A DNA stretch of 64,000 nucleotides from Streptacidiphilus sp. ASG 303 (GTDB lineage: Bacteria; Actinomycetota; Actinomycetes; Streptomycetales; Streptomycetaceae). The stretch lies in the NCBI RefSeq assembly GCF_020991365.1, contig NZ_JAJLRA010000026.1, positions 1 through 64,000 on the forward strand, given 5' to 3'. The position numbers and the translations under genes were made by a program. Under the pieces are notes generated by a model. It had not been told where the DNA came from, searched no databases, and saw only the letters and a list, made by a program, of their open reading frames with translations. Positions 1 through 64,000 of the stretch are shown here, piece by piece; position 1 is the first letter of the stretch, and each line of letters begins with the position of its first letter.

Positions 1-1
1 A

Positions 2-94
2 CGCGCCCACCGCCCCCGCTACCCCACGGCCTTCCAGCACTACCTCGACTCCCACGGGCTGCGCTGGGAATGCTGGTGGCGGCAGGGCAAGTAA
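2..94 (+). CDS. C-terminal end of an unidentified protein (cut by window start)
   Basis: An open frame enters from the left edge and stops at TAA 92-94, giving the last 30 residues of a protein. The tail is rich in aromatic and basic residues and ends in ECWWRQGK. Codon use is ordinary for the window. The family cannot be recognised from so short a tail. It lies upstream of a rearranged segment, so it may itself be part of an accessory region. Confidence 0.35.
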   Translation, partial: RAHRPRYPTAFQHYLDSHGLRWECWWRQGK

Positions 95-333
95 CCGACC
101 ATCGAAGATCCCCGACAGAGTCGCTCATGGAGGGCCGACCGGCAGCGCCATCGCCTCGTCGGAATGCACACCCTGGGGTGGACGGCGAGCCTGGACGCTG
201 CCGTCCATTGTCGGAACAGCCCGCCGGACCAGGAGGAAATCCCGTACCGACGGGCCTCGATGAGCCCTGAAGGGAGGTCCTCTGCTCTGGAAACCTGGCG
301 CAGCAGTTTTCTTCGTCTTCTGGGGAGTGCCGG
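95..333. other. Non-coding stretch before the isochorismatase fragment
   Basis: About 240 bases with no convincing gene. Open frames on both strands lack protein-like composition. The last part presumably carries the promoter and ribosome binding site of the next gene; GGGGAG at 322-327 lies just upstream of its GTG start. Confidence 0.3.
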
Positions 334-645
334 GTGGAGATCAGCAGGGCTGATACGGCGGTGGTGTTCATCGACCCGCAGAACGACCCGCAGAACGACG
401 TGCTGAGCGAGGACGGGGCGGCCTGGGAGGCGGTCGGGGCGAGTGTCACGGAGAACAGGACCGTCGGGAACATGGAGAGGATCTTCGAGGCGGCGAGGGC
501 GGGCGGATACGAGGTCTTCATCTCGTCCCACTACTTCTACCCGACCGACAACGGGTGGCGCATGAACGGTCCGCTCGAGACGAGCGAGATCGAGACCCAC
601 GTGTTCGCGCGGACGGGACAACTCGATCTTGAGGTTGCCCCTTGA
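334..645 (+). pseudogene. Isochorismatase-family cysteine hydrolase, 3' end cut off by IS3 element
   Basis: The GTG-started frame opens with an AVVFIDPQND strand, the usual start of isochorismatase-like hydrolases, in which this Asp belongs to the catalytic triad. It continues with the helix and ISSHYFYPTD segment of the fold. Native sequence ends at base 629, about residue 98. The last few residues and the stop (643-645) are encoded by the IS end. Family members usually have about 180-220 residues and carry the catalytic Cys in the missing half, so the product should be inactive. A 12-bp tandem duplication (373-396) repeats DPQN inside the first strand, which is an additional lesion. Confidence 0.8.
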
Positions 646-656
646 GTGTGGACACC
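630..656 (+). repeat. Left terminal inverted repeat of IS3 element
   Basis: The terminal repeat pairs with 1880-1906 on the opposite strand. TGAGGTTGC at the tip and GTGTGGACACC at the inner end match exactly, with four mismatches between them. It supplies the in-frame stop codon (643-645) of the truncated isochorismatase gene. Confidence 0.85.
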
Positions 657-696
657 CCTGACAATCGGATCCGAGGATCCGGGAGGGGAAGTCCAG

Positions 697-981
697 GTGG
701 GACGTCCGTCGAAGTACAGCGACGAGTTCAGGTGGGATGCGGTGACGCTGGTCCGGTCCACGGGCCGGACGGTCGAGTCGGTGGCGGTGGAGCTCGGGGT
801 GAACCGGGAGACGCTGCGGACGTGGGTACGCCGCTCCGAGCAGGCGGACACGGCCTCCGGTGGCCTGGGCGCGGACGAGCGGGCCGAGTTGGCCCGCCTG
901 CGCAAGGCGGAGAAGGAGTGGCAGTTGGAGCGGGAGATCCTGCGCCGGGCGGCCCAGTATTTCGCGAAGGAGATGAAGTGA
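697..981 (+). CDS. IS3-family transposase OrfA (helix-turn-helix)
   Basis: A 94-residue protein starting at GTG 697, which is preceded by GGGAGGGG at 681-688. An in-frame GTG at 646 lies inside the terminal repeat and is less likely. The N-terminal half is the Tnp_1 type helix-turn-helix (RPSKYSDEFRWDAV, then VAVELGVNRETLRTWV). The C-terminal half is a Leu/Glu/Lys heptad region for oligomerisation with OrfB. OrfA binds the terminal repeats. Its stop overlaps the OrfB start by 4 nt, and OrfB lies in the -1 frame, as usual for this family. Confidence 0.88.
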   Translation: MGRPSKYSDEFRWDAVTLVRSTGRTVESVAVELGVNRETLRTWVRRSEQADTASGGLGADERAELARLRKAEKEWQLEREILRRAAQYFAKEMK

Positions 982-1874
982 GCCGCCGCTGGACCTTCAT
1001 CTCCACCGTCGCCGGGGAGTTCGGCGTCCAGCGGCTGTGCCGGGTCTTGGGAGTCTCCCGGTCCGGTTTCTACCGGTGGCAGGCCGGCGTGGAGGCCCGC
1101 CGGGCCCGCGAGAGGGCCGACGCCGAGGCGACCGCGGAGATCCGGGCAGTCCATGCGGAGCACGCCGGCGCCTACGGGGCTCCGCGGGTCCACGCCGAGC
1201 TACGGGCCCGCGGCCGGCTCATCAACCGCAAACGGGTGGCCCGGCTGATGCGCGAGCACGGGATCGTCGGCCTCCACCTGCGCAGACGCAAGCGGACAAC
1301 CGTGCGGGACCACACCGCGCCGCCGGCACCGGACCTGCTCGAGCGCAACTTCACCGCCGCAGCGCTCGATGTCCGCTGGTGCGGCGACATCACCTACATC
1401 CCCGTCGGATCGTCGTGGCTCTACCTGGCCACGGTGATCGACATCTGCTCGCGCCGGGTGATCGGCTGGTCCATCGCCGACCACATGCGCGTGGACCTGG
1501 TCGTCGATGCCATCGAGGCAGCCGTGGCCGCCCGCGGCGGGAACGTCGCAGGCGTGGCGTTCCACACCGATCGCGGAGCGCAATACACCAGCCGGGCCTT
1601 CGCCGCGGCCTGCCGCCGGCACGGCATCCGCCGATCCATGGGACGGGTCGGATCCAGCTACGACAACGCCCTGGCCGAGTCGTTCTTCCAGGGCCTGAAG
1701 CGGGAGTTGGCGCACCGGCGCCGGTGGACCTCGAAGGACGAGGCACGGCTCGACCTGTTCCGCTGGCTCGCGTACTACAACCACCGCCGCCGGCATTCAG
1801 CTCTGCAGTACCTCACACCCATCGAGTTCGAACAGCGCTTGATCGACTCCGCTAGCCTCGACCTCGCAGCATGA
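978..1874 (+). CDS. IS3-family transposase OrfB (DDE integrase domain)
   Basis: A 298-residue rve-type transposase. An HTH_21-like region (GVSRSGFYRW, then GAPRVHAELRARG) precedes the RNase H fold. The DDE triad is visible: Asp in LDVRWCGDITY, Asp in FHTDRGAQY, and Glu in SYDNALAESFFQGLK. The C-terminal WLAYYNHRRRHSAL block is typical. GTG 978 overlaps the OrfA stop in a GTGA arrangement, permitting reinitiation. Because OrfB is in the -1 frame, a frameshifted OrfAB fusion is also possible, but I see no clear A-rich slippery heptamer. The frame is intact, so the element may still be mobile. Confidence 0.9.
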   Translation: MSRRWTFISTVAGEFGVQRLCRVLGVSRSGFYRWQAGVEARRARERADAEATAEIRAVHAEHAGAYGAPRVHAELRARGRLINRKRVARLMREHGIVGLHLRRRKRTTVRDHTAPPAPDLLERNFTAAALDVRWCGDITYIPVGSSWLYLATVIDICSRRVIGWSIADHMRVDLVVDAIEAAVAARGGNVAGVAFHTDRGAQYTSRAFAAACRRHGIRRSMGRVGSSYDNALAESFFQGLKRELAHRRRWTSKDEARLDLFRWLAYYNHRRRHSALQYLTPIEFEQRLIDSASLDLAA

Positions 1875-1879
1875 AACCC

Positions 1880-1906
1880 GGTGTCCACACTTGGGGTGCA
1901 ACCTCA
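1880..1906 (-). repeat. Right terminal inverted repeat of IS3 element
   Basis: Reverse-complement partner of 630-656. Its outermost three bases (1904-1906) form the TGA that terminates the truncated ctaD frame read on the minus strand. Confidence 0.85.
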
Positions 1907-2467
1907 GAAGTTGACCGACCCCAGGATGGTGGACAGGCCCGCCACGACCAGGCCCATCGCCCACAGGTCGCCGCCGGGGCCCGGCGTGCGGACCGCGTCC
2001 GACAGCGGCGTGTAGGCGAACCACCCGAACGAGGCCGCGCCCTCGGGTGTGAGGAAACCGGCCAGCACCGTGAGCCCGCCGAAGAGGAACACCCAGTAGG
2101 TGAAGGCGTTCAGCCGGGGGAAGGCCACGTCGGGCGCGCCGATCTGCAGCGGCATCACCACGTTGGCGAAGCCCGTGAACGTGGGCGTGGCGAAGAGCAG
2201 CAGCATGACGGTGCCGTGGATCGTGAACAGCTCGTTGTACTGCTGGGCGCTCACCACCTGGAGGCCGGGACGGGCCAGCTCCGCCCGCATCACCAGGGCG
2301 AGGACCCCGGCGACCAGGAAGAACCCGAAGGCGGTCGCCAGATAGAGGTTGCCGATCGTCTTGTGGTCGGTGGTGGTGAGCCACCGGGTGACGGTCGACC
2401 CCTGCCGGACCCGCCGGGCGGTCGCCTCCCCGGCGGTCCGCTGCGACGGCCTGTCGACGAGCGCCAC
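1904..2467 (-). pseudogene. ctaD: Cytochrome c oxidase subunit I, N-terminal third only
   Basis: The minus-strand frame starts at GTG 2467, with GGAGG 9 nt upstream. It encodes 187 residues that clearly belong to haem-copper oxidase subunit [15 protein letters not shown] at the start, then the first helices with [15 protein letters not shown] (containing a haem a ligand His) and [20 protein letters not shown]. It stops at GSVNF, where the IS3 end supplies TGA. Actinobacterial CtaD is about 550-580 residues long, so CuB ligands and proton channels are lost and the gene is dead. It faces away from qcrB, so the two once formed a divergent respiratory pair. Confidence 0.9.
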
Positions 2468-2791
2468 CGCGGTCTCCCTCCGTCGGTCCGCGGGCGGGGC
2501 CGTCGGCCCGCGGAACGGGCGATGGGTTCCACCGGGTCCCCCGGGCGAAACGCAGCGGAAGGGGGCCGGCGGCGCGCGGGAGCCGGACGGCCGTGCGTCG
2601 TCCGCCCGGAAGGGGGCACCCGGAGGCCCCGGGCCGTGCGGCCCGGGACGGCCGGGCGGCCCACACCGACGCCCTCTTTCAGGCGGAGTCCCGGAGCGCT
2701 CCGGGGCGGCGCCGACGGCACGGGGCACGGTCCCGCCGACGGCGGCCGTGCAGCCGTCGGCAGGCCGCCCGCAGGAAGGACGGAGGGAGCC
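2468..2791. promoter_or_regulatory. Divergent promoter region between ctaD remnant and qcrB
   Basis: 324 bases with no gene. Both flanking genes read outward and each has a purine-rich ribosome binding site at the border (GGAGG before ctaD, GGAGGGAG at 2782-2789 before qcrB). No AT-containing hexamers could be assigned confidently as -10 or -35. The sequence is uniformly GC-rich. Confidence 0.4.
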
Positions 2792-4453
2792 GTGGTGCTG
2801 TTCCGGACGAGGACGCGGCCGGGGCGCCGCGCCGGACGTGCAGCCGAGGGGGCGGCGACGGCACTCGACCGGCGGCTGCCGCTGATGGAGGCGGGCCGGT
2901 CCCTGCTCCGCAAGGCCTTCCCCGACCACTGGTCCTTCCTGCTCGGGGAGATCGCCCTCTACAGCTTCGCGATCCTGGTGCTCACCGGGGTCTTCCTGAC
3001 GTTCTTCTTCCACCCCTCCATGACGGAGACGGTCTACCGCGGCGCGTACACGCCGCTGCGCGGCGTGCGGCTGTCGGAGGCCTATGCCTCGACCCTGCAC
3101 ATCAGCTTCGACGTGCGCGGAGGGCTGCTGATCCGGCAGGTCCACCACTGGGCGGCGCTGCTCTTCCTCGCGTCGATCGGCGTGCACCTGCTGCGGATCT
3201 TCTTCACCGGGGCCTTCCGCCGCCCCCGCGAGCTCAACTGGACGATCGGCGTGACGCTGCTGCTGCTCGCGCTCCTGGAGGGCTTCGCCGGCTACTCGCT
3301 CCCCGACGATCTGCTGTCCGGCACCGGGCTGCGCACGGCCCAGGGCTTCGTCCTGGCGGTGCCGGTCGCCGGCACGTACCTGAGCTTCCTCCTCTTCGGC
3401 GGCGAGTACCCGGGGCACGAGATCATCCCTCGCCTGTACGCCGCACACGTCCTGCTGCTGCCCGGCCTGCTGGTGGCGCTGGTCACCGCGCACCTGGTGC
3501 TGGTGGTGCGCCTCAAGCACACCCAGTGGGCCGCGCGGGGTGCGACGGGGCGCAACGTGCTGGGCAAGCCGCTGTTCCCGCAGTACGCGGCGAAGTCGGC
3601 CGGGTTCTTCTTCGCGGTCTTCGGCGTGCTGGCGCTGCTGTCGGCCGTCGCCCAGGTCAACCCGGTGTTCGCGTACGGGCCCTACCGGGCCGACCAGGTC
3701 TCCACGGACGCCCAGCCGGACTGGTACATGGGCTTCCTGGAGGGGGCTATCCGGCTCATGCCCGGCGCGGAGACCCGGCTGTGGGGGCACACGGTCTCCT
3801 GGAACCCGCTGCTGCCGGCCGTGGTCCTGCCCGGCGTGCTCTTCCTGCTGCTGTACGCCTACCCCTTCTTCGAGCGGTGGGTGACCGGCGACACGGGCGA
3901 GCACCACCTGGCGGACCGCCCCCGCAACCAGCCCGTACGGACCGGGATCGGCGTGGCCGCCCTGTCCTGGTACACGGTGCTGCTGCTGGCCGGCGGGCAG
4001 GACGTCCTCGCGTACACGCTGCACGTGTCCGTCGACGCGCTGAACCGGTTCCTGCGGGTCTGTTTCCTCGTGGTCCCACCGGCGGCGTTCTGGCTGGCCC
4101 GGCGCGCAGCCCTGGCGCTCCAGGCGCACGACCGCGAGCTGCTGGAGGAGGGGGAGGAGGCCGGCTTTGTCCGGCAGGAGGTGCAGGGTGCCTACGAGGG
4201 CTCGCACCGCCGGATCGGGGCCGACCGGGCGTACGTCCTCATGGCCCGCAGGCTGCCGCGGCCGCTGCCCGCGCCGCCCGGGGGCGCGGCGGCGCCCCGC
4301 CGCGCGCGGCTGCGGTCGGCGCTGAGCGCCTGGTACACCGGCGACCGGGTGGAGATGCCGGCCACCGATGCACAGCGGCGGCGGATCGCCGCCCTCACGG
4401 CCGGTCCGGCGCGCGGCACGGGCGGTGCGGACGGGGTGGACGACGAGCGGTAG
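2792..4453 (+). CDS. qcrB: Cytochrome bc complex cytochrome b subunit (QcrB-type)
   Basis: A 553-residue membrane protein, near the normal length of actinobacterial QcrB. It would carry electrons from menaquinol to cytochrome c in complex III. The core helices contain paired haem-ligand histidines: [18 protein letters not shown] in one helix, and AAHVLLL...VTAHLVL in the next, about 14 residues apart. The Qo-site loop reads PDWYMG, the actinobacterial form of PEWY. An extended cytosolic C-terminal tail follows the last helices. Start GTG 2792 (or 2795) follows GGAGGGAG. No qcrA or qcrC is adjacent, so this is an orphan or second copy. Its former neighbour ctaD is truncated, so it may no longer serve a complete chain from this locus. 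Confidence 0.9.
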
Positions 4454-4649
4454 GCGGCAGGCGGGCGGTCCGGTCCGCCGACGGGGCTGCGGGGCCGCCC
4501 GGACGCATGGGGCCGGAAGCGGAGCGGGCCGGAGGGCGGCCCCGAGGCCGGAAGGGCACCGCCTCCTGCCGGAGGAGCGCCACCGGACGCGGGCCGGCTG
4601 CCCGGGCGTGCGGACCGGCGGGGACCGCCGGTCCGCAGGGTCTCCGGCC

Positions 4650-4988
4650 TCAGTCCTTCAGCGGGTCGTGGCCCCAGTTCATCAGGGAGTACCGCCACGT
4701 GGTGTCGGTGACGTCGCCGGAGGGGCGCTGGGTGAGGTGCCGCCTGATGTAGCCGCAGACCTTGCGCATGTGTGCCAGGTCGTCCTCGCTCAGGTCCGCC
4801 TTCCTCGTGCGCAGCAGCCCGACGATCCGGCGGCCCGAGGCGTGGCCGGTGCTCTCGCCGCCGTCGCGGTGCTGGCCGGCCTTCTTGGACTCGTCCCGCT
4901 CCAGCCACTTCTCCAGTTGGGCCGGAGGGATGTTGACCAGGTCCTTGAAGGCGGAGACCGTCCCGTCGCGGTCCTGGCCGCCGGCCAC
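4650..4988 (-). CDS. DUF3140-family protein
   Basis: A 112-residue soluble protein starting at GTG 4988. It begins with a region resembling a short DNA- or protein-binding fold ([16 protein letters not shown]), has a basic centre, and ends in [14 protein letters not shown], the signature tail of DUF3140. It starts 2 nt after the DUF2945 stop, so the two genes are translated from one transcript. The pair is widespread in bacteria and fungi-associated genomes, but no biochemical role is established; a link to stress or plasmid/soil adaptation is only suggested in the literature. Confidence 0.82.
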
Positions 4989-4990
4989 GG

Positions 4991-5218
4991 TCAGGACCCC
5001 TTCTTCTTCCTGAGTGCGTCCGGGCGGTGGACCGCGGTGCGGCCGGACTTGTCGCTGCGCACCAGGTACTGCGGGTCCTCGGGGGAGGCGTCGACGGTGC
5101 GGCCGGCCTCCTCGCTGCGGGAGGTGATCTCCTTCTCCACCCTGCCGACCGCCTCCGAGCCGTGGCTCTTCCAGGAGACTTCGTCGCCGGGGCGCGGCTT
5201 CCGGTCCTTCTGCGACAT
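4991..5218 (-). CDS. DUF2945-family (TUDOR-like) small protein
   Basis: A 75-residue, highly charged protein starting at ATG 5218. It reads RPGDEVSWKSHGSEAVGRVEKEIT and then PQYLVRSDKSGRTAVHRPDALRKK, the compact beta-barrel pattern of the DUF2945/hypervirulence-associated TUDOR family. It is the first gene of a two-gene operon with the DUF3140 gene. The basic C-terminus suggests nucleic acid or protein binding. The function is not known. Confidence 0.82.
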   Translation of the reverse strand: MSQKDRKPRPGDEVSWKSHGSEAVGRVEKEITSRSEEAGRTVDASPEDPQYLVRSDKSGRTAVHRPDALRKKKGS

Positions 5219-5367
5219 GCGGTTCCCCTTCGGATCGTCCGTTATGCCTGTTTCCCGGACGCGTACCCGGCCCGTCGGGGACGTAACGATCCGGCTCCCC
5301 TCCGGCTCCCTGCCCGCCGGCCGCGAACGGGCCGGCCCGGGCGGAGGTGCCGCCCGGAGGAGCGGTC

Positions 5368-5898
5368 GTGCATCATGCAGACATGGGGCTCCGATCCTCC
5401 CGCACGTCGGCCGTACTCCCCGCCCTGCTCGCGGGCGCGGCCGTTCTGACGGCCTGCTCCGGCCACGCGCCGCCGCCGGACGGCCCTTCCGGGACGGCGG
5501 CGGGCCCCCCGGTGCCGGGCACCGTCCGCATCACCTCCTCCGCAGGCCCCTACGGGCCCGCGCTCACGATCACCCGCGCGGCGGTCCGGCGCGACGCGCA
5601 GGGCCGGGAGGAGCTCGTGATGACCGTGCACAACGACGGCCGGGCCCCCGAGCACCTGGCGTTCGTGCAGACGCCCCACGCGACGCACGTGGCGGTCGAG
5701 GGCGCCGGGCCCGGGGACGTCCCGTCCACGGCAGGGGTCTCCCTGCCGCCCCACGGGGAGGTCTCCTTCGGCGGACACGGCCCCCGCCTCGTCCTCGAGC
5801 ACCCCCACGGTCTGGAGCCCGGACACGCGGCACCGTTCCTGCTCGAGTTCGGAGTGGCCGGCCTGGTCCGCCTGCAGGCACCCGTCTCCCCCCGCTGA
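5368..5898 (+). CDS. Secreted lipoprotein with PCuAC-like copper-chaperone fold
   Basis: A 176-residue protein. GTG 5368 is favoured because GGAGGA lies 6 nt upstream; ATG 5383 is the alternative. The signal peptide is short and basic with a hydrophobic core, and ends in lipobox LTAC with Cys at residue 30. After a Pro/Gly linker, the mature domain contains a VHNDGRAPEHLAFVQTPHATHV strand and a VSLPPHGEVSFGGHGPRLVL segment, a layout like PCu(A)C copper chaperones. The canonical Met ligands are mostly absent while His residues are kept, so metal binding is uncertain. It would sit on the outer face of the membrane. Confidence 0.72.
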   Translation: MHHADMGLRSSRTSAVLPALLAGAAVLTACSGHAPPPDGPSGTAAGPPVPGTVRITSSAGPYGPALTITRAAVRRDAQGREELVMTVHNDGRAPEHLAFVQTPHATHVAVEGAGPGDVPSTAGVSLPPHGEVSFGGHGPRLVLEHPHGLEPGHAAPFLLEFGVAGLVRLQAPVSPR

Positions 5899-6180
5899 CG
5901 GCCCCCCCCACCGGCACCCCGCCCCCGGCACCCCGCCTCCCGGGCCACAGCGAGTCCGACGCGACCCTGTGGCGGACCGCAGGCCGGGCGCCCCGGGGTC
6001 CCTCCGGAGGAGGGCGCGGTGGTCTCAGGGCAGGGCGAGGAGGCTGACGGCGACGGCCGCGGTGTCCAGGCCGATCAGTCGGCCGCGGTGGATGCGCTCG
6101 GCCGGCACGCTCCGCGCGAGCAGGACGGCGCCCGCCGGGTGCAGGGCGCCGCCAGGTCACGCCCGGACGCACGCCCGTCC
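5899..6180. other. Intergenic stretch, no gene seen
   Basis: The gap between the lipoprotein and the convergent hydrolase. The plus-strand open frames here have no protein-like composition. The distal part leads into the paired-hairpin structure at 6181-6226. Confidence 0.35.
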
Positions 6181-6226
6181 GGTCCGCAGCGCGGGAAGAC
6201 AAATCCCGCAGGGTCGGACCTGCGGG
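6181..6226. terminator. Pair of mutually exclusive hairpins between convergent genes
   Basis: CCCGCAGG (6205-6212) and CCTGCGGG (6219-6226) form an 8-bp stem. An alternative fold pairs GCGGGA (6191-6196) with TCCCGC (6204-6209) inside GGTCCG/CGGACC (6181-6186 and 6215-6220). The folds share bases and cannot coexist. It lies 3' of the hydrolase gene (minus strand), and the position fits a bidirectional terminator. Confidence 0.5.
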
Positions 6227-6252
6227 CCGGTCCCGGGGCGGCGCGACGCCGC

Positions 6253-7110
6253 TCACCCCCGGTGGTCGAGGAACCGTCGCAGGTGGGCCATCACCTGCTG
6301 CGGCGCTTCGAGGTGCGGGAAGTGGCCCACGCCCTCGAGGGGGACGCCGCCGGGGACGTGGCGGAGCACCTCGGCCCCCACGCAGCCGTCGTCGGCGCCG
6401 TGCAGGTAGAGCCACGGCTGGGGGAGGCGGCCGCCTGCCGCGGCCTGCTCGGCGGCGAGCGCCCGGTCGGCGGCGTGGGGGTCGAACACCGACCGGTACC
6501 AGCCGAGGGCGGCGCTCAGGTGCGCACGGTCGGGCAGGGCGGCCCGCACGTGCTCCAGGTGGGGCGAGGGGTCCAGCCCCGGTGACCAGTCGCGCCACAG
6601 GCCGTGCAGGAACGCGAAGCCGTCGAGGCCGATGAGGTCCTCCGCGGCCGGGTGCTGGAAGACGAACGTGTACCACGAGCGCTTGAGCTGGCCGTACGTG
6701 GCCGCCAGCGCGGCCAGCGCGGGGGCCGGCGGTACCGACAGGGTCACCACCCGGCCGAACAGGTCGGGTCGGCGCGCCGCCGCCCCGTAGGCGATCACCG
6801 CTCCGATGTCGTGCCCGATCAGCAGGGTGCGCTCGTCCGCTCCCTCCGTTTCCGCCAGGGCCACGATGTCGCCGACGTGCGCGCTCGGACCGTGGTCGCC
6901 GTCCGCGGCCGGACTGCTGGGCGCGTAGCCGCGCAGCCAGGGCGCGACCACGCGGAAGCCCGCGTCCAGCAGCCCGCGGGCCAGAGGCTCCCAGGAGTGG
7001 GGCGTGTCGGGGAAGCCGTGCAGCAGGAGGGCGAGCGGCGCGTCGGACGGGCCGCCCCCCAGGTGGGCCGTCGTCCGGCCGTGCATCGTGCGGGTGTCGG
7101 GTCTCAACAA
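6253..7110 (-). CDS. Alpha/beta hydrolase, epoxide-hydrolase type
   Basis: A 285-residue cytosolic hydrolase. HGFPDTPHSW (31-40) forms the oxyanion-hole loop. The nucleophile elbow is GHDIGA with Asp101, where epoxide hydrolases and haloalkane dehalogenases carry Asp instead of Ser. The catalytic His is in GHFPHLE (about 263) and the acid is probably in HGADD. A cap domain with WYTFVFQ and WRDWSP follows the elbow. It most likely opens an epoxide by an alkyl-enzyme intermediate; dehalogenation is less likely. It is divergent from the alcohol dehydrogenase and shares the 28-bp dyad at 7139-7166, so it probably belongs to the same regulated catabolic set. Confidence 0.82.
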   Translation of the reverse strand: MLRPDTRTMHGRTTAHLGGGPSDAPLALLLHGFPDTPHSWEPLARGLLDAGFRVVAPWLRGYAPSSPAADGDHGPSAHVGDIVALAETEGADERTLLIGHDIGAVIAYGAAARRPDLFGRVVTLSVPPAPALAALAATYGQLKRSWYTFVFQHPAAEDLIGLDGFAFLHGLWRDWSPGLDPSPHLEHVRAALPDRAHLSAALGWYRSVFDPHAADRALAAEQAAAGGRLPQPWLYLHGADDGCVGAEVLRHVPGGVPLEGVGHFPHLEAPQQVMAHLRRFLDHRG

Positions 7111-7138
7111 GGTCCAAGCCTTTCCGCAGGGTCTTGTT

Positions 7139-7166
7139 CTGTAAAATATTTCGCCCTACGCTACAG
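7139..7166. promoter_or_regulatory. Operator-like dyad CTGTA-N18-TACAG in divergent promoter
   Basis: CTGTAAA at 7139-7145 and CTACAG at 7161-7166 flank 18 bp. The same half-sites with the same spacing recur at 10301-10328 before the thiolase gene. The site lies between the hydrolase and the alcohol dehydrogenase, in one of the few AT-rich spots nearby, so it probably overlaps promoter elements. The likely ligand is the TetR protein encoded at 15218-15844. Confidence 0.6.
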
Positions 7167-7200
7167 CGCAAGGCCCCTGCGAAGAAGGAGGGACGCAGCA

Positions 7201-8217
7201 ATGCGTGCCGCTGTACTGACGGTTGACGAGCCATCACTCCTCGTCCGGGAGGTTCCGGACCCCACGCCCCGGCCGCACGAGCTGGTACTGCGCGTCGATG
7301 CCTGCGGGATCTGCGGATCCGACCTGCACCTGGCGCAGGCCTACAAGGCCCAGTACCCCGGGGTCGTGTTCGGGCACGAGTTCTGCGGGGAGGTCGTGGC
7401 CGTCGGCTCCGAGGCCGAGGGCTACCGCCCCGGCGACAGGGTGATCGGCTTCCCCCTGGCCGGCTGCCGCCGCTGTGCGGCGTGCCTGTCGGGCGACGTG
7501 GCCAAGTGCCCGTCGATGACGCTCAACGGCGTCCAGCGTCCCGGCGGGTACGCCGAGTACGTGGCGGTGGGGGCGCTCGAGGCGTTCCTGCTCCCCGAGC
7601 CGGTCGATCCCGACCTGGGCGCCCTGGTCGAGCCGTTGGCCGTGGCACTGCACGCGCTCGACCGGACGCCGCGCGAGGCGGGCGAGCCGGTGCTGGTCCT
7701 GGGTGCGGGCCCGGTCGGGTGCGCGGTGGCGCTGTGGGCCAGGGCGCTGGGCGCGGGGGAGGTGGTCGTGAGCGACCCGGTGGAGGGCCGGCGCCGCCTC
7801 GCGGAGTCCCTGGGCGCGGCGACGGTCGACCCGGCCAAGGAGGCCGTGGCTGAGGAGTTCGCCGGGATCACCGGGTCCGCTCCGCGCGTGGTGATCGAAT
7901 GCGCGGGAGCGCCCGGCCTCATCCAGCACGCCTCGGAGGTGGTCGGCACCGACGGCCACGTGACCGTGGTCGGGGTGTGCCTGAAGCCGGACACCTTCTC
8001 CCCCGCGGTCTCGGTGGCGAAGGAGCTGTCGTACCGGTTCGTCGCCTACTACCGGCGCCGCGACTTCGCCCGCACCATCGCGCAGCTGGCCGCGGGCCGG
8101 CTCGCCGCCGACCGGCTCGTCACCGACCGGATCGGCCTCGCCGAACTGCCGCAGCGGTTCGAGTCGCTGATGGAGCCGAACAACGACTGCAAGGTCCTGG
8201 TCCACCCCAACCGCTGA
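7201..8217 (+). CDS. Zinc-dependent alcohol dehydrogenase (MDR superfamily)
   Basis: A 338-residue medium-chain dehydrogenase starting at ATG 7201 after AAGGAGGGA. The catalytic zinc site is formed by CGICGSD (Cys about 37) and GHEFCGE. The structural zinc lobe has four cysteines in GCRRCAACLSGDVAKC. The nucleotide-binding motif is GAGPVGCAVALWARALGA, followed by VVVSDP; the Asp at the end of beta-2 favours NAD. It would oxidise a secondary alcohol or diol to the ketone, which suits a product of the neighbouring epoxide hydrolase. It is the first gene of the unit that also includes the cupin and the FAD enzyme. Confidence 0.87.
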   Translation: MRAAVLTVDEPSLLVREVPDPTPRPHELVLRVDACGICGSDLHLAQAYKAQYPGVVFGHEFCGEVVAVGSEAEGYRPGDRVIGFPLAGCRRCAACLSGDVAKCPSMTLNGVQRPGGYAEYVAVGALEAFLLPEPVDPDLGALVEPLAVALHALDRTPREAGEPVLVLGAGPVGCAVALWARALGAGEVVVSDPVEGRRRLAESLGAATVDPAKEAVAEEFAGITGSAPRVVIECAGAPGLIQHASEVVGTDGHVTVVGVCLKPDTFSPAVSVAKELSYRFVAYYRRRDFARTIAQLAAGRLAADRLVTDRIGLAELPQRFESLMEPNNDCKVLVHPNR

Positions 8218-8267
8218 GCACGCCTCCGGGTGAGCGGACTCACCCCGCACGAGAGGAACCACCTGCC

Positions 8268-8774
8268 ATGGCCACGTACGCCACCGATGTCGACTGGTCG
8301 CGGATCGAGCTTCCCGCCGCGCTGAACACCGAGAACCGCCGAGAGGAGGACCTGCCCTGGGTGGCGCTGGACGAGAACACCGATGCGAAGGTGACGCACG
8401 TCAACCTCAGGACCGGCATGTGGGTCGTGCGCAACCGCATGAAGCCCGGCACGCAGGTGCAGACCCACAGGCACAACGGCCCGGTGTTCGCGTTCACCGT
8501 CAGCGGCTCCTGGTCCTACCTGGAGTCGCCCGAGCAGGTCAACGGCCCCGGCTCCTACCTGTTCGAGCCGGCCGGCTCCACGCACACCCTCAAGGTGGCC
8601 GACGACAGCGACGGGCCCGCGGACGTGTGGTTCCTGATCCACGGCTCGAACCTGAACCTGGACGCCGACGGGCAGATCCAGTGGGTGCTGGACGCCCCCA
8701 CCATGCTGGCGATCTACACCGCGCTGTGCGAGGCCGACGGCCACGGCACGCCCGACGTCCTCATTGAGCGGTGA
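8268..8774 (+). CDS. Cupin protein of the 2,4'-dihydroxyacetophenone dioxygenase type
   Basis: A 168-residue single-domain cupin starting at ATG 8268 with GAGAGG upstream. The metal-binding histidines are in THRHNG (His67, His69) and in STHTL (His106), with a Glu at about 86, the H-H-E-H arrangement of iron cupin dioxygenases. Family members such as 2,4'-dihydroxyacetophenone dioxygenase cleave the bond next to a ketone, giving an acid. The next gene starts inside its stop codon (TGATG), showing translational coupling. A role in cleaving a hydroxyketone is inferred from family and context; the substrate is unknown. Confidence 0.75.
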   Translation: MATYATDVDWSRIELPAALNTENRREEDLPWVALDENTDAKVTHVNLRTGMWVVRNRMKPGTQVQTHRHNGPVFAFTVSGSWSYLESPEQVNGPGSYLFEPAGSTHTLKVADDSDGPADVWFLIHGSNLNLDADGQIQWVLDAPTMLAIYTALCEADGHGTPDVLIER

Positions 8775-10225
8775 TGGGCGACTCGGAGGTCGACTACCTG
8801 GTGGTCGGCGCCGGGGCCATGGGCCTCGCCTTCGCCGACACGCTGGTCGCCGAGACGGGCGCGAGCGTGGCGATCGTGGACCGCCACGACCGGCCCGGCG
8901 GGCACTGGCAGCTCGCCTACCCCTTCTGCCGCCTGCACCAGCCGTCGGCCGGGTACGGCGTCAACTCCCTTCCTCTGGGCAGTGACCGGATCGACCGGTC
9001 GGGCACCAACGCCGGCCTGTACGAACTGGCCGGTGTCGACGAGATCCGGGCGTACTACGAGCAGGTGATGACGCACACGCTGCTGCCCACCGGGCGGGTC
9101 GACCACCACCGGAGGACCGAGTACCTCGGCGACGGCCGCTGCCGCTCGCTGGTGACCGGCGAGGAGTACCGGATCTCCGCCCGGGTCAGGACGGTGGACG
9201 CGACGTACCAGCGGGTCAGCGTGCCCGCGATGCGGGCACCCGGCTACGAGGTCGCCCCGGGCGTCACGTGCGTGCCTCCCAACGCGCTCGTCTCCCTGCC
9301 CGTGCCGCCCGACCGCTTCACGGTCGTGGGCGGCGGCAAGACGGCGATGGACGCCTGCCTGTGGCTGCTGGAGCACGGCACGGATCCGGACCGCATCACC
9401 TGGATCGTGCCCAACGACGCATGGCTGTACGACCGCGCGCTCGTGCAGCCGGGTCCGCGGTTCGCCGAGCACGTCACCACGGTGATGACCGGCCAGCTCC
9501 GGGCGGTCATGGAGGCGGACTCGGTCGAGGACCTCTTCGACCGGCTGGAGGCCTGCGGCAGGCTGGTGCGGCTCGACCCGTCCGTGCGCCCCACCCGTTT
9601 CCGGTGCGCCACGGTCTCCCGGGCCGAGCTCGACCGGCTGCGGCGCATCCGGCACGTGGTCCGGCTCGGGCGGGTGCGGTCCATCGGCGCGGACGCGATC
9701 GTGCTCGACGACGGCCTGCTGCCGACCACACCGGGCACCGTGCACGTCGACTGCACGGCCGACGGCCTGGCGCCGCGGCCGGCGGTGCCCGTGTTCCAGG
9801 GCGACCACATCACCCTGCAGGCCGTGCGGACCTGCCAGCAGGTCTTCAGCGCCGCGCTCATCGCCCATGTCGAAGCCGCCTACGACGGCGACGACCAGAA
9901 GAACCGGCTGTGCGAGCCGATTCCGCACCCCTACCACGACGTCGACCTGCTGCACACCCTGCTCGCCGACCTGCGCAACGGGCGGCGCTGGGCCGAGGAC
10001 GCGGAGCTCGACGCCTGGCTGGCCGGGTCGCGGCTGGACTTCCTGCGGCGCGTCGGTACGCCGCTGCCGACGGAACCCGCGGCGCGGGCCGAGGCGACCG
10101 CGCTCCTGCGGACGGCCCTCGACGCGGCCGCCCTGAGGGTCGGGCGGCTGCTGGGCGGGGACGCGCCCCCTGGCGACCCCGCCCGGGATCCCCGGGCGCG
10201 CGAGACCGCCTCCGGTCCGGCCTGA
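8774..10225 (+). CDS. FAD/NAD(P)-binding oxidoreductase of unknown substrate
   Basis: A 483-residue flavoprotein-like enzyme. ATG 8774 is used; GTG 8771 is also in frame. The N-terminal dinucleotide-binding motif VVGAGAMGLAFAD is followed by a beta-2 strand (VAIVDRHDRPGGHW) whose Asp could bind the ribose. A second GxGxxA-like motif occurs at FTVVGGGKTAMDA, so the protein has two nucleotide sites, as in flavin monooxygenases and ferredoxin-reductase-like enzymes. The Baeyer-Villiger fingerprint FxGxxxHxxxW is not evident. It could supply a dehydrogenation or hydroxylation step; the cluster has no recognisable acyl-CoA dehydrogenase. Confidence 0.65.
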   Translation: MGDSEVDYLVVGAGAMGLAFADTLVAETGASVAIVDRHDRPGGHWQLAYPFCRLHQPSAGYGVNSLPLGSDRIDRSGTNAGLYELAGVDEIRAYYEQVMTHTLLPTGRVDHHRRTEYLGDGRCRSLVTGEEYRISARVRTVDATYQRVSVPAMRAPGYEVAPGVTCVPPNALVSLPVPPDRFTVVGGGKTAMDACLWLLEHGTDPDRITWIVPNDAWLYDRALVQPGPRFAEHVTTVMTGQLRAVMEADSVEDLFDRLEACGRLVRLDPSVRPTRFRCATVSRAELDRLRRIRHVVRLGRVRSIGADAIVLDDGLLPTTPGTVHVDCTADGLAPRPAVPVFQGDHITLQAVRTCQQVFSAALIAHVEAAYDGDDQKNRLCEPIPHPYHDVDLLHTLLADLRNGRRWAEDAELDAWLAGSRLDFLRRVGTPLPTEPAARAEATALLRTALDAAALRVGRLLGGDAPPGDPARDPRARETASGPA

Positions 10226-10245
10226 ACGAGCACGGCAGGCATCAC

Positions 10246-10287
10246 TGCGGCCCCGCACCCGGCGGAGTCCGGGAGGGCGGGGCCGCA
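10246..10287 (+). terminator. Stem-loop after the FAD oxidoreductase gene
   Basis: TGCGGCCCCGC (10246-10256) pairs perfectly with GCGGGGCCGCA (10277-10287) around a 20-nt loop. It lies directly before the operator-like dyad at 10301, so it separates two transcription units. Confidence 0.6.
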
Positions 10288-10300
10288 TCCCGCCCGCGGA

Positions 10301-10328
10301 CTGTAAAGAATCAGTTCTTTTTCTACAG
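10301..10328. promoter_or_regulatory. Second operator-like dyad CTGTA-N18-TACAG
   Basis: CTGTAAA at 10301-10307 and CTACAG at 10323-10328, with the same 28-bp span and inner spacing as the site at 7139-7166. The inner sequences otherwise differ. It is 41 nt upstream of the thiolase start, which indicates a separately controlled promoter for the CoA-pathway half of the cluster. Confidence 0.62.
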
Positions 10329-10368
10329 CACACGTCATCCCGCCATCCGGGAAAAGGAGTGCCACCTC

Positions 10369-11580
10369 ATGCCTGAAGCGGTCATCGTCGCCGCCCGCCG
10401 CAGTCCCATCGGCCGGGCCGGCAAGGGAGCCCTGGCCGACGTACGCCCCGACGACCTGCTGGCCCACGTCATCGGCGAGACGGCCGGCACGATCGGCCTG
10501 ACCGGCGAGCACGTCGACGACGTCATCGTCGGCTGCGGGCTGCCCGGAGGCGAACAGGGATTCAACATCGCCCGCGTCGCCACCCTGCTGCTCGGCTGGA
10601 CCACCACGCCCGGCACCACGGTGAACCGGTTCTGCGCCTCCTCGCTCCAGGCGATCCGCACGGCGGTGCACGCCGTCCGCTCCGGCGAGGGCGACTGCTT
10701 CGTGGCCGCCGGCGTGGAAACGGTCAGCCGCTACGTTCACGGCTCCGCGGACGCCTTCCGGCCGGCGACGGACAACCCCCGGTTCGGCCCGGCGAAGGCC
10801 CGCACCGCGCGGCTCAAGGCCGAAGGCGGGACATGGACACCTGACACCGAGGGCCTGCCGGACGCCTACATCGACATGGGCGACACCGCCGAGAACGTCG
10901 CCGACCTCTGCTCGGTGTCACGGCGGACGATGGACGAATTCGCCCTGCAGAGCCACCAGCGGGCCCTCGCGGCGCGGGACTCCGGATTCTGGGCGGAGGA
11001 GATCGTCCCCGTCACGACACCGTCCGGTGCCGTCGTCGACACCGACGACGGCCCCCGGCCCGACACCACCCTGGAGAAGCTCGCCGCCCTGCCTCCCCGG
11101 TTCCGGGAGGACGGCCGGGTCACCGCGGGCAATTCCTGCCCGCTCAACGACGGTGCCGCCGCGGTCGTCGTGATGAGCGCCGAGCGGGCCGCCGCGCTCG
11201 GGCTCACGCCGCTGGCCCGTGTCGTCGCCTCGGCCGTCTCCGCCCTCAACCCCGAGGTCATGGGGCTCGGCCCGGTCGAGGCCTGCCGCCGCGCCATGAA
11301 GACCGCCGGTCTGACCGCCGCCGACATCGACCTGTTGGAGATCAACGAGGCCTTCGCCGCCCAGGTCGTCCCCTCGGCCGACCAGCTCGGCATCGGCTGG
11401 GACCGGCTCAACGTCAACGGCGGCGGCATCGCGCTCGGGCACCCGTTCGGCATGACCGGCGCCCGCATCATGACCACCCTCGTCCACTCCCTGCAGCAGC
11501 GCGACAGGACCTTCGGCATGGAGAGCATGTGCGTCGGCGGCGGCCAGGGCATGGCGATGATCGTCGAACGCCTCTCGTGA
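10369..11580 (+). CDS. Thiolase (acetyl-CoA C-acyltransferase)
   Basis: A 403-residue type II thiolase starting at ATG 10369 after AAAAGGAG. The acylated Cys89 is in NRFCASSLQA, the catalytic His358 in GGIALGHPFGMTGAR, and the second Cys388 in CVGGGQG. NEAFAAQ is also conserved. It would cleave a 3-ketoacyl-CoA with CoA to release acetyl- or propionyl-CoA. It leads the second unit (thiolase, synthetase, SDR, MaoC), which together supplies activation, hydration, oxidation and thiolysis of an acyl side chain. A biosynthetic direction is less likely in this context. Confidence 0.9.
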   Translation: MPEAVIVAARRSPIGRAGKGALADVRPDDLLAHVIGETAGTIGLTGEHVDDVIVGCGLPGGEQGFNIARVATLLLGWTTTPGTTVNRFCASSLQAIRTAVHAVRSGEGDCFVAAGVETVSRYVHGSADAFRPATDNPRFGPAKARTARLKAEGGTWTPDTEGLPDAYIDMGDTAENVADLCSVSRRTMDEFALQSHQRALAARDSGFWAEEIVPVTTPSGAVVDTDDGPRPDTTLEKLAALPPRFREDGRVTAGNSCPLNDGAAAVVVMSAERAAALGLTPLARVVASAVSALNPEVMGLGPVEACRRAMKTAGLTAADIDLLEINEAFAAQVVPSADQLGIGWDRLNVNGGGIALGHPFGMTGARIMTTLVHSLQQRDRTFGMESMCVGGGQGMAMIVERLS

Positions 11581-11644
11581 CGGCGACCGGGGACCCGTCC
11601 CCCCACGACGCACACCCTGCCGCCCCCGAAAGGAGCGCACACCG

Positions 11645-13132
11645 ATGACCGACCGCCCGCCCGTCTCCCTGGGCGCACGGATCCGTCAGCTCGCCCGCGA
11701 GGCCCCCGACACCGTGGCGCTGTCCTTCCTCCCCTGCGGCGGTCCGCGCCAGGACCTGACGTACACCGACCTCGACCGCCGCTCCGACCAGGTGGCGGCC
11801 CTGCTCCGCGACCACGGCGTCCGGGCCGGGCAGCGCGTGGCGATCGGGCTGCGCAACAGCCCCGAGCACGTCGCCGCCGCCCTGGGGGCCTGGAAGGCCG
11901 GAGCCGGCATCGTCACCATGCGCTGGGACGTGCCGCAGTGGGAACGGGACCGGCTTCTCGATGCGACCGGACCGGCCGTCGTCCTGACCGACCGCACCGA
12001 CCCCGCGGCGCCCGTACCGGTGATCGACATCGGTGACGCCGCGGTCCTTCCCGCCCACCCCGCCGAGATCGTCCCGCCGACCCGGGCCATGGCCATCCCC
12101 ACGGGCGGCTCCACCGGCTCCTCCAAAGCGGTGGTGCTGCCGGTCCCGGGGGAGATCGTGCCGGGGACCGCGTTCGGCGGCAACTACACGCTGTTCGGCA
12201 TCGAACCCGTCCATCGACATGTCGTCATGGCGCCGCTGTACCACGGCAACCCGCTGATGATGCTGCACTGCGGGCTGTTCGACGGGCAGCACATCCTCCT
12301 CATGGAGAAGTTCGACCCGGCCCTGCTGCTGCGCGTCGTCCGTGAGGACCGCCCGCAGTTCATGACGCTGGTGCCGACCATGATGCGCAGGCTGCTGGAC
12401 ACCCCTGGCATCGAGCAGGCCGACTGGTCCTGCTTCCGCATGGTCCTGCACGGCACCGCTCCCTGCCCGCAGTGGCTCAAGCGCCGCTGGATCGACCTGG
12501 TCGGCGCCGAACGGCTCTGGGAGATCTTCGCCTCCAGCGAACTCGTCGGCAGCATCATCGTCCGCGGCGACGAGTGGCTCGCCCGGCCGGGCACCATCGG
12601 CAGACCCGCACCGGGCACCGAACTGCGCATCCTCGACGACCGGCTCCGCGAGGTGCCGCCCGGGCAGGTGGGCGAGATCTACATGCGCCTCACCGGCGTG
12701 GAGAAGCCCCTGTTCGACTACTTGGGGCAGGACCGCCCGAAGGTGATCGACGGCGGCTTCGTGTCGGTCGGCGACCTCGGGCGACGCGACGCGGACGGCT
12801 ACGTCTTCTCCGCCGACCGCAAGGACGACCTGATCATCACGGGCGGTGCCAACGTTGTGCCGGCGGAGGTGGAGTCCGCCCTGGGCGAGCATCCCGCCGT
12901 CGCCGACGTCGTCGTCATCGGTGTCCCCGACGAGGAGTGGGGCCGTCGCGTCCACGCCCTCGTCCAGCTCGACCCCGCGCAGGCGGCCCCCGACGCGGCC
13001 GAGCTGATCGCCTTCGCCAGGCAGCGGCTCACCGCCTACAAGGCGCCGAAGACCGTCGAGTTCGTGGACCGGATGCCCCGGAGCGAGATGTTCAAGGTCC
13101 GGCGTTCGGCGCTCGCGGCCGAGCGCGCCTGA
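11645..13132 (+). CDS. Acyl-CoA synthetase (AMP-forming, ANL superfamily)
   Basis: A 495-residue ligase starting at ATG 11645 after AAAGGAG. The P-loop-like motif is TGGSTGSSK; it differs from the usual TSGTTGxPK by Gly for Ser and lacks the Pro. Other core motifs are HGTAPCP, EIFASSE, and DLGRRDADGYVFSADRKDDLI with the hinge Asp. The C-terminal domain ends with APKTVEFVDRMPRSEMFKVRR, which includes the catalytic Lys. It would activate a carboxylic acid to the CoA thioester to start beta-oxidation. The substrate is not deducible. Confidence 0.87.
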   Translation: MTDRPPVSLGARIRQLAREAPDTVALSFLPCGGPRQDLTYTDLDRRSDQVAALLRDHGVRAGQRVAIGLRNSPEHVAAALGAWKAGAGIVTMRWDVPQWERDRLLDATGPAVVLTDRTDPAAPVPVIDIGDAAVLPAHPAEIVPPTRAMAIPTGGSTGSSKAVVLPVPGEIVPGTAFGGNYTLFGIEPVHRHVVMAPLYHGNPLMMLHCGLFDGQHILLMEKFDPALLLRVVREDRPQFMTLVPTMMRRLLDTPGIEQADWSCFRMVLHGTAPCPQWLKRRWIDLVGAERLWEIFASSELVGSIIVRGDEWLARPGTIGRPAPGTELRILDDRLREVPPGQVGEIYMRLTGVEKPLFDYLGQDRPKVIDGGFVSVGDLGRRDADGYVFSADRKDDLIITGGANVVPAEVESALGEHPAVADVVVIGVPDEEWGRRVHALVQLDPAQAAPDAAELIAFARQRLTAYKAPKTVEFVDRMPRSEMFKVRRSALAAERA

Positions 13133-13161
13133 GGCCCGGCCGCACCTCCCGGCACCCCCTC

Positions 13162-13189
13162 CAGTACCCATCAGGCAGTACCCATCAGG
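13162..13189 (+). repeat. 14-bp perfect tandem duplication
   Basis: CAGTACCCATCAGG occurs twice head to tail (13162-13175 and 13176-13189) in the 108-nt gap between the synthetase and SDR genes. It is probably a replication-slippage product, or it doubles a regulatory half-site. Confidence 0.7.
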
Positions 13190-13240
13190 ACGTCACACGT
13201 CCGGACGCCCGGCGTCGGACACCACGCACAGGAGAACCCC

Positions 13241-14173
13241 ATGACCCAGCTCTGCTCAGGACGCGTCGCACTGGTCACCGGTGCCGGCCGCGGGATCGGA
13301 CGGGAGCACGCCCTGTCCCTGGCCCGGCACGGCGCGGCCGTCGTCGTCAACGACCGGGGCGGCGCGGTGAGCGGCGACGGCGCCGACACCGGCGCGGCCC
13401 AGCAGGTCGTCGACGAGATCACCGCACTCGGCGGCCGGGCCGTCGCCGACCACGGCGACGTCTCCGACTGGGACCAGGCCCGGGAGATGGTCCACCGCGC
13501 CGTGGAGCACTTCGGCGACCTGCACGTGGTCGTCAACAACGCCGGGATCCTGCGCGACCGGATGCTGGTGAACATGTCCCCCGAGGAGTGGGACGCGGTC
13601 GTCGCCGTCCACCTGCGCGGCACCTTCAACGTCACCCGGCACGCCGCGCAGTACTGGCGCGACCGTTCCAAGGCAGGGCGGCCGGCCGACGCCCGGATCA
13701 TCAACACCACCTCCCCCTCGGGCCTGTACGGCAACGTCGGGCAGGCCAACTACGGTGCGGCCAAGGCGGGCATCGCCGCGTTCACCACGATCGTCGCGGA
13801 GGAGCTGCACCGCTACGGCGTCACCGCCAACGCCGTCGCGCCCGCGGCCCTGACCCGCATGACCGAGCACCTCATCGAGGTCGACGCCGCGACCGCCGAG
13901 CTGCTCGCCCCCCGCTGGATCGCCCCCGTCGTCACCTGGCTCGCCTCCGCAGAGTCGCGCCACGTCACCGGCCGCGTGTTCGACGTCTCCGGACAGGCGC
14001 TCGCCGTCTCCGAGGGCTGGCACCGCGGCCCCACCGCGGAGCCGGTCGCGGACCCCGCGCTGCTCGGTGCCACGGTCGCCGCGCTCATGGCCGAGGCACG
14101 CCCGAACGCGGACATGACCGGCGCCGACAAGGAGGGCCCCGGCCGGCCCGTCCGCGTCCCCGCCGCCGGCTGA
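13241..14173 (+). CDS. Short-chain dehydrogenase, 3-hydroxyacyl-CoA type
   Basis: A 310-residue SDR starting at ATG 13241 after CAGGAG. The cofactor motif is TGAGRGIG (13-20), NNAG is at 99-102, and the catalytic Ser (158 or 160), Tyr171 and Lys175 lie in the TTSPSG and YGAAK blocks. NDRGG after beta-2 resembles the multifunctional beta-oxidation (HSD17B4/MFE-2) dehydrogenases, where an Asp selects NAD. It would oxidise 3-hydroxyacyl-CoA between the MaoC hydratase and the thiolase steps. The C-terminal extension of about 50 residues is longer than in simple SDRs. Confidence 0.85.
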   Translation: MTQLCSGRVALVTGAGRGIGREHALSLARHGAAVVVNDRGGAVSGDGADTGAAQQVVDEITALGGRAVADHGDVSDWDQAREMVHRAVEHFGDLHVVVNNAGILRDRMLVNMSPEEWDAVVAVHLRGTFNVTRHAAQYWRDRSKAGRPADARIINTTSPSGLYGNVGQANYGAAKAGIAAFTTIVAEELHRYGVTANAVAPAALTRMTEHLIEVDAATAELLAPRWIAPVVTWLASAESRHVTGRVFDVSGQALAVSEGWHRGPTAEPVADPALLGATVAALMAEARPNADMTGADKEGPGRPVRVPAAG

Positions 14174-14224
14174 CGCCCAGCCCCTTCCCCCGCCCTCATC
14201 CGCACCGACCCCGAGGACACGGTT

Positions 14225-15103
14225 TTGCCCCTCGACACGTCATACGTCGGCCACGAGTTCCCTGCCTGGAAGGGCACGGTGGACGCCCGGTGGCTCATGG
14301 CCTACGCCGCCGGGCTCGGCCACAGCGACCCCGCCTACTTCGACACCACCCGGCCTGAAGGGATCGTCAGCCACCCCCTCTTCCCGATCTGCCCGGAGTG
14401 GGCCCTGCTCACGCAGCCGGACACCGGCCGGACCGGTCTCGGCCTCCCGCCGGACGAGTCGCTGCGCGGGGTCCACGCCCGCCACGACCTCCACCTGCAC
14501 CGCACCGTCCCGGCCGGTGCCGAGGTCACCGTGGAGGCCCGGGTGGTGGCCGTCGTCCGCACCCGCGCGGGCGCACTGCTGACCGTCCGCTTCGACGGCA
14601 CGTCCGACGACGGACCCCTCTGGACCAGCTGGATGTCCTCCCTGTACCGGGGGGTCGAGGTCACCGGACCCGGGACCGGCGAGGTCCCGCTCCCCGGCCT
14701 CCCCGATCCGGCCGCGGCCGTCCCGGACACCCGCAGCGGCACCCGCGCCGTCCCCGCGGGGGAGCCGCACGTGTACTCCGAGTGCGGGCGCCTGTGGAAC
14801 CCCATCCACACCGACCTGGCCGTCGCCCGCGGCGTCGCGCTCCCCGGACTCATCCTCCACGGGTCGGCCACCCTCGCCCACGGCGTCGACTGGGTGCTGG
14901 ACACGCTCGGAGCCCGGCCCGAGCACGTCACCCGCCTGGGCTGCTCGTTCCGCGCCACGGTGGCCGTGCCCGGCACGATCCGGCCCGTCCTCGAGGCCGT
15001 CGGAAGCGCCGACGACGGTACGCTCACCGCTCACTTCACGGTGCTGAACGAGTCGGGCGAGACCGCCGTCCGCGACGCGTTCCTCGTCGTCTCCACGCCG
15101 TGA
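14225..15103 (+). CDS. MaoC-like enoyl-CoA hydratase with double hot-dog layout
   Basis: A 292-residue protein. A TTG start at 14225 is used because GAGG lies 8 nt upstream and no other start aligns with the N-terminal domain. The N-terminal half is a hot-dog repeat lacking a catalytic motif. The C-terminal half carries RLWNPIHTDLAVARGVALPG, the hydratase-2 motif with Asn in place of the usual first Asp, plus the conserved His-x-Asp. Type 2 hydratases convert trans-2-enoyl-CoA to (R)-3-hydroxyacyl-CoA, which the upstream MFE-2-like SDR would oxidise. It closes the four-gene unit and is followed by a strong terminator. Confidence 0.83.
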   Translation: MPLDTSYVGHEFPAWKGTVDARWLMAYAAGLGHSDPAYFDTTRPEGIVSHPLFPICPEWALLTQPDTGRTGLGLPPDESLRGVHARHDLHLHRTVPAGAEVTVEARVVAVVRTRAGALLTVRFDGTSDDGPLWTSWMSSLYRGVEVTGPGTGEVPLPGLPDPAAAVPDTRSGTRAVPAGEPHVYSECGRLWNPIHTDLAVARGVALPGLILHGSATLAHGVDWVLDTLGARPEHVTRLGCSFRATVAVPGTIRPVLEAVGSADDGTLTAHFTVLNESGETAVRDAFLVVSTP

Positions 15104-15104
15104 C

Positions 15105-15150
15105 GCGTGCGGGGCCCGGCCCGGGCACACCCGGGCCGGGCCCCGCACGC
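15105..15150 (+). terminator. 21-bp perfect stem-loop terminator
   Basis: Bases 15105-15125 pair perfectly with 15130-15150 around the loop CACA. It begins immediately after the MaoC stop codon and insulates the TetR gene. There is no U tract, as is common in streptomycetes. Confidence 0.85.
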
Positions 15151-15217
15151 GGCGGCTCCCGGAGCAGGCGCCCGTCCTAGACTGGCCGTCGACGTTCGGG
15201 CCTTTTCCTGGAGAGTG

Positions 15218-15844
15218 ATGACCGACACCGCGGGACGGTTCACCGTCCCACGACCGCCTGCCGCCGCCGTACGCACGTACTCACCACGCCAGGAGGAGAT
15301 CCTGGACGGCATCGAGGCGCTGGTGCTCGCGGACGGCTTCCGCTTCCTCCGCCTCGCGGCGGTGGCCAAGAAGCTGAACACCTCCTTCGCCACGCTGTAC
15401 CAGCTGGCGCCGTCCCGGGACGAACTGATCGCCCTCGTGGTCAGGCGCTGGTACGCGAACGTCTGCGCCCTGGCCGTCCGGCGGCTCCAGAAGGAGACCG
15501 AACCGGTCGGACGCCTGCGGATGTGGACCCAGTTCGGCGTGGCAGGCGTGACGAGGACGTCCCGGCGGTTCTGGCAGGACGCCGAGTCGCACGAGGCCAT
15601 CCGCGCGATCGTCCACGCCTACTCGCACTACTACACCGAAGTGCTGCGGGCCGTCCTCGACGACGGGATCGCGGTGGGGGCCTTCCGCCCCGTCAACACG
15701 GCCCTGCTGGCCGCCGTCTGGGAGACCTCGACGACGCGCCTGGCCGACCCTGAGGACCTGCCCGGCGCCGGCAGCCTCCGGGAGCTGTCCGAGGACTGGG
15801 TCGACCTCGTCCTCCACGGCCTCCTCCCGGCCAGGGAGGGATAG
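15218..15844 (+). CDS. TetR-family transcriptional regulator
   Basis: A 208-residue regulator starting at ATG 15218 (GTG 15215 is also in frame). The N-terminal helix-turn-helix reads LRLAAVAKKLNTSFATLYQLAPSRDEL; the recognition helix is followed by the YxLxxSRDEL segment typical of TetR proteins. The C-terminal helical domain should bind a ligand, plausibly a CoA thioester of the pathway. As the only regulator in the cluster, it is the best candidate to bind the two 28-bp dyads at 7139 and 10301. This gene has no matching dyad, so autoregulation is not evident. Confidence 0.85.
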   Translation: MTDTAGRFTVPRPPAAAVRTYSPRQEEILDGIEALVLADGFRFLRLAAVAKKLNTSFATLYQLAPSRDELIALVVRRWYANVCALAVRRLQKETEPVGRLRMWTQFGVAGVTRTSRRFWQDAESHEAIRAIVHAYSHYYTEVLRAVLDDGIAVGAFRPVNTALLAAVWETSTTRLADPEDLPGAGSLRELSEDWVDLVLHGLLPAREG

Positions 15845-16062
15845 ACGGAACCCGCCGCCCCGTGCGCGCGGCGTCCGCCGGGGCCCGGGCGGGACGGCAG
15901 GGGCAGCCGGCCTCCCCGCCGCCCGGTCCGGGCGGGCACGGGCGGGTCCGGGCGAGCGCGGGTGCGGGCCGGCGCGCCCCGGACCGGGAGCGTCGTGCCG
16001 CGCGTCCGGACCCCGGCCCCCGCCGGACCGGAGCCCCGCCCGGACCGCTACCCTCCCGTGGC
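15845..16062. other. Intergenic stretch before the beta-helix lipoprotein
   Basis: About 220 GC-rich bases with no gene. No -10/-35 pair can be picked out with confidence. Confidence 0.3.
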
Positions 16063-17304
16063 ATGCGACTGATGCGCGGCACCGCGACAGCCGCAGCGGC
16101 CACCGCCGCTGCCGCCCTGCTCCTGTCGGCGTGCGGGTCGCCGGACGTGCGCGCCGGCACGGCCGCCGCACCGCGGCCCGCGACCGCCGCCGCGGCGCCC
16201 ACGACCGCGGCCGCCGCACCCGCGCCGACCCGCCGCCCGCACGCCGTGGCCCGTCCCGGCGCGCACGCCCGCCACGGATCCCCCTCCGCCCCCCGCCGTC
16301 CGGCATCCCGGACCGGTGCGGCCCCCTCCCGCACGTTCACCGCCGGAAACCCGGCCGGCAGGGCTCCCGTACCCGCCGAGGCGGCGGCGGTGGACACCTC
16401 CCGGCCCACCCGGGTGGTCGGCGACGGAACCCCGGCCGGCTGCACCTCGCAGGCGGTCGTGGACGCGGTCGCCGCCGGAGGGGTCATCACCTTCTCCTGC
16501 GGCCCGGCCCCGGTGACCATCGCGATGAAGGCCACCGCCAAGGTGCGCAACACCAGCAGCCGGGTCGTCCTCGACGGCGGCGGCAGGGTGACCCTCAGCG
16601 GCGGGGGCGTCCGCCGCATCCTCTACATGAACACCTGCGACCAGCGGCAGCAGTGGACCACCTCCCACTGCGCCGACCAGGCGGAGCCGCGGCTGACCGT
16701 GCAGAACCTCGCCTTCGCCGACGGCGACGCGACCGGGCAGCGCACCGACGGGGGCGGCGGCGGAGCCCTGTTCGTCCGGGGCGGGAGGCTCGCGATCGTC
16801 CACTCGCGGTTCACGGGCAACCGGTGCGACGCCACCGGCCAGGACCTCGGGGGAGCCGCCGTCCGCGTCCTCGACCAGTACCGGGACCTCCCGGTGTACG
16901 TGAGCGGCAGCACCTTCACCGGCGGCCGCTGCTCCAACGGCGGGGCGCTCAGCAGCATCGGGGTCTCCTGGGTCGTCCTCAACAGCCTGATGTCCGGCAA
17001 CGCGGCCGTCGGGCACGGCGCCAACCCCGCGCGCCCGGGGACCTCCGGCGGCGGCAGCGGCGGCGCGGTGTACACCGACGGGAACCGCTACAGCGTCCGC
17101 ATCGCCGGATCGGTCCTGGAGGACAACCGCGCCGCCGAGGGCGGCGGTGCCGTGTTCTTCGTCAGCAACGACCGCAGTGGCACCCTGCGCATCGGCGGGT
17201 CCATCCTGCGCCGCAACACCAGTGCGGGGTTCGAGACCCCGCACTTCCCCGGTGTCTTCTTCCTAGGGGCCGGCGCGCCGGTGGTCACCGCGGCCGCCGG
17301 CTGA
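16063..17304 (+). CDS. Secreted lipoprotein with right-handed parallel beta-helix
   Basis: A 413-residue exported protein starting at ATG 16063. The signal peptide ends in lipobox LLSAC (Cys about 24). A long Ala/Pro/Arg linker (about 30-105) probably spans the cell wall. The remaining roughly 300 residues contain degenerate coils with GGGG, GGAV and SxFxGN-like turns, as in pectate-lyase-like and Pmp repeat proteins. Six Cys in the first part of the fold suggest disulfides. No lyase or hydrolase catalytic motif could be identified, so binding or structural roles are equally possible. It runs convergently toward the broken phosphatase gene. Confidence 0.72.
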   Translation: MRLMRGTATAAAATAAAALLLSACGSPDVRAGTAAAPRPATAAAAPTTAAAAPAPTRRPHAVARPGAHARHGSPSAPRRPASRTGAAPSRTFTAGNPAGRAPVPAEAAAVDTSRPTRVVGDGTPAGCTSQAVVDAVAAGGVITFSCGPAPVTIAMKATAKVRNTSSRVVLDGGGRVTLSGGGVRRILYMNTCDQRQQWTTSHCADQAEPRLTVQNLAFADGDATGQRTDGGGGGALFVRGGRLAIVHSRFTGNRCDATGQDLGGAAVRVLDQYRDLPVYVSGSTFTGGRCSNGGALSSIGVSWVVLNSLMSGNAAVGHGANPARPGTSGGGSGGAVYTDGNRYSVRIAGSVLEDNRAAEGGGAVFFVSNDRSGTLRIGGSILRRNTSAGFETPHFPGVFFLGAGAPVVTAAAG

Positions 17305-17490
17305 CCCGCCCCGCAGGCGCCGGGCCGGCGACGGAGCCCGGCGGCCGCTGCCGCCCTTCCGTACGGCGGCCCGGCGCGCGGACCGCGTCCCCGCCCCTCG
17401 GCCGCCTCTCCTGTCCCTGTCGTCCCTGTCGCCCCTGTCGTCGGCAGGGAGCCCGTGCCTGACCGGCCGGACCGCGCTCCGGCCGTGCCC
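17305..17490. other. Convergent intergenic region with short repeats
   Basis: 186 bases between two convergent genes. Around 17409-17445 a 9-bp motif, CCCTGTCGT, recurs imperfectly about four times. No gene and no clear hairpin terminator were seen. Confidence 0.35.
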
Positions 17491-18715
17491 TCAAGGGGTG
17501 AGGACGCCGTGGTCGCCGCCGCGCCACCGGGCGAGCAGCACGGTGACGTCGTCGTCCGGGGTCTCGCCGTGGTGCTCCAGGACGGCGCGCATCAGGCGGC
17601 GCAGGGTCTCGTGCAGGGTGTGCTGTTCGGACTGGTGGCGCAGGACGAGGTCGGTGAATCGGTCCAGGCCGAACTCGGCGCCGTCCGGCCCCCGGCCCTC
17701 GACGACGCCGTCGGTGTACATCAGGACGCTGTCGCCGGGCTCCAGCTGCTCCCGGCACGTGCGCACCGGCAGCTCGAGGCCGGAGCCCATCGGGCCGGCC
17801 GGCGGGCAGGACAGCGGGATCGCCCACCGCCCGCCGCGGATGAGGACCGGTGGGTGGTGGCCGCGGTTCACCCACGTCAGCTCTCCCGTGGCCAGGTCCA
17901 GGCCGGCCAGGATCCCGGTCACGTAGCGGCTGGTGCCGAACTGCTCGACCAGCGTGCACTCGACCGCCTTGCTGGTCTCCGCGAGCGGTGTGCCGCGGCG
18001 GCGGGCGTTGCGGCAGGCCGCCACGGCGACGTTGGCGGTGATGCCTGCGGTGGTGTCGTGCCCCATGGCGTCGAAGACCGACAGGTGCAGTGTGCCGTCC
18101 GCCACGGCGTAGTCGAAGGCGTCGCCTCCCACTGCGTACGCCGGTTCCATCAGGGCGCCCACCGTGACGTCGTGTCCGGCGTAGCCGGGCGGCGGCATCA
18201 GGTTCCACTGCAGTTCCGCGGCCACGTTCATGGGCGCGGTGCGCACCAGGCGTGCGAAGGAGTCGCTGAACGACCGCTTGCTCAGCAGCAGGAGCGCCAC
18301 CAGGGAGGCCAGGGCCCGCAGCGCCTCCCGGGTCCCCGCGTCGTCACCGTCCGTGTCGGCCCGCAGCACGCCCAGGCGTTCGACCCCGTCGGTCACCGCC
18401 GTCCACCAACGGTACGGGCCGTTGCGTGCACCCTGTCCGCCCGCCTCGCGCACGAGGTCCACCCGCTGGTAGGCACGCCCCGGTAGGGTGCCCTCCACCG
18501 GTACCTCCAGGCCCCCCTGCGCCGGCGCTCGGCCCGCGCCCGGTCAGCTCCCGCAGCACCGTCTCCCGCAGGTCGACCACGAATACGGCCGCCCGGCGCA
18601 TGCCCGCCGTCTCCGCGTGCGCGGCCACCAGGTCGGGCAGCCGCTCCAGGGTGACGGTGTGGCCGGCCTGCATCAGGCCGCCGAGCATGCGTCCCACCTG
18701 CCCCGCATCAGCCAT
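17491..18715 (-). pseudogene. SpoIIE/PP2C-type serine phosphatase, frameshifted in a C6 tract
   Basis: Two minus-strand frames together make one known protein layout. The N-terminal part starts at ATG 18715 (MADAGQVGRMLGGLMQAG) and runs to VVDLRETVLRELTGRG. The C-terminal part starts with VEGTLPGRAYQ in another frame and contains the PP2C metal sites GGDAFD, FDAMGHD, YTDGVVEG and PDDDV. The switch occurs at the C6 run 18512-18517. Removing one C restores the reading AGGLEVPVEGTLPGRAYQ. The intact product, about 407 residues, would dephosphorylate anti-anti-sigma partners. It is either a recent mutation, a phase-variable tract or a sequencing error; the rest of both frames is undamaged. Confidence 0.82.
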
Positions 18716-18890
18716 GGCCTGTCCTCTCGCTCGAGCAGAGGGTCCCCGGCCCACCGTCTACCCGCGACACCGGTGTCAACCCGTCCGCGGTGCCTGAGGA
18801 CCGCCGCCTGCCGGAGCCCCGCGGCAGGCCGGCGCCGGACGCGCGTCCCGGCGTCGGCGGAGTCCGTAGGTCCGGGCGAGCACGCCTGTC

Positions 18891-19817
18891 GTGGCGGCCA
18901 TGGCCCGGCGCAGGCTGCTCTACCTGCACGGACTCTCCTCAGGTGACTTCGTGCCCACGCTGGAGCAGTTCCTCGGCTCGGCGGCCGGACCGTCGCCGGC
19001 GACGGTCACCAGACTGACCAAGCAGTGGAGCGATGACCACGCCGCCTTCCAGGACCGCGACCCGTCCGGCCGCGACTTCGTCCACGTATGGGCCGACGGG
19101 ATCCCTCCCAAGGTGAGGCTCGGCCAGGCCCACTCCTGCGTGCTGGTCCTGCTCGGCGTCCGCCTTGACGGCACCAAGGTGCTGATCGCCCTGGCCGAGG
19201 GCCTGCGCGAGTCCACCGAGTCGTGGGCCGACCTGCTGCGTGACTGCCGCCGCCGCGGCATGCGCGCCCCCGAGCTGGTCGTCGGCGACGGAGCGAGGGG
19301 CCTGTGGAAGGCCCTGGCCGAGGTGTTCCCTGCCGCACGGCACCAGCGCTGCTGGGCCCACCAAGCCCGAAACGTCACGAACGCCCTGCCGAAGTCAGCA
19401 CAGCCGAGCGCGACGAAGGCGATGCAGGAGATCTGCAACGCCGAGGATCGCGCGCACGCGGAGAAGGCGATCGAGGCGTTCGCGAAGACCTACGGCACGA
19501 AGTGGCCCAAGGCCGTCGCGAAGATCATCGACGACCAGGAGGAGCTGCTGGCGTTCTACGATTTCCCGGCCGAGCACTGGATCCACCTGCGGACCACGAA
19601 TCCCATCGACTCGACGTTCTCCACGGTCAAGCTGCGGACCAAGGTCACCCGAGGGGCCGGCAGCCCTGCCGCGGCCCTCGCCATGGTGTTCAAGCTCGTC
19701 GAGTCCGCCCAGGCCCGATGGCGCGCGATCACCGGAGCCCACCTCGTACCCTTGGTCCGCGCCAGGGCGCGGTTCGAGAACGGCGCGCTGGTCGAGCGCC
19801 AGGAGGAGGCTGCGTGA
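18891..19817 (+). CDS. IS256-family (Mutator-type) transposase, N-terminally truncated
   Basis: The frame encodes 308 residues; full-length members have about 400-430. Recognisable family sequence begins at LLYLHGLSSGDFVP. Catalytic elements remain: Asp in VWADGI, Asp in VVGDGARGLW, CWAHQARNV, and the Glu-containing region near WIHLRTTNPIDSTF. In that last motif, the family's usual IES is IDS here, so the catalytic Glu may be replaced by Asp. The N-terminal DNA-binding part is missing, and the assigned ATG 18891 lies in junction DNA. The product is probably inactive. The stop codon overlaps the start of the next small gene. Confidence 0.8.
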   Translation: MAAMARRRLLYLHGLSSGDFVPTLEQFLGSAAGPSPATVTRLTKQWSDDHAAFQDRDPSGRDFVHVWADGIPPKVRLGQAHSCVLVLLGVRLDGTKVLIALAEGLRESTESWADLLRDCRRRGMRAPELVVGDGARGLWKALAEVFPAARHQRCWAHQARNVTNALPKSAQPSATKAMQEICNAEDRAHAEKAIEAFAKTYGTKWPKAVAKIIDDQEELLAFYDFPAEHWIHLRTTNPIDSTFSTVKLRTKVTRGAGSPAAALAMVFKLVESAQARWRAITGAHLVPLVRARARFENGALVERQEEAA

Positions 19818-20167
19818 CCAGGAAGAAGGACTACGCCAGCTGCCAGATCTTTGTCCGAGGCACTGGCCGGCAGTTCCTGGCCGAGCTCGTCGCGGTAACT
19901 CTCGGAGCCCAGGTCGACGACCACTACAGCGTCCGAGCGGGCCGGATGGTCTTCGACACCCGGCCGAACCCGGACGCCGGACTTGCCGACGACTTCATCG
20001 GCTGGCCGCTCAAAATCGATGCCGAAGCCGACGAAGACGGACCCTCCCTCGTCGAGCCGGTATCACACCTGCTCACAGCCACCTGGGACCGCGGCTACGA
20101 CGCCGTTGCCGCCTGTGACTTCGAGAGCGAGCTTCCCGATCTCGGCGGCCTCTCGCGCTACCACTGA
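19814..20167 (+). CDS. Small protein coupled to the IS256 transposase gene (unidentified)
   Basis: A 117-residue acidic soluble protein. GTG 19814 overlaps the transposase stop (GTGA), and AGGAGGAGGC at 19801-19810 is a strong ribosome binding site lying inside the transposase gene. The sequence begins KKDYASCQIFVRGTGRQFLAELVAVTLGA and ends VAACDFESELPDLGG. The pattern resembles small immunity- or adaptor-like proteins of actinobacteria that share an AACDFE-type tail, but I cannot assign a family. It lies between the transposase and the presumed right terminal repeat, so it would travel with the element as a passenger. Confidence 0.65.
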   Translation: MTRKKDYASCQIFVRGTGRQFLAELVAVTLGAQVDDHYSVRAGRMVFDTRPNPDAGLADDFIGWPLKIDAEADEDGPSLVEPVSHLLTATWDRGYDAVAACDFESELPDLGGLSRYH

Positions 20168-20175
20168 CGCGCCCC

Positions 20176-20200
20176 GATCCACAGGTCTCGACTATTCCTC
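20176..20200. repeat. Presumed right terminal repeat of the IS256 element
   Basis: GATCCACAGGTCTCGAC begins a 25-base stretch resembling IS256-type ends as I remember them from actinobacteria. No partner was found on the left because that end is deleted, so the call rests on similarity and position only. Confidence 0.4.
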
Positions 20201-20925
20201 AAGGCCCCCCTGAGCTGCACGCTCCACCGAAGTGGCGCCCTGATCCTTCTGAAGTCCCTGCCCGGCGAGAGCGTGAACGCGGTGATCACGGATCCCCGGT
20301 GCAACAGCGGAGGCCGGCCGAGTTCGGAGCGCACCGGCCGCGATGCTCGTGCCAAGGACGTGGCGTCAAAATCCTTCTGTGACCTGAGGGCTTTTCCGGC
20401 GTGAACCGTGACCAGTGGTCCTGTCGTTCGCTGCCCGTCGAGCTGATCGCCGAGGCGTGCAGGGCCCCTACCGGGCATGCGGTCGCCGTGGCCTTCTCGC
20501 ACCGGCGTCAGGAGCCCCCATGTCCGATGCCCTGCAGGTGGCCGGCTGGACCTGGAGCGGCACCCCCCTGGGTCAATCCCGCCGGCCGGCCTGGCAAGGG
20601 TGGCTCAAGCAGTCCGCCGAGTTCCTCGTCCGGGGCGTGAAAGGCTCTCTGACCGGAGCCGGGCCATCCGCCTGACCGGCTGCTGGACCGCTTTTCAGCT
20701 GCGCAAGGGCCGCGTCCACACCACCCGGAAGCCGTTGAGATCGTGCAGTGGCTCATCCGGCGTTTCCGCCTCGAGGGCGGCACCGTCCTCGATCCCTTCA
20801 CCGGCTCCGGCTCGACCGGCGTCACGGCGCTGCGGGAAGGTCGCCGCTTCCTCGGCGTCGAAACGCTTCCTGCTCCACGCCGGGATCGCCGAGCGGCGCC
20901 TGTCGGGGGCGTGGGCGGGCAGGTG
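20201..20925 (+). pseudogene. Remnant of a beta-class DNA methyltransferase
   Basis: Fragments in all three plus frames line up as one methyltransferase. LLKSLPGESVNAVITDPR (from about 20237) holds the degraded DPPY motif. SGVNRDQWSCRSLPVELIAEACRA (from about 20394), LQVAGWTWSG, and GWLKQSAEFLVRGVKGS follow. [14 protein letters not shown] (about 20788-20830) is the SAM-binding motif, and a final [12 protein letters not shown] lies in another frame. DPPY before FxGxG is the order of beta-class N4-cytosine/N6-adenine enzymes, often phage-borne. At least four frameshifts and loss of the N-terminus at the IS256 end show advanced decay. Confidence 0.78.
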
Positions 20926-21126
20926 GTCGGGGAGGTCCTGGGTGGCGCGGCCACCGGGCGCCTGCGGGGGACCGCGAAGCCGTCCCGGAAGGACGGGGTG
21001 GACCTGGGGCTCGGCTCCGGATGCCCTGCCTGCCGGCACCGCGGGCACGCTCCGCGGCACGCCCGGCTCGGCCGGACCGGGTTGCGCCGCCGCGGTCCGC
21101 CGCCCGCCGGTGTGGATACTGGCGGC
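20926..21126. other. Intergenic stretch upstream of flavin reductase
   Basis: 200 bases without a gene. It contains the promoter region of the next gene, but no clear promoter hexamers were recognised. Confidence 0.3.
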
Positions 21127-21738
21127 ATGCGCATCGACTACGACCCCGAGGCCATGGACGCGGGGGCCTTTTACAAGCTGCTGACCGCCGTCGTCGTCCC
21201 CCGGCCCATCGCCTGGGTGTCCACCCTCGCCGGCGACGGGCAGACGGCGAACCTCGCACCGCACTCGTTCTTCACGGTCGCCTGCACCGAGCCGCCGATC
21301 GTCCAGTTCACCTCCGTGGGGCGGAAGGACTCGCTGCGGAACGTGGAGGCGACGGGCGAGTTCGTGGTGAACTTCGCACCCGAGCCGCTCTTCGAGCAGG
21401 TCAACGCCACCGCCACCGACTTCCCCGGCGACGTGGGGGAGTTCGACGCGGTGGGGGTGGAGCGGGAGCCCAGTATGCGGGTGAAGCCCCCGCGGGTGGC
21501 GGCGTCGCCGGTGGCGCTGGAGTGCCGGCTCCACAGCACGCTGCGTCTCGGCAACTCCACCGTGGTCTTCGGGCAGGTCGTGCACGCCGCCGTGCGCGAG
21601 GAGGTCGTGGTCGACGGGCACCCCGAGATCACCCGGATGCAGCCGCTGTCCCGTCTCGGGCGGAACGAGTGGGGGCTGACGAGCGGCATCCGGGAACTGG
21701 CCCGGATCCGGTACCAGGACTGGGAGCAGCAGGGCTGA
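21127..21738 (+). CDS. Flavin reductase-like (FMN-binding split barrel) protein
   Basis: A 203-residue protein starting at ATG 21127. The family signature is clear: [20 protein letters not shown], then [24 protein letters not shown] and a GEFVVNFAP strand, ending with ARIRYQDW. The split-barrel fold binds FMN and can reduce flavin with NAD(P)H for a partner monooxygenase, but no monooxygenase gene is adjacent. It marks the return to intact chromosomal genes after the decay zone. Confidence 0.83.
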
Positions 21739-21771
21739 GCCTGCGACCGTGAAGCGCTGCTGCGGTTCCGC

Positions 21772-21795
21772 TTAAGAAAACCTCGATGGACTTAA
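21772..21795. promoter_or_regulatory. AT-rich dyad TTAAG-N14-CTTAA upstream of tdh
   Basis: The half-sites TTAAG (21772-21776) and CTTAA (21791-21795) form an inverted repeat in the only AT-rich patch near the tdh start. The span of 24 bp suits a LysR-type or other dimeric regulator. The LysR gene at 24213 is the natural candidate. The site is separated from tdh by a strong hairpin. Confidence 0.5.
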
Positions 21796-21801
21796 ACCCC
21801 G

Positions 21802-21831
21802 CCACCGGGCAGATTGCTCTCTGCCCGGTGG
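21802..21831 (+). terminator. 12-bp perfect hairpin in the tdh leader
   Basis: CCACCGGGCAGA (21802-21813) and TCTGCCCGGTGG (21820-21831) pair perfectly around the loop TTGCTC. It lies 64 nt after the flavin reductase gene and 86 nt before tdh. It could terminate the former or, being downstream of the dyad at 21772, act as a leader element or attenuator for tdh-kbl. Confidence 0.65.
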
Positions 21832-21916
21832 ATCACCGGGCCGGGGACCACCCGCACCCGCAGAACCGCACGCGCGGGCCCCCGCGCGCAGGACCGCACG
21901 CACAGGAGCCGCAGCC

Positions 21917-22945
21917 GTGAAGGCACTGGTGAAGGAGAAGGCCGAGCCCGGGCTGTGGATGATGGACGTGCCGGAGCCGTCCGTCGGCCCCGGGGACGTG
22001 CTGATCAAGGTGCTGCGCACCGGCATCTGCGGCACCGACCTGCACATCCGCGCCTGGGACGGCTGGGCGCAGCAGGCGGTGCGCACCCCGCTGGTGCTCG
22101 GCCACGAGTTCGTGGGCGAGGTCGCCGAGGTCGGCGCGGACGTCGTCGACGTCGCGCCCGGCGACCTGGTGAGCGGCGAGGGCCACCTGGTGTGCGGCAA
22201 GTGCCGCAACTGCCTGGCCGGCCGCCGCCACCTGTGCCGCGCCACCGTCGGCCTCGGCGTCGGCCGGGACGGTGCGTTCGCCGAGTACGTGGCGCTGCCC
22301 GCGTCCAACGTGTGGGTGCACCGGGCCCCGGTGGACCTCGACGTCGCGGCGATCTTCGACCCGTTCGGCAACGCCGTGCACACCGCGCTGTCCTTCCCCC
22401 TCGTTGGCGAGGACGTGCTGATCACCGGCGCCGGCCCGATCGGCATCATGGCCGCCGCCGTCGCCCGCCACGCCGGTGCCCGCAACGTCGTCATCACCGA
22501 CGTCAGCGAGTACCGCCTGGAGCTGGCCCGCAAGGTCGGCGTGAGCCTGGCCCTGAACGTCGCCGAGACCTCCATCGCCCAGGGCCAGCGCACCCTCGGC
22601 CTGCGCGAGGGCTTCGACGTCGGCCTGGAGATGTCCGGCCGCCCCGAGGCCATGCGCGACATGATCGCCAACATGACGCACGGCGGCCGGATCGCCATGC
22701 TGGGCCTGCCGTCGGAGGAGTTCCCCGTCGACTTCGCCCGCGTGGTCACCTCGATGCTCACCATCAAGGGCATCTACGGCCGCGAGATGTTCGAGACCTG
22801 GTACGCGATGTCGGTGCTGCTGGAGGGCGGCCTCGACCTCAGTCCGGTGATCACCGGCCGCTACGCCGCCGCCGACTTCGAGGCCGCCTTCGACGACGCC
22901 GCGAGCGGACGCTGCGGCAAGGTCATCCTCGACTGGACCGCCTGA
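21917..22945 (+). CDS. tdh: L-threonine 3-dehydrogenase
   Basis: A 342-residue zinc MDR enzyme starting at GTG 21917 after CAGGAG. It oxidises L-threonine with NAD to 2-amino-3-ketobutyrate. The catalytic zinc site includes [10 protein letters not shown] and GHEFVGEV, the structural zinc loop is [15 protein letters not shown], and the cofactor motif is [11 protein letters not shown]. The diagnostic pairing [11 protein letters not shown] is the Tdh version of the third zinc-ligand region. It is followed after 69 nt by kbl, which consumes the unstable product, so the pair forms the threonine-to-glycine route. Confidence 0.94.
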
Positions 22946-23014
22946 GCCCTCCCCACGGCCGCCCCGCGGCCGCCCACCGCCGCCAAGCCCCTGCGCACCC
23001 CGGGAGCCCCCGCC

Positions 23015-24208
23015 ATGTTCGACTCGGTACGCGACGACCTGCGCACCACCCTGGACGAGATCCGCGCCGCCGGCCTGCACAAGCCCGAGCGCGTCATCGG
23101 CACGCCGCAGAGCGCCGCCGTCGACGTGACCGCCGGCGGCCGTCCCGGCCAGGTCCTCAACTTCTGCGCCAACAACTACCTCGGCCTCGCCGACCACCCC
23201 GAGGTCGTCTCCGCCGCCCACGAGGCCCTCGACCGCTGGGGCTACGGCATGGCCTCGGTCCGCTTCATCTGCGGCACCCAGGAGGTCCACAAGGAGCTGG
23301 AGGAGCGCCTCTCCCGCTTCCTCGGCGCCGAGGACACCATCCTCTACTCGTCCTGCTTCGACGCCAACGGCGGCGTCTTCGAGACCCTCCTCGACGAGCG
23401 CGACGCCGTCATCTCCGACGCCCTCAACCACGCGTCGATCATCGACGGCATCCGCCTGTGCAAGGCCCGCCGCCACCGGTACGCCAACCGCGACATGGCC
23501 GATCTGGAGAAGCAGCTCAAGGAGGCCGCGGGCGCCCGCCGCCGCCTCATCGTCACCGACGGCGTCTTCTCCATGGACGGCTACGTCGCCCCGCTGCGCG
23601 AGATCTGCGACCTCGCCGACCGGTACGACGCCATGGTGATGGTCGACGACTCGCACGCCGTCGGCTTCGTCGGCCCCGGCGGCCGCGGCACCCACGAGCT
23701 GCACGGCGTCATGGACCGCGTCGACATCCTCACCGGCACCCTCGGCAAGGCCCTCGGCGGCGCCTCCGGCGGCTACGTCGCCGCCCGCGCCGAGATCGTC
23801 GCCCTGCTGCGCCAGCGCTCCCGCCCGTACCTGTTCTCCAACTCCCTCGCGCCGGTCATCGCCGCCGCCTCCCTGAAGGTCCTCGACCTCCTGGAGGAGT
23901 CCGAGGGCCTGCGGCAGCGGCTGCGCGACAACACCGCGCTCTTCCGCTCCCGGATGACGGAGGAGGGCTTCGAGATCCTCCCCGGCGACCACCCCATCGC
24001 CCCCGTCATGATCGGAGACGCCGCCGTCGCCGGGCGGATGGCCGAGCTGCTGCTGGAGCACGGCGTGTACGCCGTCGGCTTCTCGTACCCGGTGGTGCCG
24101 CAGGGCCAGGCCCGCATCCGCGTCCAGCTCTCGGCCGCCCACTCGGCCGACGACGTGGAGAAGGCGGTGGCCGCGTTCGTCGCCGCGCGCGCCGCCCTGG
24201 CAGGATGA
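23015..24208 (+). CDS. kbl: Glycine C-acetyltransferase (2-amino-3-ketobutyrate CoA ligase)
   Basis: A 397-residue PLP enzyme of the alpha-oxoamine synthase family starting at ATG 23015. It converts 2-amino-3-ketobutyrate and CoA to glycine and acetyl-CoA. [16 protein letters not shown] is the family N-terminus. [14 protein letters not shown] and [14 protein letters not shown] hold PLP-stacking residues, [11 protein letters not shown] holds the Asp and His that bind the cofactor, and [15 protein letters not shown] carries the Schiff-base Lys. It is co-transcribed with tdh. Confidence 0.95.
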
Positions 24209-24212
24209 CCGT

Positions 24213-25202
24213 GTGATCGATGCGCGGCGGCTGCGGACCCTCCGGGCGGTGGCGGACCACCGGACGGTGACCGCCGCTGCCGCCGCGCTGTACGTCACCC
24301 CCTCCGCCGTCTCCCAGCAGCTCGCCGCGCTGGAGGCGGAGACCGGCCACCGGCTGCTCGAGCGCCACGGCCGCGGCATCCGCCTCACCGCGGCCGGCGA
24401 GATACTCCTCAGCCACGCCAACGCCGTCCTCGCCCAGCTGGAGCGGGCCGAGGCCGAGCTCGCCGCGTACACCTCCGGCGCGGCCGGCGAGCTGACCGTC
24501 GCCTCCTTCGCCACCGGCATCGGCCTGGTCCTCGCCCCGGCCCTCGCCGGGCTGGCCCGCACCTCGCCCGGCATCCGGGTGCGGGTGCGCGACGCCGAGG
24601 GCGACGAGAGCCTGCCCATGGTGCTGGACGGCCGCGCCGACCTGGCCGTGGCCGTCGAGTACCGGGGCGCGCCGCGCGAGGACGACCAGCGGCTCGCCCG
24701 GGTGCCGCTGTACGCCGAGCCCTTCGACGCGGTCCTGCCGGTCGCCCACCGCCTCGCCGGCTCCGGCCGCGTCCCGGTCGCCGAGCTCGCCGAGGAGCTG
24801 TGGATCGGCCCCTACCCGGGCAACCCCTGCCACGACGTGGTGGTGCTCGCCTGCGAGTACGCCGGCTTCCAGCCCCGGATGGAGCACTCCTCCGACGACT
24901 TCCGCGCCGTCGTCGCCCTGGCGGGCGCCGGGGCCGGGGTCGCGATGGTGCCGCGCTCCGCGCTGCGCGGCATGGACCTCACCGGCGTCGTGGTCCGGCC
25001 CGTCGACGGCGTCGCCGCCACCCGCCGGGTCTTCGCCGCCGTGCGCCGCGGCGCCGAGGACCACCCGCTGATCCGGCCCGTCCTGGAGGCCCTGCGCACC
25101 GCCGCCGGCCAGGTCCTGCCGGGTGCCGAGGGTGCCGCGGGTGCCGACCGGGCCGCCGCCCCGGGTGCCAGCGCCGGCCCCGGCCCCGCCGGGGGCGGCT
25201 GA
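24213..25202 (+). CDS. LysR-family transcriptional regulator, last gene of the tdh unit
   Basis: A 329-residue LTTR starting at GTG 24213, only 4 nt after the kbl stop, so it is translated from the tdh-kbl message. The helix-turn-helix reads RTVTAAAAALYVTPSAVSQQLAALEAETGHRLLERHGRG. The effector domain of about 200 residues follows and ends in a low-complexity Ala/Gly/Pro tail. LTTR genes usually stand divergent from their targets; a same-strand terminal position suggests positive feedback on the operon, perhaps through the dyad at 21772. Confidence 0.87.
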   Translation: MIDARRLRTLRAVADHRTVTAAAAALYVTPSAVSQQLAALEAETGHRLLERHGRGIRLTAAGEILLSHANAVLAQLERAEAELAAYTSGAAGELTVASFATGIGLVLAPALAGLARTSPGIRVRVRDAEGDESLPMVLDGRADLAVAVEYRGAPREDDQRLARVPLYAEPFDAVLPVAHRLAGSGRVPVAELAEELWIGPYPGNPCHDVVVLACEYAGFQPRMEHSSDDFRAVVALAGAGAGVAMVPRSALRGMDLTGVVVRPVDGVAATRRVFAAVRRGAEDHPLIRPVLEALRTAAGQVLPGAEGAAGADRAAAPGASAGPGPAGGG

Positions 25203-25334
25203 GCCGGGCCGGCCCGGCCGGATCCCGGCCGCCCCGCCGGATCCCGCCGGATCCTGCCGTCAGGCGGCCTGCCGCCGCCGCAGGCGGCTCGCTACGCTGA
25301 GGGGCCACCCAGGGGCGGCGGCGGGGGAGGCAGC

Positions 25335-26129
25335 ATGGGTCTGCGGCGGGGACTGCTCGCGGTGCACGCGCACCCCGACGACGAGTCGCTCTTCACGGGC
25401 GGCGTGCTGGCCCAGCACGCCGCCGAGGGCATCCCCACCGCCGTGGTCACCTGCACCGACGGCGAGGTCGCGGAGGGCGCCCCGTTCGCCCCGCCGGGCA
25501 CCCGGGCCGAGGAGCTGGCGCGGGCGCTGACGGTCCTCCGGGCGGGCAGGCCGGACATCCTCCCCTACCGCGACTCCGGACCCCTCGGCCGCGGGCACGG
25601 CTCGCTCTGCGCGGCCCCCTTCGACGCGCTGGTCGCCGCACTCGTCACCCGCATCCGCCTGCTGCGCCCCGCCGCTGTGGCCACCTACGACGCGTTCGGT
25701 GTCTACGGCCACCCCGACCACGTCCGCGTGCACCGGGCCGTCCTGGCCGCGGTGCACGCGGCGGCCCACGGCGGCGTGCAGCCGGAGGCGGGCCCCCCGT
25801 GGGAGGTCCACTCGGTCTGGCTGGCCACCGTCCCCGAGTCGCTGGTCCGGGAGCTGACCGCACTGGGCCTGGAGGCACCCCTGCCCTGCACCCCCGACGA
25901 CCGGATCTCGGCGGCGGTCGACGTGCGGCCCTGGCTGGACGTCAAGTGGGAGGCGGTACGGGCCCACGCCTCGGAGTTCGCCCGCGGGGCCCGCATCTCC
26001 GCCTTCCAGGAGCCCCGGCTGCGGCGGCTCTGCCTCGGCACCGAGTGGTTCCTGCACCACCCCGGCCCGGCCGCCCGCCCCGCCGCAGCGCCCCGCGCCC
26101 GCCCCCGCCTGCTCGCCGACCCGTTCTGA
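25335..26129 (+). CDS. PIG-L family N-deacetylase
   Basis: A 264-residue LmbE/PIG-L fold enzyme starting at ATG 25335 after GGGGGAGG. Zinc-binding motifs are HAHPDDESLFTGG (His13, Asp16) and YGHPDHVRVHRAV. The family removes acetyl groups from N-acetylglucosamine derivatives, including the MshB step of mycothiol synthesis and mycothiol-conjugate amidase. The length is near MshB, but the sequence does not let me separate MshB, Mca and other PIG-L enzymes. The last 30 residues are a Pro/Ala/Arg tail. Confidence 0.82.
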   Translation: MGLRRGLLAVHAHPDDESLFTGGVLAQHAAEGIPTAVVTCTDGEVAEGAPFAPPGTRAEELARALTVLRAGRPDILPYRDSGPLGRGHGSLCAAPFDALVAALVTRIRLLRPAAVATYDAFGVYGHPDHVRVHRAVLAAVHAAAHGGVQPEAGPPWEVHSVWLATVPESLVRELTALGLEAPLPCTPDDRISAAVDVRPWLDVKWEAVRAHASEFARGARISAFQEPRLRRLCLGTEWFLHHPGPAARPAAAPRARPRLLADPF

Positions 26130-26182
26130 GACCGGCCGCCGCCCGTCGGCCCGCCGCCCGGCAGTCGCCGCCGCCCCGTCGG

Positions 26183-27799
26183 TCAGCCACCACCGCCCGG
26201 GCCGGAGAGCCGGGGGAAGAGCGGCGCCGGAGGCGCCAGTGTGCTCCCCGCGCACCGCGCCGCGATCCGCGCCGCACCGTCGGGGAGGAAGGGCGCCAGT
26301 TCCCTCCCCAGGGTCCGGCAGCAGTGCACCAGGACGGCCAGGGACTCGTCCAGCCGTCCGCCCGCCCTCCGGTCGCCGCCCCGCTCGGCGCGGGCGAGCT
26401 CCCAGGGCCGCACGGACTCGACGTACCGGTTGGCCTCCTCGACGACGCCGAGGACCGCCCCGGTCGCCCGCCGCAGGTCGAACGCGTCCAGCGCCGCCGA
26501 CACCTGCACGGCCACCTCCCCGCACGCCGCCACCGCCGCGCAGTCCGGCAGCGGTGCCTGCGGCACGGCCCCGCCCCGGTAGCGGTGGACCATGGCCACG
26601 GTCCGGCTGACCAGGTTCCCCACCCCGTCAGCGAGGTCGGTGTCGTACCGGGCCGCCAGCCGCTCCTCCGTGAAGTCCACGTCTCCCGTCCGAGGCACCT
26701 CGCGCAGCAGCCACCAGCGCACCGCGTCCGTCCCGTACCGTCCGACCAGCTCCACCGGGTCGGCCGCGCCGCCGCCCGCCGACTTGCTGATCTTCCGCCC
26801 GTCCGCCGTCAGGTAGCCGTGCACCAGCACGTCGGTCGGCAGCGGCAGCCCGGCGGAGAGGAGGATCGCGGGCCAGTGCACGGCGTGGAAGCGCACCACG
26901 CCCTTGCCGACGTGGTGCACCCGCCGGTCGCCGCCCTCCCACCACGTGCGGTAGGCCGGGCCGTCGGCGGCGTAGTCCAGCGCGGTGATGTAGTTCCCCA
27001 GGGCGTCCCACCACACGTACACGACCTGGCCGGGGTCGTCCGGTACCGGCACGCCCCAGCCGCGGGCCCGCTCCCGGGAGCGGGAGACCGAGAAGTCCTG
27101 CAGCCCGGAGGCGATGAAGGCGAGCACCTCGTTGCGGCGCGCCTCCGGTTCGACGCGCAGCCGGCCGCTCGCGACGAGGGCGTGCAGCCGCTCCGCGTAG
27201 CGGGAGAGGCGGAAGAACCAGTTCTCCTCCACCACCGGGTGCGGTTCGGTGCCGTGCTCGGGACAGCGGCCGCCGTCGAGCTCCTCCTCGGACCAGAACT
27301 GCTCGCAGCCCACGCAGTACAGGCCCGCGTAGTGCTTCCGGTACAGGTCGCCGTTGGCCGCGCAGGCCCGCCACAGCCGCTCCACCCCGGGCCGGTGGCG
27401 CGGGTCGCTGCTGGTGCGCAGGAAGTCGTCCGGGGAGAGGGAGAGCGGGCCGTGCAGTGCGGCGAACGCGTCCGCGTTCCGGTCCACCAGCTCCCGCACC
27501 GGGACACCCAGGGACTCGGCGGCCAGCACGTTCTTCAGCGAGTTCTCGTCGGTGCCGGTGAGCAGCCGCACCCGGTGGCCGAGCCGGCGGTGGTGCCGGG
27601 CCAGCACGTCGGCCTGCACCAGCTCCAGGGCGAAGCCCAGGTGCGGGCGGGAGTTGACGTAGGGGATGGTGGTCGTCAGGTAGTGGCGGGGCGCCCCGGA
27701 GCCCGGGGATCCGGCATGGGCCGGGCACGGCCGGTCCGTCTCGTGCGCCTCGTCCGGCTCGTGTGCTTCCTGCGGCTGGTGCGCCTGGGTGTCGTCCAC
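26183..27799 (-). CDS. metG: Methionyl-tRNA synthetase
   Basis: A 538-residue class I synthetase starting at GTG 27799. After a His/Glu-rich N-terminal extension of about 36 residues comes LTTTIPYVNSRPHLGFALE with the HLGF form of HIGH (53-56). A zinc-like knuckle is CVGCEQFW...CPEHG, followed by KISKSAGGG (the KMSKS equivalent) and the anticodon-binding domain (SALDAFDLRRATGAV...NRYVESVRPWELA). It lacks the C-terminal tRNA-binding appendix. It charges tRNA-Met. Its leader contains a hairpin and a Met-rich mini-ORF (27853-27950) that may control it by attenuation. Confidence 0.92.
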   Translation of the reverse strand: MDDTQAHQPQEAHEPDEAHETDRPCPAHAGSPGSGAPRHYLTTTIPYVNSRPHLGFALELVQADVLARHHRRLGHRVRLLTGTDENSLKNVLAAESLGVPVRELVDRNADAFAALHGPLSLSPDDFLRTSSDPRHRPGVERLWRACAANGDLYRKHYAGLYCVGCEQFWSEEELDGGRCPEHGTEPHPVVEENWFFRLSRYAERLHALVASGRLRVEPEARRNEVLAFIASGLQDFSVSRSRERARGWGVPVPDDPGQVVYVWWDALGNYITALDYAADGPAYRTWWEGGDRRVHHVGKGVVRFHAVHWPAILLSAGLPLPTDVLVHGYLTADGRKISKSAGGGAADPVELVGRYGTDAVRWWLLREVPRTGDVDFTEERLAARYDTDLADGVGNLVSRTVAMVHRYRGGAVPQAPLPDCAAVAACGEVAVQVSAALDAFDLRRATGAVLGVVEEANRYVESVRPWELARAERGGDRRAGGRLDESLAVLVHCCRTLGRELAPFLPDGAARIAARCAGSTLAPPAPLFPRLSGPGGGG

Positions 27800-27852
27800 G
27801 GTCGGGGAGCTCCTCGTCGTCGGGCGGCGGGGCTCCGGGTGCGCGGTGCGCG

Positions 27853-27877
27853 CCGAGGCCCCGGTGCGGGGCCTCGG
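27853..27877 (-). terminator. 11-bp hairpin in the metG leader (possible attenuator)
   Basis: CCGAGGCCCCG and CGGGGCCTCGG form a perfect 11-bp stem with a 3-nt loop about 54 nt before the metG start. On the minus-strand RNA its 5' arm can also pair through GGCCCC with GGGGCU in the upstream mini-ORF, giving mutually exclusive folds. There is no U tract. It follows the Met-containing mini-ORF at 27897-27950. Confidence 0.55.
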
Positions 27878-27896
27878 ATGGTGTGGTCGTCCGGAT

Positions 27897-27950
27897 TCAG
27901 CAGCCCCTGGAGCGGGGCATCATCGGCTGGTGCGCGGGCGGCCTGGACAT
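27897..27950 (-). CDS. Possible leader peptide with tandem Met codons upstream of metG
   Basis: An ATG-to-TGA mini-ORF on the minus strand encodes the 17-residue peptide MSRPPAHQPMMPRSRGC, with two adjacent Met codons at 27918-27923. No good ribosome binding site precedes it. TAGCGT 8 nt upstream resembles a -10 box, which would make the message nearly leaderless. Directly after the Met pair, GCCCC can pair with GGGGC (a 5-bp hairpin), and that GGGGC could instead pair with the terminator arm downstream. This is the classic arrangement for charged-tRNA sensing, but GC-rich DNA makes chance pairing common. Confidence 0.4.
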   Translation of the reverse strand: MSRPPAHQPMMPRSRGC

Positions 27951-28026
27951 GCGGCCGACGCTAGCAGGGCGCACGGGCCGCCCGCACCGGGATTCCTCCG
28001 CACCCGGGACGGCCGCCGCGGCCCCC

Positions 28027-28524
28027 TCAGCCCCCCGCCGGTTCCGCCGGTTCCGCCGACTCCGCCGGTTCCGGCGGCTCGTCGCCGAGCAGGTAGCGGG
28101 CTCCCGGGCCGCCGTCCGCCGCCGCGTCGTCGGGGTTGTACAGCCGGCAGGTGCGCAGCGACAGGCAGCCGCAGCCGATGCAGCCGTCGAGCTTCCGGCG
28201 GAGCCGTTCCAGCTCCGCGATCCGGGCGTCGATGCGGTGCTGCCAGGTCGACGCCACCCGCGCCCACTCGCGGGCGTTCGGCGACCGGTCCTGCGGCAGT
28301 CCGCCCATCGCCCGCCGCGCCTCCTCCAGCGACAGGCCGACCTGCTGCGCCGCCCGGACGAACGCGACCCGGCGCAGCGCCGCCCGCGCGTACCGGCGCT
28401 GCCCGCCGGCGGTCCGCTCGGAGTGGATCAGGCCCAGCTCCTCGTAGTAGCGCAGGGCGGAGGGGGCGAGTCCGCTGCGGGCGGAGAGCTCCCCGATGGT
28501 GAGGCGGTCACGGAGTGCGGTCAC
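28027..28524 (-). CDS. soxR: Redox-sensing MerR-family activator SoxR
   Basis: A 165-residue regulator. GTG 28524 is chosen because it sits at the family N-terminus just before LTIGELSARSG. The MerR helix-turn-helix (SGLAPSALRYYEELGLI) is followed by a dimerisation helix and the [2Fe-2S] motif CIGCGCLSLRTC (Cys 115, 118, 120, 126), spaced CX2CXCX5C as in SoxR. The Pro/Glu-rich tail resembles other streptomycete SoxR proteins. In actinobacteria SoxR responds to redox-active compounds rather than superoxide. A perfect SoxR box lies 24 bp upstream, shared with the divergent transketolase genes. Confidence 0.93.
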   Translation of the reverse strand: MTALRDRLTIGELSARSGLAPSALRYYEELGLIHSERTAGGQRRYARAALRRVAFVRAAQQVGLSLEEARRAMGGLPQDRSPNAREWARVASTWQHRIDARIAELERLRRKLDGCIGCGCLSLRTCRLYNPDDAAADGGPGARYLLGDEPPEPAESAEPAEPAGG

Positions 28525-28547
28525 ATCGCCGATCCTAGGCCTCTTGA

Positions 28548-28565
28548 CCTCAAGCGCGCTTGAGG
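28548..28565. promoter_or_regulatory. SoxR box, perfect 18-bp palindrome
   Basis: CCTCAAGCGCGCTTGAGG matches the known SoxR-binding consensus and is fully symmetric. It overlaps TTGACC at 28544-28549, a good -35 for the rightward transketolase genes, and starts 24 bp before soxR and ends 15 bp before the transketolase start. A position inside the spacer of the target promoter is normal for MerR-type activators. Confidence 0.9.
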
Positions 28566-28580
28566 TTGCAGCATCGTCCC

Positions 28581-29282
28581 ATGACGCTGACCAGTGAGAG
28601 CGCACGCCTCGGCCACCGCGACCTGCCCCGCCTGATGGCCCTGATGACCGGCGACGAGAAGCACGGCCCGGCCGCCACCTCCACCCTCGACGTCCTGTGG
28701 GTCCTCTACGACCGGGTGCTGCGCGTGACGCCGGAGACCGCCGACGCCCCCGACCGCGACCGCTTCCTCCTCTCCAAGGGCCACGGCCCGATGGCCTACT
28801 ACGCGGTGCTCGCCGCCAAGGGGTTCCTCGACCCGGCGCTGCTGTCCGGCTTCGGCGGCTTCGACTCGCCGCTCGGGTACCACCCCGACCGGGTGCTGGT
28901 GCCCGGCGTGGAGATCAGCAGCGGCTCCCTCGGCCACGGCCTGCCGCTGGGCGTGGGCACCGCGCTCGGACTGCGCGCCCAGGGTCTGACCGACTCCCGG
29001 GTCTGGGTCCTCACCGGGGACGCCGAGCTCGACGAGGGATCCAACCAGGAGGCCGCCGCCTACGCGGGCGCGGTCGGCCTGGAGGCCCTGCACACCGTCG
29101 TCGTCGACAACTCCTCCGCCACCCACGGCCGCCGCGGCGGCATCGCCGCCCGGTTCGCGGCGGAGGGCTGGTCGGTGCTCACGGCGGACGGCCGGGACCA
29201 CGAGGCCCTGGCGGAGGCGTTCACCGCCCCGCACCCGGGACGGCCGCACGCCGTCGTCGCCGTCGTCGAGCCGAAGCACTGA
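28581..29282 (+). CDS. Transketolase-like protein, N-terminal (ThDP pyrophosphate) subunit
   Basis: A 233-residue protein starting at ATG 28581. It matches the N-terminal subunit of split transketolases: RFLLSKGHGPMAYYAVLAAKG, then EISSGSLGHGLPLGVG and GDAELDEGSNQEAA. In the last motif the GDxE of transketolase is followed by the Asn that binds Mg-thiamine diphosphate. It must act with the C-terminal subunit encoded 110 nt downstream. The SoxR box in front implies induction by redox-active compounds. The sugar or other ketol donor is not known; split pairs are often not the main pentose-phosphate enzyme. Confidence 0.87.
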   Translation: MTLTSESARLGHRDLPRLMALMTGDEKHGPAATSTLDVLWVLYDRVLRVTPETADAPDRDRFLLSKGHGPMAYYAVLAAKGFLDPALLSGFGGFDSPLGYHPDRVLVPGVEISSGSLGHGLPLGVGTALGLRAQGLTDSRVWVLTGDAELDEGSNQEAAAYAGAVGLEALHTVVVDNSSATHGRRGGIAARFAAEGWSVLTADGRDHEALAEAFTAPHPGRPHAVVAVVEPKH

Positions 29283-29391
29283 CCGGTCCGCCCGCCGGCC
29301 CGCCCCGTACGCCCCGCCCCTGACCGTCCCACCTGCCCGCCCGCCCGCCCGTCCCTCCGTCCGCCTGCCCGCCCGATCAGGAGACCCCGCC

Positions 29392-30291
29392 GTGCCCACC
29401 ATGCGCGACCGCTTCGCCGCCGTCACCACCCGCCTGCTCGACGAGGACCCGCGCCTCGCCCTCGTCCTCGCCGACATCTCCGCCGACCGCTTCACCGCAG
29501 CCGCCGCCGCCCACCCCGACCGGGTCCTCAACGTCGGCATCCGCGAGCAGCTGATGGTCTCCGTCGCCGGCGGCCTCGCCCTCACCGGCCTCCGGCCGGT
29601 CGTGCACACCTTCGCGAGCTTCCTCGTCGAGCGCGCCTTCGAGCAGGTCAAGCTCGACCTCGACCACCAGGACGCCGCCGCCGTCCTGGTCAGCGCCCTC
29701 GGCTCGTACGACTGGCCCGAGGGCGGCCGCACCCACCAGGCGCCCGGCGACGTGGCACTGATGGACACCCTGTCCGGCTGGACCGTCCACGTGCCGGGCC
29801 ACCCCGACGAGGCCGAGGTGCTGCTGCGGGACGCCGTCGCCTCCGACGACCGGGTCTACGTGCGGCTCTCCGCCCAGCAGAACGCCGCCGCGCGGCCCGT
29901 GGCGCCCGGCCGGTTCACCCCGGTGCGGCAGGGCTCGGCCGGGACGGTTGTCGCGGTCGGACCGATGCTCGACGCGGTGCTCGCCGCCGTCGAGGGGCTG
30001 GACGTCTCCGTGCTCTACGCCGCCACCGTGCGGCCCTTCGACGGCGCCGCGCTGCGTGCCGCGACGGAGGGCGCGGCCGACGTGGTGCTGGTGGAGCCGT
30101 ACCTCGCGGGCACCTCGGTCCCGTTCGCCGCACAGGCGCTGGAGGACCGTCCGCACCGGCTGCTCGGCCTCGGCGTCGCCCGTGCCGAACTGCGCCGCTA
30201 CGGCACCATGGCCGACCACCTCGCGGCCCACGGTCTGGACCCCCGCTCCCTGCGCGCGCGCATCTCCGGCTTCCTGCCGCTGCCGGTGTGA
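29392..30291 (+). CDS. Transketolase-like protein, C-terminal (pyrimidine-binding) subunit
   Basis: A 299-residue protein starting at GTG 29392 after CAGGAG. It contains RVLNVGIREQLMVSVAGGLALTGLRPVVHTF, the pyrimidine-binding signature with the catalytic Glu in GIREQ, and FASFLVERAFEQVKLDL. The C-terminal transketolase domain includes VAVGPMLDAVLAAVEGLDVSVLYAATVRPFD. Together with the upstream gene it forms a heterotetrameric thiamine-diphosphate enzyme. The 109-nt gap between the two genes is C-rich and holds no evident terminator. Confidence 0.87.
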   Translation: MPTMRDRFAAVTTRLLDEDPRLALVLADISADRFTAAAAAHPDRVLNVGIREQLMVSVAGGLALTGLRPVVHTFASFLVERAFEQVKLDLDHQDAAAVLVSALGSYDWPEGGRTHQAPGDVALMDTLSGWTVHVPGHPDEAEVLLRDAVASDDRVYVRLSAQQNAAARPVAPGRFTPVRQGSAGTVVAVGPMLDAVLAAVEGLDVSVLYAATVRPFDGAALRAATEGAADVVLVEPYLAGTSVPFAAQALEDRPHRLLGLGVARAELRRYGTMADHLAAHGLDPRSLRARISGFLPLPV

Positions 30292-30354
30292 CGCCGGACC
30301 CGGCCGGGGTCCGCCCAGGTCCGGCCGGGTTTGGCGGCGTGTCCCGCCCGGTGG

Positions 30355-30392
30355 GGCGGGGCCGGGCCGTCCCGGGACGGCCCGGCCCCGCC
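30355..30392. terminator. 38-bp perfect palindrome between convergent genes
   Basis: Bases 30355-30373 are the exact reverse complement of 30374-30392. It lies between the transketolase C-subunit and the convergent MFS gene and should form a 17- to 19-bp stem in RNA from either strand. This is a strong bidirectional terminator candidate and could extrude as a DNA cruciform. Confidence 0.85.
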
Positions 30393-30397
30393 GGCCG

Positions 30398-32185
30398 TCA
30401 GGCGGCCGTCCGGTGGACGGTGCACCGGTCCGCCGGGTCCGCCTCCCGGCCGACCGCCGGGGCGGCGGTGAGCCCGCCGGGCCGCTCCGTGGCAGCGCGG
30501 TCCACGCCGGCGGCCTCCCTGCCGTGGCGCTCCACACCGGCCCGCTCCACACCGGCCCGCTGTGCGCCGACCCGTTCCGCGGCGGACGGCCGCCCGGTGC
30601 GGCGCAGCAGCAGCCAGGCTCCGGCGGCCGCCGCCGCGGGCAGCGCCCCGGCGAGGAGCGAGGCCGTGCCCATGCCCTCGACGAAGGCCTGCCGGGCGGC
30701 CGCCATGACCGCCTCGGCCGCCGGGCCGGGCAGTCCGGCGGCGACCTCGGCGGCACCGCCCAGGGAGTCGCGCACCCGGTCGGCGGCACCGCCGCCGACG
30801 CCCGCCGGCACGGCGACCCCGGCCCGGTACAGGCCGGTCAGGACCGATCCGATCAGCGCGATGCCCAGGGCGGCCCCCAGCTCGTACGCGGTCTCGGAGA
30901 CCGCGGAGGCGGCGCCCGCCTTGCGGGCGGGGGCGGCGGCCAGCACCAGGTCGGTGGCCAGGGTGTAGACGACGCCCTCCGCCGCGCCGACGGCGAGGAA
31001 GGCCGCGCCGAGCAGCGGGTACGGGGTGCCGGTGCCGGTCCAGCCGAGGGAGCCGAGTCCGGCGCCCATCAGCAGCAGGCCGCCGGCCAGGGCCGCGCGG
31101 GGGCCGGAGCGCCGGGCCAGCCGTCCGGCGAGCAGGCCGCCCGCGATCGCGCCGCCGAAGGCGGGCAGCTCGGCGATGCCGGCCCGCAGCGGCGACCAGC
31201 CCCGGACGAGTTGGAAGTACTGTGAGACGAAGAAGACCACGCCGGACAGGCCGACCAGCGCGACCAGCGCGGCGGTCACCGCCGCGGTGAAGCGGCGGTC
31301 GGCGAAGAGGCGGACGTCCAGCAGCGGCACCGCGAGCCGCAGCTGCCGCCGGACGAACACGGCCAGGGCGGCTGCACCGGCCAGGCCCGCGGCCAGGACG
31401 TCGGCGCGGCCGGGGCCGTGCACGGCGGCCTCCTTCACCGCGTACACGGTGCCGACGACGCCCGCCAGGGACAGGGCCACGCTCGGCAGGTCCCACGCGC
31501 CGGGCCGCGGGTCCCGCGACTCGGGGAGCAGCCGGGCCCCGAGGACGAGCAGCAGAGCCATCACCGGCAGGTTGACCAGGAAGACCGAGCCCCACCAGAA
31601 GTGCTCCAGCAGCAGGCCGCCGAGCAGCGGACCGGCCGCGGCGCCCGCGGTCGCGGCGGCGCCCCAGACGCCGATGGCGGTGGCCCGCTCGCGGTCGTCG
31701 GGGAAGAGGACCCGGATGAGCGACAGGGTGGACGGCATGATGGCGGCGCCGGCGACGCCGAGCACGGCGCGGGCGGCGATCAGGGCGCCGGGGCCCGGCG
31801 CGTAGGCGGCGGCCAGCGAGGCCGCGCCGAAACCGGCCGCGCCCCAGAGCAGCACCCGCCGGCGCCCGAGGCGGTCGCTGAGCGAGCCCATGGAGACCAG
31901 CAGGCCGGCCAGGACGAAGGAGTAGACGTCGCCGATCCACAGGAGCTGGGTGCCGCCGGGCCGCAGGTCCTCGCTGATGAAGGGGACGGCCAGGGAGAGC
32001 ACGGTGGCGTCGACGGCGACCAGCAGCACGCCGAGGACGAGCACGCCGAGGGCGGTCCACCGGCCGCGGTCCGTCAGGGCCGGTGCGGTGGTGGCGGGGG
32101 CCGCGGGGGTGGGGTGGGCGGCGATGGGGCGCGTGCCGGTGGTGGCGGGGGCTGCGGGGGTGGGCTGCGTGCGGGGGGCGGTCAT
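30398..32185 (-). CDS. MFS drug exporter, DHA2 (14-helix) type
   Basis: A 595-residue membrane transporter. ATG 32185 overlaps the stop of the upstream TetR gene (ATGA). A Thr/Ala/Pro-rich cytosolic N-terminus precedes LGVLVLGVLLVAVDATVLSLAVPFI, the DHA2 motif D1. GSLSDRLGRRRVLLWG is the MFS signature loop, and about 14 hydrophobic segments follow. After the last helix comes a tail of about 75 residues rich in Arg, Glu and Gly with degenerate AGVER-like repeats. It should export hydrophobic drugs by proton antiport. Local TetR control is indicated by the operator at 32753. Confidence 0.88.
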   Translation of the reverse strand: MTAPRTQPTPAAPATTGTRPIAAHPTPAAPATTAPALTDRGRWTALGVLVLGVLLVAVDATVLSLAVPFISEDLRPGGTQLLWIGDVYSFVLAGLLVSMGSLSDRLGRRRVLLWGAAGFGAASLAAAYAPGPGALIAARAVLGVAGAAIMPSTLSLIRVLFPDDRERATAIGVWGAAATAGAAAGPLLGGLLLEHFWWGSVFLVNLPVMALLLVLGARLLPESRDPRPGAWDLPSVALSLAGVVGTVYAVKEAAVHGPGRADVLAAGLAGAAALAVFVRRQLRLAVPLLDVRLFADRRFTAAVTAALVALVGLSGVVFFVSQYFQLVRGWSPLRAGIAELPAFGGAIAGGLLAGRLARRSGPRAALAGGLLLMGAGLGSLGWTGTGTPYPLLGAAFLAVGAAEGVVYTLATDLVLAAAPARKAGAASAVSETAYELGAALGIALIGSVLTGLYRAGVAVPAGVGGGAADRVRDSLGGAAEVAAGLPGPAAEAVMAAARQAFVEGMGTASLLAGALPAAAAAGAWLLLRRTGRPSAAERVGAQRAGVERAGVERHGREAAGVDRAATERPGGLTAAPAVGREADPADRCTVHRTAA

Positions 32186-32733
32186 GGTGCGGGTCTCCTG
32201 GTGGCTCCGCCGAGGAACAGCTCGGCGAGGGCGTGGGCACTGTCGCGGGGGGCCAGCCGGCCGTCCTGGACGGCCCAGCCCACGCCCGCGACGAGGTCGA
32301 GGAAGGCCTCGCTCAGCCACGCGGCGGGAAGTTCGATGCGGAAGGCGCCCTCCTGCTGACCGCGCAGGAACAGGGCGCGGACGCGGGCGTCGAGGCGGTC
32401 CCAGGCCTCGTTGATCCCGGTGTCCTCGTAGAGCTTGCTCTCGCCGGTCAGGAAGGCGCAGAGCTGCGAGAGCGGGATGACGGCGTCGACCAGCCGGCGG
32501 ACGGCCGCCACCGCGTCGCCCTCGTCGATCCGGGCGTCGTCCAGGGCCTGGGCGAACCGCCGCAGGGCCAGTGCGCCGACCTCCCGCACCAGGGCGTCGC
32601 GCCCGGGGAAGAGCCGGTGCAGGGTGGCGCGGCTGACGCCCGCGGCGCGGGCGATCTCGTCCATGGCGGCGTTCGGCTGCCGGGAGAGGACGCCGACGGC
32701 GGCGTTGAGCACGGAGTCGCGGTCGATGGCCAT
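32182..32733 (-). CDS. TetR-family repressor of the adjacent MFS exporter
   Basis: A 183-residue regulator starting at ATG 32733. The helix-turn-helix is MDEIARAAGVSRATLHRLFPGRDALV. The C-terminal helices are tuned for a hydrophobic ligand (GESKLYEDTGINEAWDRLDARVRALF). It is the first gene of a two-gene operon, overlapping the exporter start by 4 nt. A perfect palindrome lies 20 bp upstream, so it most likely represses its own operon and is released by an exported drug. Confidence 0.9.
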   Translation of the reverse strand: MAIDRDSVLNAAVGVLSRQPNAAMDEIARAAGVSRATLHRLFPGRDALVREVGALALRRFAQALDDARIDEGDAVAAVRRLVDAVIPLSQLCAFLTGESKLYEDTGINEAWDRLDARVRALFLRGQQEGAFRIELPAAWLSEAFLDLVAGVGWAVQDGRLAPRDSAHALAELFLGGATRRPAP

Positions 32734-32752
32734 GAGTCAACCATAGCCCATC

Positions 32753-32770
32753 TGAGACACAACTGTCTCA
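32753..32770. promoter_or_regulatory. Operator palindrome TGAGACA-N4-TGTCTCA
   Basis: A perfect 7-bp inverted repeat with a 4-bp centre (CAAC), upstream of the TetR gene in a short AT-rich patch that should contain the promoter. Size and symmetry fit a TetR dimer site. Confidence 0.78.
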
Positions 32771-33088
32771 TCAGTGATCGCGACGTATCCGCTGAGACCT
32801 TCTCGGAGCGCTCGCGCGGGGGAGGGGCACTGGGGGAGGGTGCGCCGGGACCGGCCGGACCGCGTCCGACGCGCGCGGGTCCGGTGACCGCGCGGTCCCT
32901 GCGCCCGGTCGCGGCCCGGCCGGTCCGCCGACACGCCCGCGCGGGGGCGGCCGGGAACGCGCAGAAGCCGGCGTGCGGCACGGGGCCGCCCGCCGGCTTC
33001 GGGGCCGGAGGCTCGGGAGGGGAGGGATCAGGAGGGGACGGGAGGGGACGGGAGCGGGACGGGGCGCAGTCGCGGCCGCCCCGGGGCG
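32771..33088. other. Gene-free stretch ending in a G-rich repeat
   Basis: About 320 bases without a convincing gene on either strand. It lies between the TetR promoter and the 3' end of the SepF-like gene. The distal 50 bases (33015-33064) are a run of GGGA/GGGG blocks able to form G-quadruplexes. No hairpin terminator was evident apart from this. Confidence 0.45.
33015..33064 (+). repeat. G-tract repeat with G-quadruplex potential
   Basis: More than six runs of three or four G separated by one to six bases, including imperfect copies of GGAGGGGACGG. It is located just downstream of the stop of the minus-strand SepF-like gene, whose RNA would carry the C-rich complement. Confidence 0.6.
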
Positions 33089-33481
33089 TCAGCTCTGGTT
33101 GTAGAACCCGGTGTCGTCCAGCGGCCGGTCGATCACCATGACCTCCACCTCCGGCGGCGTCAGCAGGAACACCCGCCGGGCGATCCGCTCGATGGAGCCG
33201 CGGGTGCCGAAGACCAGGCCGGAGGCGAAGTCGACCAGCCGCTTGGCGTCGGCGTCCGGCATCTCCGAGACGTCCATGACCACCGGCGTGCCGGACCGCA
33301 CGTGCTCGCCGACCACCCGGGCGGTCTCGAACCCGCTCGGGCGCACCGAGACGATCCGCGCCGCCTCGGCCGGGGCGGGCGCCGCCACCGCCTCCGTGGC
33401 CCACGGATCCTCGTGGACGGGGACCGCGTAGCCGCCGGAGGGCATCAGCCACCCGTGGTGCTCGTCACGAAGTGCTCCCAT
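33089..33481 (-). CDS. SepF-like protein (short paralogue)
   Basis: A 130-residue protein starting at ATG 33481, with GAGGAG 7 nt upstream. The core ARIVSVRPSGFETARVVGEHVRSGTPVVMDVSEMPDADAKRLVDFASGLVFG is the SepF (DUF552) domain, which polymerises and tethers FtsZ to the membrane. The N-terminus differs from standard SepF: it lacks a clear amphipathic membrane helix and has GWLMPSGGYAVPVHEDPW instead. Streptomycetes carry SepF in the division cluster plus SepF-like paralogues. No division genes are adjacent here, so this is probably one of the paralogues. Confidence 0.82.
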   Translation of the reverse strand: MGALRDEHHGWLMPSGGYAVPVHEDPWATEAVAAPAPAEAARIVSVRPSGFETARVVGEHVRSGTPVVMDVSEMPDADAKRLVDFASGLVFGTRGSIERIARRVFLLTPPEVEVMVIDRPLDDTGFYNQS

Positions 33482-33720
33482 GCCGCGCCTCCTCATCCCG
33501 TCACATCCTGTTCCGGCGGCCTACCCGTCTTCTGACGTGTCATCCACTCGCCGGAACTGTCCGAGTATCGCACTGATCAGTCCATCCGCGCCCGCACGGG
33601 ACCGCCGTACGGGTCGTGGCGCGTGCGACACCGGTCGTCTCCTGCGACGCCGCAGCCCGGCGCCCGGTTCCGCGGACGGGAACGTCAATCCGGCGTGACC
33701 CGGCGTCACCCTTCCGGTCG
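33482..33720. other. Intergenic region upstream of the SepF-like gene
   Basis: About 240 bases containing the promoter of the SepF-like gene and the 3' end region of the DinB gene. The part near 33525-33570 is less GC-rich than its surroundings, compatible with a promoter, but no hexamers are assigned. Confidence 0.3.
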
Positions 33721-34239
33721 TCACTCCCCGGTGGCGCCGTCGATCCGCTCGCGCAGCAGGTCGGCGTGGCCGTTGTGGCGCGCGTACTCCTCGATCATGT
33801 GGACGAGGATCCAGCGCAGCGAGACGTCCTCGCCGCGCCGCTGCCTCCTGCCGACCGTGTCCAGCGGCAGGCCGGCTGCCGCCTTCCGCGCCCCCTCGCA
33901 CTCCGCCCGCCAGGTGGCGAAGGCCTCGGCCGGGTCGGCGGTGTCCACGTCGTCGAAGTCGCCGTCCGGCCGCTCCTCGCTCCAGTAGCGGCCCCGGGTG
34001 AACTCCTCGCCGCCCAGGATCCCCTGGAACCAGTGGCGCTCCACCTCGGCCATGTGCCGCACCAGGCCGAGCAGGGACAGGTTGGACGGCTCCGCCGAGC
34101 GGCGGCGCAGCTGGTCGGCGTCCAGCCCCTCGCACTTGAGGGCGAGCGTGGCGCGGTGGTAGTCCAGCCAGGAGTCCAGCATGGTGCGCTCGTCGGAGAC
34201 GAAGGACGGGTCTGTGCGTGCCTCGGTCATGCCGGACAT
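33721..34239 (-). CDS. DinB-family protein (DUF664)
   Basis: A 172-residue four-helix-bundle protein. ATG 34239 is used; ATG 34230 is an equally plausible start. The family pattern is complete: SLLGLVRHMAEVERHWF with the first metal-ligand His, and RWILVHMIEEYARHNGHADLLRERIDG with the other two His. DinB/DUF664 proteins bind a divalent metal and are related to bacillithiol- and mycothiol-dependent transferases, but this member has no assigned reaction. It stands alone. Confidence 0.85.
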   Translation of the reverse strand: MSGMTEARTDPSFVSDERTMLDSWLDYHRATLALKCEGLDADQLRRRSAEPSNLSLLGLVRHMAEVERHWFQGILGGEEFTRGRYWSEERPDGDFDDVDTADPAEAFATWRAECEGARKAAAGLPLDTVGRRQRRGEDVSLRWILVHMIEEYARHNGHADLLRERIDGATGE

Positions 34240-34383
34240 CCTGGCGGCCCGCTCCCGGGGGCGCGAGCACTTTTCCGGGCGCCCGGACCCCGGGCCGCGC
34301 TACGGTGGGGCGCCCCCGACGACCGGAGGCCGGACCGCGTGGTGGCCGGACCCCGGCGGCGGGGGACGACGAGGGGGACGGCG

Positions 34384-34896
34384 ATGCGCGGTGCGGTGAA
34401 GGGGGCCAACCTGGCCCTGCGGTTCCTGCTGGAGCTGGTGGCGTTCGCCGCACTCGCCTACGGCGGCTACCACGCCCCTGCGCCCCTGCCGCTCCGGATC
34501 GCCCTGGCGGTGCTGCTCCCCGCGGCCGCGGCCTGGCTCTGGGGCCGCTACGCCTCGCCCCGCGCGGTCGTCCGCTCGGCCCCCGCCTGGCTCGCCACCC
34601 AGCTCGCCGTCATGGGCGCCGCCGCCGCGGCCCTGGCCGCCACCGGGCACCCGGCGGCCGCCGCCGGCTTCGCCGTGCTCGTGGTCGCCAACACCGCGAT
34701 GCTGGCCGCCGTGGGCTCCTGGCACCCGCCCCGCCCCGGCGACGCGCCCCGTCCCGGCGACGCGCCCCGTCCCGGCGACGCGCCCCGTCCCGGCGACGCG
34801 CCCCGTCCCGGCGGCGCTCCCCGCCCCGGCGACGGCCCCGGCCCCGGCGGGCGGGCCGACCGCCGGGACGGCGGTCAGCCCGCCAGCGCCCCATAG
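34384..34896 (+). CDS. YrdB-family (DUF2568) membrane protein with Pro-rich repeat tail
   Basis: A 170-residue protein starting at ATG 34384. Four hydrophobic helices (LALRFLLELVAFAALAYGGYH, LRIALAVLLPAAAAWLWG, WLATQLAVMGAAAAALAA, GFAVLVVANTAMLAAVG) match the small DUF2568 family, including the WGRYASPRA loop. The C-terminal 55 residues are a tandem PRPGDA repeat (34723-34848) absent from ordinary members. The 3' end overlaps the convergent serine hydrolase gene by 22 bp. The function is unknown. Confidence 0.78.
   Translation: MRGAVKGANLALRFLLELVAFAALAYGGYHAPAPLPLRIALAVLLPAAAAWLWGRYASPRAVVRSAPAWLATQLAVMGAAAAALAATGHPAAAAGFAVLVVANTAMLAAVGSWHPPRPGDAPRPGDAPRPGDAPRPGDAPRPGGAPRPGDGPGPGGRADRRDGGQPASAP
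34723..34848 (+). repeat. 18-bp minisatellite inside the YrdB-family gene
   Basis: Four exact copies of GACGCGCCCCGTCCCGGC (34741-34812) are flanked by one diverged unit before and two after, about seven units in all. Each unit is six codons, so copy-number change keeps the frame and only alters the length of the PRPGDA tail. Confidence 0.85.
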
Positions 34897-35996
34897 GCGG
34901 CGAGCACGACGGACGCGCCCCGCGCGTCGCCCAGCGCGCCCGGGTGCATCCGGTTCATCATGTACGCCACGGTCAGCCGCGCGTCGAGGTCGACCACCAC
35001 CAGCGACCCGCCCCAGCCGCCCCAGAAGCAGGCCCGCGGGTTGGGGGAGACCGGCAGCTCGGGGGAGTTGAGCCCGTACCCCATGCCGAGGCGCAGCACC
35101 GCGCCGAGCACGCGGTCCGGCCCGTACGCCTGCTCCTCGAAGACCCGGGCGCAGCCCGCCTCCGACAGCAGCCGCACCCCGCCCGCCTCGCCGCCGCAGG
35201 CCAGCACCGACTGGACGGCGGCCACCGAGCGGGCGTTGCCGTGGCCGTTGGCGGCCGGGACCTCGGCGCGGCGCCACGCGGCCGTGCAGGCGTCCGCGGG
35301 CCCGACGCGCGGGTTGCCGACCCGGGCGAGCGGGTCCGCGGGGGCGCCGGGCTCCGGCGGTGCCCAGGAGACCGGCGCCACCCGCGCGTCGTCCTCCGGT
35401 GCGAGCCCCAGGTGGAAGTCCGCGCCGAGCGGTCCGGTGACCTCCTCGGCGAGGAAGGCGCCCGGGGTGCGGCCGGTGATCCGCCGGATGACCTCGCCGA
35501 CCAGGTAGCCCTGGGTCAGGGCGTGGTAGCCGGACTCCGAGCCGGGCTTCCAGGCGGGCGCCTGGCGGGCCAGCAGCCCGGTGGCCTTCTCCCAGTCGTA
35601 CAGGTCGGCGACCTCCAGCCGCTCGGTCCACACCGGCAGGCCCGCGGTGTGGCCCAGCAGGTGCCGCACCTCCACCTCCTCCTTGCCGGCGGCGGCGAAC
35701 TCCGGCCAGTACCGGGCGACGGGCGCGTGCAGGTCCAGCTCGCCCCGGTCGGCGAGGACCAGGGCGCACAGCGCCGTCATGGTCTTGGTGGTGGACCAGG
35801 TGTTGACCAGGGTGTCCCGCTCCCAGGGCCGGGTGCGCCCCTCGTCCGCCCAGCCGCCCCACAGGTCGACGACCGTCTCGCCGTCGAGCTGCACGGCCAC
35901 CGAGGCGCCCAGGTCGGACCCGCGGTCGAGGGAGGCGGCGAGCGCGTCGCGCACGCCCTGGAACCGGTCGGCGCAGACGCCGTGGATGTCGGCCAT
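34875..35996 (-). CDS. Serine hydrolase of the beta-lactamase/EstB family
   Basis: A 373-residue protein starting at ATG 35996. The SxxK motif is STTK in VNTWSTTKTMTALCALVLADRGELDL, with the catalytic Ser and Lys. The Tyr of the YxN-like motif is in GYHALTQGYLVGEV. The third motif region is near CFWGGWGGSLVVVD, with WGG in place of KTG, as in EstB-type esterases. No signal peptide is seen, so it is probably cytosolic. It is likely an esterase or D-aminopeptidase-like hydrolase rather than a true beta-lactamase. Confidence 0.85.
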   Translation of the reverse strand: MADIHGVCADRFQGVRDALAASLDRGSDLGASVAVQLDGETVVDLWGGWADEGRTRPWERDTLVNTWSTTKTMTALCALVLADRGELDLHAPVARYWPEFAAAGKEEVEVRHLLGHTAGLPVWTERLEVADLYDWEKATGLLARQAPAWKPGSESGYHALTQGYLVGEVIRRITGRTPGAFLAEEVTGPLGADFHLGLAPEDDARVAPVSWAPPEPGAPADPLARVGNPRVGPADACTAAWRRAEVPAANGHGNARSVAAVQSVLACGGEAGGVRLLSEAGCARVFEEQAYGPDRVLGAVLRLGMGYGLNSPELPVSPNPRACFWGGWGGSLVVVDLDARLTVAYMMNRMHPGALGDARGASVVLAAYGALAG

Positions 35997-36075
35997 GGCG
36001 GGACCCTACCGGCGGGTAGCCCGATACGGAACGGGGCCGTCCCCCGCACGGCCCGGCGGGCGGCACAATCGCGTC

Positions 36076-37203
36076 ATGCGCGCCGACCGCCTCCTCTCCC
36101 TCCTCCTGCTGCTCCAGGGCCGCGGCCGGATGACCGCCGGGGAGCTCGCCGCCGAGCTGGAGGTCTCCGTCCGCACCGTCTACCGGGACGTGGAGGCGCT
36201 GGCCGCCGCCGGGGTGCCCGTCTACGCCGACCGCGGCCCCGACGGCGGCTACCGGCTGCTCGACGGCTACCGCACCCGCCTCACCGGCCTCAACGCCGAC
36301 GAGGCCGGATCGCTCTTCCTCGCCGGACTGCCCGGACCGGCTGCCGAGCTCGGCCTCGGCGCCGAACTGGCCGGAGCGCGGCTGAAACTGCTCGCCGCCC
36401 TGCCCGCCGAGAACGCGGCCCGCGCCGAGCGGGTCCGCGAGCGGTTCCACCTCGACCCGGGACGCTGGTTCGCCGACGCGACGCCCGTGCCGCACCTGGG
36501 CGCGGTCGCCGACGCCGTCTGGCGGCAGCAGGGGCTGCGGATCCGCTACCGCAAGTGGGGCCCGGCCGAGGTCGACCGCGAGGTGCGCCCGCTCGGCGTG
36601 GTCCTCAAGGCGGGGGAGTGGTACCTGGTGGCGCAGGCCGGCGCCGACGGGCCGCCCCGCACCTACAAGGTCTCCCGCATCCTGGAGTGCGTCCCCGGCG
36701 GCGGCCCCTTCGAGCGGCCCGCCGGGTTCGACCTGGCCGCCTTCTGGGACGGCTGGTCCCGGCGCTTCCAGGAGACCGCCCACGGCCGCACCGTCGACGT
36801 GCTGCTCACCGCGGAGGCCGCCGCACGCGTCCGGGCGATCTTCGCGCCGGTCCAGGCCCGCGCCGTCGACGCGGCCGAGGCCGCCGCGCGCGCCGCCGCG
36901 GGCCCCGGCGGCCCCGCCCCCGGACCGGTCCCCGCCCCGCGTCCCGCGGAGGCCCCCTGCCCCCCGGGGCTCCGCGCCCCCGGCACACCTGCCCCCGGCG
37001 CCCCCCGCCCCGACGGCCGCCTGCGGGTGGCGCTCCCCGTCGAGTCGCTCCGCCACGCCGCCTCCGACCTGCTGCGCCTCGGCGCCGGCGCCGAGGTCCT
37101 CGGCCCCCCGGAACTGCGCGCCGAGATGGCCGCCGCCGCCCGCGCCCTGGCGGAGCTGTACGGGGGAGCGGACCCCGTGACCGGCTCCGCGACGTTAGGC
37201 TGA
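36076..37203 (+). CDS. WYL-domain (YafY-type) transcriptional regulator
   Basis: A 375-residue protein starting at ATG 36076. The N-terminal winged HTH_11 domain is RADRLLSLLLLLQGRGRMTAGELAAELEVSVRTVYRDVEALAAAGVPVYADRGPDGGYRLLDGYRT. The WYL domain contains LRIRYRKWGPAEVDREVRPLGVVLKAGEWYLVAQ; the central triad is EWY here. A Pro/Ala-rich insertion (about 285-325) precedes the C-terminal extension. The third-last codon is TTA (37195-37197), the rare Leu codon read by bldA tRNA in Streptomyces. It ends 57 nt before the sensor phosphatase gene. Confidence 0.85.
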   Translation: MRADRLLSLLLLLQGRGRMTAGELAAELEVSVRTVYRDVEALAAAGVPVYADRGPDGGYRLLDGYRTRLTGLNADEAGSLFLAGLPGPAAELGLGAELAGARLKLLAALPAENAARAERVRERFHLDPGRWFADATPVPHLGAVADAVWRQQGLRIRYRKWGPAEVDREVRPLGVVLKAGEWYLVAQAGADGPPRTYKVSRILECVPGGGPFERPAGFDLAAFWDGWSRRFQETAHGRTVDVLLTAEAAARVRAIFAPVQARAVDAAEAAARAAAGPGGPAPGPVPAPRPAEAPCPPGLRAPGTPAPGAPRPDGRLRVALPVESLRHAASDLLRLGAGAEVLGPPELRAEMAAAARALAELYGGADPVTGSATLG

Positions 37204-37260
37204 GACCGGGTCCGCAGGGCGGCAGCGCCGCCGGCGGCGGCCTGTGCACCGGGAGGCGAG

Positions 37261-39336
37261 ATGGACGAGCACCCAGCCGGGTCCCGGCCCGACCCGCCGG
37301 CCCCGTGGCCCGCCGGTCCCGACGCCAGCCTGGCCCTCAACCGGATGGGCAGCTTCGACTGGGACCTCGACACCGGCCTGCTCCACCTCGACCCGGTCGC
37401 CCTCGGCATCTACGACCTCGCCCCCGAGGAGTACCGCTCCGACCCGCTCCAGCTGGGCGAACGCATGCCCCCGGAGGAGCGCGCCGCCGTCGACGCCCAC
37501 GTCTCCCGGGCGATGAAGGACGGCAGCTCCACCTACGGCTACTACTTCCGCGTCCTGCCCCGCGACGGCGCCGACCGCTGGGTCCACACCCAGGGCCACA
37601 TCCACCGCGACGCCCTCGGCCGCCCCCGCCGGGTCATCGGCATCCTCCGCGACGCCACCGACGAGCTGGCGCAGGCCGCCGACCGCCTCGCCCTCGAGCG
37701 CGAGCGCGCGCGCCGGGCCGAGGTGGTGCAGGGCACCGCCGCCGCCCTCGCCCACGCCGTCACCGTCCAGGACGTCACCGCCGTCCTCAGCGACCCGCAC
37801 GGCCTGGGCCGCCTCGGGGCCGCCAGCCTGGTGCTGGGCGTGGTCGAGAACGGCCGCGTCCGGGTCCTCGCCGAGGGGCGCGAGGGCAGCAACGTGCCCG
37901 AGCTGGAGTGGACCCGCGTCGAGGACGACTTCCCGCTCAGCGAGGTCATCCGGACCAGGAACCCGCTCTTCCTCACCTCCGCCGAGGAGTTCGCCGCCCG
38001 CTACCCGAGGCTGTGGCCGTACATCCGCCCGCTCGGCGCCACCGCCGCCGCCTACCTGCCGCTGGTGGCCCAGGGCCGCCCGATCGGCGGCCTCGGCCTC
38101 CTCTACCACGGCAAGGACGCCTTCCCCGCCGAGGAGCGGGACCTGCTGCTCGCCCTGAGCAGCGGCATCGCCCAGAGCCTGCAGCGGGCCATGCTCTTCG
38201 ACCAGGAGCACGACCTGGCCAAGAGCCTGCAGACCGCGATGCTGCCGCGCAGCCTCCCCGAGGTCGGGGGCTTCACGGTCGCCGCCCGCTACCGCTCCGC
38301 CCGCACCGGCCGCGACATCGGCGGCGACTGGTACGACGCCGTCCCGCTGCCCGGCGGCCGCGTCGGCGTGATGGTCGGCGACGTCCAGGGCCACGACACC
38401 CACGCCGCCGCCGTCATGGGCCAGCTGCGCATCGCCCTGCGCGCCTACGCCGCCGAGGGGCACTCGCCGGCCACCGTGATGGCACGCGCCTCGGTCTTCC
38501 TCTGCGAGCTGGACACCGACCGCTTCGCCACCTGCGTCTACGCCGACGTCGAGGCCGCCACCGGCACGGTGCGGCTGGTCCGTGCCGGGCACCTCGCGCC
38601 CATGCTGCGCCACGCCGACGGCTGGTGCCGCCAGGTGCCCGGCCCGGTGGGGCTGCCGCTGGGCCTGTCCGCCCAGTTCGGCGACCTGGAGTACCCGGTC
38701 ACCTGCGTCGAGCTCGCCGCCGGCGAGACCCTGCTGCTGTGCAGCGACGGCCTGGTGGAGCGCCCCGGCGCCGACCTGGACGAGGGCATGGCCCTGCTCG
38801 GCCGCTCGGTGCACGAGGGCCCGCGCGACCCGGAGGAGCTGGCCGACCGGCTGTGCGAGGTGATGGCCGAGCAGACCGGCGGCGAGGACGACATGGCGCT
38901 GCTGCTCCTCACCCGGCTGGAGGGCGCGGCCGGGCCCGCCCGCCTCCTGCACCAGTACGTCGCCCCGGCCGACCCCCAGGCGCTCGTCGCCGCCCGCCAC
39001 CTGATCCGGGAGGCGGTGCACAGCTGGGGCGTGCCGGAGCGCTCGGACGAGGTGGAGCTGGTCGCCGACGAACTGGTCACCAACGCGCTGCGGCACACCG
39101 ACGGCGGCGCCCTGCTGAGTTTGCGGCTGCTGGCCGGGGGCCGCCCCCGGCTGCGGATCGAGGTCCAGGACCGCTCCAGCGCGCTGCCCCGGCGCACCGA
39201 GCCGGGCTGGGAGTCCACCTCGGGCCGCGGCATGCTGCTGGTCGACCGGGTGGCCGACGTCTGGGGGGTGGACCCGCGGGGCGCCGGCAAGTGCGTGTGG
39301 GGCGAGTTCCTGGTGGCCCGGGGCACCGAGGGGTGA
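37261..39336 (+). CDS. PAS-GAF-SpoIIE phosphatase-HATPase sensor protein
   Basis: A 691-residue soluble multidomain regulator starting at ATG 37261. PAS-like domain, about 20-130 (MGSFDWDLDTGLL...VIGILRDATDE). GAF domain, about 150-310. PP2C/SpoIIE phosphatase, about 325-545, with metal-binding Asp residues in GGDWYDAVPL, GDVQGHD, CSDGLVE and GGEDDM. C-terminal HATPase_c_2 kinase of the anti-sigma type, about 560-690 (VELVADELVTNALRHTDGG, then GRGMLLVDRVAD). The combination places phosphatase and anti-sigma-like kinase in one chain, as often in streptomycetes, for control of a sigma factor through anti-anti-sigma phosphorylation. No sigma gene is adjacent. Confidence 0.9.
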   Translation: MDEHPAGSRPDPPAPWPAGPDASLALNRMGSFDWDLDTGLLHLDPVALGIYDLAPEEYRSDPLQLGERMPPEERAAVDAHVSRAMKDGSSTYGYYFRVLPRDGADRWVHTQGHIHRDALGRPRRVIGILRDATDELAQAADRLALERERARRAEVVQGTAAALAHAVTVQDVTAVLSDPHGLGRLGAASLVLGVVENGRVRVLAEGREGSNVPELEWTRVEDDFPLSEVIRTRNPLFLTSAEEFAARYPRLWPYIRPLGATAAAYLPLVAQGRPIGGLGLLYHGKDAFPAEERDLLLALSSGIAQSLQRAMLFDQEHDLAKSLQTAMLPRSLPEVGGFTVAARYRSARTGRDIGGDWYDAVPLPGGRVGVMVGDVQGHDTHAAAVMGQLRIALRAYAAEGHSPATVMARASVFLCELDTDRFATCVYADVEAATGTVRLVRAGHLAPMLRHADGWCRQVPGPVGLPLGLSAQFGDLEYPVTCVELAAGETLLLCSDGLVERPGADLDEGMALLGRSVHEGPRDPEELADRLCEVMAEQTGGEDDMALLLLTRLEGAAGPARLLHQYVAPADPQALVAARHLIREAVHSWGVPERSDEVELVADELVTNALRHTDGGALLSLRLLAGGRPRLRIEVQDRSSALPRRTEPGWESTSGRGMLLVDRVADVWGVDPRGAGKCVWGEFLVARGTEG

Positions 39337-39420
39337 CCTGCGGCCGCGCGCCCGGGACGGCCCCGCACGGGCGGCCGCGACGGCCCGGGCGCACGGCCGG
39401 GCAGGCGGCCGGACACGCGG

Positions 39421-39455
39421 CCGGGCCGCCTCCCCGCGGCGGGGAGGCGGCCCGG
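39421..39455. terminator. 35-bp palindrome between convergent genes
   Basis: A 17-bp perfect inverted repeat (39421-39437 and 39439-39455) around a single G. It lies between the 3' ends of the sensor phosphatase and the MMPL transporter, acting in both directions. Confidence 0.85.
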
Positions 39456-39476
39456 TACCGGTCCTTGCGGTGCCCG

Positions 39477-41546
39477 CTACGCGTCGCGCCTCAGCCGGGC
39501 CGGCCACCAGGCCCGCTCGTCCAGGTCGTACACCAGGGCCGGCACCAGCAGCGACCGCACCAGCAGCGTGTCGAGCAGGACGCCGAAGGCGACGATGAAG
39601 GCGATCTGGGTGAGGAACGCCAGCGGGATCACGCCGAGCGCCGCGAACGTCGCCGCCAGCACCACGCCCGCCGAGGTGATCACCCCGCCGGTCGCCGTCA
39701 GGCCGCGCAGCACGCCCTCCCGGGTGCCGTGCCGCTTCGACTCCTCGCGGACCCGGGTCATCAGGAAGATGTTGTAGTCCACGCCGAGCGCCACCAGGAA
39801 GACGTACCCGTACAGCGGCACCGCCGGGTCGGTGGCCGTGAAGTCGAACAGGTGGCGGAAGACCAGCGCCGACACGCCGAGCGTCGCCAGGTAGGAGAGG
39901 GCGACCGTCGCCGCCAGCAGCACCGGCGTCAGCAGGGAGCGCAGCAGCACCACCAGGATCGCCAGGATGCAGAGCAGCACCACGGGCGTGATCACCGCCC
40001 GGTCGCGCTCCCCGGTGACCCGGGTGTCGTACTGCTGGGCGGTGAACCCGCCGACCTGCGCCTGCGCGCCCGGCACGGCGTGCACCGCGCTCCGCAGCCG
40101 CTTGACGGTGTCCACCGCGGCGTTGCTGTCGGCGGCGTCGGCAAGGGTGACGTCCAGCCGCACCCGGCCCTCGACCTGCACCGGGGCGCCGCCGGGCTTC
40201 CCGCCGGTCCACGGGGCGACGCCGCTGACGCCGTCGACGCCCTTCGCCGCCGCGGCGACCCGGTCGGCCGCGCCCGCCTCGGCGATCACGACGGCGGGGT
40301 TGCCGGAGCCGCCGGGGAAGTGCCGGGTGAGCATCTCCTGCGCCGCCACCGACGGCTGGGCGGTGGTGAACAGCTCGCTCTGCGGGACGCCGCCGGACTT
40401 CAGCAGCGGCGAGAACGCCGCGAACACGGCGAGCACCGCGAGGCTCAGCGCCCACACGGCGCGGGGCCGGCGCCCCACCAGGGCGGCGACGCGGCGCCAC
40501 ACGCCGTGGACCGGCGCGCCGTCGCCGTGGGCGGGCTTCGCGGGCCAGTACGCCGTGCGGCCCAGCAGCACGAGCGCCGCCGGCAGGAAGGTCAGGGCGG
40601 ACAGCACCGCGCAGGCGATGCCGATGGCGCCGACCGGGCCCAGCGCCCGGTTGTTGCTGAGGTCGGAGAGCAGCAGCACCAGCAGGCCGAGGGCCACGGT
40701 CAGGCCGGAGGCCGTGATGGGCTCCACCGACCGCCGCCAGGCCGTGCGCATGGCCGCGAAGCGGTCGGCCTGCTGCTCCAGCTCCTCGCGGAAGCGGGCG
40801 GACAGCAGCAGGGCGTAGTCGGTGGCGGCGCCGATCACCAGGATGGACAGCAGGCCCTGGATCTGCCCGTCGACCTTGACCAGGCCCTGCTTCGCCAGCG
40901 CGTACACGATCGCGCAGGCCACCCCGAGGGCGAAGACCGCCCCCATGATCACCAGCAGCGGGAGCAGGACGCTGCGGTAGACCGCGAGGAGGATCACCAG
41001 CACCACGCCGAGGGCGACGCCGAGCAGCAGCCCGTCGATGCCGGCGAAGGCGCCCGCGAGGTCGGCCTGGACGGCGGCGGGTCCGGCGAGCCCGGCCGTG
41101 GCGCCGGGCACCTGCGCCACGGCGGCGCGGACGGCGTCGACGCTGTCGGGCACCTTCTCGCCGAGGTCGGAGCGGAGCTCCACCACGCCCTCCAGCGCCT
41201 TCCCGTCCTTCGACGGCAGCGCGGGGGTGGCCTTGCCGGTGGCGCCGGGGACCTGCGCGGCCTTCTGCAGGGCCTGCTGGGCGGCGGCGCGCTGGGCGTC
41301 GGTGACGCGCCCGTCCTTCGCCTCCCAGACGACGACGACCGGCAGGCCGGCGTCCTTCTCGAAGGCCCGCCGGGCGGCGGCGACCTCGGTGGACTCGGCG
41401 CTCTGCGGCAGGAAGCGGGTGCTGTCGTTGGTGGCGACCTCGCCGAGCCTCCCCGCGAAGGAGCCGAGCCCGCCGCCCAGGGCGAGCCAGGCCACGAGCA
41501 GCAGGAGGGGGAGGAGCAGCCGCGTTCTGCGGATGTTCTTGGGCAT
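39477..41546 (-). CDS. MMPL/RND-family membrane transporter
   Basis: A 689-residue protein starting at ATG 41546. The layout is the family standard: TM1 (LLLPLLLLVAWLALGGG), an external domain of about 140 residues, five TMs with GAATDYALLLSARFREEL carrying the conserved transmembrane Asp-Tyr, then a second half with another external domain and GVDYNIFLMTRVREE. MMPL proteins export lipids, peptidolipids or drugs by proton motive force. The gene is divergent from marR and mug, with a perfect operator palindrome between them, so drug- or lipid-induced expression is likely. Confidence 0.9.
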   Translation of the reverse strand: MPKNIRRTRLLLPLLLLVAWLALGGGLGSFAGRLGEVATNDSTRFLPQSAESTEVAAARRAFEKDAGLPVVVVWEAKDGRVTDAQRAAAQQALQKAAQVPGATGKATPALPSKDGKALEGVVELRSDLGEKVPDSVDAVRAAVAQVPGATAGLAGPAAVQADLAGAFAGIDGLLLGVALGVVLVILLAVYRSVLLPLLVIMGAVFALGVACAIVYALAKQGLVKVDGQIQGLLSILVIGAATDYALLLSARFREELEQQADRFAAMRTAWRRSVEPITASGLTVALGLLVLLLSDLSNNRALGPVGAIGIACAVLSALTFLPAALVLLGRTAYWPAKPAHGDGAPVHGVWRRVAALVGRRPRAVWALSLAVLAVFAAFSPLLKSGGVPQSELFTTAQPSVAAQEMLTRHFPGGSGNPAVVIAEAGAADRVAAAAKGVDGVSGVAPWTGGKPGGAPVQVEGRVRLDVTLADAADSNAAVDTVKRLRSAVHAVPGAQAQVGGFTAQQYDTRVTGERDRAVITPVVLLCILAILVVLLRSLLTPVLLAATVALSYLATLGVSALVFRHLFDFTATDPAVPLYGYVFLVALGVDYNIFLMTRVREESKRHGTREGVLRGLTATGGVITSAGVVLAATFAALGVIPLAFLTQIAFIVAFGVLLDTLLVRSLLVPALVYDLDERAWWPARLRRDA

Positions 41547-41580
41547 GGCAGGGGGAGTCCTCGATCCGGAGGGAGGTATC

Positions 41581-41595
41581 TCTCAATCGTTGAGA
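41581..41595. promoter_or_regulatory. MarR-type operator TCTCAA-TCG-TTGAGA
   Basis: A perfect 15-bp palindrome in the AT-rich stretch between mmpL and marR, 35 bp upstream of the transporter start. Size and symmetry are typical for MarR dimers. It probably controls both divergent promoters. Confidence 0.8.
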
Positions 41596-41702
41596 AGCTT
41601 AACGCCTGAGCTACCTACCCGATGCCGCCGAGCCTAAGCTGGTCCCGTCAGCCAGTCCACCGCAGTCCGCCGCCGCAGTCCGCCACCACCGGAAGGGGAC
41701 CC

Positions 41703-42227
41703 TTGCCCGCCGACGACCACGCCCCGCCGCCCGCCCCGGACCGCCGCACCTTCGGCCGGCTGCTGCAGGCCCTGGCGTCGGAGATGAACCTGCTGGGCCA
41801 CGACTTCGCCGCGTCCCAGGGGCTGCACGCCACCGACGTCCAGGCGCTGCTCGCCGTCATGGGCGGTTCGGCCGGACCGTCCGCCGAGGCCGGCGGGGCG
41901 GCCACGCCCGGGCGGCTCCGCGAGGAGCTGGGCCTGACCTCGGGCGCGGTCACGGCCGTCCTCGACCGCCTGGAGCGCGCCGGGCACGTCCACCGCACCC
42001 GCGACAGCGCCGACCGCCGGCAGGTCCGGGTGCACTACACCCCCGGGGCCAGCCGGGTGGCGATGGAGTGGTTCACCCCGGTGGCCGAGTGCACCGACAC
42101 CGTCCGGGCGGAGTTCGACGCGGCGGAGCTGCGGGTGGTGGCGCGCTTCCTGGAGCGGATGACCGAGGAGCTGGAGCGGCTGCGGCTGGACCGCCGGCGC
42201 GAGGCGGCCGAGGGAGGGGCGCACTGA
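41703..42227 (+). CDS. MarR-family transcriptional regulator
   Basis: A 174-residue protein. TTG 41703 is chosen because GGAAGGGGA precedes it by a few bases; upstream in-frame starts would add residues encoded by the promoter region. The winged helix contains GRLREELGLTSGAVTAVLDRLERAGHVHRTRDSADRRQVRVHYTP, a clear MarR pattern with the D-x-R-x4 wing. Dimerisation helices lie at both ends. It most likely represses the divergent MMPL transporter through the palindrome at 41581. It overlaps the start of mug by one base. Confidence 0.88.
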   Translation: MPADDHAPPPAPDRRTFGRLLQALASEMNLLGHDFAASQGLHATDVQALLAVMGGSAGPSAEAGGAATPGRLREELGLTSGAVTAVLDRLERAGHVHRTRDSADRRQVRVHYTPGASRVAMEWFTPVAECTDTVRAEFDAAELRVVARFLERMTEELERLRLDRRREAAEGGAH

Positions 42228-42844
42228 TGGACGCCGTACGCCCCGCGCCCCCCGGCCGCGCCGCGCGCCCCACCCGCGCCGAGCTGGAGGCCGCCCGCGA
42301 CCGGACCGTCCCCGACGTCGTCGCCGACGGCCTGCGGGTGCTCTTCTGCGGCATCAACCCCGGCCTGTGGTCGGCCGCCACCGGTCACCACTTCGCCCGC
42401 CCCGGCAACCGCTTCTGGCCCGCCCTGCACCGCTCCGGCTTCACCCCGCGCCTGCTGCGGCCCGAGGAGGAGCGCGAGCTGCTCGGCCTCGGGCTCGGCA
42501 TCACCAACGTCGTGGCCCGCGCCACCGCCCGCGCCGACGAACTCGCCCCGCAGGAGTACACCGAGGGCGGCCGCCTCCTCACCGCCCGGGTGGAGCGGTA
42601 CCGGCCGCGCTGGCTCGCCGTCGTCGGCGTCACCGCGTACCGGGCCGCCTTCGCCGCGCCGAAGGCGGCGGTCGGGCCGCAGCCCGGGCGGATCGGGGGG
42701 TCCCGGGTCTGGGTGCTGCCTAACCCCAGCGGACTCAACGCCCACTGGACGGCGCAGACCCTCGCCGAGGAGTTCGCCCGCCTGCGCGCCGCCGCCGACG
42801 GGACCGCCCCCGCCCCCGACGCGGAGCCGCTGCCCGGCCTCTGA
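42227..42844 (+). CDS. mug: G:T/U mismatch-specific DNA glycosylase
   Basis: A 205-residue protein starting at ATG 42227, sharing a base with the marR stop (TGATG). The uracil-glycosylase fold is clear: LRVLFCGINPGLWSAATGHHFARPGNRFWPALHRSGF contains the GINPGL water-binding loop with Asn, and VWVLPNPSGLNAHW is the C-terminal DNA-intercalation loop. Mug removes U or alkylated C (and T) opposite G. The co-translation with a drug-responsive MarR gene is unusual, and a link to DNA-damaging substrates of the transporter is possible. Confidence 0.9.
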   Translation: MDAVRPAPPGRAARPTRAELEAARDRTVPDVVADGLRVLFCGINPGLWSAATGHHFARPGNRFWPALHRSGFTPRLLRPEEERELLGLGLGITNVVARATARADELAPQEYTEGGRLLTARVERYRPRWLAVVGVTAYRAAFAAPKAAVGPQPGRIGGSRVWVLPNPSGLNAHWTAQTLAEEFARLRAAADGTAPAPDAEPLPGL

Positions 42845-42863
42845 CGGCGGGCCGCCGACCGCT

Positions 42864-42987
42864 CTGCCGTGCCCTGACCTGCCGTGCCCTGACCTGCCGC
42901 GCCCCGTCCTGCCGCGCCCCGTCCTGCCGCGCCCCGTCCTGCCGCGCCGCGCCGCGTCCTGCCGCGCCCCGCCCTGACCTGCCGGTC
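42864..42987 (+). repeat. 15-bp tandem repeats between mug and TVP38 genes
   Basis: Two copies of CTGCCGTGCCCTGAC and three copies of CTGCCGCGCCCCGTC, followed by diverged units including one 20-bp variant, run head to tail. About eight units fill the gap between two convergent genes. No unique spacers are present. Confidence 0.8.
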
Positions 42988-43043
42988 CGGCCCGGTGCGC
43001 CCCGGCGGTCCGCTTCCCCCGTGCGGTCCCCGGCGCAGGTCCG

Positions 43044-43847
43044 TCAGGCGGCCGCCCGGCGCCGCGCCCGCCACAGCGAGGCGGCGCTCAGCAGCCCCGT
43101 GACGGCGATCAGGCCGACGGAGAGCAGGAAGGCGGGGGAGCCGGGCGAGGACGCCGAGGCGCCCGCGACCACGTACGCGGCCGTCCCCGGGATCACCCCG
43201 AGCGCCGTCGCCGCGGTGAACGGCAGCGCCCGCACCCCGGAGAAGGCGGCGCCGAAGTTGGCCGCCTGGAACGGCACCCCGGGCACGATCCGCAGCAGCA
43301 GCACGCTGCGGAAGCCCTGGCGGGTCAGCAGCCGGTCCAGGGCGGTCAGCGCCCTGCCCCGCAGCAGCGGCCGCACCGCGTCGCGCCCCAGGGCGCGCCC
43401 CAGCCCGAAGGCCAGCCAGGCGCCGAGGGTGGTGCCCGCCACGGCCAGTGCCAGCCCCTCGTGGACGCCGAAGAGCGCGCCGGCCGCCGCGTTGAGCGCG
43501 GGCTTCGGCACGAAGGCGAGCGTGCCGAGGGCGAAGAGCGCCGCGAAGGCGGGGCCCGTCCAGGGGGCCGGCACGAGCGTGGCGAAGCCCTGGGAGAAGA
43601 CCTGCTGCGGGCTCCACAGCAGCAGCGAGCAGGCCGCGGCGGCGAGCACGAGGACCAGCAGGGCCAGGCGTGCGCGCGGCGACGCCGGGCCGCCGCGGGG
43701 TGCGGTGTGCGCGGCCCCGCCGGGGGGCCGCCCGTCGGCCGCCGGTCCGCCGGGCGGCGGTGCGTCGGGCGCGGGGCCACCGGGCGCCTGTCCACCGGGT
43801 ACGGGGCTGCCGGGCGTCCGTTCGCGGGATGTCCGTTCCTGGAGCAT
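43044..43847 (-). CDS. TVP38/TMEM64-family (VTT domain) membrane protein
   Basis: A 267-residue protein starting at ATG 43847. The first 55 residues are a disordered Pro/Gly-rich stretch. Membrane segments follow from LALLVLVLAAAACSLLLW. The family core is visible: FVPKPALNAAAGALFGVHEGLALAVAGTTLGAWLAFGLGRALGRD, and the later LLRIVPGVPFQAANFGAAFSGVR. TVP38/DedA-like proteins affect membrane homeostasis and probably act as lipid scramblases. It is divergent from the SPFH gene. Confidence 0.83.
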   Translation of the reverse strand: MLQERTSRERTPGSPVPGGQAPGGPAPDAPPPGGPAADGRPPGGAAHTAPRGGPASPRARLALLVLVLAAAACSLLLWSPQQVFSQGFATLVPAPWTGPAFAALFALGTLAFVPKPALNAAAGALFGVHEGLALAVAGTTLGAWLAFGLGRALGRDAVRPLLRGRALTALDRLLTRQGFRSVLLLRIVPGVPFQAANFGAAFSGVRALPFTAATALGVIPGTAAYVVAGASASSPGSPAFLLSVGLIAVTGLLSAASLWRARRRAAA

Positions 43848-43881
43848 CCGTGGAGCCTATAGCGGGCCGGACCGCCGCGCC

Positions 43882-43937
43882 TATTGTCGTCCACTTGACG
43901 ATAAGTGGGCGGGCTCTCTATCGTCATCATGACGAAA
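43882..43937 (+). promoter_or_regulatory. SPFH promoter overlapped by four related half-sites
   Basis: TTGACG (43895-43900) and TATCGT (43919-43924) with an 18-bp spacer form a convincing promoter for the SPFH operon. Four half-sites overlay it: TATTGTC (43882-43888), TGACGATA (43896-43903), TATCGTCA (43919-43926) and TGACGA (43930-43935). The second and third are exact reverse complements. Covering both -35 and -10 suggests repression. The binding factor is unknown; Nudix-type NAD regulators are one possibility given the downstream NAD-kinase-like gene. Confidence 0.7.
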
Positions 43938-43948
43938 AGGGGAGCGAC

Positions 43949-45037
43949 ATGGCCGACATCACCAGGCGCCTCGGGTTCCGACACCTGCGCGCCGCACCCA
44001 CCGCCCACATCCGCCACCTGCGCGGCGGCACCCTCGCCCACGACGGCGTCGGCCTCGCCTTCTGGTTCCGGCCGCTGGACGCCGCCCTCTCCGAGGTCCC
44101 CGTCGACGACCGCGAACTGGCCGTGCTCTTCCACGCCCGCACCGCCGACTTCCAGGACGTCACCGTCCAGGCCACCCTCACCTACCGCATCACCGACCCC
44201 GCCGTCGCCGCCGCCCGCGTCGACTTCTCCGTCGACCCCGACACCGGCGCCTGGCGGGCCGCCCCGCTCGACCAGCTCGGCACCCTCCTCACCGAGACCG
44301 CCCAGCAGCACGCCCTCGACCTGCTCGCCCGCACGCCGCTGGCCGCCGCCCTCACCGACGGCGTCACCGCCGTCCGCGAACGCGTCACCGCCGGCCTCGC
44401 CGCCGACCCGCGCCTCGCCGAGACCGGCCTCGCCGTCATCGCCGTCCGCGTCGTCGCCCTGCGCCCCGAGCCCGAGGTGGAGCGCGCCCTGCGCACCCCC
44501 GCCCGCGAACTCGTCCAGCAGGAGGCCGACCGCGCCACCTACGAGCGCCGCGCCGTCGCCGTCGAACGCGAACGCGCCATCGCCGAGAACGAACTCGGCA
44601 GCAGGATCGAACTCGCCCGCCGCGAGGAGCAGCTCCTCGCCCAGCAGGGCGCCAACGCCCGCCTCCAGGCCGAGGAGGGCGCCGCCGCCGACCGGATCAG
44701 CGCCGAGGCCGAGGCGTCCCGCCGCACCCGCCTCGCCGAGGCCGAGGCGGACGCCGCCCGCGTCCTCGGCGACGCGAGGGCCGCCGCCGAGGCCGCCTGG
44801 CTCACCGCCCACCAGCAGGCCGACCCCGCCACGCTCCGGGCCCTCGCCCTCCTGCGGCTCGCCGAGCACCTGCCGCGCATCGACAGCGTCACCCTCACCC
44901 CCGACCTCGTCACCGGCCTCCTCTCCCGCCTCGGCGCCGCCCCGGCGGAGGCCGCACCGGGCAGGGCCGCCCCGGCGGAGGCAGTGCCGGGGGCGTCCAT
45001 CCCGGGGAAGGCCGTGCCGGGGGAGGGGCGCGGCTGA
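43949..45037 (+). CDS. SPFH/band-7 domain protein
   Basis: A 362-residue protein starting at ATG 43949 after GGGGAG. The N-terminal SPFH domain (about 20-185) runs from [24 protein letters not shown] to [19 protein letters not shown]. It is followed by a long charged coiled coil (about 190-290; [21 protein letters not shown], and an [23 protein letters not shown] stretch). No transmembrane helix is seen, so it is a soluble flotillin-like scaffold that probably oligomerises. A Pro/Ala repeat tail ends the protein. It overlaps the NAD-kinase-like gene by one base, indicating coupled synthesis. Confidence 0.85.
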
Positions 45038-45936
45038 TGGCGCTCGCCCCGCGGGTGGTCGTCGTCCACCGCCGCACCGAGTACGAGGAGCTGGTCGCCC
45101 GGCACGGCACCCCCGGCCAGGCCGCGTTCTTCCTCGCCTCCCGGGGCCGCTCCCTCGACGAGGCCGAACGGCGCCACCACCGCACCCTGGCCGCCCTCGC
45201 CGAGGTCGCCGCCGCCGTGCCCTCCGACTGGCGCCGCACCCGCGTCGAGCGCGGCGACCTCGCCCGGTTCCTCTTCGCCCCGGACGACGTCGTCGCCGTC
45301 GTCGGCCAGGACGGCCTGGTCGCCAACACCGCCAAGTACCTCGACGGGCAGCCCGTCGTCGGCGTCGACACCGACCCGGGCCGCAACCCCGGCGTCCTGG
45401 TGCGCCACCAGCCCGAGGACGCGCCCGCGCTGCTGCGGGCGGCCGTCGGCCCCGCGGCCGGCCGCCGCCTGGAGGAGCGCACCATGGTCGAGGCGGTCGC
45501 CGACGACACCCAGCGGCTGCTGGCCCTCAACGAGGTCTACCTCGGCCAGCCCGGCCACCAGACCTCCCGCTACCGCCTCGCCGCGGGCGGCGGCCGCGAG
45601 GAGGCGCAGGCCTCCTCCGGCGTGCTGGTCGGCACCGGCACCGGCGCCACCGGCTGGTGCCGCTCCGCCTGGCTGGAGCGGCGCAGCGAGCTGCCGCTGC
45701 CCGCGCCGTCCGCCGCCGCGCTCGCCTGGTTCGTCCGCGAGGCGTGGCCGTCGCCCGCGACCGGCACCGCGCAGGTGCAGGGACTGCTGGGCCCGGGGGA
45801 CCGGCTCGCCCTCACCGCGGAGTCCGACCGGCTGGTCGTCTTCGGCGACGGCGTGGAGTCCGACGCCCTGGAGCTCACCTGGGGGCAGACCGTCCGCGTC
45901 GGCGTCTCCGCCACCCGGCTGCGGCTGCTCGCCTGA
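45037..45936 (+). CDS. NAD-kinase-like protein coupled to SPFH gene
   Basis: A 299-residue protein starting at ATG 45037, sharing a base with the SPFH stop. It resembles ATP-NAD kinases: [37 protein letters not shown] occupies the place of the GGDGT motif, but the first motif reads [17 protein letters not shown] matches the nucleotide-binding Gly-rich loop of the C-terminal domain. The altered first motif leaves kinase activity uncertain. Such SPFH/NAD-kinase-like pairs are known in actinobacteria without an assigned function. The shared promoter with overlapping operators suggests response to nucleotide or redox status. Confidence 0.75.
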
Positions 45937-46261
45937 CGGCGGCGACGTGCGCGGCGGCGCTGCGGGCGGGACCGGCGTCGCCCGGCCGGCGTCCCCGCCG
46001 CCCTGCTGCCGGCCCGCCGGCCCCCGGGGCGCCGCCGCGCACACGGCCGCGGCGGGGCGGACCGGTGACCGCGGCCGCACCCCAGGGGGGTGCGACCGGC
46101 CCCCTCCGGTCCCTCCGCGGGCGCCGGGGACCGCCCGTGCAGTACCGTCGTCCGTCCGCCGGAGGGCCCGCGCCCGTCCGCGTGCGGCGGTCGCGGCCGG
46201 GGCGGCCGCCCCGGACGCTCCCGCCGCACGCGGACGGGCGCGGACGAGAGGACCCTGCCGC
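45937..46261. other. Gene-free 325-base stretch
   Basis: No convincing gene. It is GC-rich throughout, with CCCCAGGGGGG-like short inverted repeats near 46081-46110. It should hold the end of the NAD-kinase-like transcript and the promoter of the TauE gene, but no site is assigned. Confidence 0.3.
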
Positions 46262-46981
46262 ATGACCGCCGACGACCTGCTGCTGGGGGCCGCCGTCCTG
46301 CTCGGCGCGTCCGTCCAGCGCCTCACCGGCATCGGCTTCGCCCTGGTCGCCGCACCCGTCCTCGCGCTCCTGGTCGGCCCCGCCCAGGGGGTGCTGGTCG
46401 CCAACTGCGCCTCGGGCGCCGTCAGCGCCCTCGGCCTGTGCGAGGGCCGGCGCCGGGTCCGGACGGCGTCGATGGTGCCGCTGGTCCTCGCGGCGGCCTG
46501 CACCGTACCGGCCGGTGCCTGGGTCGCGGACCGGCTGCCGGGGGACGTCCTGCTCACCGCCGTCGGCACGGCGGTCGCCGCCGCGGTGCTGCTCGTGGCC
46601 TGCGGGGTGCGCGTCGCGGCGCTGCGCGGCCGGGGCGGCGCGGTCGCGGCCGGGGCGGCCGGCGGCTTCCTCAACGCCTCGGCCGGGGTGGGCGGCCCCG
46701 CCCTCTCGCTCTACGCGGTCAACGCCCGCTGGCCGGTGCGGGAGTTCGTGCCCAACGCGCAGTTCTACGGCGTGCTGGTCAACCTCTCCTCGGTCGCCGC
46801 CAAGGGCCTGCCCCGCCTCCCCGCCCCGGTGTGGCTCCTGCCGGCGGCGGGGGTGGGCGGCGGCGCGCTGGCCGGACGCCTGCTGGGCGACCGGATCCCC
46901 GAGCGCCGGGCCCGGCAGCTCGTCCTCGGCCTGGCCCTCGCCGGCGCCCTGGCCGTCCTGGCCAAGGGGCTCCTCGGCTGA
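46262..46981 (+). CDS. TauE/SafE-family membrane permease
   Basis: A 239-residue membrane protein starting at ATG 46262. Seven to eight hydrophobic segments, with the repeated family motif: RLTGIGFALVAAPVLALLVGPAQGVLVANCASG in the first half and GFLNASAGVGGPALSLYAVN in the second. TauE/SafE proteins are proposed to export sulfite, sulfoacetate or other small organic anions. No sulfur-metabolism genes are adjacent, so the substrate is open. Confidence 0.85.
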   Translation: MTADDLLLGAAVLLGASVQRLTGIGFALVAAPVLALLVGPAQGVLVANCASGAVSALGLCEGRRRVRTASMVPLVLAAACTVPAGAWVADRLPGDVLLTAVGTAVAAAVLLVACGVRVAALRGRGGAVAAGAAGGFLNASAGVGGPALSLYAVNARWPVREFVPNAQFYGVLVNLSSVAAKGLPRLPAPVWLLPAAGVGGGALAGRLLGDRIPERRARQLVLGLALAGALAVLAKGLLG

Positions 46982-46996
46982 ACCGCCGGGCGCCCC

Positions 46997-47017
46997 GGGC
47001 CCCGCAGGCCGGGGCCC
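46997..47017. terminator. Hairpin between convergent TauE and MFS genes
   Basis: GGGCCCCG (46997-47004) and CGGGGCCC (47010-47017) form an 8-bp stem with a 5-nt loop in the 49-bp space between the two stop codons. Confidence 0.6.
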
Positions 47018-47030
47018 GCCGGCACCGGCG

Positions 47031-48221
47031 TCAGCGGACGGGGTCGGGAACGGCCGGGACGGCGCCCGCCGGCGCGGGGAGCGCGGCGCCCCGCAGAGCG
47101 CCCGCGGACACCACCAGGGCCGCCACCAGGACGGTGACCAGGCCGAAGGAGACGGTCAGCGACGTCGCCTGGGCCAGCGCGCCCACGGCGGCCGGGGCGA
47201 CCAGGCCGGAGGTGTAGGTGATCGTGGCCACACCCGCGATGGCCTGGCTGGGGTTGGGACCGCTGCGCCCGGCCGCCGCGAACGCCAGCGGGACGACCAC
47301 CGCCACGCCGACGCCCAGCAGCGCGAACCCGGGCACGGCCAGCGCCGGCGTGTCCGCCGCCACCACCAGGAGGCCGCCCGCCGCCGCCGTCGCCCCGCCC
47401 AGCCGCACGGCCCGCACCGGGCCGGTCCGCCGCACCACGGCGTCCCCCGCCAGGCGGGCCCCGGCCATGGTGAAGGCGAAGCCGGAGTAGCAGGCGGCCG
47501 CCACACCCGCCGAGGCGCCCGTGACGTCCTTCAGGTAGACGGCGCACCAGTCGGCGCTGGCGCCCTCGGCGAAGACCGCGCAGAAGCCCACCAGGCCGAT
47601 CGCCAGCGCGGCCCGCGGCGGCAGCGCGAACCGCGGCGGGGCCTCCTCCCCGGGCGCGGGGCGCACGTCCAGCAGGCCGCGGCAGGCCACCAGTCCGCCC
47701 ACCACGAGCAGCGCGGCCATCACCCCCAGGTGCAGGCGGGCGTCGACCCCCGCGTGCGCGGCCAGCACACCGAAGCCCGAGGCCGCCAGGCCGCCGACGC
47801 TCCACATGCCGTGCAGCCCCGACATGATCGACCGCCCGAGCCGCTGCTCGACCTCGACGCCCTGGGCGTTCATGGCGACGTCCGCCATTCCGGCGGTGCC
47901 GCCGTAGACCAGCAGCGCCACGCAGAGCGCCGGCAGGCCGGGCGCGGCGGCGGGGAGCGCCAGCGAGGCGCACCACAGGGCGAGCAGCCCGCGCACCGCC
48001 GCCCGGCCGCCGTAGCGGTGCACGATCCGGCCGGCCAGCGGCATCGCCAGCGACGCGCCGAGGGCGGGCATGACCAGGGCCAGGCCGAGGGCGCCGGCCC
48101 CGAGGCCCAGCCGCTCCTGCACCCAGGGGATGCGGGTGGCGAAGCTCCCCGTGACGGCCCCGTGGAGGGCGAAGACGAGTGCCACGGCGACCCTGGCCCT
48201 GCGGACGGCGTGCTGGTCCAT
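47031..48221 (-). CDS. MFS transporter (12-helix, YbjJ-like)
   Basis: A 396-residue transporter starting at ATG 48221. Twelve hydrophobic segments; it begins ARVAVALVFALHGAVTGSFATRIPWVQERLGL, the N-terminus of the YbjJ-type MFS group, and contains GTAGMADVAMNAQGVEVEQRLGRSIMSGLHGMWSVGG. It is divergent from a ROK repressor gene with a perfect palindrome in the shared region, so a sugar or sugar-like substrate is plausible. Confidence 0.87.
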   Translation of the reverse strand: MDQHAVRRARVAVALVFALHGAVTGSFATRIPWVQERLGLGAGALGLALVMPALGASLAMPLAGRIVHRYGGRAAVRGLLALWCASLALPAAAPGLPALCVALLVYGGTAGMADVAMNAQGVEVEQRLGRSIMSGLHGMWSVGGLAASGFGVLAAHAGVDARLHLGVMAALLVVGGLVACRGLLDVRPAPGEEAPPRFALPPRAALAIGLVGFCAVFAEGASADWCAVYLKDVTGASAGVAAACYSGFAFTMAGARLAGDAVVRRTGPVRAVRLGGATAAAGGLLVVAADTPALAVPGFALLGVGVAVVVPLAFAAAGRSGPNPSQAIAGVATITYTSGLVAPAAVGALAQATSLTVSFGLVTVLVAALVVSAGALRGAALPAPAGAVPAVPDPVR

Positions 48222-48487
48222 GCGTGCGTGTCCTCCCCGGTGCGCGGCCGGGCGGCCCCGCGGTGGTTGTCGTCGGTCCGGTGCGGTTCCGGCCCGGTGT
48301 GGTGCGGCTGGTGCGGTGCCGCCGGTCCGGTGCGGCCGGCGCCCTGCGGTCCTGGCGGGCCGCGGTCCTGCGGTTCCGCCGGGGCGCGGTGCTGGTGTCC
48401 CGGCCGCGTCCGCCGTGCGGGCGCGCGGTCGGGGCCCGCACGGTCGGGCCGGTGCGGGCGGGCGGTGGTGGCGGTGCGGACGGAAAA
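48222..48487. other. Divergent intergenic region between MFS and ROK genes
   Basis: A stretch rich in GGTGCGG-like repeats with no convincing gene. The regulatory site for both genes lies at its right edge (48488-48510). Confidence 0.35.
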
Positions 48488-48510
48488 CTATCAGGAAGGG
48501 TCCCTGATAG
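48488..48510. promoter_or_regulatory. ROK operator CTATCAGG-N7-CCTGATAG
   Basis: A perfect 8-bp inverted repeat with a 7-bp centre, 34 bp before the ROK start, in the only AT-containing patch of the divergent region. The flanking AAAA and GAAAC sequences suggest promoter elements. The likely binding protein is the adjacent ROK regulator. Confidence 0.8.
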
Positions 48511-48544
48511 AAACAGCGCGCACCTTCTGGGAGGATGCGGCCCC

Positions 48545-49753
48545 ATGACCACCGCCCGCACGGCCACCCCGAGCACGGCCCGCGCGATCAACGACCGGCT
48601 GGCCCTCGGCCTGCTGCTCGAACAGGGCCCGCTCACCGCCGCCCGGCTCAGGGACCTCACCGGCCTCTCCCGCCCCACCGTCTCCGACCTCCTGGAGCGG
48701 CTCGGGCGGAGCGGACTGGTCGCGGTGGTGGGGGAGGCGGGCGAGGCCCGCCGCGGCCCCAACGCCCGTCTCTACGGGCTGGTCGCCGACCGCGCCCACG
48801 TCGCCGGCGTCGACGTCCGCACCGTCGGCGTGGGCATCGCCGTCGCCGACCTCGCCGGGCGCACCCTGGCCACCGCCGACCTGCCCGTCACGCCCGGCAC
48901 CCCGCCCGCCGCCCTCGTCGACGCCGCCCTGGAGGCCCTCGCCGACACCGCCCGCCGCGCCGGGGCCGGCTCCCTCCACACCGTCGCCGTCGGCGCACCC
49001 GGGCTGGTCGACCCCGCCACCGGCGAACTCCGGGCCACCGCCGAACTGCCCCACTGGCACGCCGACCTGGTGCAGGCGCTCCGCGCCCGCACCGCCGCCC
49101 CCGGACCGTTCGCGGGCTCCCTGGTCCTGCTGGAGAACGAGGTGAACCTCGCCGGCATCGCCGAACGGCGCCTCGGCGCGGTCCGCGACCGCGACACCTT
49201 CGTCCTGCTCTGGCTCGGCCACGGCGTGGGCGCCGCCGCCGTCCTCGACGGCAGGCTCCGCCGGGGTGCGTCCGGGGGCACCGGGGAGATCGGCTTCCTG
49301 CCCGTGCCCGGCACCTCACGGCTCCCCAACGCGACCGACTGCCAGGGGGGATTCCACAGCACCGCCGGCGCCGCCGCCGTCTGCGCCCTGGCGCGCGACC
49401 ACGGCCTGCCCGCCGGTCCGGCCGACGACGCGCCCGCCGCCGAGGCGGCCGTGCGCGCGGCCCTGGCCGCCGGGGAGTCCGGCGGGCCGTTCCTCGACGC
49501 CCTCGCCGCACGGGTGGCCGTCGGCGCCGCGGCGGTCTGCGCGGTCCTCGACCCCGGCTGCGTCGTCCTCGGGGGGGAGGTCGGCCGGGCGGGGGGAACC
49601 GCCCTCGCCGACCGGGTCGCGGCCCGCCTGGCGGACCTCCTCCCGCTGCGGACCGAGGTCCGGTTCGGCACCGTCGCCGGCAGCGCCGTCCTCGGCGGGG
49701 CCGTGCTCACCGCCCTGGACGCCGTCCACCAGGACCTCTTCGGCGGCCCCTGA
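48545..49753 (+). CDS. ROK-family transcriptional regulator
   Basis: A 402-residue protein starting at ATG 48545. The N-terminal winged helix (LLLEQGPLTAARLRDLTGLSRPTVSDLLERLGRSGLV) is followed by the ROK sugar-kinase fold. VAGVDVRTVGVGIAVADLAG is the phosphate-1-like motif, VGAPGLVDPATGEL and ENEVNLAGIAE carry the active-site region, and GHGVGAAAVLDGRL is the adenosine-loop region. The zinc-binding Cys cluster of classical ROK repressors is largely missing; only DCQGGFHST remains near its place. It probably represses the divergent MFS gene and itself. Confidence 0.88.
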   Translation: MTTARTATPSTARAINDRLALGLLLEQGPLTAARLRDLTGLSRPTVSDLLERLGRSGLVAVVGEAGEARRGPNARLYGLVADRAHVAGVDVRTVGVGIAVADLAGRTLATADLPVTPGTPPAALVDAALEALADTARRAGAGSLHTVAVGAPGLVDPATGELRATAELPHWHADLVQALRARTAAPGPFAGSLVLLENEVNLAGIAERRLGAVRDRDTFVLLWLGHGVGAAAVLDGRLRRGASGGTGEIGFLPVPGTSRLPNATDCQGGFHSTAGAAAVCALARDHGLPAGPADDAPAAEAAVRAALAAGESGGPFLDALAARVAVGAAAVCAVLDPGCVVLGGEVGRAGGTALADRVAARLADLLPLRTEVRFGTVAGSAVLGGAVLTALDAVHQDLFGGP

Positions 49754-49896
49754 GCCGCGCCCGCGGCTCCTCCGGACGTCCGCCGGCCATGTGAACCCGC
49801 ACACCCGCACATCCGGACGCCCGCCGGCCACACGAACCCGCAGGCCCGCGCCACCCGTGGACGGGGCCACCCGCGGGGCCGTCCGCGGGACCGCCC

Positions 49897-50124
49897 TCAG
49901 CGGGGGGCGTCCGCCGCCCGGTGCACGCCGCTGCCGCCGCCGTGGTGGGCGGCCTCCGGCGTCTGCAGCGCGGGCGTGCCCAGCACCACCGCCGCGACCA
50001 GCCCGGCCGCCGCGGCCACGCCGAAGGCGGCCCGCCCGACGACCTGCCGCACCGTCGGCCCCTGCTGCGGCGGCACCGCCGCGTCGCCGAGGAACTCCTC
50101 CGCCGGACCCCTGCCCTGCTCCAT
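49897..50124 (-). CDS. Small single-pass membrane protein
   Basis: A 75-residue protein starting at ATG 50124, which has AGGGAG 6 nt upstream; ATG 50142 and 50160 would add up to 12 residues. A polar N-terminus (EQGRGPAEEFLGDAAVPPQQG) precedes one hydrophobic helix, VVGRAAFGVAAAAGLVAAVVLGT. A His/Gly-rich tail would be extracytoplasmic. No domain family is recognised. It is a typical tail-anchored or small stress protein of actinobacteria. Confidence 0.6.
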   Translation of the reverse strand: MEQGRGPAEEFLGDAAVPPQQGPTVRQVVGRAAFGVAAAAGLVAAVVLGTPALQTPEAAHHGGGSGVHRAADAPR

Positions 50125-50471
50125 GCCCTGCTCCCTGTGCATAACAGCCGTACCGTACATCCCGCGCTTTCCGGTCCCTTCCCCGGGTTCCAGTGCGCAG
50201 CGGTGCACACCGCCGCGGACCGGACGCCTCCCGGACCTTCCGGACGAGCGCTGATCCGCCGCTTGCCCGGATCGCGGGACTTCAACCCGGATCGCGTCCC
50301 CGGCCCGTCCCGTGTCCCCCCGATGCGCCACACGCCCGCCACCGGGGCGCGCCGCACGCCCGCCCCGGCCGTACGGCAGGATGGCCCCGGTCACCGCGGC
50401 CCCGCGCCCGGCCGCCGATCCGCCCGCAGCCCGCGCCGCCCCGGCGCCCGCACCACCGAGGAGGGGCCCCG
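50125..50471. other. Intergenic region between small membrane protein and HTH-TOBE gene
   Basis: About 350 bases. It includes the upstream region of the small membrane protein, with an AT-containing patch around 50140-50160 that may be its promoter. No further gene was recognised. Confidence 0.35.
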
Positions 50472-50888
50472 ATGCCGCAGCCCGGCCGGCCCGCGAACAG
50501 CTACCGGATCGGGGAGGCCGCCGCCCTGCTCGGCGTCAGCCCCGACACCGTGCGCCGCTGGATCGACGCCGGGCGGCTCGCCGCCGAACGCGACGAGCAC
50601 GGCCACCGCATCGTCCCCGGCGCCCGCCTGGCGGCCTTCGCCCGCGAGCTGGCCCGTCCGGAGAACGCCGCGGCGGCCGGCCTGCCCTCCTCGGCCCGCA
50701 ACCGCTTCCGCGGCATCGTCACCGAGGTCGTCCTCGGCGACGTGGCCGCCCAGGTGGAGATCCAGGCCGGTCCGTTCCGGGTGGTCTCCCTCATCAGCCG
50801 GGAGTCCGCCGAGGAGCTCGGCCTGGAGCCCGGCTCCCCGGCGGTCGCCGTGGTGAAGTCCACCAACGTCGTCGTCGAGCAGGGCTGA
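50472..50888 (+). CDS. HTH (excisionase-type) plus TOBE domain protein
   Basis: A 138-residue protein starting at ATG 50472 after GAGGAGGGG. The N-terminal MerR/excisionase-like helix-turn-helix (SYRIGEAAALLGVSPDTVRRWIDAGRLAAERDEHGHRIV) is followed by a C-terminal TOBE/molbindin domain (SSARNRFRGIVTEVVLGDVAAQVEIQAGPFRVVSLISRESAEELGLEPGSPAVAVVKSTNVVVE). Molbindin domains bind molybdate or tungstate oligomerically. The fusion suggests a molybdate-responsive regulator. No mod transport genes are in the window. Confidence 0.88.
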   Translation: MPQPGRPANSYRIGEAAALLGVSPDTVRRWIDAGRLAAERDEHGHRIVPGARLAAFARELARPENAAAAGLPSSARNRFRGIVTEVVLGDVAAQVEIQAGPFRVVSLISRESAEELGLEPGSPAVAVVKSTNVVVEQG

Positions 50889-50897
50889 GGCGCACCC

Positions 50898-51746
50898 GTG
50901 CAGCACCCCGCGCCCTCCGGCCCCCGGCCCCGTCCCGCCCGGCCCCGCGCCGTCGCCCCCCGCGCCGCCGTGCCGCTCCCCACCACGGCCGTCCCCACCA
51001 TGGCCGTCCCCGCCGCGCCCCGCGCCGTCGCCCACCGCGGCGACCCCTACCGCCACCGGGAGAACACCCTCCCGTCGCTGCGCTCCGCCCTGGCCGCCGG
51101 CGCCGACGCGGTCGAGGTCGACGTCCGCCTCACCCGCGACGGCGTGCCGGTCCTCCTCCACGACCCCACCCTGAAGCGCCTGTGGGGCCTCGACCGGCCG
51201 CTCGCCGCCCTCACCCTGGCCGACCTGCGCCGCATCGAGGGCCCGGCCGCGCCGCTGCGCGTACCGACCCTCGCCGAGGCCCTCGCGCTGGTCGCCGCGG
51301 CGCCGCCGACCCCGGCCGGCCGGCCGCCCCTGCTCATGGTCGACCTCGACGACGCCGGACCGGCCGCGGCCGCCTGTGCCGAGGCCGCGCGGTGCGGCGC
51401 GGCCGACCGCGTCGTGTACTGCGGGCCGCCCTCGGCCATGCTCGCCGTGCGCCGCCACGCGCCCGCCGCCGAGGTCTCGCTGACCTGGCGGACGCCGCTC
51501 GCGCCCCCGCCGTCGCTGCTCGCGGACCTGCGGCCGCACCTGCTCAACCTGCCGTTCGGCCTGGTCACGCCGGTCCTGGTGGACCGCGCCCGCGGGGCGG
51601 GCCTCCAGGTCAGCGCCTGGACGGTGGACGTCCGCCGCACCATGGCCCGGGTGCTGCGCACCGGGGTGGTCTCCCTCACCAGCAACCGCATCGGCGTGCT
51701 GCGGGCGCTGATCGACGCCGCCGCGGCGGCCGGACCGCCGGGGTGA
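50898..51746 (+). CDS. Glycerophosphodiester phosphodiesterase
   Basis: A 282-residue enzyme. GTG 50898 has GAGG 8 nt upstream; ATG 51000 is an alternative that would remove a low-complexity N-terminus. GDPD motifs: [52 protein letters not shown], with the catalytic His-Arg, metal-binding Glu-Asn, the EVDV acid pair and the second His. Later, VSAWTVD is the usual C-terminal motif. It hydrolyses glycerophosphodiesters to glycerol-3-phosphate and alcohol. No signal peptide is seen. Confidence 0.9.
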   Translation: MQHPAPSGPRPRPARPRAVAPRAAVPLPTTAVPTMAVPAAPRAVAHRGDPYRHRENTLPSLRSALAAGADAVEVDVRLTRDGVPVLLHDPTLKRLWGLDRPLAALTLADLRRIEGPAAPLRVPTLAEALALVAAAPPTPAGRPPLLMVDLDDAGPAAAACAEAARCGAADRVVYCGPPSAMLAVRRHAPAAEVSLTWRTPLAPPPSLLADLRPHLLNLPFGLVTPVLVDRARGAGLQVSAWTVDVRRTMARVLRTGVVSLTSNRIGVLRALIDAAAAAGPPG

Positions 51747-51750
51747 GCCC

Positions 51751-52812
51751 TCAGCCGCCCTCGGCCGCACTGCCCGCCGGACCCTCGGCCTGACCCGCAG
51801 CCGGGCCGACGTCGCTGCCCGGCCCCCCGTCCTGCACCCCGCCCGGCCCCCTGTCCGCGCCCGCGTCCGCCGCCCGTTCCAGCCGGGCGGCCAGCGTCCG
51901 CAGGTGTGCCGCCAGCTCCGGGGGCTCGTGCACCTCGAAGTCCACGCCGAACATCGTCAGGTGCACCGCCAGCCCGTCCAGCGAGTCCGCACCGGCGCGC
52001 AGCACGCAGCTGTTCCCGTCCACCGGCTCCACCCGGGCGGACGTCGGGCTGGTCCGGGCGGCCACGACCTCCGCCGGGGCCTGCAGGGTGACCCGGGCCC
52101 GGTAGCGGTACACGTCCGTGGAGACCCCGCGCGACACCCGCTCCGCCGCGCCCTCCGGCGGTTCACGGGCCTCGAAGCGCGGACCGGTCGGCAGCGGCCC
52201 GGTGATCCGGTCCACCCGGAAGGTGCGCCAGTCCGCCCGGTCCGTGTCCCAGGCCACCAGGTACCAGCGGCGCCCGGTGCAGACCAGCCGGTGCGGCTCC
52301 GCCACCCGGGCGCTCCCCGCGCCCCCGTGGTCCCGGTAGCCGAACCGCGTGCGCATCCGGTCCCGGCAGGCGCCCGCGAGCACCGTGAGGACCTCCGGGT
52401 CCACCGCGGGGCCCTCGCCGTGCAGCGGGACCGTCGCGGCGTGCAGGGCGGCCACCCGGCGGCGCAGCCGGGACGGCAGCACCTGCTCCAGTTTCGCCAG
52501 CGCGCGCACCGAGGACTCCGCCATCCCGGCGACCGTGCCGTGCGCGGCCGTCCGCAGGCCCACGGCGACGGCCACCGCCTCGTCGTCGTCCAGCAGGAGC
52601 GGTGGCAGGGCCGTCCCGGCGCCCAGCCGGTAGCCGCCCGCCGCGCCCGGCGTCGCGTGCACGGGGTAGCCGAGCTCGCGGAGCCGGTCCACGTCCCGCC
52701 GCACCGTGCGCGCGGTGATGCCGAGGCGCTCGGCGAGGGCGGGGCCGGTCCAGTCCGGGCGGGACTGGAGCAGGGACAGCAGGCGCAGCAGGCGTGCGGA
52801 GGTCCGGAGCAC
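51751..52812 (-). CDS. WYL-domain (YafY-type) transcriptional regulator
   Basis: A 353-residue protein starting at GTG 52812. The N-terminal HTH_11 domain is SARLLRLLSLLQSRPDWTGPALAERLGITARTVRRDVDRLRELGYPVHATPGAAGGYRLG. The WYL domain contains RTRFGYRDHGG and VCTGRRWYLVAWDTDRADWRTFRVDRI, with RWYL as the WYL motif. The C-terminal tail is Gly/Ala/Asp-rich. It ends 4 bp from the convergent phosphodiesterase stop. WYL proteins sense nucleic acid ligands or small molecules; the target is unknown. Confidence 0.87.
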   Translation of the reverse strand: MLRTSARLLRLLSLLQSRPDWTGPALAERLGITARTVRRDVDRLRELGYPVHATPGAAGGYRLGAGTALPPLLLDDDEAVAVAVGLRTAAHGTVAGMAESSVRALAKLEQVLPSRLRRRVAALHAATVPLHGEGPAVDPEVLTVLAGACRDRMRTRFGYRDHGGAGSARVAEPHRLVCTGRRWYLVAWDTDRADWRTFRVDRITGPLPTGPRFEAREPPEGAAERVSRGVSTDVYRYRARVTLQAPAEVVAARTSPTSARVEPVDGNSCVLRAGADSLDGLAVHLTMFGVDFEVHEPPELAAHLRTLAARLERAADAGADRGPGGVQDGGPGSDVGPAAGQAEGPAGSAAEGG

Positions 52813-52933
52813 GGGTCCGACTCTGCCAGCCCTCGCGGACAGGTGCCGTCCGTGTCGCGGGATCCGTGCCGGGGTGCCGGTCCCGCCGGTCCCGCCGGGC
52901 GCGGAGGGCGCCCCGGCAGGGCAGGACGGCGGG

Positions 52934-53239
52934 TCAGCCCCGCCCGGCCGCGCGGTGCTCGGCGCCGGCGGCCTGCTCCAGCAGCAGGAACGCCAGGCTG
53001 CGCGCCTCCTGCGGGCTGAGGCCCGCCCAGGCGCGGGAGGCGCCGTCGCGCTCGGGGCCGACGTCCAGGGCGATCCGCGGGAAGGGGCCGCCGGCGCCGC
53101 CGAGGCACAGGGCGGCGACGGAGATCCGCCGCCCGCAGGCCGTCACCAGCGACGCGGGCGCCCGGCCGGGGTCCGGCGGCGCGTCCACGGGGGCGGTGTC
53201 ACGGGGGAGGGGCTCGCGCTGGGGCCCGGCGGTGGTCAT
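52934..53239 (-). CDS. Hypothetical protein, conserved-looking
   Basis: A 101-residue soluble protein starting at ATG 53239 with GAGGACGCC directly upstream. A Pro/Asp-rich N-terminal stretch precedes a compact region, VTACGRRISVAALCLGGAGGPFPRIALDVGPE, ending in a helix, GLSPQEARSLAFLLLEQAAGAE. The two-part pattern looks like a small actinobacterial family with a strand-rich body and a terminal helix, but I cannot name it. It lies between two regulator genes. Confidence 0.5.
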   Translation of the reverse strand: MTTAGPQREPLPRDTAPVDAPPDPGRAPASLVTACGRRISVAALCLGGAGGPFPRIALDVGPERDGASRAWAGLSPQEARSLAFLLLEQAAGAEHRAAGRG

Positions 53240-53456
53240 GGCGTCCTCACGTTCTCTCGGCGCACCCGGTCTCGCACCCGGTCTCCTCTGGTTCAGCACC
53301 GCCGCGCCGCCGCTTGTTCCGCGTCCCGCCGCCCTGCTCCGCCGCACGTCCCCGTCGTCCGCCCCTCCGGCCTCCCGGTGCGTCACGGGGGCAGCGTCGG
53401 GCTCCAACGGCGTTGCCCGGCAAACCCGCTGACGCGCCGCCGCGCATCCGTCCCCC
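53240..53456. other. Intergenic stretch, no gene seen
   Basis: 217 bases between the hypothetical gene's start and the LysR gene's stop. It should hold the promoter of the hypothetical gene; no hexamers assigned. Confidence 0.3.
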
Positions 53457-54419
53457 TCAGGCGCGGTCCGCGGCCCCGCCCGGCGCCGGCCCCGCCCGCC
53501 GCGTCCCCTGCGGGAGGGTCCCTGCGGCGGCGGCCCGGTCCAGGTGCTCCAGCAGGACCTGCCGCAGCTCGCGGGCGGCCCGCGGCGGCTCCACGTCCCT
53601 GCGGTGCGCGAGCCCCACCGTCCGCTGCAGGACCGCCCCGGCGAACGGCGTCACCTGCACCGACGGCCGCCGCTCCGCCACCATGCTCGGCACCACCGCG
53701 AGCCCGAGGCCCGCCTCCACGAACCCCAGGACCGCGTCCATCTCGCCGCCCTCCACCGCCAGCACCGGGTCGAACCCGGCCGCCCGGCAGGCCGCCACCG
53801 TGGTGTCCCGCAGGTCGTAGCCGTGCCGGAACATCACCATCGGCCGGCCCTCCAGGTCCGCCACCCGCACCGGCCGCCCGCCGCCCGGCGGCGGCGAGCC
53901 CGCCGCGGAGGCCACCACCAGGTCCTCCCGCAGCAGCTCGGTCGTGGCGAGGGCGGGGTCGTTGCCGTGCAGCGGCAGGATGATCAGCGCCAGGTCCAGG
54001 CTGCCGTCGGCCAGCCCGCGCACCAGGTCCCGGGAGCCGCCCTCCTGCACCACCAGCCGGATGCCGGGGTAGCGGCGGTGGTAGGCGCGCAGCACCTCCG
54101 GCAGCAGGCCGGTGCACAGGCTCGGCGTGGCGCCCAGGCGCACCCGGCCCCGGCGCAGCTGGGCGAGTTCCTGCACCTCCTGGCGGGCGCTCTCGGCGTC
54201 GGCCAGGATGCGGCGGGCCAGCGGCAGCAGCGCCTCGCCCGCGTCCGTCAGCGCGATGTTGCCGCGGGCGCGGCTGAACAGCTCGGCGCCCAGCTCCCGC
54301 TCCAGCGCCCGGATCTGCTGGGAGAGCGAGGGCTGCGCGACGTGCGTCCGCTCCGCCGCATGGGTGAAGTGGCGGGTCTCGGCGACGGCCACGAAGTACA
54401 CGAGCTGCTGGAGCTGCAC
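53457..54419 (-). CDS. LysR-family regulator divergent from sdhCAB
   Basis: A 320-residue LTTR. GTG 54419 is chosen because the family N-terminus VQLQQLVYFVAVAETRHFTHAAERTHVAQPSLSQQIRALERELGAELFSR begins there; an upstream start would read through the operator at 54427. The effector domain contains GATPSLCTGLLPEVLRAYHRRYPG and FVEAGLGLAVVPSMVA. It is separated from sdhC by 83 bp containing a palindrome, so control of the succinate dehydrogenase operon is likely. Confidence 0.9.
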   Translation of the reverse strand: MQLQQLVYFVAVAETRHFTHAAERTHVAQPSLSQQIRALERELGAELFSRARGNIALTDAGEALLPLARRILADAESARQEVQELAQLRRGRVRLGATPSLCTGLLPEVLRAYHRRYPGIRLVVQEGGSRDLVRGLADGSLDLALIILPLHGNDPALATTELLREDLVVASAAGSPPPGGGRPVRVADLEGRPMVMFRHGYDLRDTTVAACRAAGFDPVLAVEGGEMDAVLGFVEAGLGLAVVPSMVAERRPSVQVTPFAGAVLQRTVGLAHRRDVEPPRAARELRQVLLEHLDRAAAAGTLPQGTRRAGPAPGGAADRA

Positions 54420-54426
54420 GCTCCCA

Positions 54427-54445
54427 CGATAGCCCCCGCCTATCG
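54427..54445. promoter_or_regulatory. Palindrome CGATAG-N7-CTATCG between lysR and sdhC
   Basis: A perfect 6-bp inverted repeat with a 7-bp centre, containing an ATAG...CTAT pair of the T-N11-A class recognised by LysR proteins. It is 7 bp from the lysR start and 57 bp from sdhC. Confidence 0.75.
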
Positions 54446-54502
54446 GAACGAGCCCGTTCATGTCTTGGACCTGTCAGCCCCGGCGGCCGTAGCGTCCCGT
54501 CC

Positions 54503-55204
54503 ATGGCACTGGCGACCCGGACGGCGCGCACGTCCGCACTCGGCACGCTGTGGGGCTCGACCGTCGGCAAGAAGGCGGTCATGGCGGCCACAGGCGTGAT
54601 CATGCTCCTCTGGCTCACCGCCCACATGCTCGGCAACCTCAAGATCTTCTTCGGGCCGGCCGAGTTCAACGGGTACGCCGCCTGGCTGCGCACCCTCGGC
54701 GAGCCCGCCCTGCACGAGGCGTGGTTCCTGTGGATCCAGCGCGCCGTCCTCGCCCTCTGCGTCGTCCTGCACGGCGTCGCCGCCTACCAGCTCAGCCGGC
54801 GCGACCTCGCGGCCCGCCCGCAGCGGTACGCCCACCGCAGGCCGCGCGCGAGCTACGCCACCCGCACCATGCGCTGGGGCGGCGTCATCCTCGGGCTGTT
54901 CGTCGTCTGGCACCTGCTCGACCTCACCGCCGGCGTCGTCAACCCCCTCGGCGAGGACGGCCACCCGTACCAGAACGTCGTCGCCGACTTCCGCACCTGG
55001 TACGCGGACGTCTTCTACATCGCCGCGATGCTCGCCCTCGGCCTGCACGTCCGGCACGGCTTCTGGAGCGCGGCCCAGACGCTCGGCGCCAACAACCGAC
55101 GCCGCGACCGCGCCCTGAAGGCGACCGCGAACGTCCTGGCGGTGCTGCTGACCGCGGGCTTCGTCTCCGTGCCCGTCGCCGTGATGACCGGACTGGTGGA
55201 CTGA
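54503..55204 (+). CDS. sdhC: Succinate dehydrogenase cytochrome b subunit (b558 family)
   Basis: A 233-residue membrane protein starting at ATG 54503. Five hydrophobic helices; [53 protein letters not shown] and [13 protein letters not shown] contain His residues placed for two haem b groups. A single large subunit with two haems is the B-type (Bacillus-like) anchor, with no separate SdhD. It anchors SdhAB and passes electrons to menaquinone. It is the first gene of the sdhCAB operon. Confidence 0.93.
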
Positions 55205-55205
55205 C

Positions 55206-57226
<2,021 letters not shown>

Positions 57227-57230
<4 letters not shown>

Positions 57231-57982
57231 ACCTCACCCTGCGCATCTGGCGCCAGCGCTCCCCCGAGGAGCAGGGGGCCATGACCACCTACCGGGTGGA
57301 GGGGGTCAGCCCCGACATGTCCTTCCTGGAGGTGCTGGACGTCCTCAACGAGGAGCTCGTCCTGCGCGGCGAGGACCCCGTCGCCTTCGACCACGACTGC
57401 CGCGAGGGCATCTGCGGCTCCTGCGGCATGGTCATCGACGGGCAGGCCCACGGCCCCGAGCGGACCACCGCCTGCCAGCTCCACATGCGGCACTTCCGCG
57501 ACGGCGACACCATCGACGTCGAACCGTGGCGCGCCGCCGCCTTCCCCGTCGTCAAGGACCTCGTCGTCGACCGCTCCGCCCTCGACCGGATCATCGGCGC
57601 CGGCGGGTACGTCACCGCCCCCACCGGCTCCGCCCCCGAGGCCCACGCCACGGCCGTCCCCAAGGAGGCCGCCGACACCGCCTTCGAGCACGCCGAGTGC
57701 ATCGGCTGCGGCGCCTGCGTCGCGGCCTGCCCCAACGGCTCGGCGATGCTCTTCACCTCCGCCAAGGTCGTCCACCTGAACGTGCTGCCGCAGGGCGCCC
57801 CCGAGCGCGAGTCGCGGGTGCTCGGCATGGTGGCCGCCATGGACGAGGAGGGCTTCGGCGGCTGCACCAACACGGGGGAGTGCGCTACCGCCTGCCCCAA
57901 GGGCATCCCGCTGCCGTCCATCGCCGCCATGAACCGCGAGTACCTGCGGGCCCTGCGCAAGGGGGGCGCCCGCCGGCCCTGA
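57227..57982 (+). CDS. sdhB: Succinate dehydrogenase/fumarate reductase iron-sulfur subunit
   Basis: A 251-residue protein. GTG 57227 overlaps the sdhA stop (GTGA). The [2Fe-2S] domain holds [13 protein letters not shown] plus a fourth Cys in TTACQLH. The 4Fe-4S motif is [15 protein letters not shown], and the 3Fe-4S motif with the menaquinone-side cluster is [15 protein letters not shown]. It conducts electrons from SdhA to the cytochrome subunit. The three-gene order C-A-B is standard for this actinobacterial type. Confidence 0.95.
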
Positions 57983-57989
57983 CCGTCAC

Positions 57990-58021
57990 CCCGGCCCGGC
58001 GGGCGCCCCCGCCGGGCCGGG
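57990..58021 (+). terminator. 14-bp stem-loop after sdhB
   Basis: CCCGGCCCGGCGGG (57990-58003) pairs perfectly with 58008-58021 around a 4-nt loop, 7 nt after the sdhB stop codon. Confidence 0.82.
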
Positions 58022-58130
58022 CACAGGGCCCGGCACGGGGCCGGGGACGGGGCCGGGCCGCCACGGGCGTGACCAAGCCCACGCCCCGAGGGGGGACACG
58101 GGCCGCGACCCGGTCACTACAGTCTGCGGC

Positions 58131-59114
58131 GTGGAGTTCCGTACCGACATCCTGGGCGAGCCCTACGAGGCCGTCGACCTTCCCCTGGCCGCCGACGAGG
58201 AGGGCGAGGTCCTCGCCACGCTCGTCCGCCGCCGGGCCGCCGCCCCCGGTGACGGCGCCGGGCCCTCCCGGCGCGCCGTGCTCTACGTCCACGGCTTCGT
58301 CGACTACTTCTTCCAGACCCACCTCGCCGACTTCTACACCGAGCGCGGCTACGACTTCTACGCCCTCGACCTGCGCAAGTACGGCCGCTCGCTGCGCCCC
58401 CACCACTCGCCCAACTTCGTCCGCACCCTCGACGCCTACGACGAGGAGCTGGACGAGGCGGTCCGCATCGTGCGCGAGGTCGACGGCCACGACCTGCTCC
58501 TCGTCAACGGCCACTCCACCGGCGGCCTCGTCACCGCCCTGTGGGCGCACCGCCGCGCCGGGCAGGGCGTCGTCGACGGCCTCTTCCTCAACAGCCCGTT
58601 CCTCTCCATGCCGGCGGGCTCCCTGGTCCGCACCCTGGGCGCCCCCGCCGTCGACGCCCTCGGCCGCCTCGCCGGCACCCGCCGTCTGCCCATGCCGCCC
58701 GCCCCGCACTACGTGCACAGCCTGCACCGCGACTTCCGCGGCGCCTGGGAGTTCGACCTCGCCCTGAAGCCCGCCGAGGGCTTCGGCGTGTACGCGGCCT
58801 GGCTCGCCGCGATCCAGCAGGGCCACCGCCGGGTGCGCCGCGGCCTGGACATCGACGTCCCCGTCCTGCTGATGGCGGCCACCGCCTCCAGCACCGCCAC
58901 CCGCTGGGACGCCGCCCTGCACCGGACCGACGCCGTGCTGCGCGCCGACGACATCGCCGCCCTCGGCCCCCGTCTCGGCCGCCACGTCACCACCGTCCGC
59001 GTCGAGGACGGCGTGCACGACCTGGTGCTCTCCGCCGACGAGCCCCGCGCCCGGGTCTTCCGCGAGCTGGACCGCTGGATGGCCGCCTACCTGCCGGACC
59101 CCGTCCGCGGCTGA
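58131..59114 (+). CDS. Alpha/beta hydrolase (serine, lysophospholipase-like)
   Basis: A 327-residue protein starting at GTG 58131. YVHGFVDYFFQTHLADFYTERGYDFYALDLRKYGRSLRPHHSPNFV is the oxyanion loop plus the family-specific segment. The nucleophile elbow is GHSTGGL. The acid and His are in the C-terminal part (VRVEDGVHDLVLSADEPR). The pattern matches a monoglyceride lipase/lysophospholipase-like group of actinobacteria. It has no signal peptide. The natural ester substrate is not known. Confidence 0.83.
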   Translation: MEFRTDILGEPYEAVDLPLAADEEGEVLATLVRRRAAAPGDGAGPSRRAVLYVHGFVDYFFQTHLADFYTERGYDFYALDLRKYGRSLRPHHSPNFVRTLDAYDEELDEAVRIVREVDGHDLLLVNGHSTGGLVTALWAHRRAGQGVVDGLFLNSPFLSMPAGSLVRTLGAPAVDALGRLAGTRRLPMPPAPHYVHSLHRDFRGAWEFDLALKPAEGFGVYAAWLAAIQQGHRRVRRGLDIDVPVLLMAATASSTATRWDAALHRTDAVLRADDIAALGPRLGRHVTTVRVEDGVHDLVLSADEPRARVFRELDRWMAAYLPDPVRG

Positions 59115-59123
59115 GCACCCCTC

Positions 59124-59153
59124 CCCGCCGCCGGGCCGGTGCCCGGCGGCGGG
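59124..59153 (+). terminator. 13-bp stem-loop after the hydrolase gene
   Basis: CCCGCCGCCGGGC (59124-59136) pairs perfectly with 59141-59153 around the loop CGGT, 9 nt after the stop codon. Confidence 0.75.
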
Positions 59154-59200
59154 CGGCCGGGCCCGGGGCGGTGGGGCCGCCCCGCGCCCGGGAGCGGCCC

Positions 59201-60148
59201 GTGCCCGAGAATGGTGCGGTGCCCCACCCCGAACCGGCCGACGCCCCCGAGCCGCACGCCCCCGGGTCCGCCGCAGCCCCCGCCGACGAGCCCGCGCCCG
59301 CCGACGAGCCCGTCCCCGTGCAGCGCGCCGTCGCCCTCGGCACCGCCCGCCTCCTCCCGGACGTCGACCGGCCGCGTGCCCGCCTGCTCACCCTCGACGG
59401 CACCCCGCAGTCCTACGTCGACCCCGACGACCCCGCCCACCTGGAGTTCGAGTACGCCCGGCGCCTCGGCCACGTCGTCGACACCGCCGCCGCCCCGGGC
59501 CTGCCGCTGGACGTCCTGCACCTGGGCGGCGGCGCCCTCGCCCTGCCCCGGTACGTCGCCGCCACCCGGCCGGGATCCCGCCAGCGGGTGGTCGAGATCG
59601 ACGGCCCGCTGCTGGAGCTGATCGCCGAGGAACTGCCCTGGCAGGGCCCGGGGGTGCACGTCGACGCCGTCGTGGGGGACGCCCGCGAGGCGCTGGCCGC
59701 CGCCCCCGACGGCTCCGCCGACCTGGTGCTCGCCGACGTCTTCGGCGGCTCCCGCGTCCCCGCGCACCTCACCACGGTCGAGTTCGTCCGGGAGGCCGCC
59801 CGGGTGCTGCGCCCGGGCGGCCTGTACGCGGCCAACCTCGCCGACGGCCCGCCGCTGGACTTCGCCCGCGCCCAGGCCGCGACCGTCCGCGCGGTGCTGC
59901 CCGAGGTGTGCCTGATGGCGGAGCCGTCGGTGCTGCGCGGCCGGCGCTTCGGCAACGTCGTGCTGGTCGGCTCGACCCGCCCCCTCGCCGCCGCCGACCT
60001 CGCGCGGCGCCTGGCCGCCGACCCCTTCCCGGCCCGCGTCGTCGACGGCGACGCGCTGGAGCGGTTCACCGGCGCCGCCGCGCCGGTCACCGACGCCGCC
60101 GCCCGCCCCTCCCCGGAACCCCCGGAGGGCGCCTTCACCCTCTCCTGA
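59201..60148 (+). CDS. Spermidine synthase-like (SAM-binding) protein
   Basis: A 315-residue protein. GTG 59201 is chosen because GGAG lies 6 nt upstream; GTG 59219 is an alternative. An acidic Pro/Ala-rich N-terminus precedes LLTLDGTPQSYVDPDDPAHLEFEYARRLGHVVD, then LDVLHLGGGALALPRYVAATRPGSRQRVVEIDGPLLELI with the Gly-rich nucleotide motif and the conserved Glu/Asp. ADLVLADVFGGSRVPAHLTTVEFVREAARVLRPGG matches the aminopropyltransferase fold, but the DAYD/DGxxQ substrate residues are not complete. It is likely a fold relative rather than a true polyamine synthase. Confidence 0.75.
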   Translation: MPENGAVPHPEPADAPEPHAPGSAAAPADEPAPADEPVPVQRAVALGTARLLPDVDRPRARLLTLDGTPQSYVDPDDPAHLEFEYARRLGHVVDTAAAPGLPLDVLHLGGGALALPRYVAATRPGSRQRVVEIDGPLLELIAEELPWQGPGVHVDAVVGDAREALAAAPDGSADLVLADVFGGSRVPAHLTTVEFVREAARVLRPGGLYAANLADGPPLDFARAQAATVRAVLPEVCLMAEPSVLRGRRFGNVVLVGSTRPLAAADLARRLAADPFPARVVDGDALERFTGAAAPVTDAAARPSPEPPEGAFTLS

Positions 60149-60332
60149 CGGTCCCGGCCGCCCGGGGCGGCCTCCCCGCCTCCCGGCCCCGGCCCCGGAC
60201 CCGGCGACGGCCCTGGCGACGGCCCCGCCGGACAGCCGTACGCCGGGGGCGCCCCCCGGCCCGGCGGTGCCAGAATGCGGGCAGGCCCCCGCACCGGAGC
60301 GGCGGCCCCCTCAGCAGTCAGGAAGGACCCGG
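60149..60332. other. Intergenic stretch between two methyltransferase-fold genes
   Basis: 184 GC-rich bases. GACGGCCCTGGCGACGGCCCC-like direct repeats occur near 60200-60225. No gene, promoter or terminator was confidently recognised. Confidence 0.3.
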
Positions 60333-61205
60333 ATGACCGCCGACGGAGTGCCCGCCGCCCCCCGGGCCCGGCTCGGGGCGGTCCCCGAGACCGCGCTGTG
60401 GACCCTGTACCACCGCGCGGTCGAGGCCCGCCGCCCCGACACCCTGCTGCCCGACCCCGAGGCGGTGCGGCTCGTCGAGGAGGTCGACTACCCCTTCGAG
60501 GAGCGCTTCGGCGACCCGGACTCCGCCGGCGTCCGCCTCCAGGGGCAGCTCCAGGCCCTGCGGGTGCGCTGCTTCGACGCCGAGGTCGCCGACTTCCTGC
60601 TCCGCCACCCGCGCGGCACCGTCGTCTGCCTCGGCGAGGGGCTGGAGACCCAGTTCTGGCGGGTCGACAACGGCCGGGCCCGCTGGCTCACCGTCGACCT
60701 GCCGGAGTCGGTGGAGCTGCGGGAGCGCCTGCTGCCCCCCGGCCCGCGCCAGCGGCTGCTCGCCTGCTCCGCCACCGACCACCGCTGGGTCCGGGAGGTC
60801 GACCCCTCCCAGGGTGTCCTCGTCACCGCCCAGGGACTGCTCATGTACCTGCTTCCCGGGGAGGTCCGCGACCTCCTCGCGGCCTGCGCCGAGGCATTCC
60901 CCGGCGGCGGGATGGTGTTCGACGCCGTGCCCCGCCGGTTCGCCCGGCTGGCCCGCGAGGGGCGGCTGCGCTCCGGCGGCTACCAGGCCCCGCCGATGCC
61001 CTGGGGGATGGACGCCGCCGAGCAGCAGCGGGTGCGCACCGCCCACCCCGGCATCGCCGCGGTGCGGGACGTGGTGCCGCCGCCCGGACGGGGCGTCCTG
61101 GGCGCGCTCCTCCCGTACGCCCTGCGGCTGCCCGTGGTCCGGAGCCGGCGCCCGTCCGTGGTGCACCTGGACTTCGCCGTGCCGGGCGGCCCCGCGGAGC
61201 GGTAG
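60333..61205 (+). CDS. LCMT-family class I SAM methyltransferase
   Basis: A 290-residue protein starting at ATG 60333 after CAGGAAGGA. The LCM pattern is clear: RVRCFDAEVADFLLRHPRGTVVCLGEGLETQFWRVDNGRARWLTVDLPESVELRERLL, with the Gly-rich SAM loop reading LGEGLETQFWRVD where LGCGLDTR is usual. QGLLMYLLPGEVRDLL is the second family motif. Related proteins methylate carboxylates, including polyketide or small acid substrates. The substrate here is unknown. No biosynthetic cluster is adjacent. Confidence 0.83.
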   Translation: MTADGVPAAPRARLGAVPETALWTLYHRAVEARRPDTLLPDPEAVRLVEEVDYPFEERFGDPDSAGVRLQGQLQALRVRCFDAEVADFLLRHPRGTVVCLGEGLETQFWRVDNGRARWLTVDLPESVELRERLLPPGPRQRLLACSATDHRWVREVDPSQGVLVTAQGLLMYLLPGEVRDLLAACAEAFPGGGMVFDAVPRRFARLAREGRLRSGGYQAPPMPWGMDAAEQQRVRTAHPGIAAVRDVVPPPGRGVLGALLPYALRLPVVRSRRPSVVHLDFAVPGGPAER

Positions 61206-61452
61206 ACGCCGGCGGCCGGTCCCACCGGCCCGCCCGGCTCTCCACGACGTCCCGCACGACGGCACGGCCTCCGCGCCCGGCCGTCCCGCACGACGGCGCG
61301 GTCCCCGCCCGGCCGGTCCGTTGCGCCCGGCGCCGCACGGCCCGCCCCGCGTGACGCCCCCGCACCGCCCCGCTGTCGAGCCCGGCCGGGGCTCCCCGGG
61401 GGGCGCCCTCCGGCCGGTACGCGCGACAATCGGGTGACCGGCGGCTTCCGCG
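61206..61452. other. Intergenic stretch downstream of the methyltransferase
   Basis: About 250 bases with no gene. CGCACGACGGC-like direct repeats near 61253-61303. It leads into the terminator at 61453. Confidence 0.3.
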
Positions 61453-61490
61453 GGGCCCTTTCGGCCCCGCCCCGGGGGCCGAAGGGGCCC
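61453..61490 (+). terminator. 16-bp stem-loop with one G-T wobble
   Basis: GGGCCCTTTCGGCCCC (61453-61468) pairs with bases 61475-61490 apart from one wobble, around a 6-nt loop. It ends about 65 nt before the phosphatase gene and insulates it from upstream reading. Confidence 0.75.
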
Positions 61491-61557
61491 TGCGCCGCGA
61501 TCCGGCCCTGGGCGAGGTTGGAAGGCGGGGGACGACGGCCTCCCGGAGGTGGCTGCG

Positions 61558-62763
61558 GTGCCTGTCCGCATCGGTGAACTGCTTCGAGCCGGGCTGTGGC
61601 GCCATCCGCGCACGGTCCTCGCGGCCGTCACGGCGCTGCCGCTCGTCCTCCTCGCCGTGGACGAGGTCACGCCGCCCGACATCCGGTTCGGATCCCTGAT
61701 GGTGGCCGCGCCCACCCTGGCGGCGGTGTTCTGCGCCCCCGCCGGCGTGCTGCTCGTCATCCTGGTGACGATCCCGTGCGTCGTCCTCTCCGCCCGCGCC
61801 AACCAGCTGCTCGACGCGGCCAACTTCCCCGTCCAGCTCTCCACGATCGCGCTGATCAGCCTGGCCGCCATGGCCGCCAGCGCCGTACGCCTGCGGCGGG
61901 AGCGGGAACTGGCGCGCTCACGCTCCGTCGCCGCGATCGCGCAGCGGGTCCTGCTGCGGCCGCTGCCCCGCCGCATCGGCGCCCTGACCTTCGCCTCCCT
62001 CTACCGGGCGGCCGACGAGGAGGCCGCCGTCGGCGGCGACCTCTACGCGGCCGCGGACCTCCGGGGCACCACGCGCATCCTGCTGGGCGACGCCCAGGGC
62101 AAGGGCCTGGCCGCCCTGGAGACGGCGGGCTGCGTCCTGGGCGCCTTCCGGCGGGCCGCCCGCCACCGCACCCCCCTCGGCGACCTTGCGGCCGAGCTGG
62201 AGGAGGACTACCGCGAGGACCTGCGGGAGGAGGCGGCCGCGGCGGAGGCCGGCGAACCCGGCGCGCGGCCCGCGGGCCTGGGCGAGGAGGGCTTCGTCAC
62301 CGCCGTGGTGCTGGACATCCCGCAGGACGACGCAGGGCTGGTCCACATGGTCAACCTCGGGCACCCCCCGCCGCTGCTCGTCCACGAGGGCAGGGTCTCC
62401 CCGCTGGAGCCCACCGTGCCCGCGCCCCCGCTCGGCCTGGGCGACCTCGACGGCCCCCGTCCGCGCGTGGACACCGCGGCCTTCCCGCCCGGCGCCACCC
62501 TGCTGCTGTACACCGACGGGCTCATCGAGGCCCGCGACGCCACCGGCGCCTTCTACCCCCTCACCGACCGGCTGCGCGATCTCGCCCCGCTCGCGCTGCC
62601 GCCCCGGGAGCTGCTGGCGGCCGTCCACCGCGACCTGCTGCGCCACGTCGGCGGGCACCTCGGCGACGACCTGGCCATGGTCGCGATCCACCGCGCGGCG
62701 GAGCCCCAGGCGGCACGCCGCCGCGCCGAGGTGCCCGCCGACATCCCGTACGGACGGCTCTGA
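61558..62763 (+). CDS. Membrane-anchored SpoIIE/PP2C-type phosphatase
   Basis: A 401-residue protein. GTG 61558 is chosen because GGAGG lies 8 nt upstream; GTG 61549 is in frame. Three to four transmembrane helices (about 18-110) precede a cytosolic SpoIIE domain. Metal-binding motifs are GGDLYAAADL, GDAQGKGLAALET, YTDGLIEARD and GDDLAMVAI. It is of the membrane-tethered actinobacterial type with no PAS or HAMP domain, so signal input must come through the membrane segment. It would dephosphorylate an anti-anti-sigma factor. An anti-sigma-type ATPase lies convergently 97 bp downstream. Confidence 0.88.
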   Translation: MPVRIGELLRAGLWRHPRTVLAAVTALPLVLLAVDEVTPPDIRFGSLMVAAPTLAAVFCAPAGVLLVILVTIPCVVLSARANQLLDAANFPVQLSTIALISLAAMAASAVRLRRERELARSRSVAAIAQRVLLRPLPRRIGALTFASLYRAADEEAAVGGDLYAAADLRGTTRILLGDAQGKGLAALETAGCVLGAFRRAARHRTPLGDLAAELEEDYREDLREEAAAAEAGEPGARPAGLGEEGFVTAVVLDIPQDDAGLVHMVNLGHPPPLLVHEGRVSPLEPTVPAPPLGLGDLDGPRPRVDTAAFPPGATLLLYTDGLIEARDATGAFYPLTDRLRDLAPLALPPRELLAAVHRDLLRHVGGHLGDDLAMVAIHRAAEPQAARRRAEVPADIPYGRL

Positions 62764-62860
62764 CCCACGCCCCCGCCCGCGGCGCGGGCACCGCCCGGCC
62801 GGCACTCCCGGCACCCGGCCCGCCGGACGGAGTCCCGCGCCGCGGGCAGGGACCGGCCCC

Positions 62861-63280
62861 CTACCAGGCGAGGACGGCGTGGACCTCCTTGCCGTCCGGG
62901 CGGACGGCGGTCCGCAGGTCCCGGGCCAGACGCTGGACGAGCGGCCAGCCGAAGCCGCCGGTGCCGCGCGCCAGGTCGGGCGTCCGCGGACGGGGCAGGA
63001 GCGTGCTGGTGTCGTACACGACGGCGTGGACACCGTCGCGCAGGTGGGTCAGGCACAGGGTGAGGGGGCCCGGGGCGTGCCGCGTCGCGTTGGTGACCAG
63101 TTCGGAGACAACCAGCAGCACACTGTCGCGGGTGTCCTCGCCGCCGGGCGGGACGGCGCGGGTGAGCGCGGCGAGGAAGGCCTCGGCGGTGCGGCGGGCC
63201 AGGGTGACGCTGCCGGGGCGGCCGTCGAGGTCCGCACACACGTGCTGCCCGGTGGGGGAGTGCTCGGAAAGGAGGTCCAT
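62861..63280 (-). CDS. Anti-sigma regulatory factor-type ATPase (HATPase_c_2)
   Basis: A 139-residue protein starting at ATG 63280. It consists of a single GHKL kinase domain: SVLLVVSELVTNATRHAPGPLTLCLTHLRD is the N box with the catalytic Glu-Asn pair, and DLARGTGGFGWPLVQRLARDLRTAVRPDGKEVHAVL carries the G1 region, here GTGGFGW. Such RsbW/SpoIIAB-like proteins phosphorylate anti-anti-sigma partners or bind a sigma factor. The gene faces the membrane phosphatase, and the two could work on the same partner. Confidence 0.88.
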   Translation of the reverse strand: MDLLSEHSPTGQHVCADLDGRPGSVTLARRTAEAFLAALTRAVPPGGEDTRDSVLLVVSELVTNATRHAPGPLTLCLTHLRDGVHAVVYDTSTLLPRPRTPDLARGTGGFGWPLVQRLARDLRTAVRPDGKEVHAVLAW

Positions 63281-63679
63281 CGGCGTCCGTCCTGCTCAGT
63301 GCTCATCCACGTCTCGGTGCACCGGGGCGTATGCCCCCTGGGGCCGCCCCGATACCTCACCTTTGCCCGACTCACCCCTTCCTCGGCGGCCGGTCCGGGA
63401 AGGAGCACGGGCGGTACGGCCGCGGCCGGGGAGGCCCGGACGGCGGCTCCGAGCCGGCGCCGGTCCCGCGACGCCTGGCCTCCGGGTCCCGGCAGGGAGC
63501 GGCCGGGAAGCGCCCCTGCGCGTGTGCGGTCGCGTGGGGACGCGTGGCCTGAGCGCCGGTCCGTCACCTGACCGGCCCGACCGCACCTTCCCCGTCCGAG
63601 CCGGCCCCGCACCCCGCCCGGCTGCGGGCCCGCCGGGCGGCCGGAGCGGCTCCGCAGGAACCGTGCCCACCGGCCCCCG
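63281..63679. other. 399-base intergenic region
   Basis: No convincing gene. It should hold the promoter of the ATPase gene; a segment near 63345-63365 is locally less GC-rich. A CCCC/GGGG inverted pair lies around 63319-63345. No site is assigned. Confidence 0.3.
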
Positions 63680-64000
63680 TCACGTGTAGACGTTCAACTG
63701 GGGGCGGTGGCGCACCATCGCCCGCACGACCTCCTCCGGGCCCACCGGCAGGGAGACCGTGGAGATGTTCGCCGGCCCGAACCCGAAACGCAGGTTGGCC
63801 GCCGCGGTCGTCCGTACGGTCCGCGGGGCGCGGGCCAGGTACCCGGCTGAGTCGTGCAGCACCAGTTCGACCACCCGCTGGGTCGTGGACCTGACCTGGA
63901 ACTCGCGGATCCGGACCCCGCCCACCTCGTCCCAGGTGATCCTCCCGAGCTGCACGTGGTCCAGCCCCGTCCCGTCCAGGACCAGTTCGGGCCGGCGCCG
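63680..64000 (-). CDS. PH-like fold protein, 5' part beyond the window
   Basis: A minus-strand frame entering from the right edge, giving 106 C-terminal residues. The segment RPELVLDGTGLDHVQLGRITWDEVGGVRIREFQVRSTTQRVVELVLHDSAGYLA resembles the WGxIxWxDIxxVxx pattern of PH-like, STM3941-type proteins, ending with LPVGPEEVVRAMVRHRPQLNV. The true start is outside the window. The function is unknown. Confidence 0.6.
   Translation of the reverse strand, partial: RRRPELVLDGTGLDHVQLGRITWDEVGGVRIREFQVRSTTQRVVELVLHDSAGYLARAPRTVRTTAAANLRFGFGPANISTVSLPVGPEEVVRAMVRHRPQLNVYT

Follow-up and report, generated by a model that had tools for sequence, protein, structure and literature searches.

The methionyl-tRNA synthetase gene and its leader

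The stretch of DNA analysed here (the window, 64,000 nucleotides from a Streptacidiphilus genome) carries on its minus strand a metG gene coding for a methionyl-tRNA synthetase (MetRS) and, upstream of it, a short open reading frame and five segments that can form alternative pairings. These features are listed below.

27958-27963, minus strand: -10-like box TAGCGT (TANNNT), 7 nt 5' of the leader ATG
27897-27950, minus strand: leader ORF, MSRPPAHQPMMPRSRGC, with ATG at 27950 and stop codon TGA at 27899-27897; its translation is inferred
27918-27923, minus strand: tandem Met codons ATGATG, the proposed regulatory codons (from the sequence and from relatives)
27914-27918, minus strand: strand 1, GCCCC, of the 1:2 hairpin directly 3' of the Met codons
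27903-27907, minus strand: strand 2, GGGGC, pairing partner of strand 1 or strand 3
27867-27877, minus strand: strand 3, CCGAGGCCCCG, 5' arm of the terminator-like hairpin and antiterminator partner of strand 2
27853-27863, minus strand: strand 4, CGGGGCCTCGG, 3' arm of the terminator-like hairpin, without a T-tract in the genus of the window
27826-27836, minus strand: strand 5, GGAGCCCCGCC, alternative partner of strand 4
27810-27815, minus strand: GAGGAG, Shine-Dalgarno-like sequence of metG, 10 nt 5' of the GTG start
26183-27799, minus strand: metG, auxiliary methionyl-tRNA synthetase, 538 aa, GTG start

An earlier note on this DNA had described a mini-ORF with an adjacent pair of Met codons, the blocks GCCCC and GGGGC, and an 11-bp hairpin ahead of metG; all of these are present exactly to the base. 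The note did not mention the -10-like box, the absence of a U-tract, strand 5 or the auxiliary character of the enzyme. The 3:4 hairpin (CCGAGGCCCCG/CGGGGCCTCGG) consists of exactly 11 bp closed by a CAC loop (-23.8 kcal/mol in a hairpin scan), the GGGG of strand 2 begins 13 nt after the start of the second Met codon, and 97 nt separate the leader stop from the metG start. The possibility that the leader is a frameshifted N-terminus of metG was excluded, since the two frames differ and the leader is conserved as a separate ORF. The location of the TANNNT box just 5' of the leader start implies leaderless transcription, in the absence of transcription start site data; in S. lividans, the reported -10 consensus is TAnnnT (PMC8079986). 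A GGACG-like block at 27892-27888, between strands 2 and 3, is also conserved in an alignment of 35 leaders, where G63 is invariant and G59 and C62 are kept in at least 90 per cent.

Judged from its sequence, the metG product is a complete MetRS, matching PF09334 (5.9e-85) and scoring above the cut-off of TIGR00398. The translation contains HLGF and KISKS, which we take to be the synthetase motifs. It is not the only MetRS gene: the same genome carries another MetRS (G000:C22), 41% identical to that of the window, and for this reason the metG of the window is called auxiliary (MetRS2). The region upstream of the other gene is without any such leader. The other MetRS of one Nonomuraea and one Saccharothrix genome is of a more distant type. 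That MetRS2 serves as a back-up or as an inhibitor-resistant enzyme is an inference. A duplicated MetRS with different inhibitor sensitivity was reportedly found in Streptococcus pneumoniae by Gentry in 2003.

Directly 5' of metG, on the same strand, lies a gene for a SoxR-like regulator (28027-28605), from which read-through is possible. In the region 28560-30291, two genes code for the N-terminal and C-terminal parts of a transketolase, and an MFS transporter gene adjoins them in the opposite orientation. At 12-16 kb from metG there are AMP-binding, short-chain dehydrogenase and MaoC genes, and at 18891-19817 a Mutator-family transposase gene. The first 40 residues of the ORF at 20743-21738 match an N6_N4 DNA methylase and the remainder a flavin reductase; possibly its start was called too far upstream, or it is a fusion. 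No clear biosynthetic cluster or defence system was recognized near metG by Pfam analysis of 27 of the 51 predicted ORFs of the window and PADLOC analysis of four.

Occurrence of the leader in relatives

The gene is patchily distributed. It was detected in 4 of 396 genomes of the phylum, including that of the window, in 2 of 199 Rhizobiaceae genomes and in a single genome (the Rhizobium carrying locus L067) out of 289 from the wider class to which Rhizobium belongs. Within the Streptomycetaceae, 32 of 394 genomes have an ortholog (E <= 1e-130). All 32 were examined and 28 have the leader; the four leaderless orthologs (L040, L041, G057 and G018) together make up a sister clade.

A scan of named genomes gave 35 loci, for 30 of which, L067 among them, the upstream region was read; one of these loci (L042) repeats another (L011). 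The leader was evident in 29 of the 30 regions. At L069 it is a weaker leader with a single Met, recognized by eye. The remaining five loci are only 27-40% identical, and no leader was found in the four checked (L076 was not among these). In plasmid records, 12 of 31 of which were fetched, the leader precedes the gene at all eight MetRS2 loci, six of them rhizobial, and is lacking at all four distant MetRS loci. Both MetRS2 loci found in rhizobial genomes have it as well, the newly found one (L099) with an MMM leader. Loci L079-L084, with a triple-Met leader before MetRS2, are plasmid-borne in Rhizobium, Agrobacterium and Sinorhizobium. The neighbours of MetRS2 are alike at L082 and L083 (a hydrolase/esterase, an ethanolamine utilization protein and an enoyl-CoA hydratase) and differ at L084.

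For comparison we compiled 68 leaders with distinct sequences, L069 not included. As these were selected for having a leader, their number is no count of success. A class-level search run after the pattern had been defined revealed 31 other genomes with orthologs, and 29 loci were available. A Met-containing leader was found at all 29 and a TANNNT box at 28; only these two features were scored, full strand tests being left out, and L176 repeats the leader of L059. This later set includes new versions of the leader, for example VSTARVTAEAASFRMMLMSMPSGLFRAS, with only the Met codons in common.

The leader thus recurs ahead of this enzyme in many soil bacteria, in both Actinomycetota and Rhizobiaceae, and the order of the 1:2, 2:3 and 3:4 pairings is kept across both phyla. 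The stems of the eight distinct rhizobial leaders, seven of which encode MMM, are unrelated to those of Actinomycetota. In L067, strands 1, 2 and 3 are CCGCTTC, GAAGCGG and CCGCTTC, and the terminator has a TTTTT tail. Three divergent loci newly found in the phylum (L110, L111 and L112) have Met leaders with a poor fit of strand 2 to strand 3, L110 reaching -8.9 kcal/mol. Apart from the 2:3 fit of these three, the sequences show conservation of the Met codons, of the order and spacing of the strands and of their complementarity, and the earlier proposal, which was to fall if the mini-ORF and its pairings were not conserved, was not refuted by this part of the comparison.

Alternative pairings and their covariation

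The complementarity postulated between strands 1 and 2, 2 and 3, and 3 and 4 is present in the window, and its order is maintained in Actinomycetota and Rhizobiaceae. In the compiled set, where six terminators and six 1:2 hairpins were set by eye over the automatic calls, 2:3 has a predicted energy of -9 kcal/mol or lower in 65 of the 68 leaders, and in 67 strand 2 pairs better with strand 3 than with the linker.

Co-evolution of the strands was assessed by a swap test that compares a strand's own partner with partners swapped between leaders; relatedness of the sequences was not removed. For 2:3, p was 0.0025 with 21 representatives, 0.086 with 12 types, 0.030 with 10 of those types, 0.0008 with all 68 leaders and 0.51 with the 60 leaders of Actinomycetota, in which the core hardly varies. 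Much of the signal is contributed by L067 and L099, two rhizobial leaders that both have GAAGCGG as strand 2 facing CCGCTTC as strand 3. In the alignment of 35 leaders none of eight pairs had a compensatory change, because the core is invariant, and the structure predicted from it had 1:2 and 3:4 pairs only. The covariation foreseen as a check on the proposal is consequently limited for 2:3. Strand 5, a block complementary to strand 4, lies between the hairpin and the Shine-Dalgarno sequence and is conserved in relatives. The 4:5 pairing co-varies more clearly than 2:3, with p of 5e-5 (21 representatives), 0.0045 (12 types) and 0.0002 (all 68, and likewise the 60 of Actinomycetota). Pairing of strand 5 with strand 2 was considered and rejected, the swap test being non-significant (p 0.14-0.79).

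Folding predictions were in line with a switch. With a ribosome placed at Met and the RNA made up to strand 3, 2:3 forms in 12 of 12 leaders tried, including that of the window; moving the ribosome to the stop codon gives 3:4 in every one of them. At equilibrium, the full-length leader of the window adopts 3:4 and not 2:3, so that the choice between them must be kinetic and take place during transcription. In classical trp attenuation the choice is likewise made during transcription. When the full leader of L067 is folded with a stalled ribosome, the predicted structure is 2:3 together with 4:5, and a 12-bp 4:5 stem can form in L083; L112 leaves little room for strand 5.

Possible mode of termination

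Strand 5 is made after the decision to terminate has been taken, and for this reason its role remains open: it could lock the read-through form, expose or hide a Rho site, or affect mRNA stability. Of the compiled leaders, 45 of 68 have a T-rich tail, defined as four or more T within 10 nt where strand 4 ends, and seven of the eight rhizobial leaders have at least five. In the genus of the window the tail is missing: the window and two congeners have no T in these 10 nt (3 of 3). Termination there may rely on a hairpin without U residues or on Rho, neither of which has been demonstrated.

One can imagine that Met codons are sensed in the same way, with an output in this genus other than intrinsic termination, either through Rho acting at the C-rich region of strand 5 or through hairpins that alter translation or stability of the metG mRNA. 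The missing T-tract, the C-rich composition of 27840-27821, and the support for 4:5 even within Actinomycetota speak in favour of such an output, although strand 5 is made only once the terminator decision has fallen, and pyrimidine-rich Rho sites are weakly suggested for mycobacterial cys leaders in the available part of PMC1262725. It is weakened by the T-rich tails of the majority of leaders. In addition, strands 4 and 5 of the window end before the Shine-Dalgarno sequence, so that its direct occlusion is not evident. We consider this alternative unlikely, yet it deserves to be kept in mind.

Leader peptide and position of the Met codons

All 68 compiled leaders have an internal Met codon. 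The tandem Met codons emphasized in the earlier note are present in the window but are not obligatory in the family: Met codons are adjacent in 56 leaders, single in 10 and spaced in two. In 57 of the 68, a distance of 4-9 nt separates the end of the TANNNT box from the leader start. Counted from the first base of the last Met codon, strand 1 begins at 2-5 nt in 66 leaders, and strand 2 at 12-13 nt in 52 and at 12 nt or beyond in 64. The latter offset corresponds approximately to the downstream edge of a ribosome with the Met codon in its A site.

In three respects these leaders have what is expected of an attenuator. A short ORF, whose translation is inferred, is preceded at a suitable distance by a -10-like box (in 57 of 68 of the compiled set and 28 of 29 of the later one); the regulatory codons are cognate to the gene, Met codons preceding a MetRS (68 of 68 and 29 of 29); and the mutually exclusive 1:2, 2:3 and 3:4 pairings are so placed that only strand 1 would be masked, L110, L111 and L112 being poor in this respect. 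Sensors of ribosome arrest or of general translation stress, of the ermC or WhiB7-leader type, are a different possibility, in which the leader would not respond to Met-tRNA. What could be said for it is that conservation in most leaders of Streptomycetaceae extends to the residues that follow the Met pair (often PRxRGC). An arrest peptide, however, would require a conserved peptide at the stall site beyond one residue, and this was not found across clades, where leaders such as MMAP, MMRPTRGPS, MMMPRS, MMRRFAMKR and MMLMSMPSGLFRAS share Met only. Moreover, the downstream gene is a MetRS gene everywhere examined; most loci were found through their MetRS, but a search with the RNA alone (see below) agrees. 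We therefore regard an arrest or stress sensor as improbable.

Even less credit can be given to the view that the hairpin acts as an ordinary terminator or has only a structural role and that the mini-ORF is translated merely to assist translation of metG by re-initiation. Leader genes have been hypothesized to boost expression over short distances (PMC4833913, available in part), but the distances given there are 10-11 bp compared with 97 nt between leader stop and metG in the window, and the paired strands and the position of Met are kept across phyla.

Phylogenetic distribution and search with the RNA model

In a first tree of 78 rows (59 with leader, 19 without), a single change of label suffices to explain the distribution of the leader, with a support of only 37 at that branch. 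A second tree, from which 23 of 91 proteins were dropped as near-duplicates or long branches (including the leader-bearing L039, L069, L111 and L112), united the 55 leader-bearing MetRS in one clade (96/88) versus 13 others, and grouped this clade with the sister clade of leaderless auxiliary MetRS (L040, L041, L113 and L114) with a support of 100/98. The removal of long branches was decided after the first tree had been seen. Outside the leader clade, none of 19 rows shows a mini-ORF with Met preceded by a TANNNT box (15 of 15 other MetRS and 4 of 4 of the sister clade lack it); two of these rows, L098 and L101, represent one gene. Small Met-containing ORFs without the box were seen at L072, L075, L095 and L100. 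Among the loci examined, the leader is restricted to one MetRS clade. The reading frame upstream of L040, L041 and L113, translated by eye, ends alike (RAFQ[RK]AEAA), which as a sequence likeness suggests a conserved neighbourhood.

A covariance model built from 35 leaders was run over 388 genomes of the family. It yielded 29 strong sites (E <= 1e-8), 28 of which lie just 5' of MetRS2 genes already known. Since 27 of the 29 belong to the training set, they match by construction; the two others are G053, at a known MetRS2, and G090, a new site directly before a MetRS2. A further 18 matches were weaker (E of 5.2e-5 and weaker), two of them overlapping known leaders on the opposite strand. As to whether the element also serves other genes, the four weaker matches that were opened (L146-L149; 12 were left unopened) appear inside long reading frames of other genes, and this idea was not retained.

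The whole arrangement (TANNNT box, mini-ORF, internal Met, 1:2, strong 3:4 and 2:3) was also sought on both strands of 402,990 bases, consisting of the window and 31 related loci and not of whole genomes. All 28 matches, one of them in the window, are leaders of the MetRS2 clade, with none elsewhere; two leaders of the clade in the scanned DNA, L059 and L069, were missed. That the arrangement arose by chance in GC-rich DNA, which folds easily and in which the window leader is only moderately distinguished from its shuffled versions (z -2.15; 6 of 200 shuffles fold equally well), can be dismissed for practical purposes in view of this absence of unrelated matches, the presence of the leader at 29 of 29 later loci, the further MetRS2 found with the RNA alone, and the occurrence of the leader at all examined loci of one clade and at none examined outside it.

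Proposed mechanism

We consider it highly probable, although no expression data are available, that the leader is a ribosome-mediated transcription attenuator that senses a shortage of charged elongator Met-tRNA and controls the auxiliary MetRS. Transcription would start at or beside the leader ATG. With plentiful Met-tRNA, the ribosome would reach the stop codon and cover strand 2, the 3:4 terminator would form and metG would be off; without a ribosome, 1:2 and 3:4 would form and transcription would end as well. If methionine runs short or the main MetRS is inhibited, Met-tRNA becomes scarce; the ribosome would then stall while a Met codon occupies its A site, masking strand 1. Strand 2, thereby freed, would pair with strand 3 and block the terminator, and strand 4 may later pair with strand 5. 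In this way the leader probably turns MetRS2 on when charging of Met-tRNA fails. The start site, pausing during transcription, termination and the response to Met-tRNA are all inferred.

Further points tell against this attenuator model. MetRS also charges the initiator tRNA, and severe loss of Met-tRNA should therefore stop initiation on the leader and lead to termination. Consequently, the switch should act under conditions in which elongator Met-tRNA is limiting and initiation still continues. Furthermore, altering the candidate regulatory codons ahead of ilvB in S. coelicolor had no effect, according to the accessible portion of PMC1262725, which indicates that a Streptomyces leader peptide need not act by classical attenuation.

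Relation to known systems

By analogy, the leader is best read as resembling the attenuators of Streptomyces trpS genes, with a new specificity. In Streptomyces coelicolor, the gene for the auxiliary TrpRS1, which is resistant to indolmycin, has an attenuator that is said to have been described by Vecchione and Sello in 2010 and that shares with the Met leader, as far as we are aware, an actinomycete auxiliary synthetase, a leader with cognate codons, alternative hairpins and induction upon loss of charged tRNA. The codons are for Trp there and for Met here, and Met, being the initiator too, poses a problem of sensing that Trp lacks; the fifth strand and the occurrence in Rhizobiaceae belong to the Met leader. 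The trp, his and phe attenuators of E. coli and Salmonella, as generally known, have the same exclusive 1:2, 2:3 and 3:4 pairings controlled by a stalled ribosome, with more than four strands in his, but they are not leaderless. We know of no case of Met or MetRS among such attenuators. Genes of methionine metabolism are controlled at the RNA level by T-box and SAM riboswitches; the Met leader differs from both in that it is proposed to sense by means of a translated leader. No T-box, SAM riboswitch or other Rfam element matched the window at the gathering threshold, and with E up to 10 the region 27600-28100 gave neither T-box nor SAM riboswitch, but only a weak sRNA match inside metG.

Candidate attenuators of Streptomyces trpS2 and leuS (Seliverstov 2005; PMC1262725, partial text) have the classical leader, antiterminator and terminator 5' of a synthetase gene, and differ in their Trp and Leu codons. 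Attenuators of trpS, leuS, alaS and thrS have been described or proposed in Streptomyces (parts of PMC1262725 and PMC8079986). The same part of PMC1262725 names the S-box and, for the regions preceding methionine operons, reports no RNA structures that are conserved. Another system is metL, a leader proposed 5' of metNIQ in S. lividans TK24, which is also a leaderless streptomycete leader peptide with Met codons; it has 29 aa, precedes a methionine importer, its Met codons are non-adjacent, and termination was reported to be unclear (PMC8079986, in the part available). The accessible portion of PMC2965389, on premature terminators, does not mention metG, and attenuation involving MetRS or Met codons is not the subject of PMC12123629 and PMC6412442, judging from partial texts. 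The earlier note knew of no described case for metG, and our survey of titles and beginnings of abstracts in the open-licence literature revealed no attenuator with a Met-codon leader or upstream of a MetRS gene; a report elsewhere is possible.

Implications

If the model is correct, attenuation by leader peptides extends to methionine, the amino acid whose tRNA also starts the leader, and the leader provides a ready genomic marker for inducible auxiliary MetRS. A more far-reaching version can be put forward only tentatively: a widespread family of Met-codon attenuators with a five-strand switch (1:2 and 3:4 off, 2:3 and 4:5 on), present in Actinomycetota and on rhizobial plasmids, may control an inducible, probably inhibitor-tolerant MetRS and somehow distinguish depletion of elongator from that of initiator Met-tRNA, which would imply that soil contains natural inhibitors of MetRS or antimetabolites of methionine. 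If the case of TrpRS1 and its resistance to indolmycin is taken as a parallel, such leaders may point to a natural pressure on MetRS in soil. They would also constitute a clean system to study how cells sense elongator separately from initiator Met-tRNA.
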